From: Leclercia adecarboxylata
GTDB taxonomy: Bacteria > Pseudomonadota > Gammaproteobacteria > Enterobacterales > Enterobacteriaceae
NCBI RefSeq assembly: GCF_006171285.1
Contig: NZ_CP040889.1
Location: forward strand, 1,674,001 to 1,738,000
Direction of reading: 5' to 3'
DNA length: 64,000 nucleotides
Part shown: in pieces, positions 1 to 64,000 of the stretch
Layout: every line of letters starts with the position of its first letter
Position numbering within the stretch: position 1 is the stretch's first letter
Notes under the pieces: model-generated
Told to the model about the DNA's origin: nothing
What the model saw: only the letters and a program-made list of their open reading frames with translations
Databases searched by the model: none
Position numbers and translations under genes: made by a program

Positions 1-451
1 GCGTTCCCGGCCCGAATCCGGGCAGCAGGCGTAGTGCCGTCTCCAGCGCCGCAAGCGCCGGTAAGGTAGTGGCGTATCCGTGGAGCGAGAGCGTGGACTG
101 CTTAAAGCGAAGCTGCGCCAGCCATGCCTGCTCCGGCAGGGCGTGGGCCAGGGCGATCAGTTCCGCCTGCCAGGCCTCCGTGCTGGCTTTTTGCCGCGCC
201 CAGCGCTGGCGTTGCTGGCGCTGAACAACACGCGCCGCCCACTGCTTTTGCCGCTGCTCCAGCGCCTGTCGCAGCGCCAGATCGCTGGCCTGCCTATGGG
301 CGTAAACATCCGTCTGCAGAGATGAGCTGGCCCGAAGGGCCGTCCAGAGCACCAGCGTTAAGAGCAGCGAGCCGGTAAACAGCAGGCCCCAGAAGCGCAG
401 GCAGTGGCGTTTTTGTTGCTGACGCCACGGCAGCAGGTTTGCGGTCCTCAT
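1..451 (-). CDS. hofN: HofN, DNA-utilisation / type IV pilus-like assembly protein (partial, C-terminus beyond window)
   Basis: The minus-strand frame is open from an ATG at 451 to the left edge, about 150 codons. It begins MRTANLLPWRQQQKRHCLRF, like E. coli HofN, a PilN-type inner-membrane protein. One hydrophobic segment at about residues 20-35 is followed by a Gln/Arg-rich, probably coiled region. The start ATG overlaps the hofM stop (ATGA, 448-451), so translation is probably coupled. In E. coli the hofMNOPQ genes are PilMNOPQ homologues needed for use of DNA as a nutrient; that role is carried over from the family. The rest of the gene and hofOPQ would lie to the left of position 1. Confidence 0.85.
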   Translation of the reverse strand, partial: MRTANLLPWRQQQKRHCLRFWGLLFTGSLLLTLVLWTALRASSSLQTDVYAHRQASDLALRQALEQRQKQWAARVVQRQQRQRWARQKASTEAWQAELIALAHALPEQAWLAQLRFKQSTLSLHGYATTLPALAALETALRLLPGFGPGT

Positions 452-1230
452 ACCGGATAGACTCCCGCCGCCAGCGCCAGCGCGACGCTAAAATCCGCGC
501 CATTTTCAGGCAGCGGCGGCTGCCGGTGGGGTACCACGCACCAGGGATCGAAACTGGCCATATCGCAGCAGGCGATCTCCTCAACCCTGAGCGCCAGCAG
601 CGCGGCCAGCCGTTCGACGTCGGGGGCTTCCGCCAGCCCGCGCCTGCCCCACTGGTGGCGCATCGCCCAGAGCCACTGGTCCCGATCGCGCCAGGCGATA
701 CACTGGGCGGGCGCCTGCACAAAAGGCAGCAGATGCGTCAGCGCTCCGGCATCGGGCGTGATGGTGGTGAGTTGCAGGCGCAGGACCCGGGCCAGCTCCA
801 GAAGCGCGTCGATCTCCTTATTTTGTGCGGCAGTAATCTGAAATGTCTGGCTGAAGGTATCTTCTGCATAGTCAAAACGCAGGGCTTCGGGCGCCATCTC
901 CAGTTCACGGCTCAACGCGGATGCAATCCAGGCCGTCTGCTCGCTGTCGCGCAGGGTCATCGCCGGGCGCGGCAGCGTGCGCTGCAGGGTGCGGGCAGCC
1001 GGAAAGGCGAGAAATATTTGATGCTGATGCGGCAGCGTCTGACGCCATTCGCGCAGGGCCGCAGCCAGTTGTTCGGGCTGAAGAATTTGCCCGTCGTGGA
1101 TAATGCCCTCCGCCAGGGGGAGCTGCCACCAGCGGCGCAGACCCCACCCCGACTTTTCGCGCACCAGCGCGACGGCCAGAACCTTATCCTGTTGAATATG
1201 AACGCCTGTTCGCCATGTTTTAAACGCCAT
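448..1230 (-). CDS. hofM: HofM, PilM-like DNA-utilisation protein
   Basis: 260 codons. The N-terminus reads MAFKTWRTGVHIQQDKVLAV, as in enterobacterial HofM, a PilM-type actin-fold cytoplasmic protein expected to work with membrane-bound HofN. It is the first gene of the hofMN(OPQ) operon and is divergent from mrcA, with 120 bp between the two starts that must hold both promoters. Its TGA stop overlaps the hofN ATG. The length is close to that of E. coli HofM. Function (pilus-like DNA uptake apparatus) is by family; nothing here shows whether the whole apparatus is present. Confidence 0.85.
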   Translation of the reverse strand: MAFKTWRTGVHIQQDKVLAVALVREKSGWGLRRWWQLPLAEGIIHDGQILQPEQLAAALREWRQTLPHQHQIFLAFPAARTLQRTLPRPAMTLRDSEQTAWIASALSRELEMAPEALRFDYAEDTFSQTFQITAAQNKEIDALLELARVLRLQLTTITPDAGALTHLLPFVQAPAQCIAWRDRDQWLWAMRHQWGRRGLAEAPDVERLAALLALRVEEIACCDMASFDPWCVVPHRQPPLPENGADFSVALALAAGVYPV

Positions 1231-1350
1231 GTTTCACGATCTCCTTATCGTCCCTGGGGATGACGGCTATATCAATGCTACAGGCTTGCCTTTATACTAC
1301 CGCGCGATTGTTTAGAAACTGCCCAGTTCAAACTAAATGGGAAATCTCCA

Positions 1351-3903
1351 GTGAAGTTCGTAAAGTATTTATTGATCCTTGCAGTCTGTTGCATTCTGCT
1401 TGGAGCAGGCTCGATTTTTGGTTTGTACAAATATATTGAGCCGCAACTGCCTGATGTCGCTACGCTTCGTGACGTACGACTTCAGATCCCGATGCAGGTT
1501 TATAGCGCCGATGGCGAGCTGATTGCCCAGTACGGTGAAAAGCGCCGTATCCCGCTGACGCTGAATCAAATTCCGCCAGTCATGGTGAAAGCCTTTATTG
1601 CCACAGAAGACAGCCGCTTTTATGAGCACCACGGCGTTGACCCGGTGGGGATTTTCCGTGCTGCAAGCGTAGCGCTGTTCTCCGGCCATGCTTCGCAGGG
1701 GGCAAGTACCATCACCCAGCAGCTGGCGCGTAACTTCTTCCTGAGCCCTGAAAAAACGCTGATGCGTAAGGTTAAGGAAGTGTTCCTGGCGATCCGCATT
1801 GAGCAGTTGCTGAACAAAGATGAGATCCTTGAGCTTTACCTCAACAAGATCTATCTCGGCTACCGTGCCTATGGCGTGGGCGCGGCGGCGCAGGTCTATT
1901 TCGGTAAATCCATCGAGCAGCTCACCCTGAGTGAGATGGCCACCATCGCCGGTCTGCCGAAGGCGCCTTCCACCTTTAACCCGCTCTACTCGCTGGATCG
2001 CGCTACGGCGCGTCGCAACGTGGTGCTGTCGCGTATGCTGAGCGAGGGCTATATCAGCCAGACCCAGTACGATCAGGCGCGCAACGATGTGATTGACGCC
2101 AACTACCATGCCCCGGAAATTGCCTTCTCCGCGCCGTACCTCAGCGAGATGGTTCGTCAGGAGATGGTTTCCCGCTACGGCGAGCAGGCCTACGAAGATG
2201 GTTACCGCGTTTACACCACCATCAGCCGCAACGTCCAGCAGGGCGCGCAGCAGGCGGTGCGTAACAACGTGATTGATTACGATATGCGTCACGGCTACCG
2301 CGGTCCGTCAAACGTGCTGTGGAAAGTGGGTGAATCGGCGTGGAACAGCAAAAAAATCACCGATACCCTGAAGCCGCTTCCGGGCTACGGGCCGTTCGTG
2401 GCGGCGGTGGTGACCCAGGCCAATCCGCAGGAAGCCACGGCGATGCTCGCCGACGGCACTTCGGTGTCGCTGCGGATGGAAGGGGTGCGCTGGGCGCGTC
2501 CGTATCGCTCTGATACGCAGCAGGGCGTGACGCCGCGTAAAGTGACCGATGCGGTACAGGTAGGTCAGCAAATCTGGGTTCGCCAGGTGAACGACGCCTG
2601 GTGGCTGGGGCAGATCCCGGACGTTAACTCGGCGCTGGTCTCCATCGATCCGCATAACGGCGCGGTGCTCGCGCTGGTTGGCGGCTTCGACTTTAACCAG
2701 AGCAAATTTAACCGTGCCACTCAGGCGCTGCGTCAGGTCGGTTCCAATATCAAACCCTTCCTCTACACCGCGGCAATGGATAAGGGTCTGACCCTCGCCA
2801 GTATCCTCAATGACGTGCCGATCTCCCGCTGGGATGCCGGGGCCGGTTCCGACTGGCGTCCGAAAAACTCACCCGCAGAGTACGCCGGTCCGATTCGCCT
2901 GCGTCAGGGGCTGGGACAGTCGAAAAACGTGGTGATGGTGCGCGCCATGCGTGCCATGGGCGTCGATTATGCGGCGGAATATCTGCAGCGCTTCGGCTTC
3001 CCGGCGCAAAATATCGTGCATACCGAGTCGCTGGCGCTGGGCTCCGCCTCCTTTACCCCGCTGCAGGTCGCGCGCGGCTATGCGGTGATGGCCAACGGCG
3101 GCTTCCTGGTCGATCCGTTCTTCATCAGCAAAATCGAGAACGATCAGGGCGGTGTCCTGTTTGACGCCCGACCGAAAATCGCCTGCGCAGAGTGTGATAT
3201 TCCGGTGATCTACGGTGACACGCCTAAGTCAGAGGCGCTGAACAACCAGGACATGGAAGATGTCGCGATTTCTCAGGAGCAGCAGAATGCGGCGGTGCCG
3301 ATGCCGCAGCTCCAGCAGGCGAACCAGGCGCTGGTTGCCCAGACCGGTGCTCAGGAGTATGCCCCGCACGTGATTAACACCCCGCTGGCGTTCCTGATCA
3401 AAAGCGCGCTGAACAGCAACATCTTTGGTGAACCAGGCTGGCAGGGCACGGGCTGGCGTGCCGGTCGTGATTTGCAGCGCAAGGACATCGGCGGCAAAAC
3501 CGGGACCACCAACAGCTCGAAAGATGCCTGGTTCTCGGGTTACGGTCCGGGTGCGGTAACGTCGGTGTGGATCGGCTTTGACGATCACCGTCGTGATTTA
3601 GGCCGTACCACGGCGTCCGGAGCGATTAAAGATCAGATTTCCGGTTACGAAGGCGGAGCCAAAAGCGCTCAGCCGGCGTGGGATGCCTTTATGAAAGTCG
3701 TTCTTGATGGCGTACCGGAACAGCCGCTCACGCCACCGCCGGGTATCGTCACGGTCAATATCGATCGCAGCAGCGGTCAGCTGGCTAACGGCGGTAACAG
3801 TCGTGAAGAGTATTTCATCGAAGGCACGCAGCCAACGCATCAGGTGGTGCATGAGGTGGGTACAACCTTGATTGATAACGGCGAAACGCAGGAGCTCTTC
3901 TGA
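1351..3903 (+). CDS. mrcA: Penicillin-binding protein 1A (bifunctional peptidoglycan glycosyltransferase/transpeptidase)
   Basis: 850 residues, starting at a GTG as in E. coli. A membrane anchor at residues 4-26 is followed by a GT51 glycosyltransferase domain: catalytic Glu86 in TEDSRFYEHHG, then GASTITQQLARNFFL and RKVKEVFLAIRIEQ. The transpeptidase domain has all three motifs: Ser465-Asn-Ile-Lys, Ser524-Lys-Asn and Lys716-Thr-Gly. The enzyme polymerises lipid II and crosslinks the stem peptides at the periplasmic face of the inner membrane, and is a beta-lactam target. It stands alone: hofM diverges upstream and nudE converges downstream behind a shared hairpin. The full E. coli length is kept and no motif is damaged. 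Confidence 0.97.
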   Translation: MKFVKYLLILAVCCILLGAGSIFGLYKYIEPQLPDVATLRDVRLQIPMQVYSADGELIAQYGEKRRIPLTLNQIPPVMVKAFIATEDSRFYEHHGVDPVGIFRAASVALFSGHASQGASTITQQLARNFFLSPEKTLMRKVKEVFLAIRIEQLLNKDEILELYLNKIYLGYRAYGVGAAAQVYFGKSIEQLTLSEMATIAGLPKAPSTFNPLYSLDRATARRNVVLSRMLSEGYISQTQYDQARNDVIDANYHAPEIAFSAPYLSEMVRQEMVSRYGEQAYEDGYRVYTTISRNVQQGAQQAVRNNVIDYDMRHGYRGPSNVLWKVGESAWNSKKITDTLKPLPGYGPFVAAVVTQANPQEATAMLADGTSVSLRMEGVRWARPYRSDTQQGVTPRKVTDAVQVGQQIWVRQVNDAWWLGQIPDVNSALVSIDPHNGAVLALVGGFDFNQSKFNRATQALRQVGSNIKPFLYTAAMDKGLTLASILNDVPISRWDAGAGSDWRPKNSPAEYAGPIRLRQGLGQSKNVVMVRAMRAMGVDYAAEYLQRFGFPAQNIVHTESLALGSASFTPLQVARGYAVMANGGFLVDPFFISKIENDQGGVLFDARPKIACAECDIPVIYGDTPKSEALNNQDMEDVAISQEQQNAAVPMPQLQQANQALVAQTGAQEYAPHVINTPLAFLIKSALNSNIFGEPGWQGTGWRAGRDLQRKDIGGKTGTTNSSKDAWFSGYGPGAVTSVWIGFDDHRRDLGRTTASGAIKDQISGYEGGAKSAQPAWDAFMKVVLDGVPEQPLTPPPGIVTVNIDRSSGQLANGGNSREEYFIEGTQPTHQVVHEVGTTLIDNGETQELF

Positions 3904-3910
3904 TACATCT

Positions 3911-3940
3911 TCCCCCTTTCCCTGTGGAGAGGGGGATTTT
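3911..3940. terminator. Bidirectional terminator between mrcA and nudE
   Basis: A TCCCCCT...AGGGGGA stem-loop is followed by TTTT on the plus strand, between the convergent stops of mrcA (3903) and nudE (3944). Confidence 0.6.
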
Positions 3941-3943
3941 CCG

Positions 3944-4504
3944 CTACAGCCTTCCCTGTCCTTTCAGCCATTCACGCACCAGGAACAGCGCGCTTACGTT
4001 CCGGGCTTCGTTAAAATCAGGCTCTTCCAGCAGATCCATCAGATGCGCCAGCGGCCAGCGTACCTGCGGCAGCGGTTCCGGTTCATCCCCTTCCAGCGAC
4101 TCAGGGTAGAGATCTTCCGCCAGCACGATATTCATTTTGCTGGAGAAATAAGACGGTGCCATGCTGAGCTTTTTCAGGAAAGTGAGCTCTTTCGCACCAA
4201 AACCGACCTCTTCTTTCAGCTCACGGTTTGCGGCTTCATAAACCGACTCGCCGGGATCGATAAGTCCCTTTGAAAAGCCCAGCTCGTAAGATTCCGTTCC
4301 CACCGCGTATTCGCGGATTAAAATCAGGTGCTCGTCGACAATAGGCACAATCATGACGGCTTCGCGCGTGGAGGGACGCATACGCTCGTAGACGCGGCGC
4401 ACGCCGTTACTAAACTCCAGGTCCACGCTCTCAACGTTAAACAGGCGCGATTTGGCGACGGTTTCAACATTCAGGATGGTGGGCTTTTGTAAGGGTTTGC
4501 TCAT
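3944..4504 (-). CDS. nudE: ADP compounds hydrolase NudE (Nudix family)
   Basis: 186 residues. The Nudix box (G-x5-E-x7-REL-x-EE-x-G) is visible: GLIDPGE at about residues 80-86, followed by RELKEEVGF, giving the Mg-binding glutamates. NudE hydrolyses ADP-ribose, NADH and diadenosine polyphosphates, releasing AMP, and is cytoplasmic. It is monocistronic, convergent with mrcA and divergent from igaA, the same neighbourhood as in E. coli. A TTGACA-type promoter lies about 40 bp upstream of the start. Confidence 0.95.
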   Translation of the reverse strand: MSKPLQKPTILNVETVAKSRLFNVESVDLEFSNGVRRVYERMRPSTREAVMIVPIVDEHLILIREYAVGTESYELGFSKGLIDPGESVYEAANRELKEEVGFGAKELTFLKKLSMAPSYFSSKMNIVLAEDLYPESLEGDEPEPLPQVRWPLAHLMDLLEEPDFNEARNVSALFLVREWLKGQGRL

Positions 4505-4826
4505 TTTGACGGGTCTTTGCTGGGTGAACTGGCGTCATTGTGCGATATGCCGCACGGTTTCGGCAATGTCAATCGCGCTTTATTTACATTATTGCAACTT
4601 TATGAGATTCATTCCTCATTTCAAGTCAAAAGTCAATAGGTTGAAATTGTTCCAGGAATTTGCTGATATTCCGCCACGGTTGCCTTTGCTATCATCTGCG
4701 ATCACTGGGATGCGCTTCAAATTGCTCAAGTTCAACGCCTTACATGCCGATAGCCAACCACAGACACGCATTCACTGTTAAGGTGCTACTGACTACACCT
4801 GTAAGAAAAAGTAAGATGGGGAAAGC
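4505..4826. other. nudE-igaA divergent intergenic region
   Basis: 322 bp with no convincing gene. The nudE promoter candidate lies at its left. The right part, AT-richer than the flanks, should carry the igaA promoter, but I could not pick a clear -35/-10 pair there. Confidence 0.5.
4544..4572 (-). promoter_or_regulatory. Candidate nudE promoter
   Basis: Read on the minus strand: a consensus -35 TTGACA (4567-4572), a 17-bp spacer, and a weak -10 CATATC (4544-4549). It ends 40 bp before the nudE start codon. Confidence 0.5.
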
Positions 4827-6962
4827 ATGAGCACCATTTTGATTGTCATCGCTGCTATGCTGGCCTGCGCATTCATTGCAGGGTGGTTGTACAGACGTCG
4901 GGCGCAGCATCGATATCGCCTGCCTTATCTCAATGCCTTTACCGGGGCGAGCACACGCAAACTCACCGCAGAAGAGCGCAGCGCGATCGAGCAATATCTC
5001 GAGTCGTTTAACCGTATCCAGCAGACACCTGCAACAGGTGCCAGCGCCGCGCCAGTATCGTTAAGCCTGAATGCCCAGAGCAATACCGTGCACAGCCTGA
5101 CGCGCTCCATTACCCGCTACGGTATTACCACCGACGATCCCAATAAATGGCGCTACTACCTCGACTCCGTCGAAGTGCATCTGCCGCCGTTCTGGGAACA
5201 GTACATCAACGATGAAAACAGTGTTGAGCTGATCCACACCGACTCTATCCCGCTGGTGATTGCCCTGAACGGCCACTCCATCGCCGAGTATGTTCAGGAA
5301 GCCCCGCACCTGGCACTGGAACATGTCAGCTCAACCCAGGCCTCGATTCGTGGCGAAGAGACCGAGCAGATTGAGCTGCTGAACATTCGCCAGGAGACCC
5401 ACGAAGAGTACGCTCTCAGTCGCCCGGACGGCATTCGTGAAGCGCTGCTGATTGTCGCCGCCTTCCTGCTGTTCTTCTTCTGCCTGATGAGCCCGGATGT
5501 CTTTGCCCCCTGGCTTGCCGGTGGCGGCGTGCTGCTGCTGGCGGCGGGCTTATGGGGACTCTTCGCCCCACCGGCGAAAAACGCCCTGCGTGAGATCCAC
5601 TGCCTGCGCGGGACGCCAAAGCGCTGGGGTCTGTTTGGCGAGAACGATCAGGACCACGTCAATAATATCTCGATGGGCATTATTGACCTGATCTACCCGC
5701 GCCACTGGCAGCCGTGGCTGGCCCAGGATTTAGGGCAAAAGACCGACGTTGATATCTATCTGGACCGCCACGTGGTGCGCCAGGGGCGCTATTTATCCCT
5801 GCATGACGAGGTGAAGAACTTCCCGCTGCAGCACTGGCTGCGCAGCACGGTAATTGCGGTTGGCGCAGGGCTCGTACTGGCGATGCTTGTTCTCCTCGTG
5901 CCGCTGGATATGCCGATCAAATTTACCCTCTCATGGATCAAGGGCGCCCAGACCATCGAGGCAACCAGCGTCGATCAGCTTGAAAACGCCGGGGTGCGCA
6001 TCGGTGATACCCTGCATCTGCAGGGCACCGGGATGTGTAATATCCACGCGGCGGGCAACTGGAACGCGCGCCAGAGCTCGCCTTTTGCACCTTTTGACTG
6101 CTCGCAGCTGATCTGGAATGACGCGGCCCCGCTGCCGCTGCCTGAATCGGATACCGTTAACAAAGCCACGGCGCTGACTCAGGCCCTGAGCCGCCAGCTC
6201 CATCCTAAACCGGAAGATGAGACGCGCGTCAGCCCGGCATTACGCTCCGCCATTCAGAAATCGGGCATGATCCTGCTGGATGATTTTGGCGATATCGTCC
6301 TGAAAACCCAGGATCTGTGCGCAGAGGCGGACGAATGCGTCAGGCTGAAGAACGCCCTGGTGAATCTCGGTAACAGCAAGGACTGGGAAGCGCTGGTCAA
6401 GCGCGCTACCGCTGGCCGTCTTGATGGCGTTAACGTCCTGCTGCGTCCGGTGAGCGCCGAGTCGCTGGAAAACCTGGTCGCCACCTCTACCGCGCCGTTC
6501 GTGATGCGCGAAACCTCCCGTGCCGCACAGGCCCTTAACAGCCCGGCGCCCGGCGGCTTTGTGATTGTCAGCGATGAGGGCAGCGATCTGGTCGATCAGC
6601 CTTATCCGCCGGTAGCGCTGTACGACTACCCGGCCCAGGAGCAGTGGGGTGAGTTTCAGCGGCTGGCGCAGATGCTGATGCGCACGCCGTTCAGCGCGGA
6701 AGGGATTGTGACCAACATCTTTACCGATGCCAACGGCACCCGCCATATCGAACTGCACCGCATACCGGATAGCGCCGCTTTATGGCGCTACATCGCCACC
6801 TCACTGCTGATGCTGGCGATGGTGCTGTGCATTATCTGGAACGGCGTGATGGCCCTGCGCCGCTACCAGCGCTCGCGCACCCGCCTGGCCGAGATCCAGC
6901 AGTACTACGAAAATTGCCTCAATCCGAAGCTGATCCCCACCCCTGAGAGCCTGATCGGATAA
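4827..6962 (+). CDS. igaA: IgaA/YrfF/MucM, inner-membrane repressor of the Rcs phosphorelay
   Basis: 711 residues, as expected for the IgaA/UmoB family. Hydrophobic segments lie at about residues 3-20, two close together at about 205-245, one at about 340-360 and one near 650-672. They separate two cytoplasmic regions from a large periplasmic domain (about 360-650) that contains cysteines. IgaA holds the Rcs envelope-stress phosphorelay off by contacting RcsD and sensing RcsF; it is essential in Salmonella when Rcs is intact. The start ATG follows GGGGAAAGC. A 10-bp hairpin separates it from yrfG. The product is clear from order and sequence; the exact topology is my estimate. Confidence 0.95.
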   Translation: MSTILIVIAAMLACAFIAGWLYRRRAQHRYRLPYLNAFTGASTRKLTAEERSAIEQYLESFNRIQQTPATGASAAPVSLSLNAQSNTVHSLTRSITRYGITTDDPNKWRYYLDSVEVHLPPFWEQYINDENSVELIHTDSIPLVIALNGHSIAEYVQEAPHLALEHVSSTQASIRGEETEQIELLNIRQETHEEYALSRPDGIREALLIVAAFLLFFFCLMSPDVFAPWLAGGGVLLLAAGLWGLFAPPAKNALREIHCLRGTPKRWGLFGENDQDHVNNISMGIIDLIYPRHWQPWLAQDLGQKTDVDIYLDRHVVRQGRYLSLHDEVKNFPLQHWLRSTVIAVGAGLVLAMLVLLVPLDMPIKFTLSWIKGAQTIEATSVDQLENAGVRIGDTLHLQGTGMCNIHAAGNWNARQSSPFAPFDCSQLIWNDAAPLPLPESDTVNKATALTQALSRQLHPKPEDETRVSPALRSAIQKSGMILLDDFGDIVLKTQDLCAEADECVRLKNALVNLGNSKDWEALVKRATAGRLDGVNVLLRPVSAESLENLVATSTAPFVMRETSRAAQALNSPAPGGFVIVSDEGSDLVDQPYPPVALYDYPAQEQWGEFQRLAQMLMRTPFSAEGIVTNIFTDANGTRHIELHRIPDSAALWRYIATSLLMLAMVLCIIWNGVMALRRYQRSRTRLAEIQQYYENCLNPKLIPTPESLIG

Positions 6963-6967
6963 CTTCT

Positions 6968-7004
6968 GTGCGCGACAAGATATGCTACCCTGTCGCGCAC
7001 GTTT
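6968..7004 (+). terminator. Hairpin between igaA and yrfG
   Basis: A perfect 10-bp stem GTGCGCGACA (6968-6977) / TGTCGCGCAC (6991-7000) is followed by GTTTCTT. It may terminate igaA transcripts or act as a processing or attenuation site before yrfG, which starts 26 bp further on. Confidence 0.5.
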
Positions 7005-7025
7005 CTTCTGGCTGGAGTATTCCCC

Positions 7026-7709
7026 ATGCATCTTGATATCGCCTGGCAGGACGTTGATACCGTCCTGCTGGATATGGACGGCACGCTGCTCGATCTCGCG
7101 TTTGATAACTACTTCTGGCAAAAACTGGTGCCGGAGACCTACGGCGAGCAGCAAGGGATCACCCCGCTGGAGGCGCAGGAATTCATACGCCAGCAATATA
7201 CCGCCGTACAACATACGCTAAACTGGTACTGCCTGGACTACTGGAGCGAACGCCTCGGACTGGATATTTGCGCGATGACTACCGCTCAGGGCGTGCGCGC
7301 CGTACTGCGTGAAGATACTGTTCCCTTTCTGGACGCGCTCAAAGCCAGCGGTAAGCGGCGCATTCTGTTGACCAACGCGCACCCACATAATCTGGCGGTG
7401 AAGCTGGAACATACCGGACTGGGTTCACACCTTGATTTATTACTTTCCACCCACACATTTGGTTATCCGAAAGAGGATCAGCGACTGTGGCAGGCGGTGG
7501 CAGAAGAGACCGGCCTGCAGCCAGAGAGAACGTTGTTCATTGATGACAGCGAACCCATTCTGGATGCGGCGGCAAAATTTGGCATTCGTTATTGCCTTGG
7601 CGTGACCAATCCTGATTCTGGCCTGGCTGAAAAAAGCTATCTTCGCCATCCGGGGATGAACGACTATCGCCGGATGATCCCCTCACTCACCGTGAAGGAG
7701 AAGCCATGA
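7026..7709 (+). CDS. yrfG: HAD-family GMP/IMP nucleotidase YrfG
   Basis: 227 residues. HAD motif I is DMDGT (Asp17 and Asp19 region), motif II is LLTNAH, and motifs III/IV lie around GYPKED and FIDDSEPILDAA. E. coli YrfG is a cytoplasmic phosphatase preferring GMP and IMP. It overlaps hslR by ATGA (7706-7709), so the two are probably translationally coupled and co-transcribed with hslO. Mechanism by family: nucleophilic Asp with a phospho-aspartyl intermediate. Confidence 0.93.
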   Translation: MHLDIAWQDVDTVLLDMDGTLLDLAFDNYFWQKLVPETYGEQQGITPLEAQEFIRQQYTAVQHTLNWYCLDYWSERLGLDICAMTTAQGVRAVLREDTVPFLDALKASGKRRILLTNAHPHNLAVKLEHTGLGSHLDLLLSTHTFGYPKEDQRLWQAVAEETGLQPERTLFIDDSEPILDAAAKFGIRYCLGVTNPDSGLAEKSYLRHPGMNDYRRMIPSLTVKEKP

Positions 7710-8107
7710 AAGAGAAACCCTCCGAAGGGGTAAGACTGGATAAATGGCTGTGGGCTGCCCGCTTTTACAAAACGCGCGCCCTCGCCCGCGAAATGATTGA
7801 AGGCGGCAAGGTGCATTACAACGGGCAGCGCAGCAAACCGAGCAAGCTCGTGGAGCTGAACGCCACCCTGACGCTGCGTCAGGGCAATGACGAACGAACG
7901 GTGATCGTAAAAAACGTCACCGAACAGCGTCGCCCGGCAGCGGAAGCCAGCACCCTGTACGAAGAGACGGCAGAAAGCGTTGAAAAACGCGAGAAGATGG
8001 CCCAGGCGCGCAAGCTTAATGCCCTGACCATGCCGCATCCCGACAGGCGACCGGACAAGAAAGAGCGTCGCGATCTGATTAAATTTAAAAATGGCGAGAA
8101 TGAGTGA
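7706..8107 (+). CDS. hslR: Heat shock protein 15, S4-domain RNA-binding ribosome rescue factor
   Basis: 133 residues. An S4 RNA-binding domain occupies the N-terminal half ([20 protein letters not shown], then the GGKVHYNGQ turn), followed by a basic C-terminal tail. Hsp15 binds 50S subunits that still carry nascent-chain tRNA, helping recycle stalled subunits after heat shock. It sits between yrfG (ATGA overlap) and hslO, as in E. coli, where hslR and hslO are heat-shock induced. No sigma-32 promoter could be assigned in this window. Confidence 0.95.
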
Positions 8108-8124
8108 TTCTTGCCGAACGAGAG

Positions 8125-9009
8125 ATGACTATGGCCCAACACGACCAATTACACCGCTATCTGTTTGAACAATTTGCCGTTCGCGGCGAGCTGGTTACGG
8201 TATCCGAAACCTGGAAACAGATCCTGGAAAACCACAACTATCCGCTGCCGGTTAAGACCGTGCTGGGTGAGCTGCTGGTCGCCACCAGCCTGCTGACTGC
8301 GACCCTGAAATTTGCCGGTGACATCACCGTGCAGCTGCAGGGTGATGGCCCGATGAGCCTGGCGGTGATCAACGGCAACAACCAGCAGCAGATGCGCGGC
8401 GTGGCGCGCGTTCAGGGCGACGTCCCGGAAAATGCCGATCTGAAAACGCTGGTCGGCAACGGCTATCTGGTGATCACCATCTCCCCGGAAGAGGGCGAGC
8501 GCTATCAGGGCGTTGTGGGTCTGGAGGGCGATACCCTGGCGGCCTGTCTGGAAGATTACTTCATGCGTTCCGAACAGCTGCCGACGCGCCTGTTTATCCG
8601 TACCGGCGAAGTCGATGGCCAGCCGGCGGCAGGCGGGATGCTGCTGCAGGTTCTGCCTGCACAGGACGCTCAGACCAATGATTTTGAGCACCTGGCGACC
8701 CTGACCGAAACCATCAAAGCCGAAGAGCTGCTCACCCTGCCGGCGAACGACGTGCTTTGGCGTCTGTACCACGAAGAAGAGGTGACCCTGTACGATCCGC
8801 AGGACGTTGAGTTCAAGTGCACCTGTTCCCGTGAACGCTGTGCGGGTGCCCTGAAAACGCTGCCGGATGAAGAGATCGACAGCATCCTGGCGGAAGATGG
8901 CGAGATCGACATGCACTGCGATTACTGTGGGTCTCACTACGTCTTCAACGCAATGGACATTGCCGAGATCCGCAACAACGCCTCTCCGGCCGATCCTCAG
9001 CTGCACTAA
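8125..9009 (+). CDS. hslO: Hsp33, redox-regulated molecular chaperone
   Basis: 294 residues with the start at ATG 8125 (MTMAQHDQ). ATG 8131 is also possible and has the better-spaced GAGAG. An upstream in-frame GTG at 8104 overlaps the hslR stop but would add an unusual seven-residue tail. The C-terminal redox switch is intact: a Cys-x-Cys pair in KCTCSRERC and a Cys-x-x-Cys pair in HCDYCGSH bind zinc when reduced. Oxidation with heat unfolds this region and activates the holdase. It is the last gene of yrfG-hslR-hslO and is followed by a hairpin. Confidence 0.95.
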
Positions 9010-9020
9010 GCCCTGTCGTT

Positions 9021-9044
9021 AACTGCCCTCCTGTGGGGGCAGTT
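9021..9044 (+). terminator. Terminator-like hairpin after hslO
   Basis: Stem AACTGCCC (9021-9028) / GGGCAGTT (9037-9044), with only a weak T-rich tail (GACCTTCTT). Confidence 0.5.
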
Positions 9045-9251
9045 GACCTTCTTCCCTTTCCCGCTACTCTTTAATTTCATTCACTATTCCTCCTCCCCCT
9101 GCTGAATCGTTACCAGTCATGTAAGGCTTTCGTAATTTTCTTTCATGTATGCGCTTACATTCACATTCTCGTAGTTAAATTTACCGCCCATTAACCTTTT
9201 AAGAACATTTTCCCCAACCGAAAAGTGATTCCTGCCATAATCTGCTCCGCG

Positions 9252-9267
9252 AGTGACAGGAGTCACA
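9252..9267 (+). promoter_or_regulatory. Candidate CRP site upstream of pckA
   Basis: AGTGA-CAGGAG-TCACA matches TGTGA-N6-TCACA at nine of ten conserved positions. pckA is known to be catabolite-controlled in E. coli, which makes the site plausible. It is centred about 128 bp before the start codon. Confidence 0.6.
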
Positions 9268-9387
9268 GCGTTTTCCGTCATTAAGGGTTTTTGTCCAGAT
9301 ACGCAAATCTATGAGCCCGGTCGCGGTTAACATTCGAAGAAAAACCCTACAATTTCAGGCAGTATAAATTGGCTAAGGAGCAGTGAT

Positions 9388-11007
9388 ATGCGTGTTAATG
9401 GTTTAACCCCGCAAGATCTCATGGCTTATGGTATCAACGATGCTCAGGATATCGTCTACAACCCCGATTACGATACGCTGTATCAGGAAGAGCTCAATCC
9501 AGCGCTGGAAGGCTACGAGCGCGGGATCCTGACGACGACCGGCGCCATTGCTGTCGATACCGGTATCTTTACCGGTCGTTCGCCGAAGGATAAATACATT
9601 GTCCGTGACGACACCACCCGCGACACCCTGTGGTGGGCCGATCATGGCAAAGGGAAGAACGACAACAAAGCGATCTCCCCTGAAACCTGGCAGCACCTGA
9701 AGACCCTCGTCACCCAACAACTTTCCGGCAAGCGTCTGTTCATTATCGACGCTTACTGCGGCGCCAACGCCGACACCCGTCTTTCCGTTCGCTTTATCAC
9801 CGAGGTGGCCTGGCAGGCGCATTTCGTGAAGAACATGTTCATTCGCCCCACCGAAGAAGAGCTGCAGAGCTTCGAGCCTGACTTTGTGGTGATGAACGGT
9901 GCGAAGTGCACCAACCCGAACTGGAAAGAGCAGGGGCTGAACTCCGAAAACTTTGTCGCCTTTAACCTGACGGAACGTATCCAGCTGATCGGCGGCACAT
10001 GGTACGGCGGCGAAATGAAGAAAGGGATGTTCTCGGTGATGAACTACCTGCTGCCGTTGCAGGGCATTGCCTCCATGCACTGCTCGGCGAACGTCGGCGA
10101 GAAAGGCGATGTGGCGGTCTTCTTTGGCCTCTCCGGCACCGGTAAAACCACCCTCTCCACCGACCCGAAACGCCGCCTGATTGGCGACGACGAACACGGC
10201 TGGGACGATGACGGGGTGTTTAACTTTGAAGGCGGCTGCTACGCCAAGACCATTCGTCTGTCGGCAGAAGCGGAGCCGGATATCTTCCAGGCGATCCGCC
10301 GCGATGCGCTGCTGGAGAACGTGACGGTACGCGCCGACGGCTCGGTGGATTTTGACGATGCGTCAAAAACCGAAAACACCCGCGTCAGCTACCCGATCTA
10401 CCACATCGACAACATCGTTAAGCCGGTCTCAAAAGCGGGCCACGCGACCAAGGTGATCTTCCTCACCGCCGACGCGTTTGGCGTGCTGCCGCCGGTTTCA
10501 CGCCTGACCGCCAGCCAGACACAGTACCACTTCCTCTCCGGTTTTACCGCCAAGCTGGCCGGTACCGAGCGGGGTGTCACTGAGCCAACGCCAACCTTCT
10601 CCGCCTGCTTCGGCGCAGCCTTCCTGTCGCTGCACCCGACGCAGTACGCCGAAGTGCTGGTGAAACGCATGCAGGCCTCAGGCGCCCAGGCGTACCTGGT
10701 CAACACCGGCTGGAACGGCACCGGCAAGCGTATCTCTATCAAAGATACCCGCGCCATTATCGACGCCATTCTGAACGGTTCGCTGGATGATGCGGAAACC
10801 TTCACCCTGCCGATGTTCGATCTGGCGATCCCGACCGAACTGCCAGGCGTGGACAGCCACATCCTCGATCCGCGTAACACCTACGCGTCGCCGGAGCAGT
10901 GGCAGGAAAAAGCCACTCAGCTTGCGAAACTGTTCGTGGAAAACTTTGAGAAGTACACCGACACGCCAGCGGGTGCGGCGTTGGTTGTTGCAGGACCTAA
11001 GCTGTAG
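9388..11007 (+). CDS. pckA: Phosphoenolpyruvate carboxykinase (ATP)
   Basis: 539 residues, one shorter than E. coli PckA. The kinase P-loop [11 protein letters not shown] is at about residues 247-257, the substrate-binding [10 protein letters not shown] at about 60-69, and the Mn/kinase-2 segment [12 protein letters not shown] at about 267-278. The enzyme converts oxaloacetate and ATP to PEP, CO2 and ADP, the first committed step of gluconeogenesis, in the cytoplasm. It is monocistronic with its own promoter region and a CRP-like site upstream. Downstream a REP pair separates it from the convergent envZ. Confidence 0.97.
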
Positions 11008-11014
11008 AGATTGT

Positions 11015-11089
11015 GCCGGGTGGCGCTGCGCTTACCCGTCCTACAAAAACCCTGAATGTAGGCCGGGTAAGGCGAAGCCGCCACCCGGC
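11015..11089. repeat. REP/BIME palindromic element between pckA and envZ
   Basis: Two inverted REP units, GCCGGGTGGCGCTGCGCTTA (from 11015) and GTAGGCCGGGTAAGGCGAAG (from 11058), with a short CTACAAAA-type linker. The distal unit is followed by TTATTTTTTAG and could also terminate pckA. Confidence 0.85.
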
Positions 11090-11096
11090 TTATTTT

Positions 11097-13159
<2,063 letters not shown>

Positions 13160-13385
13160 TGTCAGTACTCCCAAAGGTTCGGATAATCTTGAACAGCGTA
13201 TTCTAAAAAAGTGCGCGTCCACGACCAGCTAATTCTGGTATAAATTCTAGTCGAAATTGTTACAAAGCATATTTAACAGCAGCTTATCTGTACATTCCGT
13301 CACATAACTCATTATTAATCCTGTCTGATAAGATAAGTGATACGTAATGTGCGCAAGGTAAGCAACCCTGTTGTAAGGCCAGAGA

Positions 13386-13859
13386 ATGAAAACGCCCCTG
13401 ATCACCCGCGAAGGGTATGAAAATCTGAAGAAAGAGCTGGACACCCTGTGGCGTGAAGAGCGCCCGGAGGTGACAAAAAAAGTGACCTGGGCAGCGAGCC
13501 TCGGCGACCGCAGTGAGAATGCCGACTACCAGTACAACAAGAAGCGACTGCGTGAAATCGACCGCCGGGTGCGTTATCTGACCAAATGCCTCGAGAACCT
13601 GAAAATCGTCGATTATTCCCCGCAGCAGGAGGGCAAGGTCTTCTTCGGCGCGTGGGTCGAGATCGAAAATGACGAGGGCGATCTCAAGCGCTTTCGTATT
13701 GTCGGCTACGATGAAATTTTTGGTCGTAAGGATTACATCTCCATCGATTCACCGATGGCCCGGGCGCTGCTGAAAAAAGAGGTGGGCGATCTGGCTGTCG
13801 TCCATACCCCGGCGGGTGAAGCCAGCTGGTACGTCAATGAAATCGAGTACGTAAAATAG
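13386..13859 (+). CDS. greB: Transcript cleavage factor GreB
   Basis: 157 residues. An N-terminal antiparallel coiled coil carries the acidic tip Asp41/Glu44 in GDRSENADY, which reaches through the RNA polymerase secondary channel to trigger cleavage of backtracked RNA. The C-terminal FKBP-like domain carries RIVGYDEIFGRKDYIS. It is divergent from ompR and followed by yhgF in the same direction with an 87-bp gap containing a hairpin. One residue shorter than the E. coli protein at the C-terminus. Confidence 0.96.
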   Translation: MKTPLITREGYENLKKELDTLWREERPEVTKKVTWAASLGDRSENADYQYNKKRLREIDRRVRYLTKCLENLKIVDYSPQQEGKVFFGAWVEIENDEGDLKRFRIVGYDEIFGRKDYISIDSPMARALLKKEVGDLAVVHTPAGEASWYVNEIEYVK

Positions 13860-13877
13860 TCCGAGAGCGCCCTCCAC

Positions 13878-13901
13878 GACTGGCATTTTGCAGTGCCAGT
13901 C
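13878..13901 (+). terminator. Hairpin after greB
   Basis: Stem GACTGGCA (13878-13885) / TGCCAGTC (13894-13901) with no U-run after it, so termination is uncertain. It may only partly separate greB from yhgF. Confidence 0.35.
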
Positions 13902-13946
13902 CGTATAACTATCCCCTGATTTTTCGACCCACAAGATGAAATAGCC

Positions 13947-16268
<2,322 letters not shown>

Positions 16269-16278
16269 TATTGGCAGT

Positions 16279-16344
16279 GCCCGGTGGCGCTTCGCTTACC
16301 GGGCCTGTAAAACCGTAGGCCGGGCAAGCGCTGTGCCGCCCGGC
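16279..16344. repeat. REP/BIME element downstream of yhgF
   Basis: Paired inverted REP units: CCCGGTGGCGCTTCGCTTAC, then GTAGGCCGGGCAAGCGCTGT, separated by a short A-rich linker. Confidence 0.8.
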
Positions 16345-16462
16345 AAACAGAGCGCAGGAATTAAATAAATATGGAACCGATTGCATACCCATATTTAAAC
16401 CGATAATTATCACTCTATTAACAATAAGTCTTTTTTTCTCTCACCAGCAGTCTTCGCAAATA

Positions 16463-16476
16463 TTGAGCAAGGTCAA
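16463..16476 (+). promoter_or_regulatory. Candidate FNR site for feoABC
   Basis: TTGAG-CAAG-GTCAA matches TTGAT-N4-ATCAA at eight of ten positions, which fits anaerobic activation of ferrous iron uptake. Confidence 0.5.
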
Positions 16477-16594
16477 TCCGGCTGCAAATTAATAGCGCCA
16501 TGTACATTCCGTCACATATTTAGCATTGATGATAGAAACTATTCTCATTACCATTGTGCCTGTAGATTATTTAACCTTTCGTTAAGTAGGCACT

Positions 16595-16822
16595 ATGCAA
16601 TTCACTCCAGACAGCGCGTGGAAAATTACCGGTTTCACGCGCGAAATCAGCCCGGCCTATCGCCAGAAACTGCTCTCTTTAGGAATGCTTCCCGGCTCCT
16701 CTTTTAACGTTGTTCGCGTTGCCCCGCTGGGCGATCCGATCCATATCGAAACCCGACGTGTGAATCTGGTTCTGCGTAAGAAAGATCTCGCATTAATAGA
16801 AGTTGAAGCTCTGTCTCAATAA
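16595..16822 (+). CDS. feoA: Ferrous iron transport protein A
   Basis: 75 residues forming one SH3-like FeoA domain, with the [12 protein letters not shown] signature and a C-terminal [12 protein letters not shown] strand. This small cytoplasmic protein supports FeoB-dependent Fe(II) uptake, probably through its G domain. It is first in feoABC, 30 bp before feoB, downstream of an AT-rich promoter region with Fur- and FNR-like motifs. Confidence 0.96.
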
Positions 16823-16852
16823 AACGCCAGCTTTCGTAGCGAGTCTAAAAGA

Positions 16853-19171
16853 ATGAAAAAATTAACCATTGGCTTAATTGGCAATCCCAATTCCGGCAAG
16901 ACCACCTTATTTAATCAGCTTACCGGCGCACGTCAGCGCGTCGGTAACTGGGCGGGCGTCACGGTCGAGCGTAAAGAGGGTTTGTTCACCACTACCGACA
17001 ACCAGGTTACGCTCGTCGATCTGCCCGGCACCTACTCGTTAACCACTATTTCCTCCCAGACCTCGCTGGATGAGCAGATCGCCTGCCACTATATTCTGAG
17101 CGGCGACGCCGACCTGCTGATCAACGTGGTGGATGCCTCGAACCTCGAGCGCAATCTCTACCTGACGCTGCAGCTTCTCGAGCTGGGCATCCCCTGCGTG
17201 GTGGCGTTGAATATGCTCGATATTGCCGAGAAGCAGCAGATCCGCATCGACGTCGACGCCCTCTCTGCTCGCCTGGGTTGCCCGGTGGTGCCGCTGGTTT
17301 CTACACGCGCCCGCGGTATCGACGCCCTGAAGCTCGCCATTGACCGACACAGCCGTAACGCCGACGTGGAGCTGGTGCACTACCCCCAGCCGCTGCTGCG
17401 TGAAGCCGGGATCCTCGCTCAGGAAATGGCGCACAGCATGCCGTTAAAACAGCGCAACTGGCTCGGCCTGCAGATGCTGGAAGGCGATATCTACAGCCGC
17501 GCCTACGCCGGTGATGCCGCGCAACAGCTTGATGCGTCCCTGGCGCGCCTGAACGACGAACTGGACGATCCTGCCCTGCACATCGCCGATGCCCGCTATC
17601 AAAGCATCAATGCCATTTGCGACGTGGTCAGCAACGCCCTCACCGCCGAGCCAAGCCGCTTTACCCGGGCGATGGACAGGGTGATCCTCAACCGTTTCCT
17701 CGGCCTGCCGGTGTTTCTGCTGGTGATGTACGTGATGTTCCTGCTGGCCATCAACATTGGCGGCGCGCTGCAGCCGCTGTTTGACGTCGGCTCCGTGGCG
17801 ATCTTCATTCACGGCATTCAGTGGCTGGGCTATACGCTGCACCTGCCGGAATGGCTGACCATTTTCCTCGCCCAGGGGCTGGGCGGCGGGATCAACACCG
17901 TCCTGCCGCTGGTGCCGCAGATCGGCATGATGTATCTGTTCCTCTCCTTCCTGGAGGACTCCGGTTACATGGCCCGCGCGGCCTTCGTGATGGATCGCCT
18001 GATGCAGGCTCTCGGCCTGCCGGGTAAATCCTTCGTGCCGCTGATCGTGGGCTTCGGCTGCAACGTGCCGTCGGTGATGGGCGCCCGCACGCTGGATGCG
18101 CCGCGCGAACGCCTGATGACCATCATGATGGCGCCATTTATGTCCTGCGGCGCGCGGCTGGCGATTTTTGCGGTCTTTGCCGCCGCCTTCTTCGGTCAGG
18201 AGGGGGCGCTGGCGGTCTTCTCGCTCTACGTGCTGGGCATCGTCATGGCGATCCTCACCGGCCTGATGCTCAAACACACCATCATGCGCGGGGAAGCCAC
18301 GCCGTTCGTGATGGAGCTGCCGGTCTACCACGTTCCGCACCTGAAAAGCCTGCTGATCCAGACCTGGCAGCGCCTGAAAGGCTTTGTCCTGCGGGCGGGT
18401 AAAGTGATTGTGGTGGTGAGTATTTTCCTGAGCGCGCTGAACAGCTTTACCCTCAGCGGCCAGGCGGCGGATAACATTAACGACTCCGCGCTGGCCTCCG
18501 TCAGCCGCGTCATCACCCCGCTGTTCAAGCCGATTGGCGTGCACGAAGACAACTGGCAGGCCACCGTCGGGCTGTTCACCGGCGCGATGGCAAAAGAGGT
18601 GGTGGTCGGTACCCTGAACACCCTCTATACCGCTGAAAATATTCAGGAAGCGGAGTTTAACCCGGCCGATTTCCACCTCGGCGACGAACTGTTCAGCGCC
18701 GTGGATGAAACCTGGCAGAGCCTGAAAGAGACCTTCAGCCTGAGCGTGCTGGCGAACCCGATTGAAGCCAGCAAAGGCGACGGCGAGATGGCGACCGGCG
18801 CCATGGGCGTGATGAGCGAGAAATTCGGCAGCGCTTCGGCGGCCTACAGCTACCTGATCTTCGTTCTGCTCTACATTCCGTGCATCTCGGTGATGGGCGC
18901 CATCGCCCGCGAATCCAGCCGCGGCTGGATGGGCTTCTCCGTGCTGTGGGGGCTGAATATCGCCTACTCGCTGGCAACGGTCTACTACCAGACGGTCAAT
19001 TTCAACCAGCATCCGCAGTACAGCCTGGCGTGTATCCTGGCGGTGGTGCTGTTTAACGTGCTGGTGATTGGCCTGTTGCGCCGGGCTCGCAGCCGCGTGG
19101 ACGTCAATCTGCTGGTGAAAGGCAGGACCGCGGCGGCCTGCTGCGAAAGTCCGGCCAGCGACTGTCATTAG
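16853..19171 (+). CDS. feoB: Fe(II) transporter FeoB
   Basis: 772 residues. The N-terminal GTPase domain has G1 [16 protein letters not shown] (residues 10-25), G3 DLPGTYS and G4 NMLD. A helical GDI domain follows, then about eight or more membrane segments with two Gate regions ([14 protein letters not shown]; and the repeat including [15 protein letters not shown] with conserved Cys). It imports Fe(II) across the inner membrane under low oxygen or acid. The C-terminus ends in cysteines (ACCESP...C), as in other gammaproteobacterial FeoB. It lies between feoA and feoC, and feoC starts 9 bp later. Confidence 0.97.
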
Positions 19172-19179
19172 GAGGCGGC

Positions 19180-19416
19180 ATGGCATCGTTAATTGAAGTG
19201 CGTGATTTGCTGGCGTTGCAGGGACGAATGGAGGCCACCCAGCTCAGCCAGATCCTGCATACTCCGCAGGCGATGATCGAGGCCATGCTGCAACGACTTG
19301 AGGCGATGGGCAAAGCGAAGCGCATTCAGGAGGATGCCGACGGCTGCTTAACCGGCAGCTGTAAAAGCTGCCCTGAAGGAAAAGCCTGCCTCAGGGAGTG
19401 GTGGGCGCTGCGTTAA
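19180..19416 (+). CDS. feoC: FeoC, small winged-helix protein of the Feo system
   Basis: 78 residues with a strong AGGAGG before the ATG. The N-terminal winged-helix fold ([20 protein letters not shown]) is followed by a wing with four cysteines, Cys56, Cys61, Cys64 and Cys70, in [15 protein letters not shown]. This is the Fe-S-ligating pattern of gammaproteobacterial FeoC. In Salmonella FeoC protects FeoB from FtsH proteolysis under low oxygen. It ends the feo operon at a strong hairpin. Confidence 0.94.
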
Positions 19417-19424
19417 TCGTAATA

Positions 19425-19449
19425 AAGCCGGGCAGGGCTGCCCGGCTTC
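19425..19449. terminator. Strong bidirectional terminator between feoC and the BhsA-like gene
   Basis: An 11-bp stem AAGCCGGGCAG / CTGCCCGGCTT lies between two convergent genes. Confidence 0.7.
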
Positions 19450-19455
19450 ATCTGT

Positions 19456-19725
19456 TTATTTGTAGACTTCTGCGGTCGCGCGGATGTCTTTCTGATCTTT
19501 GTTGGCGCTGGTGACGACATAGTACTTACCGCCCAGCTCATCTGCTTTCTGTGAAAGCTCTTTTCTGGCATCCATTGGCGCAGTGGTGTCAGACGTAGAG
19601 ACAGTACCAACCTTCGTCAAATTCATCTCTTTCACTTTATCTTTCTGGATCTCTTCTGCCGCCATCACGCCAAAAGAGAGTGATCCAATAACCAGAGAAG
19701 CAACAATACCTGTGACAAGTTTCAT
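19456..19725 (-). CDS. BhsA/McbA-like DUF1471 secreted stress protein
   Basis: 89 residues from ATG 19725 (MKLVTGIVASLVIGSLSFG); a GGGAG ribosome site supports this start over one five codons upstream. A clear signal peptide ends near MAAEE. The mature part has the small DUF1471 (YdgH/BhsA/McbA) fold, with KVGTVSTSDTTAPMDAR and a C-terminal YYVVTSANKDQKDIRATAEVYK. Relatives are periplasmic or outer-membrane proteins linked to stress, biofilm and metal response. E. coli K-12 carries yhgA, not this gene, between feoC and bioH. The family is clear; the exact orthologue and role are not. Confidence 0.85.
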   Translation of the reverse strand: MKLVTGIVASLVIGSLSFGVMAAEEIQKDKVKEMNLTKVGTVSTSDTTAPMDARKELSQKADELGGKYYVVTSANKDQKDIRATAEVYK

Positions 19726-19839
19726 AGTTATGACTCCCAAAGAAGGATTGTAATTTTGATTATCGAAAGCGGGGCAACCGCAACGATATAGTGAGTATTG
19801 TTGCGGTACGTCACTTTTTCCAGGTGGAAAAGAAAATAA

Positions 19840-20613
19840 TCAGTTTAAACGCTGACTTAGGGCCATCAACGCCGCGCAAAATTCAGCGGGGTGAGAGATA
19901 AAGGGCGCATGCGCCGCTTTGGCCAGGATCAGGGCTTCGCTCTGCGGCCACTGCGCATCCAGCAGCGGCACGATTTTGCGCGGTACCAGCCCGTCAAGAT
20001 AACCATAAATACGCAGATGCGGCAGCGACAATGCCGCCAGCGGCTCCCGCAGATCGGCCGTTTTCAGGATCTCCAGCCCGCCGTTGAGTACGTTCACCTC
20101 AGGCATCGGCAGGGCGAGGACCGTGCTTTTCAGCAGACGCGCATCCTGCCGCGCGCTTTCGGTCCCCATGGTTTGCAGCGCAAGAAACCGCTCCACCGTG
20201 CGCTGAAAATCGTCGCTCAGCTGCTGCTGAAAACCGGCTAATACCTCAGGCTTAATGCCTGGCCACCCGTCGCGGGCGCTAAAACAGGGGGATGACGCTA
20301 CCGTCACCAGCGCCTGGACGCGTTCCGGGTGGTCAAGGGCGATCTGGCTCGCCACCAGCCCGCCGAGGCTCCAGCCCAACCAGATCGCCTTATCCGGCGC
20401 CTGGGCCAATACCTGCTCCGCCATCTCCTCAAGCGACATCGCCCCAAAATCGCGGCTGCGGCCAAAGCCCGGCAGGTCCACCAGGTGCAGCGTAAATTGC
20501 GAGGCCAGTTCCTCACTGACGCAACGCCAGACTTCAGCATTCAGTCCCCATCCGTGCAGCAGCACAAGATGACAATTTCCTGTCCCAACGGTCTGCCACC
20601 AAAGCGTGTTCAT
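19840..20613 (-). CDS. bioH: Pimeloyl-ACP methyl ester carboxylesterase BioH
   Basis: 257 residues, alpha/beta hydrolase. The nucleophile Ser82 sits in GWSLGG, with Asp207 (GYLDGL) and His235 (KAAHAPF) completing the triad; the oxyanion region is [12 protein letters not shown]. BioH cleaves the methyl ester of pimeloyl-ACP, ending the disguised fatty-acid phase of biotin synthesis. It is divergent from gntX, with only 36 bp between starts, so the promoters must overlap. Confidence 0.96.
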
Positions 20614-20649
20614 CGATTACTGTTCTCTTTTTTCACAAGGAGGATGTCT

Positions 20650-21333
20650 ATGCTAACAGTGCCCGGCTTGTGCTGGCTATGCCGGATGCCGCTTGCGCTC
20701 GGCCACTGGGGAGTCTGTTCCCTGTGCGAAAGAGGGATTGCGGCCCGGACGTGCTGTTGCCCCCAGTGCGGCTTACCGGCCTTCAACCCTCACCTGCCCT
20801 GCGGACGCTGCCTGCGCAAGCCGCCGCCGTGGCAGGCCCTGGTGGCGGTGTGTGGCTATACACCGCCGGTGAGCCCGCTGGTGCATCAGTTCAAATTTTC
20901 CCGCCGCACCCAGCTGGCACAGCCGCTGGCTAGACTGTTACTGCTGGCGCTGTTGCTTGCCAGACGCAGCCGGGCTTTGCCGCGTGTCGATATGATGGTC
21001 TGCGTGCCGCTCTGGTCCCGGCGCCACTGGCGGCGCGGGTTTAACCAGAGCGATCTGCTCTGTCGTCCGCTGGCCCGCTGGCTGAACTGCCGCTATGTTC
21101 CCGATGCCATTCGCCGTATCCGCGCCACTCCGGCGCAGCATCAGCTCAGCGCGAGATTACGTAAACGCAACCTGCAGCACGCTTTTGCGCTTGAATTACC
21201 GGTGGCGGGACGCCATATCGCTCTGGTGGATGATGTCGTGACAACAGGCGCTACCGTCGCGGAACTCTCCCGCCTGCTTTTGCGAAGCGGCGCGGCGTCG
21301 GTTCAGGTATGGTGTCTGTGTCGAACCTTGTAG
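20650..21333 (+). CDS. gntX: GntX/ComF-family protein (DNA utilisation)
   Basis: 227 residues from ATG 20650, which has AAGGAGG seven bases upstream; an open frame continues further upstream inside bioH antisense and is not used. The N-terminal zinc-finger-like cysteines are CWLC, CSLC and CCCPQCG, then CGRC. The C-terminal phosphoribosyltransferase-like domain has VDDVVTTGATVAEL. ComF relatives act in DNA uptake, and E. coli gntX (yhgH) is required for growth on DNA, which links it to the hof genes at the window start. It precedes nfuA by 58 bp. Confidence 0.92.
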   Translation: MLTVPGLCWLCRMPLALGHWGVCSLCERGIAARTCCCPQCGLPAFNPHLPCGRCLRKPPPWQALVAVCGYTPPVSPLVHQFKFSRRTQLAQPLARLLLLALLLARRSRALPRVDMMVCVPLWSRRHWRRGFNQSDLLCRPLARWLNCRYVPDAIRRIRATPAQHQLSARLRKRNLQHAFALELPVAGRHIALVDDVVTTGATVAELSRLLLRSGAASVQVWCLCRTL

Positions 21334-21391
21334 CGCCCTCTGGTTGGGCGTATTATACCCAGGTAATTTAGTCAACTATTAGGCCAATGCT

Positions 21392-21967
21392 ATGATCCGT
21401 ATTTCCGATGCTGCACAAGCGCACTTTGCCAAACTGCTGGCAAATCAGGAAGAAGGGACCCAGATCCGCGTATTCGTGATCAACCCGGGCACCCCGAATG
21501 CAGAATGCGGCGTCTCTTATTGCCCACCGGATGCTGTGGAAGCAACTGACACCGCCCTGAAGTTTGAGCAACTCACTGCCTATGTCGATGAGCTGAGCTC
21601 ACCGTATCTGGAAGATGCGGAAATTGATTTTGTAACCGACCAGTTGGGTTCACAGTTAACGCTGAAAGCGCCAAACGCCAAAATGCGTAAAGTGACCGAC
21701 GATGCCCCGCTGATGGAGCGCGTTGAGTACCTGCTGCAGTCCCAGATTAACCCGCAGCTGGCTGGCCACGGTGGTCGCGTCTCCCTGATGGAGATCACCG
21801 AAGACGGTCTGGCCATTCTGCAGTTTGGCGGCGGCTGTAACGGCTGTTCCATGGTCGACGTCACCCTGAAAGAAGGGATCGAGAAGCAGCTGCTGAACGA
21901 GTTCCCGGAGCTGAAAGGCGTACGCGATCTGACAGAACACCAGCGCGGCGAACACTCTTACTATTAA
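21392..21967 (+). CDS. nfuA: Fe/S biogenesis protein NfuA
   Basis: 191 residues. An N-terminal degenerate A-type scaffold domain is joined to a C-terminal Nfu domain with the Cys149-x-x-Cys152 motif in [14 protein letters not shown], which carries a [4Fe-4S] cluster at the dimer interface. NfuA delivers clusters to targets such as LipA and aconitase, especially under oxidative stress or iron limitation. It follows gntX in the same direction. Confidence 0.97.
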
Positions 21968-21981
21968 GTTTCCGCTATCTG

Positions 21982-22009
21982 TTGCCCGGCGCTAAACGCT
22001 GCCGGGCAA
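21982..22009 (+). terminator. Hairpin after nfuA
   Basis: Stem TTGCCCGGC / GCCGGGCAA with a 10-nt loop; the T-tract is weak. Confidence 0.5.
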
Positions 22010-22092
22010 ACTCCCCTGCTTTCCCTGCCTCATAACATGACCTGCGTCTCAGAATTCACATTTTGACCGCCAGGGTCATTCTCAAGCCGCAC

Positions 22093-22108
22093 ATGTTACC
22101 CGTATCAT
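22093..22108 (+). promoter_or_regulatory. GntR operator 1 of gntT
   Basis: ATGTTA-CCCG-TATCAT fits the GntR palindrome ATGTTA-N4-TAACAT with one mismatch, 160 bp upstream of gntT. Confidence 0.7.
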
Positions 22109-22233
22109 TCTCGTGGGCACTAAAACAGCTTTACGCCGACCGACTAAACTTAAGATTTAGAAGGCAGCCAGCCTGTGTGCCATCAGTTAGCCGTTCCCAG
22201 TTGGGGCAACATTAATATGTCGTTGAAACAATG

Positions 22234-22249
22234 ACGTTACCCATAACAA
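22234..22249 (+). promoter_or_regulatory. GntR operator 2 of gntT
   Basis: ACGTTA-CCCA-TAACAA fits the same palindrome with one mismatch per half, 19 bp before the start codon. A pair of operators flanking the gntT promoter matches the looping arrangement known in E. coli. Confidence 0.65.
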
Positions 22250-22267
22250 TTTTAAGGCCAGATAATC

Positions 22268-23584
22268 ATGCCATTAGTCATCGTCGCTATCGGTGTAATC
22301 CTGTTACTGCTCTTGATGATCCGTTTCAAAATGAACGGTTTTATCGCCCTTGTTCTGGTGGCACTTGCTGTCGGCCTGATGCAGGGTATGCCGCTGGTAA
22401 AAGTTATCAGCTCCATTAAAGCTGGGGTGGGCGGTACGCTCGGTAGCCTGGCGCTGATCATGGGCTTCGGCGCCATGCTCGGTAAAATGCTGGCTGACTG
22501 CGGTGGCGCACAGCGCATCGCGACCACGCTGATTGCCAAATTCGGCAAAAATAACATTCAGTGGGCGGTGGTTTTAACCGGCTTCACCGTGGGTTTCGCC
22601 CTGTTCTACGAAGTGGGCTTCGTGCTGATGCTGCCGCTGGTGTTTACCATCGCCGCGTCTGCCAGCATCCCGCTGCTGTATGTGGGCGTACCGATGGCCG
22701 CTGCGCTGTCCGTAACCCACGGCTTCCTGCCGCCGCACCCGGGCCCAACCGCTATCGCCACCATCTTCCATGCGGACATGGGTAAAACCCTGCTGTTCGG
22801 TACCATCCTTGCGATCCCGACAGTTATTCTGGCCGGCCCGGTCTTTGCCCGCTGCCTGAAAGGTATCGACAAGCCGATCCCGGAAGGTCTGTACAGCGCG
22901 AAAACCTTTACCGAAGCCGAGATGCCAAGCTTTGCGGTCAGCGTCTGGACCTCTCTGGTACCGGTCGTGCTGATGGCTATGCGTGCCGTCTGCGAGATGA
23001 TCCTGCCGAAAGGCCATCCGGTTCTGGGCGTCGCCGAGTTCCTGGGTGACCCGGTGATGGCAACCCTGATTGCCGTTCTGATTGCGCTGTTCACCTTCGG
23101 TCTGAACCGTGGCCGTTCCATGGACCAGATCAACGACACCCTGAGCTCTTCGATCAAAATCATCGCCATGATGCTGCTGATCATCGGTGGTGGCGGTGCG
23201 TTCAAACAGGTTCTGGTTGATAGCGGCGTGGACAAGTACATCGCTTCCATGATGCATGAAACCAACATCTCCCCCATCCTGATGGCATGGTCTATCGCGG
23301 CGGTCCTGCGTATCGCGCTGGGTTCCGCAACCGTTGCGGCTATCACCGCGGGTGGTATCGTTGCTCCGCTGATTGCGACCACCGGCGTTAGCCCTGAGCT
23401 GATGGTTATCGCGGTCGGTTCCGGTAGCGTGATTTTCTCCCACGTAAACGATCCGGGCTTCTGGCTGTTCAAGGAGTACTTCAACCTGACCATCGGTGAG
23501 ACCATCAAATCCTGGTCCATGCTGGAAACCATCATCTCGGTTTGCGGGCTGATCGGGTGTCTGCTGCTGGGTATGGTTGTCTGA
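22268..23584 (+). CDS. gntT: High-affinity gluconate:H+ symporter GntT
   Basis: 438 residues, almost entirely hydrophobic, with about 12 membrane helices, in the GntP family. Family-typical stretches are GFTVGFALFYEVGFV, GFLPPHPGPTAIA and SHVNDPGFWLFKEYFNLT. It imports gluconate across the inner membrane. It is monocistronic with two GntR operators upstream, so it should be induced by gluconate together with gntKU, 27 kb away in this window. A REP pair and a shared terminator separate it from the convergent malQ. Confidence 0.96.
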   Translation: MPLVIVAIGVILLLLLMIRFKMNGFIALVLVALAVGLMQGMPLVKVISSIKAGVGGTLGSLALIMGFGAMLGKMLADCGGAQRIATTLIAKFGKNNIQWAVVLTGFTVGFALFYEVGFVLMLPLVFTIAASASIPLLYVGVPMAAALSVTHGFLPPHPGPTAIATIFHADMGKTLLFGTILAIPTVILAGPVFARCLKGIDKPIPEGLYSAKTFTEAEMPSFAVSVWTSLVPVVLMAMRAVCEMILPKGHPVLGVAEFLGDPVMATLIAVLIALFTFGLNRGRSMDQINDTLSSSIKIIAMMLLIIGGGGAFKQVLVDSGVDKYIASMMHETNISPILMAWSIAAVLRIALGSATVAAITAGGIVAPLIATTGVSPELMVIAVGSGSVIFSHVNDPGFWLFKEYFNLTIGETIKSWSMLETIISVCGLIGCLLLGMVV

Positions 23585-23593
23585 TGTGACATT

Positions 23594-23700
23594 GCCGGGT
23601 GGCGGCTACGCCTTACCCGGCCTACAAAACTGAACCGGTGAACGTGCGACAATTATCCGCCTAATCCCCGTAGGCCCGGTAAGCGCAGCGCCACCGGGCA
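23594..23700. repeat. REP/BIME element between gntT and malQ
   Basis: Inverted REP units at 23594-23625 and 23670-23699 with a longer 44-bp linker between them. Confidence 0.8.
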
Positions 23701-23704
23701 ATAA

Positions 23705-23729
23705 AAAACCCGCCATCTGGCGGGTTTTT
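23705..23729. terminator. Bidirectional terminator between gntT and malQ
   Basis: A-tract, CCCGCCA/TGGCGGG stem, T-tract: a symmetric terminator serving both convergent genes. Confidence 0.8.
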
Positions 23730-23732
23730 GTT

Positions 23733-25817
23733 TTACTTCTTCGCAGCCGCTTTTCGCCGCTTGTCCAGGTCCTTAATCAGCTTGTTCACCCCTTCGTCAG
23801 CAAACATCGCTTCAAGCGAGGTGGACAACTTACGCCGCCAGTTTTTGTACTGGTAGCTGGTGCCCGGAATGTTCACCGGCTCCGCCATATCGATCCAGTC
23901 TTCCGGCTGTAGCCCTAACAGGGCGCTGTTACTGTCGGCGATGTAACGCTGCAGGCCGCGGTTAAGCGTGGCGGTCATCGACATCATCGACGCCTTATGC
24001 CCGGTGCGTTTCGGCAGGCAACCGTGCGCGTGCAGCGCATCCAGCAAACCCTGCTTCGACAGCTCGCGATCCTGGTACAGGCCGCGCAGCATCACGTCGT
24101 CAGGGTAGAGACCCAGCGTCTTGCCCAGGGTAAGGTCACCGCTGTCCCACCAGCCCCGAAGCGTAGGAAGGTCATGCGTCGTCGCGACTGCCATTGATTG
24201 TTCTGGATACGCCTCCGGCGCGCGGAAGTTCTTCTCAAGGTCGTTTTCAAAATAGAGCACTTTGTAGGAGTAAACGCCGCTGTCACGCAGCTTGCTGACG
24301 ATTTCCACCGGCACGGTGCCGAGATCTTCGCCAATCACCATGCAGTTGTGGCGCTTACTCTCGAGGGCAAGGATAGAGAGCAGATCGTCCACCGGATAAT
24401 GCACATAGGCCCCGTGGTCGGCGGTTTCGCCATATGGGATCCACCACAGACGCAGGACCGACATCACGTGGTCGATACGCAGCGCGCCGCAGTTCTGCAT
24501 GTTGGCGCGCAGCAGCTCGATAAAGGGCTCATAGGCGCGGGCCGCAATCACATGGGGATCCATCGGCGGCAGGCCCCAGTTCTGACCCAGCGGGCCAAGA
24601 ATATCCGGCGGCGCACCGACAGACGCTTTCAGGCAGTAGAGCTCGCGATCGCACCAGGTCTCCGCCCCGCCCTCGGCCACGCCCACCGCCAGGTCGCGGT
24701 AAAGACCAATCGGCATGTCGTAGCCCTGGCTCTCCTGCCAGCAGGCCGCAAACTGGCTGTAAGCCAGCCACTGCAACCAGAGGTAGAAATCGACCTCTTC
24801 GGCATGCTCTTCGCAAAACGCTTTCACCGCAGGGGAATTGACGGACTGATACTGCTCAGGCCAGACCGGCCAGCCCCAGCGCATTTCGTCCTCTTTCACC
24901 TGATACGCATGCAGCGCGTCAAACGCCGCCTGCCAGTAGAGGCTCTCCCCTTCCCGGGTAACAAACTCGCGGAACGCCGCCATCTGGTCGTCCTCACGCT
25001 GCGCAAAGCCTTTCCACGCCATGCGCAGGGCGGCCATCTTCAGCGCGGTGACGCTGGCGTAATCCACCCACTCGGCATCGCGGGCGCGCTGCAGCGCCTG
25101 ACGGGTGGTCTCCATGCCCCACCACGCCTGGGCCTCGTCGCTGTTGCGGAAATCTTCAACGGCGTTCACGTCGATGTAAATCACGTTCAGCCAGCGACGG
25201 GACGACGGGCTGTACGGGCTGGCGCTCTCCGGGTTGGCCGGATAGAGCGCGTGAATAGGGTTGAGGCCGATAAAGGCCCCGCTGCGCTTGCCGACATCGG
25301 TCAGCATCTTTTTCAGATCGCCGAAATCGCCGATCCCCCAGTTAGCCTCAGAGCGCAGGGTGTAGAGCTGCACGCAGGCGCCCCACAGCTTCTTGCCCTC
25401 TTTCAGCGCCTGCGGCTCGTAGCAGCGTTTTGGCGCCACAATCACCCGACAGTGCCAGCGACTGCCGTCCTGGGTCAGCGTCAGGGTGTGGTAGCCCTCC
25501 GGCAGTTTTGCCGGAAGGTTGAGTTTTTTACCGCCCGTGGCATGGCCTTTGTGCTGATGCCCCTCTTCAGTGGTCAGCAGCCAGCTAAATTCGCCGCTGC
25601 CTTCGAGGGTCAGCGGCATCTTTTTCCCGGTGGTGTAGACCATCACGTTCGGGACGGGAGTCACCGCCGCTTTCGCGACGGGTTTGGCTTTATGCATGGC
25701 ATCCAGCAAACGTCTCTTGGTTTCAGCACCAATAGACTGCGGTTTACCATGAGCATTGATGTAGCTGGGGCTGATCCCCGCCGCCAGCGCGGCATTATCG
25801 AGACGTTTACTTTCCAT
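23733..25817 (-). CDS. malQ: 4-alpha-glucanotransferase (amylomaltase)
   Basis: 694 residues, GH77. The catalytic region contains ALRIDHVMSVLRLWW (nucleophile Asp), IGEDLGTVP (acid/base Glu) and TTHDLPTLRGWW (transition-state Asp). MalQ transfers glucosyl and dextrinyl units between maltodextrins, making longer chains for MalP and releasing glucose; it is cytoplasmic. It lies 9 bp downstream of malP in the malPQ operon and is controlled by MalT from the promoter near 28290. Length and N-terminus match E. coli MalQ. Confidence 0.97.
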   Translation of the reverse strand: MESKRLDNAALAAGISPSYINAHGKPQSIGAETKRRLLDAMHKAKPVAKAAVTPVPNVMVYTTGKKMPLTLEGSGEFSWLLTTEEGHQHKGHATGGKKLNLPAKLPEGYHTLTLTQDGSRWHCRVIVAPKRCYEPQALKEGKKLWGACVQLYTLRSEANWGIGDFGDLKKMLTDVGKRSGAFIGLNPIHALYPANPESASPYSPSSRRWLNVIYIDVNAVEDFRNSDEAQAWWGMETTRQALQRARDAEWVDYASVTALKMAALRMAWKGFAQREDDQMAAFREFVTREGESLYWQAAFDALHAYQVKEDEMRWGWPVWPEQYQSVNSPAVKAFCEEHAEEVDFYLWLQWLAYSQFAACWQESQGYDMPIGLYRDLAVGVAEGGAETWCDRELYCLKASVGAPPDILGPLGQNWGLPPMDPHVIAARAYEPFIELLRANMQNCGALRIDHVMSVLRLWWIPYGETADHGAYVHYPVDDLLSILALESKRHNCMVIGEDLGTVPVEIVSKLRDSGVYSYKVLYFENDLEKNFRAPEAYPEQSMAVATTHDLPTLRGWWDSGDLTLGKTLGLYPDDVMLRGLYQDRELSKQGLLDALHAHGCLPKRTGHKASMMSMTATLNRGLQRYIADSNSALLGLQPEDWIDMAEPVNIPGTSYQYKNWRRKLSTSLEAMFADEGVNKLIKDLDKRRKAAAKK

Positions 25818-25826
25818 CGCGCTTCC

Positions 25827-28247
<2,421 letters not shown>

Positions 28248-28289
28248 TTAACACGTTGGTGCTAGTGTGCCTGGCTCCTTATGGCTCTT

Positions 28290-28335
28290 CCTCCTCCCGC
28301 CGGGGATTAGGCGGGGAGGAGTAGCGGGGATGAGC
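28290..28335. promoter_or_regulatory. MalT box cluster of the malPQ promoter
   Basis: Four decamers match GGGGA(T/G)GAGG at nine of ten positions: one on the minus strand (28290-28299) and three direct on the plus strand (28302-28311, 28313-28322, 28326-28335). Such arrays bind ATP- and maltotriose-activated MalT cooperatively. Confidence 0.75.
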
Positions 28336-28342
28336 GATAAAG

Positions 28343-28358
28343 TGTGATCGCGGCCACT
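28343..28358 (+). promoter_or_regulatory. CRP-like site next to the MalT boxes
   Basis: TGTGA-TCGCGG-CCACT: perfect left half, three of five in the right half. Confidence 0.4.
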
Positions 28359-28665
28359 TTCTGCTGCCGGAGTGTGGGGCATTGAGGATGAAATTAACGG
28401 GAAGAGGCTCAAAAAAATGAAATGCGGTTTCGCCTGAAATATACCGCACGGAAATAATTACTTACCCGACGTAATATCACTCAGAATTTACTGCATCTCA
28501 AATCGTTATTTCAGGAAAGTAATCATTCCACGACTTAATTAACTTTTCACAGCATTTACGCTTCTATATTCCTTTTTATGCTTAACCGTCCGAAAACTCG
28601 CCAGGCCAGTATCCATGCGCTTTGGAGGCTCACTGGAAAAGTTCCCTTCCCCCCACATAACTTTT

Positions 28666-28681
28666 TGTGACAGAGTGCAAA
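28666..28681 (+). promoter_or_regulatory. CRP site of the malT promoter
   Basis: TGTGA-CAGAGT-GCAAA. The surrounding sequence closely follows the E. coli malT promoter, whose CRP site is nearly the same, so I rate it well despite a weak right half. Confidence 0.7.
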
Positions 28682-28729
28682 TTCAGGGACATAAAACCCG
28701 GACATAACTTGCAATAAAAAGGTTTCTGA

Positions 28730-31510
<2,781 letters not shown>

Positions 31511-31516
31511 TTCATT

Positions 31517-31584
31517 GCCCGGCGGCGCTACGCTTGCCGGGCCTACGCTTTTCGTAGCGTCGGGTAAGCGCAGCGCCACCCGAC
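31517..31584. repeat. REP/BIME element between malT and glpR
   Basis: Inverted units CCCGGCGGCGCTACGCTTGC and GTAGCGTCGGGTAAGCGCAG between convergent genes, exactly where rtcBA/rtcR sit in E. coli K-12. Confidence 0.8.
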
Positions 31585-31591
31585 ACCACAG

Positions 31592-32350
31592 TCAGCACAG
31601 TTCTAACTGCAACTTATTATCCCGAATCACTTTTAATACCCCTTCCGGCGGCATCACGTCCGTATAGACCGCATTCACCATGCTGATGCTGCCCATATTC
31701 ACCATCGCGTTACGGCCAAACTTGGAGTGATCCACCACCAGCATCACGTGCCGCGAGTTCTCAATGATCGCCCGCTTGGTGCGCACTTCGTGGTAGTCAA
31801 ACTCCAGCAGCGAGCCGTCGCTGTCGATGCCGCTGATACCCAGGATGCCAAAGTCGAGGCGGAACTGGGAGATGAAGTCGAGGGTCGCCTCACCGATAAT
31901 GCCGCCGTCGCGGCTGCGCAGCTCACCGCCCGCCAGAATGATGCGAAAATCCTCTTTCTGCATCAGGGTGGTGGCCACGTTCAGGTTGTTGGTAACGATG
32001 CGCAGGTTTTCATGCCCGAGCAGAGCATGAGCCACCGCTTCCGGCGTGGTGCCGATGTCGATAAACAGCGTCGCGCCGTTGGGGATCTGGCTCGCCACCT
32101 TACGGGCGATGCGCTCCTTCTCGGAGGTCTGCGTCGCCTTGCGGTCGTGCCAGGAGGTATTCACCGAGCTGGACGGCAGCGCCGCGCCGCCGTGGTGGCG
32201 CAGGATGCGGTTCTGATCGGCCAGGTCGTTAAGGTCGCGGCGGATGGTCTGCGGGCTGACGGCAAACTGCTCCACCAGCTCTTCGGTACTGACGTATCCC
32301 TGCTTTTTCACCAGATCGATAATGGCGTCATGACGTTGTGTTTGTTTCAT
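31592..32350 (-). CDS. glpR: Glycerol-3-phosphate regulon repressor GlpR
   Basis: 252 residues, DeoR family. The N-terminal helix-turn-helix is YVSTEELVEQFAVSPQTIRR, followed by a phosphosugar-binding domain (NGATLFIDIGTTPEAVAHAL; ILAGGELRSRDGGIIG). It represses glp genes until glycerol-3-phosphate is present. E. coli K-12 MG1655 carries a glpR frameshift; this copy is intact. It is last in glpEGR, 18 bp after glpG. A GlpR-like operator is present upstream of glpD in this window. Confidence 0.96.
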   Translation of the reverse strand: MKQTQRHDAIIDLVKKQGYVSTEELVEQFAVSPQTIRRDLNDLADQNRILRHHGGAALPSSSVNTSWHDRKATQTSEKERIARKVASQIPNGATLFIDIGTTPEAVAHALLGHENLRIVTNNLNVATTLMQKEDFRIILAGGELRSRDGGIIGEATLDFISQFRLDFGILGISGIDSDGSLLEFDYHEVRTKRAIIENSRHVMLVVDHSKFGRNAMVNMGSISMVNAVYTDVMPPEGVLKVIRDNKLQLELC

Positions 32351-32368
32351 CGGAGTTCCCTGCCAGAA

Positions 32369-33199
32369 TTATGTTCGTTTTCGCGCATTTAGCGTATCGG
32401 CAAACGCCATCGCCAGCCCGACCGCCAGCCCGGCTACGTGTGCGCCATTGGCAATCGCCATTCCAAATAGATCAAACCATCCGGCAATAATCCAGATTAA
32501 GGCAAAGGTCATCAACCCGCGCTGCAGGTAGATGCCGCTCTGGGGATCGCGCTCGCCGCGCAGCCAGACGTAGCCCATCAGCGCGTAGACCACGCCGGAA
32601 AGCCCCCCGAACCACGGGCCGCCAAACTTATGCTGGATAAAGCCGCTGAGCAGCGCGCTGATAAGGGTGAGTACGATGAGCTTGCCGCTGCCGAGCCGCT
32701 TCTCCACCGCCCCGCCGAGATACCACCACCACAGCAGGTTAAAGAGAATATGCAGGAACGAGAAGTGCATCAGCGCGTGGGTAAAGTAGCGCCAGAATTC
32801 GAACTCTACCGAGGCGTCATACGGCCAGGAGAGCATCAGCATCACCTGCTGATCGCCCACCACGTTCATCATAATGAAGACCAGAATACAGGCCGCCATC
32901 AACACCAGGGTGAACGGCCCCGCGCGTTCGCGCACGGTCGCAAGGAAAGGAAAGCGCTGGTAACGCAAACCGCTCCCGGTATGGCCGGACTGCCAGCTCG
33001 CCGCCAGATAGCGCGCATCGCCGGGGTTTTCCATAAAGCGCGCCAGTTCAGCGTTAACCCGGTCGGCCTGGCTCTCATCCGCCAGCCAGACGTCGGTCTG
33101 CGTATGTTGTTGAATGGTGAGGATAACCCCCTGCGTCGCCATGTAGTCGACAAACGCCTGGGCAACGCGCGGGTTGTTAAAAGAGGTAATCAGTAGCAT
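32369..33199 (-). CDS. glpG: Rhomboid intramembrane serine protease GlpG
   Basis: 276 residues from ATG 33199, identical in length to E. coli GlpG. A cytosolic N-terminal domain (residues 1-90) precedes six membrane helices. The catalytic dyad is Ser201 in [12 protein letters not shown] and His254 in NGAHVAGL; the L1 loop WR motif is in [13 protein letters not shown]. It cleaves membrane proteins within the bilayer. In the middle of glpEGR; its functional tie to glycerol metabolism is unproven despite the operon. Confidence 0.96.
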
Positions 33200-33243
33200 C
33201 GGCGGCAGTCGCTTATTCCACACAAAAGGGGACAGTATATACC

Positions 33244-33573
33244 CTAAATGCCGGCGTGCTCGACTTCTGCCGGGAAATGACGGTGCCAGGCATCGAATCC
33301 GCCGTCCACGCTGTAAACCGCGTCATAGCCCTGTTGCAGCAGATACTGCGCCGCACCCTTGCTGCTGTTGCCGTGATAGCACATCACCATCACCGGGGTA
33401 TCGAAATCGTTGTCGCGCATAAACTCGCTCAGCGAGGCATTGGTCAGATGGAATGCGCCCGGCGTGTGGCCCATGGCAAAACTTTGCGGATCGCGAATAT
33501 CCACCAGCACCGCCGTTCCCTGGTGCATCTTCTGATGGGCTTCTTCTACGTTAATACATTCAAATTGTTCCAT
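33244..33573 (-). CDS. glpE: Thiosulfate sulfurtransferase GlpE (single-domain rhodanese)
   Basis: 109 residues, one rhodanese domain. The catalytic Cys65 is in the loop CYHGNSS; the fold hallmark [11 protein letters not shown] is at 22-32. It transfers sulfane sulfur from thiosulfate to cyanide or thioredoxin in vitro. It is first in glpEGR and divergent from glpD. The 220-bp gap upstream contains one palindromic repeat of a second family besides the glpD promoter. Confidence 0.96.
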
Positions 33574-33595
33574 GGTGCTCTCTTATCTGTTTGCT

Positions 33596-33631
33596 CCCTC
33601 GCCCCTTTGGGGAGAGGGCCGGGGTGAGGGG
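33596..33631. repeat. Palindromic repeat, family B (single arm), glpE-glpD gap
   Basis: A CCCCTTTGGGG-centred palindrome flanked by GAGAGGGCCGGGGTGAGGGG. Related copies lie at 35411, 46989, 55171, 61063 and 62636 in this window. Confidence 0.75.
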
Positions 33632-33714
33632 AAAAATATACCGCGTAGTGTACGTCGTGGCGGCGGGTAAACGCCATTATGTTAGCTCTATCACTCAAAA
33701 TTGTTTTTTTGATG

Positions 33715-33743
33715 TTACAAAAATCCATTTCCTTTGCTAGTAT
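33715..33743 (+). promoter_or_regulatory. Candidate glpD promoter
   Basis: -35 TTACAA (33715-33720), 17-bp spacer, -10 TAGTAT (33738-33743), about 50 bp before the start codon. Confidence 0.6.
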
Positions 33744-33759
33744 GAGCGATATCGAACAT
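33742..33759 (+). promoter_or_regulatory. Candidate GlpR operator of glpD
   Basis: ATGAGCG-ATAT-CGAACAT matches the palindrome ATGTTCG-N4-CGAACAT with two mismatches in the left half. It begins inside the -10 element, as expected for a repressor site. Confidence 0.6.
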
Positions 33760-33793
33760 TTTTGAGCTTTAACGAAAGCGGCGTGAGGATACA

Positions 33794-35302
33794 ATGGAAA
33801 CCAAAGATCTGATTGTAATAGGTGGCGGTATCAACGGTGCGGGCATTGCGGCGGATGCCGCAGGGCGCGGGCTATCTGTCCTGATGCTGGAAGCGCAGGA
33901 TCTCGCCTGTGCCACCTCCTCCGCCAGCTCCAAATTGATCCACGGTGGCCTGCGTTACCTGGAACACTACGAGTTCCGCCTGGTGAGTGAAGCCCTGGCC
34001 GAACGTGAAGTGCTGCTGAAAATGGCCCCGCATATCGCCACGCCGATGCGTTTTCGTCTCCCGCACCGTCCGCATCTGCGTCCGGCATGGATGATCCGCA
34101 TTGGTCTGTTTATGTATGATCACCTGGGCAAACGCACCAGCCTGCCGGCCTCTGCCGGTGTGCGTTTTGGCGCAGACTCGGTGCTGAAGCCGGAGATCGT
34201 GCGCGGATTCGAATATTCCGACTGCTGGGTGGACGATGCCCGTCTGGTGCTCGCTAACGCGCAAATGGTTGAACGCAAAGGCGGCGAGGTCAAAACCCGC
34301 ACCCGCGCGGTCTCGGCGCGCCGGGAAAACGGGCTGTGGATCGTTGAAGCCGAAGATATCGATACCGGCGAGCGTTTCAGCTGGCAGGCGCGTGGCCTGG
34401 TCAACGCCACCGGTCCGTGGGTGAAACACTTCTTTGACCACGGGATGCAGCTGCCGTCGCCATATGGTATCCGCCTGATCAAGGGCAGCCATATCGTGGT
34501 GCCGCGCGTGCACACCCAGAAGCAGGCCTACATTCTGCAAAACGAAGACAAACGTATCGTGTTTGTGATCCCGTGGATGGATGAGTTCTCCATCATCGGC
34601 ACCACCGACGTGGAGTACAAAGGCGATCCGAAGAACGTCGAGATCGACGAGAGCGAAATCAGCTATCTGCTGAAGGTCTATAACGCGCACTTTAATAAGA
34701 CCCTGGGGCGCGACGACGTGGTCTGGACTTACTCCGGCGTGCGTCCGCTGTGCGATGACGAGTCCGACTCACCGCAGGCCATCACCCGCGATTACACGCT
34801 TGATATTCACGATGACCACGGCAACGCACCGCTGCTGTCGGTGTTTGGCGGCAAGCTGACCACCTACCGTAAGCTGGCGGAGCACGCGATGGAAAAACTG
34901 GCGCCGTATTATAAAGGTATCGGCCCGGCCTGGACCAAAGGGGCAGTGCTGCCTGGCGGCGATCTCGGCGGCAACCGCGATGACTACGCGGCCAAACTGC
35001 GCCGTCGCTATCCGTTTATCAGCGAATCCATGGCCCGCCACTTTGCCCGCACCTACGGCAGCAACTGCGAGTTGATCCTGAAAGAAGCCAAGGATCTGAC
35101 CGATCTGGGCGAACATTTTGGTCATGAGTTCTACGAGGCGGAGCTGCGTTATTTAGTCGACCATGAGTGGGTACGCCGCGCGGACGATGCGCTGTGGCGT
35201 CGCACCAAAGAGGGAATGTGGCTGAACGCGGAGCAGCAGTCGCGCGTTGCGCAGTGGCTGGCTGAGCAGACGGGAAAGCGTGAGCTGTCGTTAGCGTCGT
35301 GA
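33794..35302 (+). CDS. glpD: Aerobic glycerol-3-phosphate dehydrogenase
   Basis: 502 residues. The N-terminal FAD fold is IGGGINGAGIAADAAGRG (residues 10-27), and the substrate/FAD region contains TSSASSKLIHGGLRYLEHYE. It oxidises glycerol-3-phosphate to dihydroxyacetone phosphate and passes electrons to ubiquinone at the inner membrane. It is divergent from glpEGR and under a GlpR-like operator. Downstream: a REP pair, a family-B repeat and a terminator before the convergent glgP. Confidence 0.97.
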   Translation: METKDLIVIGGGINGAGIAADAAGRGLSVLMLEAQDLACATSSASSKLIHGGLRYLEHYEFRLVSEALAEREVLLKMAPHIATPMRFRLPHRPHLRPAWMIRIGLFMYDHLGKRTSLPASAGVRFGADSVLKPEIVRGFEYSDCWVDDARLVLANAQMVERKGGEVKTRTRAVSARRENGLWIVEAEDIDTGERFSWQARGLVNATGPWVKHFFDHGMQLPSPYGIRLIKGSHIVVPRVHTQKQAYILQNEDKRIVFVIPWMDEFSIIGTTDVEYKGDPKNVEIDESEISYLLKVYNAHFNKTLGRDDVVWTYSGVRPLCDDESDSPQAITRDYTLDIHDDHGNAPLLSVFGGKLTTYRKLAEHAMEKLAPYYKGIGPAWTKGAVLPGGDLGGNRDDYAAKLRRRYPFISESMARHFARTYGSNCELILKEAKDLTDLGEHFGHEFYEAELRYLVDHEWVRRADDALWRRTKEGMWLNAEQQSRVAQWLAEQTGKRELSLAS

Positions 35303-35308
35303 GGAAAT

Positions 35309-35386
35309 GCCCGGTGGCGCTGACGCTTACCGGGCCTATAAAAGACTAAGGAACGTAGGCCGGGTAAGGCGAAGCCGCCACCCGGC
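35309..35386. repeat. REP/BIME element downstream of glpD
   Basis: Inverted REP units CCCGGTGGCGCTGACGCTTA and GTAGGCCGGGTAAGGCGAAG, as at the other REP sites. Confidence 0.8.
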
Positions 35387-35410
35387 AAAAAAACAGCGGT
35401 GCGGCCTGAT

Positions 35411-35489
35411 GCCCTCACCCCGGCCCTCTCCCACAGGGAGAGGGTGCAAACACTAAAAAAGGCAACTTTCGTTGCCTTTTTGCTTTTAC
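35411..35489. repeat. 79-bp palindrome-plus-terminator block, copy 1 (glgP 3' end)
   Basis: A family-B palindrome (CCCTCTCCCACAGGGAGAGGG) is followed by an intrinsic terminator. The same 79 bp recurs at 62636-62714 with two differences, beside livF. The glgP stop codon TAA (35486-35488) lies inside the block. Confidence 0.85.
35455..35481. terminator. Terminator between glpD and glgP
   Basis: AAAAAGGCAAC, loop TTTC, GTTGCCTTTTT: symmetric, so it serves both convergent genes. Confidence 0.85.
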
Positions 35490-37933
35490 AACCGCACCGG
35501 ATCAATATGCCAGATCGTCTCGGCATACTCTTTGATGGTGCGATCCGACGAGAAGTAGCCCATGTTGGCGATGTTATGCATCGCTTTGGTGGCCCACTCT
35601 TCCGGCTTGCGGTACAGCTCGTCCACGCGGTCCTGACAATCCACATAGCTGCGGTAGTCCGCCAGCACCTGATAGTGATCCCCGAAGTTAATCAGTGAAT
35701 CCACCAGGTCGCGGTAACGGCCAGGCTCGTCCGGGTTAAATACCCCGGTGGCGATCTGGGTCAGCACCTGACGAAGCTCTTCATCCTTCTCGTAATAGTC
35801 ACGCGGCGAGTAGCCCTTCGCACGCAGCGCCTCAACCTCTTCCGTGGTGTTGCCGAAGATAAAGATGTTCTCTTCACCCACGTGCTCCAGCATCTCAACG
35901 TTGGCGCCGTCCAGCGTGCCGATGGTCAGCGCCCCGTTCAGGGCAAACTTCATATTACTGGTGCCGGAGGCCTCAGTGCCTGCGGTCGAGATCTGCTCCG
36001 AGAGATCGGCCGCCGGAATGATCAGCTGCGCCAGACTCACGCTGTAGTTCGGGATAAAGACGACCTTCAGCTTGTCACCAATCTGCGGATCGTTATTGAT
36101 CACCTTCGCCACGTCGTTGATCAGATGAATGATGTGCTTCGCCATGTAGTAGGCCGAGGCCGCTTTACCGGCGAAGATGTTCACGCGCGGCACCCACTCG
36201 GCATCCGGATCGGCCTTGATGCGGTTGTAGCGGGTGATCACGTGCAGCACGTTCATCAGCTGACGCTTGTACTCGTGAATACGTTTGATCTGCACGTCGA
36301 ACAGCGCTTTCGGGTTGGCGACCACGTTCAGATGCAGCGCCATCCACACCGCCAGCCGCTTTTTGTTCAGCAGCTTGGCGTCGCGCACCGCTTTATTCAC
36401 CGTCGGGAAATCAGCGTGCTGCTCCAGCTCGCTCAGCTGGCTTAAATCGGTGCGCCAGGTACGGCCAATGTTCTCGTCGAGCACCTCGGAGAGCGGCTGG
36501 TTAGCCAGCGCCAGCCAGCGGCGCGGCGTCACCCCGTTGGTGACGTTGCAGAACCGCATCGGGAAGATTTTTGCAAAGTCGGCGAACAGCGACTGCACCA
36601 TCAGGTTAGAGTGCAGCTCAGACACGCCGTTGACCTTGTGGCTGATCACCACCGCCAGCCACGCCATGCGCACCCGGCGGCCATTGGATTCATCAATGAT
36701 GGAGGTGCGGCTCAGCAGGCCGGTGTCGTGCGGATACTGCTCCTGCAACGTTTTCAGGAAGAAGTCGTTAATCTCAAAGATGATCTGCAGGTGGCGCGGC
36801 AGGATTTTGCCGAGCATATCCACCGGCCAGGTCTCCAGGGCTTCGCTCATCAACGTGTGGTTGGTGTAGGAGAAGACCTGGCAGGTCACCTCGAAGGCCT
36901 CGTCCCAGCTGAACTTATGCTCGTCGATCAGCAGACGCATCAGCTCGGGGATCGACAGCACCGGATGGGTGTCATTCAGGTGGATACAGGTCTTCTCGGC
37001 CAGGTTGGCGTAGGTTTTGTGCAGCTGGTAGTGGCGGCTCAGGATATCCTGTATGGTCGCGGAGACCAGGAAGTACTCCTGGCGCAGACGCAGCTCGCGC
37101 CCCGAGTAGGTGGAGTCGTCCGGGTAAAGCACACGGGAGACGTTCTCGGAGTGGTTTTTATCTTCCACCGCCGCGAAGTAGTCGCCCTGGTTGAATTTAC
37201 CGAGGTTGATCTCGCTACTGGCCTGAGCGTTCCACAGGCGCAGCGTGTTGGTGGCATCGGTGTCGTAGCCGGGGATAATCTGGTCGTAGGCCACGGCGAG
37301 GATCTCTTCGGTCTCGACCCAGCGGCTCTTTTTGCCTTCCTGCTGAATACGACCCCCAAAGCGGACCTTATAGCGGGTGTTGTGGCGCTTGAACTCCCAC
37401 GGGTTGCCGTACTCCAGCCAGTAGTCCGGGGACTCTTTCTGTCGGCCATCGACGATGTTCTGTTTGAACATGCCGTAATCGTAGCGGATGCCGTAGCCAC
37501 GCCCCGGCAGGGCGAGGGTCGCCAGCGAATCGAGGAAGCAGGCCGCCAGACGACCCAGACCGCCGTTGCCTAAGCCGGGGTCGTTCTCTTCGTCAATCAG
37601 CTCTTCTAAATCCAGCCCCATCTCTTCCAGCGCGGTTTTGACGTCGTCATAAATACCCAGCGACAACAGCGCGTTGGAAAGGGTGCGGCCAATCAAAAAC
37701 TCCATCGACAGATAGTAAACCTGGCGAGTCTCCTGTGAGAGCTGGGCGCGGTTGGAGCGCAGCCAGGGTTCAACCAGCCGGTCACGCACCGCAAACAGCG
37801 TGGCGTTAAGCCATTCGTGTTTGTTGGCGATGACCGGATCTTTGCCGATGGTGAACATCAGCTTGTAAGCGATAGAGTGCTTTAACGCCTCAATGCTTAC
37901 CGTGGGAGACGCATAGGAAAAGGGTGCATTCAT
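35486..37933 (-). CDS. glgP: Glycogen phosphorylase
   Basis: 815 residues, GT35. The pyridoxal-phosphate lysine is in [38 protein letters not shown] and [16 protein letters not shown] are other family blocks. It shortens glycogen outer chains to glucose-1-phosphate, leaving limit chains for GlgX. It is last in the glgBXCAP cluster, with its start 20 bp beyond the glgA stop. The last codons and the stop run into a repeated terminator block shared with livF. Confidence 0.97.
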
Positions 37934-37952
37934 ATCTCTGATTCCAGCGTTG

Positions 37953-39386
37953 TTACATCAAGCGTTGATAAAGATCGCGGTAGGACTGCGCCGCAACTTG
38001 CCAGCTAAAATCCATGGCCATCGCCTGGCGTTGAACAAAACGCCATAAAGAGGGACGTGACCACAACACGAAGGCACGACGAATCGCGCGTAACAGCGAC
38101 CAGGCATTACTGTCCTCGAAGACAAATCCGCTGGCTATTCCGTCTGCCAGGTTCTCCAGCGAGGTGTCGGATACGGTATCCGCCAGCCCGCCGGTACGGC
38201 GCACCAGAGGCAGCGTGCCGTACTTCAGGCCATACAGCTGGGTTAAGCCGCAGGGCTCAAATCGGCTCGGCACCAGGATAACGTCGGCGCCACCCATGAT
38301 GCGATGGGAGAAGGCTTCGTGATAGCCAATCTGCACCCCCACCTGCCCCGGATGCTCGGCGGCGGCGGCGAGGAAGCCCTCCTGTAGCACCGGATCGCCG
38401 GCCCCCAGCAGCGCCAGCTGTCCGCCCTGCTCCAGCAGACCCGGCAGCGCTTCAAGCACCAGATCGAGCCCTTTCTGGCTGGTCAGACGGCTCACCACCG
38501 CAAACAGCGGCACCTTGTCGTTGACCTTCAGCCCCATAGCAATCTGCAGCTGACGTTTGTTCTCGGCCTTATCTTCCACCGAGTCGCGGTTATAGCGCGC
38601 GCTCAGCAGCAGATCGGTCTCCGGGCTCCAGATTTTTTCATCCACGCCGTTGAGAATGCCCGAAAGGCGGCCTTCGCGGTGGCGCTGGGTCAGCAGCCCT
38701 TCCATGCCGTAGCCAAACTGCGCTTCGGTGATCTCCCGCGCGTAGGTCGGACTTACGGCGGTGATGTGATCGGCGTAGTACAGCCCGGCCTTGAGGAACG
38801 AAATCTGCCCGTTGAACTCCAGCCCATGGATATTAAAGAACGACCATGGCAGTTCTATTTCATCCATGTGTTTGGCTAAATACATCCCCTGATACGCCAG
38901 GTTATGCACGGTAAAGACCGATTTTGCCGGATGGCCACGCACCGCCAGATACGCCGGGGCTAACCCGGCGTGCCAGTCGTGGGCATGCACGATGTCCGGA
39001 CGCCAGAACGGATCCAGCCCGCAGGCCATCTCCGCACCGACCCAGCCGAGCAGCGCGAAACGCAGCACGTTGTCGGTATAGGCAAACAGGTTAGTGTCGT
39101 GGTACGGGCTCCCTGGGCGGTCATAAAGATGCGGGGCATCAATCAGGTAGATGCCCACGCCGTTGTAATGGCCAAACAGTAATGTGATGCGCCCGGCAAA
39201 GGTCTCACGGCGGCTGACAATCTGCGCGTCAGGCACGCCGCGACGAATATCCGGAAAAGCAGGGAGAAGCACGCGAGTATCGACCCCACCGGCGATTTGC
39301 GCCGCCGGTAACGCCCCAATCACATCCGCCAACCCGCCGGTTTTTAGCAACGGGAACATCTCAGAACAAACGTGTAAAACCTGCAT
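37953..39386 (-). CDS. glgA: Glycogen synthase (ADP-glucose)
   Basis: 477 residues, GT5. The ADP-glucose-binding KTGGLAD starts at Lys15, and the C-terminal GT-B motif is [17 protein letters not shown]. It extends alpha-1,4-glucan from ADP-glucose made by GlgC. Two adjacent ATGs (39389 and 39386) are possible; I chose 39386 because it gives the E. coli N-terminus MQVLHVCSE. Either start overlaps the glgC TGA stop, so translation is coupled. Confidence 0.97.
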
Positions 39387-40681
39387 CATCGCTCCTGTTT
39401 GATCTGCAGTTTACGCAGCATTTCACGCGTAACCAGCACGATACCTTCTTCTGAGCGGTAGAAACGGCGCGCGTCCTCTTCCGCATTTTCTCCAATTACC
39501 ATGCCTTCCGGGATGACGCAGGCACGGTCGATAACGCAACGACGCAGGCGGCACGAGCGGCCCACCCAGACGTCGGGTAACAGTACTGACGAATCAATGT
39601 TGCAGAAGGAGTTCACCCGCACGCGCGGGAACAACACCGACTGCACCACCACCGAGCCCGAAATAATGCACCCGCCAGAAACCAGCGAGTTCAGCGTCAT
39701 GCCGTGGCTGCCCGAGCGGTCCTGCACAAATTTCGCAGGAGGCAGAGACTCCATGTGGGTGCGGATCGGCCAGTTATGGTCGTACATGTCGAGTTCTGGC
39801 GTTACAGAGGCCAGGTCGAGGTTGGCCTTCCAGTACGCTTCCAGGGTGCCCACATCGCGCCAGTACGGTTCTGAATTCGGATCGGACTGTACGCAGGAGA
39901 GTGGGAACGGATGTGCATAGGCCATGCCAGATTTGGTGATTTTCGGGATAATATCTTTGCCGAAGTCGTGGCTGGATTTCTCGTCCTTGTCATCCTCTTC
40001 CAGCAGCTGGTAAAGGTAATCGGCATCAAAGACATAGATACCCATACTGGCGAGCGACTTAGTGTCATCCCCCGGCATTGAAGGCGGGTTCGCCGGTTTT
40101 TCCACGAACTCGATGACTTTGTCGTTTTCATCCACCGCCATAACGCCAAACGCCGTCGCCTCGGCAACGGGCACCGGCATACAGGCCACGGTGCAGCGCG
40201 CCCCTTTTTCGACATGGTCGATCAGCATGCGCGAGTAGTCCTGCTTGTAGATGTGGTCCCCGGCAAGGATCACCACATACTCGGCGTCGTAGCGACGAAT
40301 AATGTCGAGGTTCTGCGTGACCGCATCGGCGGTGCCGCGATACCAGTTTTCGCCGTGTACGCGCTGCTGGGCAGGCAGCAGATCGACAAACTCGTTCATC
40401 TCCTCACTGAAGAACGACCAGCCGCGCTGAATGTGCTGCACCAGGGTGTGGGACTGATACTGGGTGATCACGCCAATACGGCGAATACCGGAGTTAAGGC
40501 AGTTTGACAGAGCAAAATCGATAATACGGAATTTACCGCCGAAGTGGACGGCGGGTTTGGCACGTTTAATCGTTAAATCTTTTAATCGGGTACCGCGTCC
40601 ACCAGCAAGAATCAGGGCAACAGACTTCAATGGCAGCTGACGCGCCAACATTAGAGGGTCGTTCTTATCTAACCTAACCAT
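39386..40681 (-). CDS. glgC: Glucose-1-phosphate adenylyltransferase
   Basis: 431 residues from ATG 40681, which has AAGGAG six bases upstream. A TTG two codons earlier is rejected. The nucleotidyltransferase signature is [11 protein letters not shown] (about 28-38), the glucose-1-phosphate region is [10 protein letters not shown], and a left-handed beta-helix follows at the C-terminus ([14 protein letters not shown]). It makes ADP-glucose, the committed step, activated by fructose-1,6-bisphosphate and inhibited by AMP in enterics. In E. coli CsrA binds GGA motifs in this leader; a GGA lies in the Shine-Dalgarno here, but I did not verify a CsrA hairpin. Confidence 0.97.
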
Positions 40682-40699
40682 GATCAACTCCTTTTATTA

Positions 40700-42673
40700 T
40701 CATCTCTGGAATACACATACACCGTGCGCAGGCCCATGCCAGGCAGTCATAACGACCGGATTATCCTCTCCGGCAAAGGGGGGGATAGCCCGCCACTCCC
40801 CTTCGGGTAAAGCAATTTCTGCGACCTCATTGGTGGCGTTGAAGGTGATGAGCCAGCAATCCGAAAGCAGGATCTGCAGGCACGGCACGCCGCTCTGCCA
40901 CTCGTGCGCGTCCAGGGGTTGCGCCTTTTTATTTAACCAGCGAACATTGCCATCGCCCTCTTCCCACCACTGATTCAGGGTGAGCGCCGGGATCTGCTTG
41001 CGCAGATGCACCAGCGCGGCCGTAAAGGCGACCAATCCCTCGTTGGCCTGTTGCCAGTCCAGCCAGGTTAACGCGTTATCCTGGCAATACGCGTTGTTGT
41101 TGCCGTGCTGACTGTGGCCATGTTCATCGCCCGCCAGCAGCATCGGCGTCCCCTGTGACAGCAAAAGGGTGGTCAGCAGCGCATGCACGCTGGCGCGCCG
41201 CCGTTCAATCACATCCAGATTGCCACTTAATCCTTCAACACCATGGTTAAAACTGTGGTTATTGAAGGTGCCGTCACGGTTTTCTTCGCCGTTTGCTTCA
41301 TTGTGTTTCTGATTGAAACAAACGCAGTCACGCAGGGTGAATCCGTCGTGCGCCGTCAGCAAATTGACCGATGCAGAAGGCAAACGCCCGTTGCGTTTAA
41401 ACAGATCGCTGGACGCCGCGAAACGTCCGGCAAAGGCCCCCAGCGACAGATCGCGCGCCAGCCAGAAGCGGCGCGCCGCATCACGATAGTGATCGTTCCA
41501 CTCGGCAAACAGCGGCGGGAAATTCCCCACCTGGTAACCGCCCGGGCCGACATCCCAGGGTTCAGCAATCAGCTTCACGCCCGAGAGCAGCGGGCAGTTT
41601 TTGATGGCCTCAAACAGCGGCGCCTGCTGGCTGTATTCCGGCGTGCGTCCCATCACCGGGGCCAGGTCAAAACGAAAACCGTCGATGTGGAAGGTTTCAA
41701 CCCAGTATTTCAGGCACGCATACGCGTAATCTGTTACCGCCGGATGGCTGAGGTTGAGGGTGTTACCGCACCCGGTCCAGTTGTGATAATCCCCGTCCTC
41801 TCTTAACCAATAATAGCTAGGGTTATCAATTCCGCGCAGGGAGAAGGTCGGCCCCTCAAGATCCAGCTCGGCGCTGTGGTTGAGAACGATATCCAGAATG
41901 ACCTCGATACCCGCTTCGTGTAGCGCCTTCACCGCGTCACGAAACTCATCCCGCGCCCGGTCGGGATGCGAGGCGTAGCGCGGCTCGAGGGCAAACATCG
42001 CCATCGGGTTATAGCCCCAGTAGTTGCTGAGGCCGAGGCGTTGCAGGCGCGGCTCGCTGGCGAAATGGGCCACCGGCAATAACTCCAGAGCCGTGATGCC
42101 GAGCTGCTTAAAATAGGCAATCATCACCGGATGGCTGAGCGCCTGATAGGTGCCGCGGATCTCTTCCGGGATTTCAGGGTGCAGCCAGGTCAGCCCTTTG
42201 ACGTGCGCTTCATAGATGACCGTGTTGCCCCACGGCGTGTTGGGCGGGGCATCCTCTTCCCAGTCGTAATGATCGTTGACCACCACGCTTTTCGGCGCGA
42301 CGGCGGCGCTGTCGCGGTGATCCGGGGTCTCTTTGCCGCTGTGCAGTAGAACGTCGTCATTCAGCGTGCCATCGACCTGATACGCGCAGGGGTCGAGCAG
42401 CAGTTTCGCCGGGTTAAAGCGCAGCCCTTTGGCCGGATCCCAGGGCCCATAAACCCGATAGCCGTAGCGCATGCCGGGGCGGGCATGTTCCAGATAGCCG
42501 TGCCAGATATCGCCGCTGCGCGCCACCAGATCGTAGCGATGTTCAATGCCTTTGCCGTCAAACACACAGAGTTCAACCCGATCCGCGTGGGCGGAGAAGA
42601 TCGTGAAGTTCACCCCCTTCCCGTCGTAGCACGCACCGAGCGGGGCGGGTTTACCGGCAGTGAGTTGCGTCAT
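40700..42673 (-). CDS. glgX: Glycogen debranching enzyme GlgX
   Basis: 657 residues. An N-terminal CBM48-like domain ([20 protein letters not shown]) is followed by a GH13 catalytic barrel with [20 protein letters not shown] (nucleophile Asp) and [16 protein letters not shown] (acid/base Glu); [12 protein letters not shown] holds the third acid. It cleaves alpha-1,6 branches of phosphorylase limit dextrin. Its ATG overlaps the glgB stop (ATGA, 42670-42673); glgC follows after 18 bp. Confidence 0.97.
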
Positions 42674-44856
42674 TCCCCCTCCCGGACCAGCCAGATAGTG
42701 GACAGCGGCGGCAGCGTCAGGCTCAGGGATTGTGGACGACCATGGCTCTCCTGTTCATCGCTCTGCACCAGCCCACCGTTACCCGCATTGCTGCCGTGGT
42801 AGTGCATGGAGTCGGTGTTCAGCACCTCGCGCCATTTGCCCGGCTGATTGATGCCGAACCGGTAGTGATGGCGCGTCACCGGGGTGAAGTTGCTGGCGAC
42901 GATGATTTCGTTGCCCGCTTTATCACGACGGACAAAGATCAGCACCGAGCGTTCGTGGTCATCCACCACCAGCCACTCAAAGCCGTAATCATCGAAGTCC
43001 AGCTCGTGCAGGGCCTTGTGATGACGGTAGGTATGGTTGAGGTCGCGAACCAGGCGCTGAACGCCGTGGTGCCAGTTGTCGCCCCCTTCCAGCAGATGCC
43101 AGTCGAGGCTGGAGTCGTGGTTCCACTCGCGGCCCTGGGCGAACTCGTTGCCCATAAACAGCAGCTTTTTGCCCGGGAAGGCGAACATCCAGCCGTAGTA
43201 GGCGCGCAGGTTGGCAAATTTTTGCCATGCGTCGCCCGGCATACGGTCGAGAATCGATTTTTTGCCGTGAACCACTTCGTCGTGGGAGAGCGGCAGGACA
43301 AAGTTTTCGGTGCCGTTATAGAGCATGCCGAAGGTCAGCTTGTTGTGGTGATACTGGCGATGCACCGGATCCAGCTTCATGTAATCCAGGGTATCGTGCA
43401 TCCAGCCGAGGTTCCACTTGTACCAGAAGCCGAGGCCGCCCATTGAAGGCGGACGGGAGACGCCCGGGAAGTCGGTGGACTCTTCAGCCATCGTCACCGC
43501 GCCCGGCGACTGCTCGCCGAGAATGCGGTTGGTGTTGCGCAGGAACTCGATCGCTTCGAGGTTTTCGCGGCCGCCGAATTCGTTCGGGATCCACTCCCCC
43601 TCTTTGCGGCTGTAGTCACGGTAGATCATCGACGCCACCGCATCCACGCGCAGGGCGTCAATGCCGAAACGCTCGATCCAGTAGAGCGCATTGCCCACCA
43701 GGTAGTTGGTCACTTCCCGACGACCATAGTTGTAGATCAGGGTATTCCAGTCCTGGTGATAGCCTTCCCGCGGATCGCTGTGCTCATACAGGCTGGTGCC
43801 GTCAAACTGCGCCAGGCCAAAATCATCAGACGGGAAGTGGCCCGGGACCCAGTCGAGGATCACGTTCAGCCCGGCGGCGTGCGCGGCGTTGATAAAGTAG
43901 CGGAAGTCATCCCGGGTGCCGAAACGGCGGGTCGGGGCATACATCCCGGTCGGCTGGTAGCCCCAGCTGCCGTCAAACGGGTGCTCGTTGATCGGCAGCA
44001 GCTCCAGATGGGTAAAGCCCATCCATTTCACATAGGGGATCAGCTGGTCGGCAAGCTCCCGGTAGCTGAGCCAGAAGTTGTTATCGGTATGACGACGCCA
44101 GGAGCCAAGATGGACTTCGTAAATGGAGATCGGCATATCGAACTGGTTGGCCCGGGCGCGCTCTTCGCTCTGGGCGACTTTCTCCGGCAGGCCGCAAATC
44201 AGTGACGCCGTTTCCGGGCGCATCTGTGCCTCGAAGGCATAGGGGTCGGCCTTGATGCGCAGCTTGCCGTGAGCATCGATCATCTCATATTTGTACAGCT
44301 GGCCGTTTTGCGCGCCGGGGATAAACAGCTCCCAGATGCCGGTTTCACGGCGCAGGCGCATCGGGTGGCGGCGGCCATCCCAGTAGTTGAACTGCCCCAC
44401 CACGGAGACGCGTTGGGCATTCGGTGCCCAGACGGTAAAGCGGGTGCCGGTGACGCCGTCCATCGTGTCGGCGTGCGCGCCGAGGGTTTCATAAGGCCGC
44501 AGGTGCGTACCTTCCGACAGCAGCCAGGCGTCCATCTCCTGTAACAGCGGACCAAAGCGATAGGGATCGTCGATCAGATTCTGCTGACCATGCCAGATCA
44601 CGGCGAGCTGATAGCGGAAGAAGTTTTTACGGCGGGCCATCACGCCAGCGAAGAAGCCGCGTGAATCGATACATTCGAGTTTACCGACCTTGCGACCGGT
44701 TTTGGGTTCAATCACCCACACTTCCGTTGCGTCAGGTAACAGTGCCCGGACTTCCAGCCCGGCGTCAGTGCGGTGCATGCCAAGTACAGAAAACGGATCC
44801 GCAAAGTGACCCGCAATAAGCGCATTAATCACGTCTCTATCAATACGAACAGACAT
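42670..44856 (-). CDS. glgB: 1,4-alpha-glucan branching enzyme
   Basis: 728 residues from ATG 44856 ([14 protein letters not shown]). AGGA lies eight bases upstream; the ATG three codons earlier would sit directly on that Shine-Dalgarno. Two N-terminal CBM48-like domains precede a GH13 barrel with [31 protein letters not shown] (nucleophile) and [15 protein letters not shown] (acid/base), then [13 protein letters not shown]. It forms alpha-1,6 branches. It is the first gene of the cluster; the 249-bp gap to asd holds its promoter and the asd terminator. Confidence 0.97.
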
Positions 44857-45060
44857 GGTGTTCATCCTGTTTTTTTAGTTGCCGCCCCTTTCGCGCGCCG
44901 GGTACGACCTTGATGTGACCTGAATGGAACAGCACACTGTGCATCCTCTCTGTTCCATCCAACCTCCAGGCGGAATATGTGGCATCCCGCATAAAGCATA
45001 GCCAACGCTTTATATGACTCCCGAAAAATAATGGATCATTTGCGTTTTCGTCCTTTAGTA

Positions 45061-45090
45061 CGCAAAAAAAGGGGTGATAAATCACCCCTT
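45061..45090 (-). terminator. asd terminator
   Basis: Minus-strand stem AAGGGGTGAT / ATCACCCCTT followed by a run of seven T, just after the asd stop. Confidence 0.9.
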
Positions 45091-45105
45091 AGTATTAAGT
45101 ATTTA

Positions 45106-46209
45106 TTACGCCAGCTGACGCAGCATCCTGCGCAGCGGCTCGGCGGCACCCCATAACAGCTGGTCGCCGACGGTAAAGGCGGAAAGGTATTCTGGCCCCA
45201 TATTTAGTTTACGCAGACGTCCAACAGGGGTAGATAGTGTGCCGGTCACTGCCGCAGGGGTCAGCTCGCGCATGGTGATGTCGCGGTCGTTTGGCACCAC
45301 TTTCGCCCACTGATTGTGCGATGCGAGCAGCTCTTCCACCGTCGGAATAGACACATCTTTTTTCAGTTTGATGGTGAATGCCTGGCTGTGGCAGCGCAGC
45401 GCGCCGATGCGCACGCACAGGCCGTCAACCGGGATCACGGAAGAGGTACGCAGGATCTTGTTGGTCTCGGCCTGGCCTTTCCACTCTTCGCGGGTCTGGC
45501 CGTTATCCAGCTGTTTGTCGATCCACGGGATCAGACCACCGGCCAGCGGTACGCCGAAGTTATCCACCGGCAGCTCGCCGCTGCGGGTCAGCTGAGTCAC
45601 TTTACGCTCGATATCGAGAATGGCGGACGCCGGATTTGCCAGCTCTTGCGCAACGCTTGCGTGCAGCTGGCCCATCTGGGTCAGCAGCTCGCGCATATGA
45701 CGCGCGCCGCCGCCGGAGGCTGCCTGATAGGTGGCAACCGAGACCCACTCCACCAGATCCTGAGCAAACAGGCCGCCCAGCGACATCAGCATCAGGCTGA
45801 CGGTGCAGTTGCCGCCGACGAAGGTTTTCACGCCCTTGTTCAGGCCATCGGTGATGACATCCTGGTTAACCGGGTCAAGAATAATGATGGCGTCGTCTTT
45901 CATGCGCAGCGAAGAGGCCGCGTCAATCCAGTAGCCCTGCCAGCCGCTTTCACGGAGCTTTGGATAAATTTCGTTGGTATAATCGCCGCCCTGGCAGGTC
46001 ACGATAATGTCCAGCGCCTTCAACGCTTCCAGATCAAAAGCATCCTGCAACGTGCCTGTGGAACCCCCAAAGGACGGAGCAGCCTGGCCGAGCTGGGAAG
46101 TGGAGAAGAAGACCGGGCGGATAGCGTCGAAGTCGCGCTCTTCAACCATGCGTTGCATGAGTACAGAGCCGACCATACCGCGCCAGCCGATAAAACCAAC
46201 GTTTTTCAT
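45106..46209 (-). CDS. asd: Aspartate-semialdehyde dehydrogenase
   Basis: 367 residues. The NADP-binding start is [17 protein letters not shown], the catalytic Cys135 is in GGNCTVSLM, and a histidine/arginine region lies near [15 protein letters not shown]. It reduces aspartyl phosphate to aspartate semialdehyde, feeding lysine, methionine, threonine and diaminopimelate synthesis, so it is normally essential for cell walls. It is monocistronic with a strong terminator, divergent from yhgN. Confidence 0.98.
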
Positions 46210-46386
46210 AGCATTTTTTTCCTGCAGAGGGTGTGTGCTGTTTATGCAAGCCAGTATTGAACTGGGATATGCTTCACATTACAAAATGCTGCCAAAGTCG
46301 CAAGCGAAATTAATCGATGATTGCCCGGCTATCAGAAAAAGAGCTAATCATCCGAGAAACCATACAAGTATCAGGGATAACCTACG

Positions 46387-46980
46387 ATGAGCGAAATCAT
46401 TTCCGCAGCTGTTTTATTGATCCTAATTATGGATCCACTCGGAAACCTGCCTATTTTCATGTCGGTGCTGAAGCACACCGAGCCGAAGCGCCGTCGGGCC
46501 ATCATGATCCGCGAGCTGCTCATCGCCCTGCTGGTGATGTTTATCTTCCTGTTTGCCGGCGAGAAAATTCTCGCGTTCCTGAATTTACGCGCTGAAACGG
46601 TCTCGATTTCCGGCGGGATTATTCTGTTCCTGATCGCCATTAAAATGATTTTCCCGAGCAGCGAAGGCAACAGCAGCGGCCTGCCTGCGGGTGAGGAGCC
46701 GTTTATTGTGCCGCTGGCGATCCCGCTGGTCGCCGGGCCGACCATTCTGGCGACGCTGATGCTGCTGTCGCATCAGTATCCAAATCAGATGAGCCATCTG
46801 GTGATTGCCCTGCTGATAGCCTGGGGCGGGACCTTTATCATCCTGCTGCAGTCGTCGCTGTTTTTGCGCCTGCTGGGGGAGAAAGGGGTGAATGCGCTGG
46901 AGCGATTGATGGGGTTGATACTGGTGATGATGGCAACGCAGATGTTTTTGGATGGGATTAGGGCGTGGATGAAGGGGTGA
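46387..46980 (+). CDS. yhgN: MarC-family integral membrane protein YhgN
   Basis: 197 residues with about six membrane helices. Family-typical stretches are LIMDPLGNLPIF near the N-terminus and PLAIPLVAGPTILATLMLL in the middle. MarC proteins are inner-membrane proteins without an agreed function; the old multidrug-resistance link was not upheld. In E. coli K-12 yhgN adjoins gntU; here about 1.7 kb of accessory DNA separates them. Confidence 0.92.
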   Translation: MSEIISAAVLLILIMDPLGNLPIFMSVLKHTEPKRRRAIMIRELLIALLVMFIFLFAGEKILAFLNLRAETVSISGGIILFLIAIKMIFPSSEGNSSGLPAGEEPFIVPLAIPLVAGPTILATLMLLSHQYPNQMSHLVIALLIAWGGTFIILLQSSLFLRLLGEKGVNALERLMGLILVMMATQMFLDGIRAWMKG

Positions 46981-46988
46981 CGAACGAT

Positions 46989-47025
46989 CCCCTCGCCCCT
47001 TTGGGGAGAGGGTTAGGGTGAGGGG
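46989..47025. repeat. Palindromic repeat, family B (single arm), after yhgN
   Basis: Almost the same as the copy at 33596 (CCCCTTTGGGG core), but with GGTTAGGGTGAGGGG at the right end. Confidence 0.75.
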
Positions 47026-47069
47026 AACATGCGGCTTTCCAGGTCGTTCCGTTCATCCCGGTGCCAGAC

Positions 47070-47152
47070 GCCGGGTGGCGGCTACGCCTTACCCGGCCTA
47101 CAAAACCGTCAGGCACGAAATGTAGGCCGGGTAAGCGCTAGCGCCACCCGGC
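47070..47152. repeat. REP/BIME element between yhgN and the accessory gene
   Basis: Inverted REP units GCCGGGTGGCGGCTACGCCT and GTAGGCCGGGTAAGCGCTAG. The right unit ends three bases before the stop codon of the 148-codon gene. Confidence 0.85.
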
Positions 47153-47155
47153 TTT

Positions 47156-47602
47156 TTACAGCAGCACGACACCTTCATCTGTACGCAGCCAGCGCGGTGC
47201 TTTTAGCGTATCGCTATAAAACCCAACCAGTTCCTGAAGTAAATCTCCTGCCACTCTTTCATCATTTTTTGACAGCGATTGATTCAGCATCAGCTGGGTT
47301 AAAAGCTGGCAAAAACGCCCTAACTGATCCGCTGCCGGTTCAAATACAGGCTGTTCCAGCGGTAAGTCATCCACCGTCAGGCTCGCCTTTAAATGCTCGG
47401 GAACAGGTTCAAGCAGCGTTGGCTGAAGCAGCGCAAGACAGGCGGAAAGCCGCCCACACAGCGCCATTTTTTCGGCGGGATCGTCGCATTCAACCAATGC
47501 ATCAACGAATTGCGCGCAGTTGTCTGCCAGATCGGTGAAATCGGTGTTGTGATCGAATGGTGTGGTGAATAAAGAGTGAGAAAAGCTAAGGGTAGTAGTC
47601 AT
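47156..47602 (-). CDS. Hypothetical 148-residue protein downstream of a CI/C4-type RNA (P4 orf151 position)
   Basis: 148 residues, acidic, without membrane segments or signal peptide, predicted mainly helical (LADNCAQFVDALVECDD; RLSACLALLQPTLLEPVPEH). I do not recognise a catalytic motif. An AGAGG ribosome site precedes ATG 47602. Position is the best clue: it directly follows an A-B-C antisense RNA leader, the place of the first left-operon gene of satellite phage P4 (orf151, of similar size). The later P4 genes kil, eta and alpha are absent; a REP element abuts the stop. Identity with orf151 is inference from layout and length, not from an alignment. A role in immunity or host interference is possible but unproven. 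Confidence 0.6.
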   Translation of the reverse strand: MTTTLSFSHSLFTTPFDHNTDFTDLADNCAQFVDALVECDDPAEKMALCGRLSACLALLQPTLLEPVPEHLKASLTVDDLPLEQPVFEPAADQLGRFCQLLTQLMLNQSLSKNDERVAGDLLQELVGFYSDTLKAPRWLRTDEGVVLL

Positions 47603-47640
47603 AAGACAGCCTCTGATGAGTTTATTTAACCACCGCAGAA

Positions 47641-47650
47641 GGGACCAACC
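47641..47650 (-). promoter_or_regulatory. seqC-like target motif
   Basis: GGTTGGTCCC on the minus strand, eight bases after the antisense RNA stem and 38 bases before the start codon. It is complementary over eight bases to the seqB-like motif. Confidence 0.65.
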
Positions 47651-47658
47651 TTACTGGC

Positions 47659-47734
47659 GATGGACTGAACGGAGTTGGTCCTACCGGCCTCATCAGCTAC
47701 CGGCGCGCCTTACGGCGCCACCGTCCAGCCCATC
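47659..47734 (-). ncRNA. CI/C4-type antisense immunity RNA (satellite phage P4-like)
   Basis: A 76-nt minus-strand element. The ends GATGGGCTGGACGG and CCGTTCAGTCCATC pair over all 14 positions, with two G-U wobbles. Inside are a GCGCC-GTAA-GGCGC hairpin with a GNRA-type loop and, before the closing strand, the unpaired seqB-like GGACCAAC (plus-strand coordinates 47674-47681), complementary to motifs on either side. P4 CI RNA is about this size and works by pairing seqB with seqA and seqC to cause early termination of the left operon; phage P1/P7 C4 RNA is related. The architecture is seen directly; the family assignment is from layout and memory, not a covariance search. Confidence 0.75.
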
Positions 47735-47791
47735 ATTGAGATGTAACGGGCTGCGCGATAAAAATGAGCTTTATCACGGATGAGAATAACA

Positions 47792-47803
47792 GGGGACCAA
47801 CCC
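47792..47803 (-). promoter_or_regulatory. seqA-like target motif
   Basis: GGGTTGGTCCCC on the minus strand, close to the predicted transcript 5' end and upstream of the antisense RNA. It shares nine bases or more with seqC and is complementary to seqB. Confidence 0.65.
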
Positions 47804-47831
47804 TGACGCCTGATTTTGCAGGCGTGGCGAG

Positions 47832-47860
47832 AAGATAACGCGTTGCCGTTTGTGTATCAA
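47832..47860 (-). promoter_or_regulatory. PLE-like promoter of the antisense RNA cassette
   Basis: Minus strand: -35 TTGATA (47855-47860), 17-bp spacer, -10 TATCTT (47832-47837). The predicted start is near 47825, at the edge of a 6-bp hairpin CGCCTG/CAGGCG (47807-47824). Confidence 0.6.
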
Positions 47861-47883
47861 GCGAGGCTCTGGAAGGCTGCTCG

Positions 47884-48228
47884 CATAACCAGAAATTAAA
47901 TCTCCAGCCGCGAAAATAGTCAGGTAAGCAAAACACCCGCAGCGGCTCCCTGGTCCGGCTGAAAATCGCCGAAGCGTTGACTGGAGGCCGGGGCGAGGCG
48001 CATGGATGCGCAGAGAGGGGGCGACCTACAGGGATGTAGGATCGCCCCCGACCCGATAGCCGGAAGGAATAAGCTGAGGGTACCGCGAAGCGGCGATTTT
48101 CTTTGCCGGGAGCCGGGGTGGTCAGGGGGGCGGCGGCAAGCCCCCCTGACACGTTCACGGGTGACGTGGCATACAGAGAAGCAAGGAACGTAAAGTGAAC
48201 GGAACCACCACCGTTGCCACATGTTCAC
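47884..48228. repeat. Structured 345-bp direct repeat, copy 1
   Basis: Matches 48272-48616 at a constant offset of 388 bp with no indel. Two internal differences (48012 and 48014) plus one at the extreme left edge are visible. It contains a 14-bp hairpin (GGGGGCGA-CCTACA, loop GGGA, bulged A; 48017-48049), an 11-bp hairpin (GTCAGGGGGGC / GCCCCCCTGAC; 48121-48150) and a GTTCAC...GTGAAC pair (48153-48200). A REP unit follows. Nature unknown; structure suggests an RNA or a non-autonomous mobile repeat. Confidence 0.85.
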
Positions 48229-48260
48229 GCCGGGTGGCGGCTACGCCTTACCCGGCCTAC
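48229..48260. repeat. REP unit after repeat copy 1
   Basis: GCCGGGTGGCGGCTACGCCT followed by TACCCGGCCTACG, directly abutting the 345-bp element. Confidence 0.75.
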
Positions 48261-48271
48261 GTCCCTGCCCT

Positions 48272-48616
48272 CATATCCAGAAATTAAATCTCCAGCCGCG
48301 AAAATAGTCAGGTAAGCAAAACACCCGCAGCGGCTCCCTGGTCCGGCTGAAAATCGCCGAAGCGTTGACTGGAGGCCGGGGCGAGGCGCATGGATGCGCC
48401 GGGAGGGGGCGACCTACAGGGATGTAGGATCGCCCCCGACCCGATAGCCGGAAGGAATAAGCTGAGGGTACCGCGAAGCGGCGATTTTCTTTGCCGGGAG
48501 CCGGGGTGGTCAGGGGGGCGGCGGCAAGCCCCCCTGACACGTTCACGGGTGACGTGGCATACAGAGAAGCAAGGAACGTAAAGTGAACGGAACCACCACC
48601 GTTGCCACATGTTCAC
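48272..48616. repeat. Structured 345-bp direct repeat, copy 2
   Basis: Second copy of the element at 47884-48228, with the same hairpins. The 388-bp unit (345 bp plus REP-bearing spacer) is therefore tandemly duplicated. It lies about 77 bp from the gntU stop, downstream of gntU transcription. Confidence 0.85.
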
Positions 48617-48628
48617 CCCAGTGCGGGG

Positions 48629-48668
48629 TGCCAGAAGCCGGGTGGCGGCTGCGCCTTACCCGGCCTAC
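48629..48668. repeat. REP unit after repeat copy 2
   Basis: GCCGGGTGGCGGCTGCGCCT followed by TACCCGGCCTACGG, 25 bp before the gntU stop codon. Confidence 0.75.
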
Positions 48669-48693
48669 GGTTTACGGTCTGGCTTTGTAGCCG

Positions 48694-50034
48694 CTAGCTC
48701 AACAGCGTAAACGCAATCATCCCCACAATCGCCCCGGTCGTCCCGAGGATGGTTTCCATCATCGTCCAGGTTTTCAGGGTTTGCGCTTCCGTCGCCCCGG
48801 TAAATTTACCGAACAGCCAGAAACCGGCGTCGTTAACGTGCGACACCACAATCGACCCACCCGCGATACAGATAGACAGTGCTGCCATCTGCGCGCCGGA
48901 GTAGTTCAGCTGCTCAATCACCGGCATCACCAGCCCGACGGCGGTTAAACAGGCCACGGTTGCAGAGCCCTGAATGATACGCACCGCCGCAGCAAGCACG
49001 AAGCAGGTCACCGCAACCGGCAGGCCCATTCCGGTGAGCGCCCCACCCAATGCCGGGCCAACGCCGGAATCGACCAGCACCTGCTTGAATACCCCGCCCG
49101 CACCGATCACCAGCAGGATAATGCCCGCCGGCTGCAGCGCGTGACCGCAGATCTCCATCACTCTGTCTTTCGCCATCCCCTGGCGCATCGCCAGACCGTA
49201 AATCGCCACCAGACAGGCCACCAGGATCGCGGTGAACGGATGGCCGATAAACTCAAACCACTCGTAAGCACTCGAGCCCACCGGCACAAAGCGCGCGGCG
49301 ATGGTTTTCAGCCCCACCAGCACCAGCGGCAGCAGGATCAGCGCGAGGCTAAAGCCGAAGGACGGCATTTTGTTCTCGCCCAGATGCGGCTCGGAGACGT
49401 CATCAGGAATGTGCAACTCAACGTAACGGCTGATGAAATTGCCCCACAGCGGACCGGCAATCAGCATCCCCGGGATCGCCGCGCACAGACCAATCAGGAT
49501 CATCCAGCCAAAATCAGCGTGCATCTGCGAGGCCAGCAGCATCGGAGCAGGCCCCGGCAGCAGGAACGCCGCGGCGGCGGCCACACCGGCAAACAGCGGG
49601 ATCACCAGCTTCACCAGGTTGGTGCCGGTATGGCGGGCCATGGAGAAGGCCACGCTAATCAGCAGCACCACCGCCACTTCGAAGAACAGCGGCAGCGCGC
49701 AGATCAGACCGGCCAGACCAATGGCGTAGTGCGCCCGGCTGTGACCGAAGGATTTCAGCATTTTGACGGCGATCTGATCGACCGCGCCGGTTTCATGCAG
49801 GATTTTGCCGAACATCGCGCCAAGCGCGACCACAATCGCCAGGAAGCCTAACGTGCCTCCCATCCCTTTTTCCATGGTCGCTGCGATTTTATCGAGCGGC
49901 ATTCCGGAAAAGAGACCTGCACCAATAGAGACCACCATCAAAGCAACGAAGGCGTGCATACGGGCCTTCATCACTAAAAACAGCAGTAACAGCACGGAGC
50001 CGACTGCTGTTAAAACAAGCGTTAACGTACTCAA
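48694..50034 (-). CDS. gntU: Low-affinity gluconate transporter GntU
   Basis: 446 residues, GntP family, about 12 membrane helices. Shared family stretches are GGTLGFLAIVVALGAMFGKIL, FFEVAVVLLISVAFS and SHVNDAGFWLFGKFTGAT; the last is the counterpart of the GntT motif SHVNDPGFWLF. It imports gluconate when the sugar is abundant. It starts 3 bp after gntK, forming gntKU under the GntR operators at 50584-50612. Downstream there is no clear U-tract terminator, so transcripts may run into the structured repeats. Confidence 0.96.
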   Translation of the reverse strand: MSTLTLVLTAVGSVLLLLFLVMKARMHAFVALMVVSIGAGLFSGMPLDKIAATMEKGMGGTLGFLAIVVALGAMFGKILHETGAVDQIAVKMLKSFGHSRAHYAIGLAGLICALPLFFEVAVVLLISVAFSMARHTGTNLVKLVIPLFAGVAAAAAFLLPGPAPMLLASQMHADFGWMILIGLCAAIPGMLIAGPLWGNFISRYVELHIPDDVSEPHLGENKMPSFGFSLALILLPLVLVGLKTIAARFVPVGSSAYEWFEFIGHPFTAILVACLVAIYGLAMRQGMAKDRVMEICGHALQPAGIILLVIGAGGVFKQVLVDSGVGPALGGALTGMGLPVAVTCFVLAAAVRIIQGSATVACLTAVGLVMPVIEQLNYSGAQMAALSICIAGGSIVVSHVNDAGFWLFGKFTGATEAQTLKTWTMMETILGTTGAIVGMIAFTLLS

Positions 50035-50037
50035 AAC

Positions 50038-50565
50038 TTACTGCCTTTTGTTAATGACCTCGATGGTGCTTGCTACAACACCGTCCAGCGGTTGATCGAT
50101 ATCCACCACCAGCACATCGCTTTCGTCAGCGCCCGGTTCCTGCAGCGTTTCGAACTGCGTCACCAGCATCTGGGTTTTGAAGAAGTGCCCTTTGCGCGCT
50201 TTCAGACGGGTTTCGATCACATCGAAATCGCCCTTCAGGTAGATAAAGGAGAGATTGGCGTTACCTTCGCGCAGCTGGTCGCGGTAGGTCTTTTTCAGCG
50301 CGGAGCAGACGATCAGCGACACTTTATTGGTGCGCTGCATGGCAAAGGCGGCATCGTTCAGCGCCTGCAGCCACGGCTTACGATCGTCGTCGTTCAGCGG
50401 CTCACCGGAGGCCATTTTGGTGATGTTGCTGCGCGGATGGAGAAAATCACCATCAAGGAACGCGGCATGAATTTGATGCGCCACTTCACTGGCAACGGCG
50501 GACTTACCGCTACCGGAAACGCCCATCAGGACATAAACGTGGTGATCAGGATTAGTGGTGCTCAA
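50038..50565 (-). CDS. gntK: Gluconokinase
   Basis: 175 residues. The P-loop GVSGSGKSAVA is at about 15-25, with the substrate region DGDFLHPRSNI. It phosphorylates gluconate to 6-phosphogluconate for the Entner-Doudoroff or pentose phosphate routes. It is first in gntKU, immediately downstream of two overlapping GntR operators. Confidence 0.96.
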   Translation of the reverse strand: MSTTNPDHHVYVLMGVSGSGKSAVASEVAHQIHAAFLDGDFLHPRSNITKMASGEPLNDDDRKPWLQALNDAAFAMQRTNKVSLIVCSALKKTYRDQLREGNANLSFIYLKGDFDVIETRLKARKGHFFKTQMLVTQFETLQEPGADESDVLVVDIDQPLDGVVASTIEVINKRQ

Positions 50566-50583
50566 GGTATGTCCCTCAGTCGA

Positions 50584-50599
50584 TTGTTACGGGTAACAG
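50584..50599 (-). promoter_or_regulatory. GntR operator 1 of gntKU
   Basis: TTGTTA-CGGG-TAACAG is palindromic and matches ATGTTA-N4-TAACAT with one mismatch per half; 19 bp from the gntK start. Confidence 0.7.
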
Positions 50600-50612
50600 T
50601 TATCGGTAACAT
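50597..50612 (-). promoter_or_regulatory. GntR operator 2 of gntKU
   Basis: CAGTTA-TCGG-TAACAT has a perfect right half and overlaps operator 1 by three bases. Confidence 0.6.
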
Positions 50613-50691
50613 TGTCCTGCCGGGGCTATCGAGAAGCAATATCCAAACGTGCGCGAAGTGAATAAGTGTGAGCTAGTTCAAACTTGTCAGG

Positions 50692-51687
50692 CTAAATAGA
50701 TCCACCTGGTGACAGCGTGAAACCTAAATCTAACATTTTAGGCGTCACCGTCTCACCGCGAATGCGCGCCAGCAGGCGTTCCGCACCGATACGGCCCATG
50801 CGCTCGCGCGGCGTCAGGACGCTCGCCAGACGTGGCTCCATCACCTGGCCGATGTCATGACCGTGGAAACCGGCGATCGCCATATCCTGCGGGATGGAAA
50901 GCCCCAGACGCTGGCATTCAAAAGCGGCGCCCACCGCGAGGTCATCGTTGGTACAGAAGATGCCATCAAGCTGCGGATATTCACGACGCGCCTGACGCAT
51001 CAGCTCAATGCCGGAGGTGTAGGAAGAGGATTGCTCGACCATCACACTGTACGGCGTTAAGTTCGCGTCGAGCATCGCCTGCTCGTACCCCTTCTGTTTG
51101 ATGATAGTACGTTCATCCAGACGTGCGCCAAGATAGGCGACATGACGATGGCCGCGGGCGATGATCGCCGCCGTCATCTGGCGTGCGGCTTCAAAGTTGT
51201 CGAATCCGACCGCGATATCGAGACAGGGTGACTGGCTGTCCATCAGCTCCACCACCGGAATACCCGCCACTTCGATCATCTTCAGGGTGCGGGGGGTGTG
51301 GGTGCGCTCGGTAAGGATCAGGCCGTCAATGTTCCAGGAGAGCATCGACTCCAGACGCTCCTCTTCCAGCTCCGGCTTGTAGCCGTAGTGGGCGAGCATG
51401 GTCTGATAGCCAAAGGCGTCGGTCACGCTTTCAATGCCGCGAAGCACTTCGGCGAAAACCTGGTTGGTCAGGGAGGGAAGCAGGACACCCACCGCGCGGC
51501 TGGTGGCGTTGGAGAGAATATCCGGGGCGCGGTTAGGAATATAACCCAGTTCATCGAGAGCAGCGGCAATCTTGCCACGTAACGCCACGGAGACCTGCTC
51601 CGGGTTACGTAAGAAACGGCTGACCGTCATTTTAGTCACACCGACGCGATCGGCTACATCCTGAAGTACGGGTCTTTTCTTTTTCAT
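50692..51687 (-). CDS. gntR: Gluconate operon repressor GntR
   Basis: 331 residues from ATG 51687 (MKKKRPVLQDVADRVGVTKM); an earlier in-frame start is rejected because this one gives the LacI-family N-terminus. The helix-turn-helix is DVADRVGVTKMTVSRFLR, the hinge is NRAPDILSNATSRAVGVLLP, and a periplasmic-binding-protein-like effector domain follows. It represses gntT and gntKU and is released by gluconate. It is separated from gntK by 126 bp that include the operators, so it has its own transcription unit. Confidence 0.96.
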   Translation of the reverse strand: MKKKRPVLQDVADRVGVTKMTVSRFLRNPEQVSVALRGKIAAALDELGYIPNRAPDILSNATSRAVGVLLPSLTNQVFAEVLRGIESVTDAFGYQTMLAHYGYKPELEEERLESMLSWNIDGLILTERTHTPRTLKMIEVAGIPVVELMDSQSPCLDIAVGFDNFEAARQMTAAIIARGHRHVAYLGARLDERTIIKQKGYEQAMLDANLTPYSVMVEQSSSYTSGIELMRQARREYPQLDGIFCTNDDLAVGAAFECQRLGLSIPQDMAIAGFHGHDIGQVMEPRLASVLTPRERMGRIGAERLLARIRGETVTPKMLDLGFTLSPGGSI

Positions 51688-51745
51688 CGTCCTGAGAGAA
51701 ATCGGTAGCAATAGATTTCCTCAGTTTATCACGGACAAAGACCAA

Positions 51746-51768
51746 CCTTCCCCTGCGAAAGGAGAAGG
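51746..51768 (-). terminator. Possible terminator after yhhW
   Basis: Minus-strand stem CCTTCTCC / GGGGAAGG with one G-U pair and a weak T-rich tail. Confidence 0.4.
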
Positions 51769-51786
51769 CTGGAAATTATTTATGAT

Positions 51787-52482
51787 TTAGACCGGCGGCA
51801 GGTCGAACAGCAGGATTTCAGCAGCGCTGTCGGCATGCACGGAGATCGCCTGCTCATCCCAGATAGCCAGACCATCGCTGGTGGTGGCTTTAGTGCCGTT
51901 GATGGTCACTTCGCCTTTCACCACCTGGATCCACACTTTGCGGTTGGCGGCAATCTGGTGCACGGACTGCTCGTCTTTCGCCAGCGCCCAGCGGTAGAGC
52001 TCCATGTCCTGATGCACTTTCAGCGAGCCGTCACGGGCATCCGGGGAAAGCACCAGCTGTTTACCCTGCTGCGCGTCAAAGCGGCGTTGCTCGTAGCGCG
52101 GGGTGATGCCTTTCGCTTCCGGAATGATCCAGATCTGGTACAGACGCAGACGGTCGGTTTTGCTTGGGTTGTACTCGGAGTGACGCACCCCGGTACCCGC
52201 GCTCATAATCTGAAACTCGCCCGCCGGAACCTGCTCTTTGTTACCCATGCTGTCCTGGTGCTCAACCGCCCCTTCCAGCACGTAGGTCAGGATTTCCATG
52301 TCTTTGTGCGGGTGGGTACCAAAGCCCTGGCCGCCATCGATCACGTCATCGTTAATCACGCGCAGTGCCGAGAAACCCATAAAATTCGGGTCGTAATAAT
52401 CGGCGAACGAGAAGCTGTGCCATGAGTCCAGCCAGCCATGGTTTGCGTGACCGCGGTCGTTTGCTTTGCGTAAGAAGATCAT
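51787..52482 (-). CDS. yhhW: Pirin-family protein YhhW (quercetin 2,3-dioxygenase)
   Basis: 231 residues from ATG 52482 (MIFLRKANDRGHANHGW). A longer in-frame reading starting at 52599 adds 39 residues unlike the family. A bicupin pirin fold is present, with metal ligands in THPHKDMEILTYVLEG (His-x-His) and the downstream HQDSMGN and GEFQIMSAGTGVRHSE. E. coli YhhW cleaves quercetin in vitro; the physiological substrate is unknown. It lies between gntR and yhhX, all on the minus strand. Confidence 0.94.
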   Translation of the reverse strand: MIFLRKANDRGHANHGWLDSWHSFSFADYYDPNFMGFSALRVINDDVIDGGQGFGTHPHKDMEILTYVLEGAVEHQDSMGNKEQVPAGEFQIMSAGTGVRHSEYNPSKTDRLRLYQIWIIPEAKGITPRYEQRRFDAQQGKQLVLSPDARDGSLKVHQDMELYRWALAKDEQSVHQIAANRKVWIQVVKGEVTINGTKATTSDGLAIWDEQAISVHADSAAEILLFDLPPV

Positions 52483-52605
52483 TGTTTTTACCCTCAGTTC
52501 GTTTCGATGGAGTAAGTGTGGACGCAATCGACCTGGGATCATAGAGGGTGAAAATTGACTCCTCTGTTCAAAATATCTGAACAAACACAGAGGAGTCATT
52601 CAGGC

Positions 52606-53643
52606 TTATCTGGCAAGGGTTACTGTGGCAGGTGAAGCCTGTTCAAAGGCCCGTTCAAGGATTTCAAGGTTGGTCATCACTTCAATTTCCTTGACGTAAT
52701 TAGGGGCGCCGCTGGTGAGGGTTTCAAACAGCGCGTCGTAGACCTGACCGTAGTCGCCGGTGCCCGGTTTGATCTCCTCTTTCACCGTCACGCCCGCGTC
52801 GTTAACGTACTCCAGCACGCCCACGGAATCATCCGCCGCAAACCCTGGCTCGCCCGGCATGATGTTGGCTTTCAGGCTGGTCTCCTGCTGGTCGATACCG
52901 TATTTGATAAACGAGCCTTTGGTGCCGTGGACGATGAATTTCGGGTAGTCGATTTTCACCAGATGGCTGGTTTTGACGATTGCCTTCAGGTCGCCGTAGA
53001 ACAGCTGCGCTTCAAAGGTATCGTCAGGATTAGCTTTGTTACGCAGGCTGCGGATGTCATAGGCCACGTGGTCCGGGCGACCGAACAGGGAGATGATTTG
53101 ATCCATGGTGTGCACGCCGAGGCCGTAGAACGAGCCGTCCTGCGGCAGGCCGGGTTTGGTCTCGGCCACCGGACGGTAGTAATCGAAGTGGCTTTCAACT
53201 TCGACGATGTTGCCCAGCTTGCCGCTCTCAATGGCCTGTTTCGCGGTGAGGAAGCAGGTGTCGAAGCGGCGGTTCTGATACGGGCTGACGGTCAGCCCTT
53301 TGCTGCGGGCCAGCTCGAAGAGCTCTTTTGCTTCGGCCATCGTCGGGGTGAACGGCTTTTCCACCAGCACGTTTTTACCGGCTTCCAGGGCGCGTTTCGC
53401 GTACTCAAAATGGCTGTCGGCATGAGTACAGACGATCACCAGCTTCACTTCAGGATCGTTCAGTACCTCGTCGAGATCGCTGGTGAAGTGAATATGGGAG
53501 TACTGCGGGGACTGCTCTTCCGGTTTCGGGTGGCGGCGGAAGATGTGCGCCACGTGCCAGCTGGCTTTACGGGTAAGAACATACGGAAGGTGATAGCGGG
53601 TGGTGCTTTTGCCAAATCCAATAAATGCGCAATGTAGTGTCAT
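52606..53643 (-). CDS. yhhX: Gfo/Idh/MocA-family oxidoreductase YhhX
   Basis: 345 residues from ATG 53643, matching E. coli YhhX in length. The N-terminal dinucleotide fold is CAFIGFGKSTTRYHLPYVL, and the family EKP motif is in VLVEKPFTPTMAEAKELF. The catalytic-domain residues lie around GLGVHTMDQIISLFG. It is a predicted NAD(P)-dependent sugar or inositol-type dehydrogenase with unknown substrate. In E. coli yhhX is iron-regulated and neighbours ryhB, as here, but in this window a bactofilin-like gene lies between. Confidence 0.93.
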   Translation of the reverse strand: MTLHCAFIGFGKSTTRYHLPYVLTRKASWHVAHIFRRHPKPEEQSPQYSHIHFTSDLDEVLNDPEVKLVIVCTHADSHFEYAKRALEAGKNVLVEKPFTPTMAEAKELFELARSKGLTVSPYQNRRFDTCFLTAKQAIESGKLGNIVEVESHFDYYRPVAETKPGLPQDGSFYGLGVHTMDQIISLFGRPDHVAYDIRSLRNKANPDDTFEAQLFYGDLKAIVKTSHLVKIDYPKFIVHGTKGSFIKYGIDQQETSLKANIMPGEPGFAADDSVGVLEYVNDAGVTVKEEIKPGTGDYGQVYDALFETLTSGAPNYVKEIEVMTNLEILERAFEQASPATVTLAR

Positions 53644-53816
53644 GGTGTTGTTCCTGGCTAAGGTCTCTGCTTTCAACCATAGCGCAACATGACGCTGAAA
53701 TATATTTCTATAAAGAATCCTAAAATGGCAGCCAGGACCTTGATCCTGGCCGAAATTATCAGGATAAGGAGGCGGTCAAATCAATCTGCTCGCGAACGGA
53801 GTCGCGCTCATTTTCT

Positions 53817-54464
53817 ATGGACAGAAAATATCTCGCGTTGAATAGCGCACTTCTCTTCTGGCTGCTCGCCCTGGTCGCCTGGTGCTTTAACGCCCGCTCC
53901 CTGACGTGGCTGTTCGCGGCATTGACCCTAATGGCTTTTGCTATTCCCCTCTTATCTAATCAGGTCAACCTTATGTTTAAAAAGCAAAAAATCACCGAAA
54001 TTGACAAGCCAGAGATGATCGCACCGGCCCCGGTCAGCGAGAAAGAGCCCACCGCGGTGGAGAAACACGGCACCACCGTTATCGCCAGCGATGTGCACTT
54101 TGAAGGCAATATCGTCTCAGGCGGACACGTCTACGTTCACGGTACGCTGACCGGCAATATCGACTCCAAAGAGAGCCTGATAAAAATCATGCGCGGCGGC
54201 CAGGTGGAGGGAAACATCACCTGCCGGGAGCTGATTGTCGATGGCAAGGTTATCGGCCAGTGCAGCGGCGATGCCATTGAGATCTGCGAAAACGGTCAGG
54301 TCACGGGCACCCTGCTCTACCGGACGCTGGCGGTCAAAAAGGGCGGTGTGTTTTCCGGCCAGGCGGAGGTGTTACCCGCTATTGTGGAGAAGAATAACGT
54401 GGTGGGCATGGTGAAAGAGAACGTGCCTGACGCGCCTGAACTCATACCGTTGCAAAAGCTTTAG
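53817..54464 (+). CDS. Bactofilin-like polymer-forming protein with N-terminal membrane anchor
   Basis: 215 residues. Two hydrophobic segments at about residues 8-25 and 29-47 are followed by a short basic linker (KKQK). The bactofilin (DUF583) beta-helix core runs from about 84 to 190, with the repetitive VHFEGNIVSGGHVYVHGTLT, GQVEGNITCRELIVDGKV and GQVTGTLLYRTLAVKKGG. Bactofilins polymerise without nucleotide and act in cell shape, stalks or motility. The ribosome-binding site before ATG 53817 is poor, so the start is uncertain. It sits between yhhX and ryhB, where E. coli K-12 has no gene. Its stop is two bases from the ryhB terminator. Confidence 0.85.
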   Translation: MDRKYLALNSALLFWLLALVAWCFNARSLTWLFAALTLMAFAIPLLSNQVNLMFKKQKITEIDKPEMIAPAPVSEKEPTAVEKHGTTVIASDVHFEGNIVSGGHVYVHGTLTGNIDSKESLIKIMRGGQVEGNITCRELIVDGKVIGQCSGDAIEICENGQVTGTLLYRTLAVKKGGVFSGQAEVLPAIVEKNNVVGMVKENVPDAPELIPLQKL

Positions 54465-54466
54465 GC

Positions 54467-54560
54467 AAAAAAAAGCCAGCGAAACGCTGGCTAAAATAAT
54501 ACTGGAAGCAATGTGAGCAATGTCGTGCTTTCAGGTTTCCGTCGCGGACTTCCTGAATGC
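54467..54560 (-). ncRNA. ryhB: RyhB, Fur-controlled iron-sparing small RNA
   Basis: 94 nt on the minus strand. The pairing core AAGCACGACATTGCTCACAT and the following TGCTTCCAGTATTA are as in E. coli RyhB. The 5' hairpin (CAGGA...ACCTG arms) has changed, and the terminator stem is GCCAGC/GCTGGC followed by eight T. RyhB uses Hfq to block and degrade mRNAs of iron-using proteins such as SodB and Sdh during iron starvation. Synteny (between yhhX and yhhY) and a 16/19 Fur box at its 5' end agree. Confidence 0.95.
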
Positions 54561-54562
54561 AG

Positions 54563-54581
54563 GACAATAATAATCATTCTC
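54563..54581. promoter_or_regulatory. Fur box of ryhB
   Basis: GACAATAATAATCATTCTC matches the 19-bp Fur consensus at 16 positions. It lies at about -3 to -21 of the RNA, over the -10 region, consistent with Fur repression. Confidence 0.85.
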
Positions 54582-54681
54582 ATTCGCACTTGTCCACTCA
54601 TTTTTTGCAAAAAATGCTAGTTGACTCACATTTCAATCTCATGGATGTTGGAAAGGAACCTAACTAACTGAGGACGAAGGA

Positions 54682-55170
54682 ATGAGTGAGATAGTGATAC
54701 GCCACGTTGAAGCCGCCGATGCCGAAGCTTTACGCCAGCTAAATGCCCATCCAGGGGTGTATCACAACACACTACAACTTCCTCATCCTTCGATGGAGAT
54801 GTGGCAGGAACGGGTGATGAGAAAGCCAGGCAGACGCCAACTGGTGGCCTGCCTGGACGATAAGGTAGTCGGTCATCTGGTGCTGGATGTGATGGAAAAC
54901 CCGCGCCGCAGCCATGTGGCAACCTTTGGCATCGGCGTTTCTGCCGACGTGCAGGGCCACGGTGTGGGCAGCGCGTTAATGCGGGAGATGATCAACCTGT
55001 GCGACAACTGGCTGCGCATCGAACGCATTGAGCTGACGGTATTTTCCGACAATCCGTCCGCCGTTGCCCTGTACCGCAAATACGGCTTTGTCGTGGAAGG
55101 CACCGGGAATAAGTTTGCCCTGCGCGACGGCGAATTTGTGGATGCGCTTTATATGGCGCGGGTGAAGTAG
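54682..55170 (+). CDS. yhhY: GNAT N-acetyltransferase YhhY (AaaT-type)
   Basis: 162 residues, GNAT fold. The acetyl-CoA pyrophosphate loop is VQGHGVGSALMREMI (the R/Q-x-x-G-x-G/A type), with a C-terminal NPSAVALYRKYGFVVEGTG. E. coli YhhY acetylates some amino acids such as methionine and phenylalanine in vitro. It is convergent with ggt across an 82-bp inverted repeat. The E. coli K-12 genes yhhZ, yrhA and yrhB between yhhY and ggt are absent. Confidence 0.92.
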   Translation: MSEIVIRHVEAADAEALRQLNAHPGVYHNTLQLPHPSMEMWQERVMRKPGRRQLVACLDDKVVGHLVLDVMENPRRSHVATFGIGVSADVQGHGVGSALMREMINLCDNWLRIERIELTVFSDNPSAVALYRKYGFVVEGTGNKFALRDGEFVDALYMARVK

Positions 55171-55252
55171 CCCCTCACCCTAACCCTCTCCCCATAGGGG
55201 AGAGGGAACTTGAACACCCTCTCCCCTATGGGGAGAGGGCCGGGGTGAGGGG
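55171..55252. repeat. 82-bp family-B inverted repeat between yhhY and ggt
   Basis: Two palindromic arms, CCCTCTCCCCATAGGGGAGA and CCCTCTCCCCTATGGGGAGA, flank a 10-bp spacer, and the outer ends CCCCTCACCC / GGGTGAGGGG pair too. It is identical to 61063-61144 except in the spacer. Confidence 0.9.
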
Positions 55253-55258
55253 AATAAC

Positions 55259-57001
55259 TCAATACCCCGCCGTTAAATCCCCTGGCGTACGCGGATCCGA
55301 TGCCCCATACAGCGTGCCATCCGGCCCGACCATAATGCTCTGGGTGCTGCCCATCGCCTCTTTCACCGCCACTTTCTGCCCGCGCTGCTCCAGCAGTTTC
55401 AGGGTATCCGGGCTGAAGCCCTTCTCCACCCGCAGCTCATCCGGCAGCCACTGGTGATGGAAGCGCGGCGCGTTGGTAGCTTCCGCCACGTTCATCCCGA
55501 AATCGATGCTGTTGACCACCATCTGCAGGACGGTGGTGATAATGCGGCTCCCGCCCGGGCTGCCGGTCACCAGCCAGGTTTTACCGTCTTTCACCACGAT
55601 GGTCGGCGACATCGACGACAGCGGACGCTTCTTCGGCCCGACGGCGTTGGCATCCCCGCCCACCAGCCCGTAAACGTTCGGCACGCCCGGCTTGGCCGAG
55701 AAGTCATCCATCTCGTTGTTCAGCAGAATGCCGCTGTTGCCCGCCACGATCCCGGTCCCGAAGGTGGTGTTGAGCGTATAGGTCACCGCCACCGCGTTTC
55801 CGTCTTTATCCACCACCGAGAAGTGGGTGGTCTGGTTGCTCTCATACGGCGCCAGCTTGCCGGGGCGGATCTCGCTCGAGGGTTTGGCTTTGTTGATATC
55901 GATCTGATCGGCCAGGGATTTGGCATAGGCTTTGTTGGTCAGCGCCTGCCACGGCACCTTGACGAAGTCCGGGTCGCCCAGATACTCCGAGCGGTCGGCA
56001 TAGGCATACTTCTCTGCCTCGGCCATCACCTGCAACGTATCCGCGCTGCCGAAGCCAAATTTGTGCATATCGAAGTTTTCAAGAATGTTGAGGATCTGCA
56101 CGATATGGATGCCCCCGGAAGACGGCGGCGGCATGGAGTAGACCTGATACCCGCGATAGTCGCCGCTGATTGGCGTGCGCTCCACCGCTTTGTAGGCGGC
56201 CAGATCCGCTTTGGTGATCAGCCCGCCATTTTTACTCATCTCTTCGGCAATCTGGTCGGCAATCGGACCTTTATAGAAGGCATCCGGGCCGTTCTCCGCG
56301 ATCATCTCCAGGCTTTTGGCGAGGTTGGTCTGCACCAGCTTGTCGCCCTTCTTCAGCGGCTCGCCATCCTTCCAGAAGATCGCTTTGCTGTTCTCATGGT
56401 TGGGGATCACTTCGCTGCCGTAGGTTTTCAGATCGTCGGCCAGGGCGTCGTTGACCTCAAAGCCGTCGCGCGCCAGCTTGATGGCCGGCTGCACCACCTT
56501 GTTCAGCGGCAGAGTGCCGTATTTATCCAGCGCCAGCGAGAAGCCCGCCACGGTGCCCGGCGTACCGGTCGCCAGATGGGAGGTGAGGGATTTTTTACTG
56601 TCGGCGTTGCCCTGCTCGTCGAGGAACATGTCGCGCGTCGCCTGATCCGGGGCCATTTCACGGAAGTCGATGGCCGTGGTCACGCCCTCTTTGGTGCGCA
56701 GCATCATGAAACCGCCGCCGCCGAGGTTACCAGCCTGCGGGTGGGTGACCGCCAGCGCGTAACCCACCGCCACCGCCGCATCTACCGCATTACCGCCCTG
56801 CCTGAGGATATCCACCCCGACCTGGGTGGCGAGAGCATCTACCGAGGCAACCATCCCCTTCTGCGCCCGTACGGGATGGAACACATCCTCCTCCACGCCG
56901 TAGGATACCGGCGGTGCCGCCGGAGGATTCGCCGCCACGCAAAACGTACCGCCTGCCGTCAGGGCAGCAATCGCTACCCAGCGTATAAACGTTGGTTTCA
57001 T
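55259..57001 (-). CDS. ggt: Gamma-glutamyltranspeptidase
   Basis: 580 residues, equal to E. coli GGT. The signal peptide is MKPTFIRWVAIAALTAGG up to the CVAANPP region. The autocatalytic nucleophile Thr391 is in NQTTHFSVVDKDGNAVAVT, which splits the precursor into large and small subunits. Substrate residues lie in KRPLSSMSPTIVV and TGSPGGSRIITT. It is a periplasmic enzyme that hydrolyses or transfers the gamma-glutamyl group of glutathione. It is divergent from yhhA and monocistronic. Confidence 0.97.
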   Translation of the reverse strand: MKPTFIRWVAIAALTAGGTFCVAANPPAAPPVSYGVEEDVFHPVRAQKGMVASVDALATQVGVDILRQGGNAVDAAVAVGYALAVTHPQAGNLGGGGFMMLRTKEGVTTAIDFREMAPDQATRDMFLDEQGNADSKKSLTSHLATGTPGTVAGFSLALDKYGTLPLNKVVQPAIKLARDGFEVNDALADDLKTYGSEVIPNHENSKAIFWKDGEPLKKGDKLVQTNLAKSLEMIAENGPDAFYKGPIADQIAEEMSKNGGLITKADLAAYKAVERTPISGDYRGYQVYSMPPPSSGGIHIVQILNILENFDMHKFGFGSADTLQVMAEAEKYAYADRSEYLGDPDFVKVPWQALTNKAYAKSLADQIDINKAKPSSEIRPGKLAPYESNQTTHFSVVDKDGNAVAVTYTLNTTFGTGIVAGNSGILLNNEMDDFSAKPGVPNVYGLVGGDANAVGPKKRPLSSMSPTIVVKDGKTWLVTGSPGGSRIITTVLQMVVNSIDFGMNVAEATNAPRFHHQWLPDELRVEKGFSPDTLKLLEQRGQKVAVKEAMGSTQSIMVGPDGTLYGASDPRTPGDLTAGY

Positions 57002-57126
57002 CTTTATAATTCTCCAGGTGATGGGACTCGGGCTCCCGCTTAATCCTGGTTCATAACTCTTAAAAAATCATCGTAATGGCGGATTCGAGGTAAACTTAGG
57101 TAAGGCCTCAGAAGGAGGGAATGACC

Positions 57127-57507
57127 ATGAAACGACTCATTCTTGTTGCGGCGTTACTGCCGTTTGCCGTGTTCGCGCAGCCGATCAACACCCTGAATAA
57201 CCCCAACCAGCCGGGCTATCAGAACCCCAGCCAGCAGCGAATGCAAAATCAGATGATGATCCAGCAGCAGCGGCAGACAGGGATGCTCAACCAGCAGCTG
57301 CAGACGCAGACCCGCGTCCAGCAGCAGCATCTGCAAACCCAGATGAATAACAACACCCAGCGGATTCAGCAGAGCCAGCCGGGGGCGCAGGTTCTGCCTA
57401 ACACCAACGGCGGGATGCTCAGCGGCGGTGGGGTCGATGCCAGCGGCGTGCAGCAGCAACATATGCTGCCGCAGCCGCAGAATGGCTCGATGCTGAATAA
57501 CCCTTAG
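57127..57507 (+). CDS. yhhA: DUF2756 periplasmic protein YhhA
   Basis: 126 residues from ATG 57127, which is correctly spaced from GAAGGAGGGA; the ATG at 57121 lies on that site. The signal peptide [18 protein letters not shown] is followed by a Gln/Asn-rich, low-complexity body ([20 protein letters not shown]) and a tail with TNGGML and NGSMLNNP. Function unknown. It is about 20 residues shorter than E. coli YhhA. Its stop overlaps the convergent ugpQ stop by four bases. Confidence 0.88.
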
Positions 57508-58240
57508 GGCTGAAAGTCCGGGCCAATAAGGGCAATCGCATCGGTACAGATACAATCCACACCCCAGCGCAGCAGTTCGGCTGCACGCTGGGGCTGGTTG
57601 ACGGTATAAACCAGGATATGTAATCCCGCGGCTTTCAGCGCCTCTACCCGCCCTTCATTCAGCAGACGATGGTTCAGGTGAATCGACACGCAGCCCAGCC
57701 GGGTGGTCAGTTCGCGCCAGTCTTCCCGCCACTCGTCCAGCAATAGCCCGCGCGGCAGTTCCGGAGCCGCAGCCTGGGCCGCTTCCAGCGCATCCATTTC
57801 AAACGACGACAGCAGCGGCGGCGTCATGCCTGCCCACAGCTCCCGGGCCGCTAACGCAATCACCTTGCCGGTTAACGGCCCCGTGCCGGTGGTCGGTTTA
57901 ATTTCGATGTTGGCCATCATCCCGTGCTGGCGACAGCGATCGGCCACTTCCGCAAGCAGCGGCAGCGGCTCGCCTGTGAATTCGCCGCTGAACCAGCTTC
58001 CGGCATCCACTTTCAGCAGGTCGCGCCACGGCAGATCCCCCGCCACGCCCCAGCCGTTGCTGGTACGCTCGAGGTTGTCATCATGCAGGAGGAAGATCTC
58101 CCCGTCTTTCGACAGCTTGGCGTCGAACTCGATCATGGTGTGACCGTAGCGTGCGCCGGTGTCGATGGCCGCCAGCGTGTTTTCCGGGGCCAGTTTACCG
58201 CCGCCCCGGTGGGCGACGATGCGGGGATAAGGCCAGTTAC

Positions 58241-58244
<4 letters not shown>
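57504..58244 (-). CDS. ugpQ: Cytoplasmic glycerophosphodiester phosphodiesterase UgpQ
   Basis: 246 residues, GDPD TIM barrel. Catalytic histidines and metal ligands are in [19 protein letters not shown] (residues 9-27) and [25 protein letters not shown] split over two strands, with IEIKP at about 118. It cleaves glycerophosphodiesters brought in by UgpBAEC to glycerol-3-phosphate and an alcohol. It is last in ugpBAECQ, and its start overlaps the ugpC stop (ATGA). Confidence 0.96.
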
Positions 58245-59311
<1,067 letters not shown>

Positions 59312-59312
59312 C

Positions 59313-60158
59313 TTATTTCTCGCTATCGACCAGGCCGCGGACAAACGCACGCTGCATGGCTAAAACAATGACTACGGGTGGGATAAGGGTGAGCAGCATC
59401 GCCGCCATCACCTGGTTCCAGAGGGTGGTGCCTTCGCCGGTGGCGATCATGCCTTTGATGCCCGCCACGGCGGTGCCGAGGTTGACGTCCTGGATAATCA
59501 GCAGCGGCCACAGGTACTGGTTCCAGCCGTAGATAAAGGTGATCACAAACAGCGCCGCGAGGTTGGTTCTCGACAGCGGCAGCACGATGTCGCGGAAGAA
59601 GCGCATCGGTGACGCGCCGTCGATACGCGCGGCCTCAATCAGTTCGTCCGGCAGGGTCATAAAGAACTGGCGGAACAGGAAGGTGGCGGTGGCCGAGGCC
59701 ATCAGCGGCAGGGTTAAGCCCGCATAGCTGTCCAGCATCCCGAGGTTGGCGATCACCTCCACCGTCGGGAAGATACGCACCTCAACCGGCAGCATCAGGG
59801 TGATAAAGATCATCCAGAAAAACAGGTTACGCAGCGGAAAGCGGAACCAGACGATGGCGAAAGCCGAGAGCATCGACACCGTGATTTTGCCGATCGTAAT
59901 GCCCAGCGCCATGATGAAGCTGTTGAGCATCATCAGCCAGAACGGGGCGCTGTTAACGCCGACGCCCTGGGTCCAGATGGTTGCCATGTTCTCGAAAAGA
60001 TGGCCGCCGGGGATAAGCGTCATCGGGGTTTCGAATATGGCGTTGCGATCCAGCGTGGCGGCAACAAAGGCCACGTACAGCGGGAACAGGATGACGACGA
60101 TCCCCAGAATCAGCATGGTGTGGCTGAAAATCGTCAGCCAGCGACGGTTCTCAATCAT
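59313..60158 (-). CDS. ugpE: sn-Glycerol-3-phosphate ABC transporter permease UgpE
   Basis: 281 residues, six membrane helices of the binding-protein-dependent permease type. The cytoplasmic EAA loop is [20 protein letters not shown] (about 185-204), the docking site for UgpC. It overlaps ugpA by ATGA (60155-60158). Confidence 0.96.
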
Positions 60159-61042
60159 TGGTAGCGCACCTTACTTTCGACATAGCGGAACTGCACCACC
60201 GTGAGGATGATGACAAGGAACATCAGCACCACCGACTGGGCGGCAGAGGCCGAGAGATCCAGACCGGCAAACCCTTCGCGGTAGATCTTATAGATAAGCG
60301 TGGTGGTCGCCTGCACCGGGCCGCCTGCGGTGGCGGCGTCGATCACCGGGAAGGTGTCGAAGAAGGCGTAGACCAGGTTGACCACCAGCAGGAAGAAACT
60401 CACCGGGGCGATCAGCGGCAGCGCCAGTTTAAAGAAGCGGCGGATCGGGCCTGCGCCGTCAATCGCGGCGGCTTCCACCAGCGAGCGCGGGATGGACTGC
60501 AGCGCGGCAAAGAAGAACAGGAAGTTGTAGCTGATCTGCTTCCATACCGAGGCGAACACGACCAGGAACATCGCCTGGCCGCTGTTCTGGGCGTGGTTCC
60601 AGTCATAGCCGAATTCACCGAGAAAATGGGTGATCAGCCCGCGCCCGGGGTTGAAGAGGAAGATCCACAGCACGGCGGCGACGGCGGGCGCCACGGCGTA
60701 GGGCAGCAGCATCAGGGTCTGATAGAGACGGCTGCCGCGCACCACGTAATCCACCAGCGCGGCGAAAAACAGCGAGGCGATCAGGCCGCTGAAGGTAACC
60801 AGGGTGCTGAACTTGATCGTCGTCCAGAAGGCGTCGATGTAGTAGCTGTCGTGCCACAGGGCAGCGAAATTATCCAGGCCAACAAACTGGCTGGAGAGCC
60901 CGAACGGATCGACGCTCTGCACCGAGTACCACAGCGCTTCGCCCGCAGGCCAGATAAAGAAGATAACGGTGATGACCAGTTGCGGCGCGACCAGCAGGTA
61001 CGGCAGCCAACGGGAACGAAACACCGGACGGGATGAGGACAT
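60155..61042 (-). CDS. ugpA: sn-Glycerol-3-phosphate ABC transporter permease UgpA
   Basis: 295 residues, six membrane helices. The EAA-type loop is [20 protein letters not shown] (about 191-210). With UgpE it forms the membrane channel of the Ugp importer. An 82-bp inverted repeat separates it from ugpB, the only sizeable gap in the operon. Confidence 0.96.
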
Positions 61043-61062
61043 AGGTTAGCTCAAGTTGGTTT

Positions 61063-61144
61063 CCCCTCACCCTAACCCTCTCCCCATAGGGGAGAGGGAA
61101 CGATTACACCCTCTCCCCTATGGGGAGAGGGCCGGGGTGAGGGG
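61063..61144. repeat. 82-bp family-B inverted repeat inside the ugp operon (ugpB-ugpA gap)
   Basis: The same double palindrome as 55171-55252, differing only in the central spacer (AACGATTACA here, AACTTGAACA there). In ugp mRNA it would fold as a very stable hairpin just after the ugpB stop. Confidence 0.9.
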
Positions 61145-61154
61145 CAGGTTTTAA

Positions 61155-62471
61155 TTACGATTTAGTCGACTGCTCAAAGCGGCGCAGCAGCTGGTTACCA
61201 CGCTCTACAGCCGCATCCAGCGCCTGCTGTGGGGTTTTCTTACCGGTCCATACGCTCTCCAGCTCTTCATCCACGATGGTACGGATCTGCGGCATGTTGC
61301 CCAGGCGCAGGCCTTTGGTGTACGGCAACGGCGGCTTGTTCAGCATCTGGCGCGTGGCGATATCCGCCCCTGGGTTCTTGTCGTAGAAGCCCTGCTCGCG
61401 GGTCAGGTCATAGGCGGCTTTGGTGATCGGCAGGTAGCCGGTCTTCTGGTGCCATTCCGCCGCGTTTTCTGGTTTCGCCAGGAAGTCGAGGAACTCGGCT
61501 ACGCCTTTGTAGGTCTCCTTGTCTTTGCCCTGCATCACCCACAGGCTTGCCCCGCCGATGATGGCGTTCTGCGGCGCGCCTTCAGAATCAGCGTCGTACG
61601 GCATCATCCCCACGCCGTAGTTGAATTTGGCGTAGTGGCGAATATCCGCCAGCGAGCCGGATGAGGCGGTGGTGATGGCGCAGTCGCCGCTGTAGAACTT
61701 CTCGGTGGATTCGTCTTTACGCCCGAAGTAGCTGAAATCGCCCTTCTTGTTTAGTTCTTCCAGCAGGGCGATGTGCTTCACCTGCTCCGGCTTGTTGAAT
61801 TCCAGTACCGCGTTGGTGCCGTTGAAACCGTTGTTTTCGGTCGCCACCGGCTTGCCGTGCCAGGCGCTGAAGTTCTCGATCTGGATCCAGCCCTGCCAGC
61901 CGCTCGCGTAGCCACACTTCATGCCGGCCGCTTTCAGTTTGGCGGTGTACGCCGCCAGATCCTGCCAGGTTTTCGGCGGCTGCTCCGGATCTAAACCGGC
62001 TTTTTTGAAGGCGTCTTTGTTGTAGTACAGCACCGGGGTGGAGCTGTTAAACGGCTGGGAGAGCAGATGGCCGGATTTTGAGTCGGTGTAGTAACCGGAG
62101 ACGGTCGGCACGAACTGGGATTCGTCGAAGTTGATGCCCGCATCTTTAAACACTTCATAGACCGGCTTGATGGCTTTGGAGGCCATCATGGTGGCGGTGC
62201 CCACTTCGTAAACCTGCAGCAGCGCAGGGGCGTTGCCGGTACGGAATGCGGCAATGCCCGCGCTCAGGCTCTGCTCGTAGTTGCCTTTATACACCGGCAC
62301 AATCTTGTAGTCCGGGTGGCTGTCGTTGAAACGTTGCGCCAGGGAGTCAACTTCTTTACCCAACTCCCCTTCCATGGAATGCCAGAACGGAATAGTGGTG
62401 ACGGCCATTGCGTTAGTCGCAAACGCCAGACCCATTGCCAGACCCAAAGCTGTGTGTCGTAACGATGTCAT
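61155..62471 (-). CDS. ugpB: sn-Glycerol-3-phosphate-binding periplasmic protein UgpB
   Basis: 438 residues from ATG 62471, with AGAGA seven bases upstream; the ATG two codons earlier abuts that site. The signal peptide [20 protein letters not shown] ends at AMA before [10 protein letters not shown]. It is a family-1 solute-binding protein; ligand-contact stretches include [14 protein letters not shown] and [10 protein letters not shown]. It captures glycerol-3-phosphate and glycerophosphodiesters in the periplasm. It is first in ugpBAECQ under a run of Pho-box half-sites, so phosphate starvation should induce it. Confidence 0.97.
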
Positions 62472-62544
62472 TGTCATCTCTCTTATTGTGCCGGATGCGC
62501 GATATCACGCGTTTTGTGCTCGCGAGGTAACATGACATGCTCGA

Positions 62545-62584
62545 ATTACAGAAAAATAACTTTTTGTTTACAGAGAGATGACAG
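62545..62584 (-). promoter_or_regulatory. Pho-box array upstream of ugpB
   Basis: Minus-strand heptamers in 11-bp register: CTGTCAT (62578-62584, perfect), CTGTAAA (62567-62573), AAGTTAT (62556-62562, weak) and CTGTAAT (62545-62551). This is the PhoB direct-repeat pattern. Confidence 0.7.
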
Positions 62585-62635
62585 CAAGGCGTCAGGGGGA
62601 TGATGGAAATATGAAAAAGTTGGGTGCGGTCGGTT

Positions 62636-62714
62636 GCCCTCACCCCGGCCCTCTCCCACAGGGAGAGGGTGCAAACATTAAAAAAGGCAACTTGCGTTGC
62701 CTTTTTGCTTTTAC
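62636..62714. repeat. 79-bp palindrome-plus-terminator block, copy 2 (livF 3' end)
   Basis: 77 of 79 bases equal the block at 35411-35489, without gaps. It ends directly at the livF stop codon. Confidence 0.85.
62680..62706. terminator. livF terminator
   Basis: AAAAAGGCAAC, loop TTGC, GTTGCCTTTTT; followed on the minus strand by further T. It ends the liv operon before the ugpB promoter. Confidence 0.85.
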
Positions 62715-63428
62715 CTACCCGCCCAGGTACGCACTCCGCACCGCTTCGTTCGCCAGCAGCGCGTCGCCGGTGTCTTCCAGCACCACGCGACCGTTCTCCA
62801 GCACGTAGCCGCGATCCGCGAGCTTCAGCGCCTGGTTGGCGTTCTGCTCCACGAGGAAGATGGTCATCCCTTCGCTACGCAACTGCTCGATGGTGTCGAA
62901 GATCTGCTGAATGATGATTGGCGCCAGCCCGAGGGACGGTTCGTCGAGCAGCAGCAGGCGCGGCTGGCTCATCAGCGCACGGCCAATGGCCAGCATCTGC
63001 TGTTCACCGCCGGACATGGTGCCCGCTCGCTGAATACGACGCTCAAACAGACGCGGGAACAGGTCATACACGCGCTTGATGCGGGTCTGGAACTGCTCGC
63101 GCTCGGCAAAGAAACCGCCCATCGCCAGGTTCTCTTCCACCGTCATGCGGGAGAAGACGCGACGCCCTTCCGGGACAATCGCCACTGCTTCACGCATGAT
63201 TCTGGCGGTCTGCCAGTCGGTGATGTCTTTACCATCAAAAACGATACGCCCGCTGGTGGCGCGCGGATCGCCGCACAGGGTGCCGAGCAGGGTGGTTTTC
63301 CCCGCGCCGTTGGCCCCAATCAGGGTGACGATCTCCCCCTGGTTGATGTGCAGGCTGACGTCGTGCAGCGCCTGGATCTTGCCGTAGTGGGCATTAACCT
63401 TGTCAAAAGATAACATCGCTTTTTCCAT
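62715..63428 (-). CDS. livF: Branched-chain amino acid ABC transporter ATPase LivF
   Basis: 237 residues from ATG 63428 (MEKAMLSFDKVNAHYGKIQ). Walker A GANGAGKTT, signature MSGGEQQMLAIGRA, Walker B LLLLDEPSLGL and the switch FLVEQNANQAL are all intact. It energises import of leucine, isoleucine and valine with LivG, LivH and LivM. Its start lies one base after the livG stop, so the two are coupled; it is last in the operon and followed by a strong terminator. Confidence 0.96.
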   Translation of the reverse strand: MEKAMLSFDKVNAHYGKIQALHDVSLHINQGEIVTLIGANGAGKTTLLGTLCGDPRATSGRIVFDGKDITDWQTARIMREAVAIVPEGRRVFSRMTVEENLAMGGFFAEREQFQTRIKRVYDLFPRLFERRIQRAGTMSGGEQQMLAIGRALMSQPRLLLLDEPSLGLAPIIIQQIFDTIEQLRSEGMTIFLVEQNANQALKLADRGYVLENGRVVLEDTGDALLANEAVRSAYLGG

Positions 63429-63429
63429 C

Positions 63430-64000
63430 TTATGCCTCACCCAGATAAGCGCGGATCACGTCCGGGTTGTTGCGGATCTCTTCCGGCGTCCCGTTCGCCA
63501 GCGGCGTGCCCTGGTTCACCACGTAAATACGATCCGAAATGCCCATCACCAGCTTCATATCATGCTCAATCAGCAGGATGGTGGTGTCGTGATGGTTACG
63601 CAGCTCGACAATCAGCTCGTCCAGCTCTTTGGTCTCTTTCGGGTTAAGCCCTGCCGCCGGTTCGTCGAGCATCAGGATCTCCGGCTGAGTCACCATGCAG
63701 CGGATAATCTCCAGACGACGCTGGTCACCGTAGGCCAGGTTGCTGGCCTGACGGTTAGCGTGCTGCAGCAGGCCGATACGGTCGAGCCAGGTGGCGGCGC
63801 GATCTAAAGCTTCATCCTGGGCACGGCGAAACGCCGGGGTTTTCAGCAGGCCGGAGAAGAGCCCGGTTTTCAGCTGCTGATGTTGCGCCACCAGCAGGTT
63901 CTCGATCACCGTCATCTCGCGGAACAGACGCACGTGCTGGAAGGTACGCACCACGCCCATGCGGGCAATCTGCTGGCCCGGCAGCCCTTCCAGGTGCTGG
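63430..64000 (-). CDS. livG: Branched-chain amino acid ABC transporter ATPase LivG (partial, N-terminus beyond window)
   Basis: The C-terminal 190 or so codons are present. The frame stays open to the right edge (QHLEGLPGQQIARMGVVRTF), so the ATG in MGVVRTF is internal, not the start. Seen: Q-loop RTFQHVRLFREM, a signature region around LAYGDQRRLEIIRCM, Walker B ILMLDEPAAGLNP and switch LLIEHDMKLVMGI. Walker A lies outside the window. It pairs with LivF in the Liv importer. Confidence 0.95.
   Translation of the reverse strand, partial: QHLEGLPGQQIARMGVVRTFQHVRLFREMTVIENLLVAQHQQLKTGLFSGLLKTPAFRRAQDEALDRAATWLDRIGLLQHANRQASNLAYGDQRRLEIIRCMVTQPEILMLDEPAAGLNPKETKELDELIVELRNHHDTTILLIEHDMKLVMGISDRIYVVNQGTPLANGTPEEIRNNPDVIRAYLGEA

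Follow-up and report, generated by a model that had tools for sequence, protein, structure and literature searches.

A likely autoregulated orphan C4 antisense-RNA module with a two-part address between yhgN and gntU

The window, a stretch of 64,000 nucleotides of Leclercia adecarboxylata DNA, carries between yhgN and gntU a minus-strand cassette that is likely an autoregulated orphan C4 module. It comprises a promoter, a leader with a first target, a C4 antisense RNA, a second target and the gene of a 148-residue protein (T148), which is followed by the convergent yhgN (Table 1). We consider it probable that pairing through two addresses silences T148. According to the proposed mechanism, the leader transcript would be processed to a C4 RNA of about 76–88 nt, which would pair through two separate segments, b' with b1 and b2, and a' with a1 and a2. 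Pairing at a2 would mask the Shine-Dalgarno sequence and thereby turn T148 translation off, and of all the steps this masking is the most directly supported. Pairing at target 1 would cause early termination or neutralise nascent transcripts, and free C4 would act alike in trans on any transcript with an equal two-part address. Transcription of the cassette, its processing by RNase P, repression in cis and action in trans are what we infer from the arrangement of these parts.

Table 1. Features of the cassette and its surroundings (positions in the window)
Feature	Position	Strand	Remark
Promoter, TTGATA-17-TATCTT	47860-47832	-	17-nt spacer
c4-a1b1 / isrK-like stretch, includes b1	47838-47760	-	sub-threshold Rfam matches
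b1, GTTGGTCC	47801-47794	-	A of the sequence-only reading; first target of b', within a small hairpin
a1, CTCATC	47784-47779	-	first target of a', directly after b1
C4 antisense RNA, Rfam RF01695	47740-47653	-	14-bp closing stem, two hairpins
a', CTGATGAG	47696-47689	-	loop of C4 hairpin 2; more variable address
b', GGACCAAC	47681-47674	-	B of the sequence-only reading; second address, unpaired in the C4 fold
b2, GTTGGTCC	47649-47642	-	C of the sequence-only reading; second target of b'
a2, CTCATCAG	47620-47613	-	second target of a'; overlaps the T148 Shine-Dalgarno
Shine-Dalgarno of T148, AGAGG	47614-47610	-	
T148, 148-aa protein gene	47602-47156	-	predicted helical bundle; no family match
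~290-bp repeat, copy 1	47940..48228	+	upstream of the cassette, antisense to T148
~290-bp repeat, copy 2	48328..48618	+	tandem
RyhB sRNA, elsewhere in the window	54532-54467	-	83.5 bits

The C4 fold and its two pairings

A sequence-only reading had described an antisense RNA with complementary targets on both sides and proposed a scan with the Rfam C4 covariance model. Scanning the whole window returned C4 at 69.4 bits (cut-off 45, E 1.9e-11), and the fold of the C4 core (-45.0 kcal/mol) reproduced the 76-nt element closed by a 14-bp stem that the reading had noted. The promoter, the segments A, B and C and the gene start all lie where it had placed them on the minus strand. The Rfam match and the pairing together bear out its claim of a C4-family antisense RNA flanked by two targets: b' pairs with b1 and b2, and this A-B-C pairing is kept and covaries in 17 orthologues. 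It is only half of the address, the other half being the pairing of a' with a1 and a2. That second address was absent from the reading, as were the ~290-bp flanking repeats and the further C4 loci of the genome.

Two promoter-like sites occur in the region compared with 0.9 in shuffles, which is weak on its own. Among 21 leaders, all at the site except that of the unplaced G051, 18 have the -35 and -10 elements with the 17-nt spacing at equal distance; the exceptions are G011, which has no promoter, and G025 and G057, in which the -10 element is altered. Just upstream of C4, two Rfam models scored below their cut-offs, c4-a1b1 with 33 bits (cut-off 46.7) and isrK with 45.4 bits (cut-off 50). 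There is also a weak terminator-like hairpin at b1, and the region holds three such sites compared with 2.0 in shuffles.

The pairing was assessed in an alignment of 17 leaders (A1), 16 of them at the site and one from the unplaced G051. For the upstream set (b1-b'/a1-a'), 96.2% of cells are paired, with 34 two-sided cells, and for the downstream set (b'-b2/a'-a2) the values are 96.0% and 40. None of 500 shuffles reached the observed number of paired cells, the number of two-sided cells or the covariation score in either set. At a1, 100% of cells are paired and two of the six pairs show changes on both sides. Two other covariation measures were unexceptional: the number of pairs changed on both sides (five per set) was equalled or exceeded in 27 and 68 of 500 shuffles, and that of further pair types in 500 of 500. 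The reason is that most of the variation amounts to a single step between the two types. None of the nine type-2 leaders is paired at the outermost b position. Comparative sequence analysis thus shows the family membership, both pairings and their covariation.

We also asked how general the two-part pairing is among 58 unique C4 loci (59 were obtained from 71 model matches, and double entries were removed by hand). One of them, L215, was visibly misread and was scored as a miss. Runs of at least seven Watson-Crick pairs within the same locus were present for b' upstream in 57 loci, for b' downstream in 55, for a' downstream in 51 and for a' upstream in 44; the corresponding rates for mismatched loci are 15.6%, 13.5%, 8.1% and 7.7%. 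Pairing within the own locus exceeds that between mismatched loci, and none of 2000 shuffles reached the observed means. In most loci, the a2 match lies ~30–38 nt 3' of the C4 core. The two-part rule, which applies to most of the 58 loci, leads to a simple prediction of which C4-bearing elements would exclude one another.

The two allele types found at the site differ in these addresses. As isolated segment duplexes (upstream/downstream), type-1 a'-b' gave -28.8/-29.7 kcal/mol with its own targets and -18.0/-15.7 with type-2 targets; for type 2 the values were -33.4/-25.2 with its own and -24.1/-18.9 with type-1 targets. When whole C4 and whole target were cofolded, cognate pairs were not consistently favoured: for type-2 C4, ddG was 0.0 with its own downstream target and -6.4 with the type-1 target. 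The window's C4 reads GAT at a position that is GGT in the other 16 leaders. Since these bases may correspond to the GGW motif that PMC5320573 reports in connection with RNase P cleavage, processing of the window's C4 is uncertain. The labels a' and b' were assigned by position and may be reversed relative to the same paper, which makes b' the loop that occludes the ribosome-binding site in P1/P7.

Alleles, block exchange and repeats at the site

A cassette or its trace, intact or decayed, adjoins yhgN and/or gntU in 22 of 60 same-genus genomes. Two of these have one flank only (gntU in G056, yhgN in G057), owing to contig or rearrangement breaks. In G051, counted apart from the 22, the cassette is on a contig piece with neither flank. 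There was no trace in 37 of the 60 genomes on the piece examined (~3.8 kb past yhgN), with gntU off the piece in 13 of these 37. Among 29 loci from other genera, three occupy the same site (L067, L068 and L091).

In 13 genomes, yhgN is followed by other chromosomal genes (YhhQ-like, DcrB-like and MFS-like by ORF reading), with no gntU 3' of it within the piece, and the interval resembles a rearrangement breakpoint there (L097, L098, L103, L107, L108, L114, L116, L133, L135, L136, L140, L143 and L148). A two-gene insert (391–394 and 699 aa) separates yhgN from gntU in L102 and L132, and a single ORF of 380–385 aa, transposase-like by eye, does so in L126 and L137. In L118 (G023) the gap measures 8.7 kb, with the cassette at its gntU end.

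Type 1, with b1 GTTGGTCC, comprises G000, G009, G016, G018, G025, G028, G050 and G052; type 2, with b1 ATTAGCCT, comprises G004, G011, G023, G026, G049, G051, G056, G057 and G059. In the 60 genomes the exact type-1 string occurs in ten places, all at the site, and the G018 variant is likewise at the site. Of the 13 places with the exact type-2 string, eight are at the site, four are elsewhere and one is on the contig of the unplaced G051. G049 is a natural a/b recombinant, of type 2 in its b address and of type 1 in its a address. A third, target-only allele has b1-a1 and neither the C4 core nor b2-a2 (L100, L115 and L124, in G005, G020 and G029, respectively); it keeps the promoter, and the T148 frame is open from its own start. 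The junction is alike in these three genomes although their T148 genes are not sisters. The cassettes of G001, G035 and G046 are degraded or fragmentary.

Next, we compared the leader with the gene that follows it. In 30-base steps, T148 is 83–100% identical between the opposite-type genomes G000 and G059 and 67–100% identical between G050 and G004, and the promoter regions are 87% and 97–100% identical, respectively (70% in the step before, at -300, in G050/G004). From about -210 to the start codon, identity drops to 53–77% in G000/G059 and 58–90% in G050/G004, and G018/G026 show the same pattern. Over the same stretch the same-type pair G000/G052 is 90–100% identical. Divergence between type-1 and type-2 blocks is 32.5%. 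Among type-2 loci it is 4.9% in the block and 35% at T148 third positions, and among type-1 loci 12% and 36%, respectively.

Nine changes are required to place the three labels on the T148 tree (shuffled mean 7.6), where two opposite-type pairs are sisters, G000/G059 (99/94) and G050/G004 (97/92). In the gntU tree, five changes account for types 1 and 2 (16 loci, G001 being typed by b1 alone) and three for cassette orientation (19 loci). G004 and G050 are again sisters there (100/99), so at least one leader swap is clear from their opposite types and sister positions in both trees. The gntU tree joins G000 to G052 and G059 to G011; as the two trees disagree there, it may be the gene, not the leader, that moved in these four genomes. 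The other block differences appear, from the sequences, to be mosaicism without direction. The recognition block has been exchanged between lineages with the gene left in place, which hints at selection on specificity itself. In the open-licence literature searched, in which the topic was not queried by name, there was no account of addresses being exchanged at one fixed site of an orphan C4. The site offers a natural experiment: many species have the same gene in the same place, whereas the RNA addresses have been swapped, in G049 recombined between a and b, and in the target-only allele reduced to b1-a1.

The GC-rich repeat of ~290 bp upstream of the cassette has at least 27 matches in the source genome, at least 19 of them longer than 250 bases; these counts are lower bounds, as 40 of 63 candidates were scored. 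Partial matches occur in 5375 of 5426 E. coli genomes and are unannotated in the 20 places listed; the places opened were mmuM-tauA, asmA-yegH and sstT-alx. Inverted copies flank the cassette in G052 (L146), G020 (L115) and G046 (L141), as well as two other C4 cassettes of the source genome (L183 and L184). Recombination between inverted repeats would explain why the cassette is found in either orientation at the same site. The repeat could itself be a scar, or it could serve as a substrate for recombination.

T148, other C4 loci and the possible role of the module

T148 evolves with a median dN/dS of 0.16 at a median dS of 0.75 (136 pairs from 17 copies, 16 at the site). Judged from these coding sequences, T148 is under purifying selection, and the low ratio means that the protein is maintained where intact. 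A genome-wide search for PF00589 tyrosine integrases found none within 136 kb of the cassette, the nearest being ~136 kb off, in agreement with the earlier description of a cassette standing alone.

Nine C4 loci occur in the source genome (5.76 Mb, 8 contigs), with seven of the loci on the main contig. For six of these seven, that of the window included, the nearest PF00589 integrase is over 50 kb away. The five others at such distance are L183, L184, L189, L185 and L188. By ORF reading, L183 lies before tauA, L184 between FdhF-like and FepA-like ORFs, and L189 after a ClpA-like ORF.

The multiplicity of loci makes it possible to ask whether addresses are shared within a genome. Both addresses were readable in 89 of 111 pattern-found loci, from 45 genomes; the 22 unreadable loci were left out and three double entries dropped. 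Of 81 same-genome pairs, none shares both addresses; eight share b', and all eight differ in a'. Shuffling loci gave 4.3 collisions on average and none in 18 of 2000 shuffles, and shuffling a' within b' classes gave 2.0 on average and none in 172 of 2000. This shuffling null is not neutral, because an address is inherited by the loci that occupy equivalent positions across genomes. The absence of shared addresses fits incompatibility between equal addresses, a suggestive and weak indication.

The foremost alternative, which we regard as possible if somewhat doubtful, is a cis switch adopted by the host, in which C4 keeps T148 off until a signal arrives and confers no immunity in trans. The purifying selection on T148 at the site, the position of the cassette between host genes away from integrases and the strong conservation of the address block within each type all speak for such a switch, but it gives no reason either for the exchange of blocks between discrete address types or for the distinct addresses among the C4 loci read within a genome. 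A broader proposal, to our mind unlikely, extends the module to the Enterobacter orphan C4 set as a distributed RNA heteroimmunity repertoire. Its members would hold private a' x b' addresses, block exchange would be selected for new specificity, invaders with the same address would be silenced and T148 would be released by target titration.

Viral sequences were searched for possible bearers of the same addresses. Among the matches listed in this limited, pattern-driven search, none of 51 viral C4 cores carries a full site address. The type-1 scan yielded a C4 core in four of 52 stretches, in addition to L230 from the search with the E. coli T protein, and the type-2 scan, among the matches listed, at least 29 cores in the first 80 loci and at least 17 in the other 40; the address-pattern matches were mostly due to chance. 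When 173 viral loci were scanned for five site addresses, the single string match (L373) was on the strand opposite to both C4 cores, and all seven control loci were matched. The two-part layout was visible by eye in most of 34 viral C4 cores inspected.

T148 had no significant match in Pfam, PHROGs or NCBIfam (best NCBIfam E 0.21). Eighteen homologues likewise gave nothing below E 0.04 in Pfam, PADLOC or PHROGs and nothing below 0.5 among PDB sequences. The structure predicted from five sequences is a helical bundle (mean pLDDT 71.4, pTM 0.67), for which fold searches returned no match at E <= 0.001 and mostly generic helical bundles. Among viral contigs, no close relatives were found with the window protein or the L085 protein as query, and one contig was found with the E. 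coli T protein. Phage records gave one short record by protein and nine weak DNA matches to the leader, plasmid records seven matches and genome contigs four loci. Of 5426 E. coli genomes, 919 have DNA resembling part of the leader and gene, with less than 80% covered in every case.

The module as proposed has to accommodate the three of 21 leaders with an absent or altered promoter and several broken T148 copies, both of which count against it, as does the finding that none of the 51 viral C4 cores examined carries its address. At the site the T148 ORF is truncated in G025, G028 and G049, has lost its start in G009 and is degraded in G001, G035 and G046. Broken, promoter-less and fragmentary copies, together with the 37 of 60 genomes showing no trace on the piece examined (gntU off the piece in 13), would suit a decaying remnant of an integrative island without present function. 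We judge this improbable, as neither the low median dN/dS at such a dS nor the covarying pairings are expected of drift in intact copies. A type I toxin-antitoxin-like addiction module, with C4 as RNA antitoxin and T148 as toxin, is less credible still: an antisense RNA adjoining one small gene, the scattering of such small cassettes and the leader-like isrK locus of Gifsy-1, which controls a toxic product according to PMC4825925, speak for it, but T148 has no significant family match, and the three target-only loci, open T148 frame included, disfavour strong toxicity unless T148 is silenced there in trans.

Clues to where the orphan module came from are provided by the surroundings of other T genes. 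In eight of 69 C4 loci, which are not a random sample, an ORF of 68–80 codons overlaps the T stop by 4 nt; these include three E. coli islands, and the ORF is HTH_35 in both cases tested. The window cassette retains T148, with no HTH gene 3' of it. We infer as the most likely origin integrative islands in which C4 would control T and a translationally coupled HTH regulator near integrases.

Comparison with known systems

The sequence-only reading had called the cassette P4-type. P4 CI acts by termination via seqA and seqC (PMC4825925), and, compared by description, both systems have an antisense RNA flanked by two complementary leader targets; b1-b'-b2 has the seqA-seqB-seqC arrangement. This order is the part of the assignment that stands, whereas the two-part pairing with a2 over the Shine-Dalgarno follows the logic of P1/P7 c4. 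P4 is moreover a satellite with its own integrase, and here the nearest one is far away. The origin as a P4 satellite remnant is weakened by this distance and by the gene content of three E. coli relatives (L009, L010 and L011). These are C4-T-HTH-integrase islands, two of which adjoin a tRNA gene, and were not recognised as P4 satellites. Their T proteins are ~51% identical to T148 and they share the two-part C4 pairing; they differ in having integrases, cargo and an HTH gene that overlaps T, none of which adjoin the window cassette. Gifsy-1 IsrK resembles the cassette in the isrK-like b1 region, below the Rfam cut-off, and in a leader before a small ORF, but it is part of a prophage rather than an orphan, and by the window ORFs no gene matching anrP or antQ adjoins the cassette.

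In P1/P7, c4 (Citron and Schuster 1990, as cited in later papers) pairs near a ribosome-binding site and underlies heteroimmunity (PMC12197685); RNase P, also named in PMC11143913, processes it to about 77 nt (PMC5320573). The likeness includes the C4 fold, two pairing segments, a target over the ribosome-binding site, the proposed processing from a longer transcript and address variation as in heteroimmunity (PMC12197685, PMC5320573). The downstream target expected of a C4 system is present, as a2 overlaps AGAGG. On the other hand, the cassette would control T148 instead of icd/ant, lacks a phage integrase and is fixed at a host site; the immI operon order, c4 followed by icd and ant, is replaced by a single gene and then convergent yhgN. 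PMC5320573 gives occlusion of the P1/P7 ribosome-binding site to b' and specificity to a' upstream, whereas here the more variable loop of hairpin 2 pairs at the Shine-Dalgarno, and the labels may not match.

The Group 1 C4-like sRNAs of Acinetobacter baumannii are multi-copy, chromosomal and variable in a', and either phage targeting or adoption by the host has already been proposed for them (PMC5320573). Thus, multi-copy chromosomal C4 RNAs and both proposed roles were known from that species. The A. baumannii RNAs are transcripts seen by RNA-seq, whereas those described here are known from sequence, each C4 with its cis targets. Here, in addition, T-type genes lie 3' of many C4 RNAs, and the exchange of the recognition block can be traced at one site.
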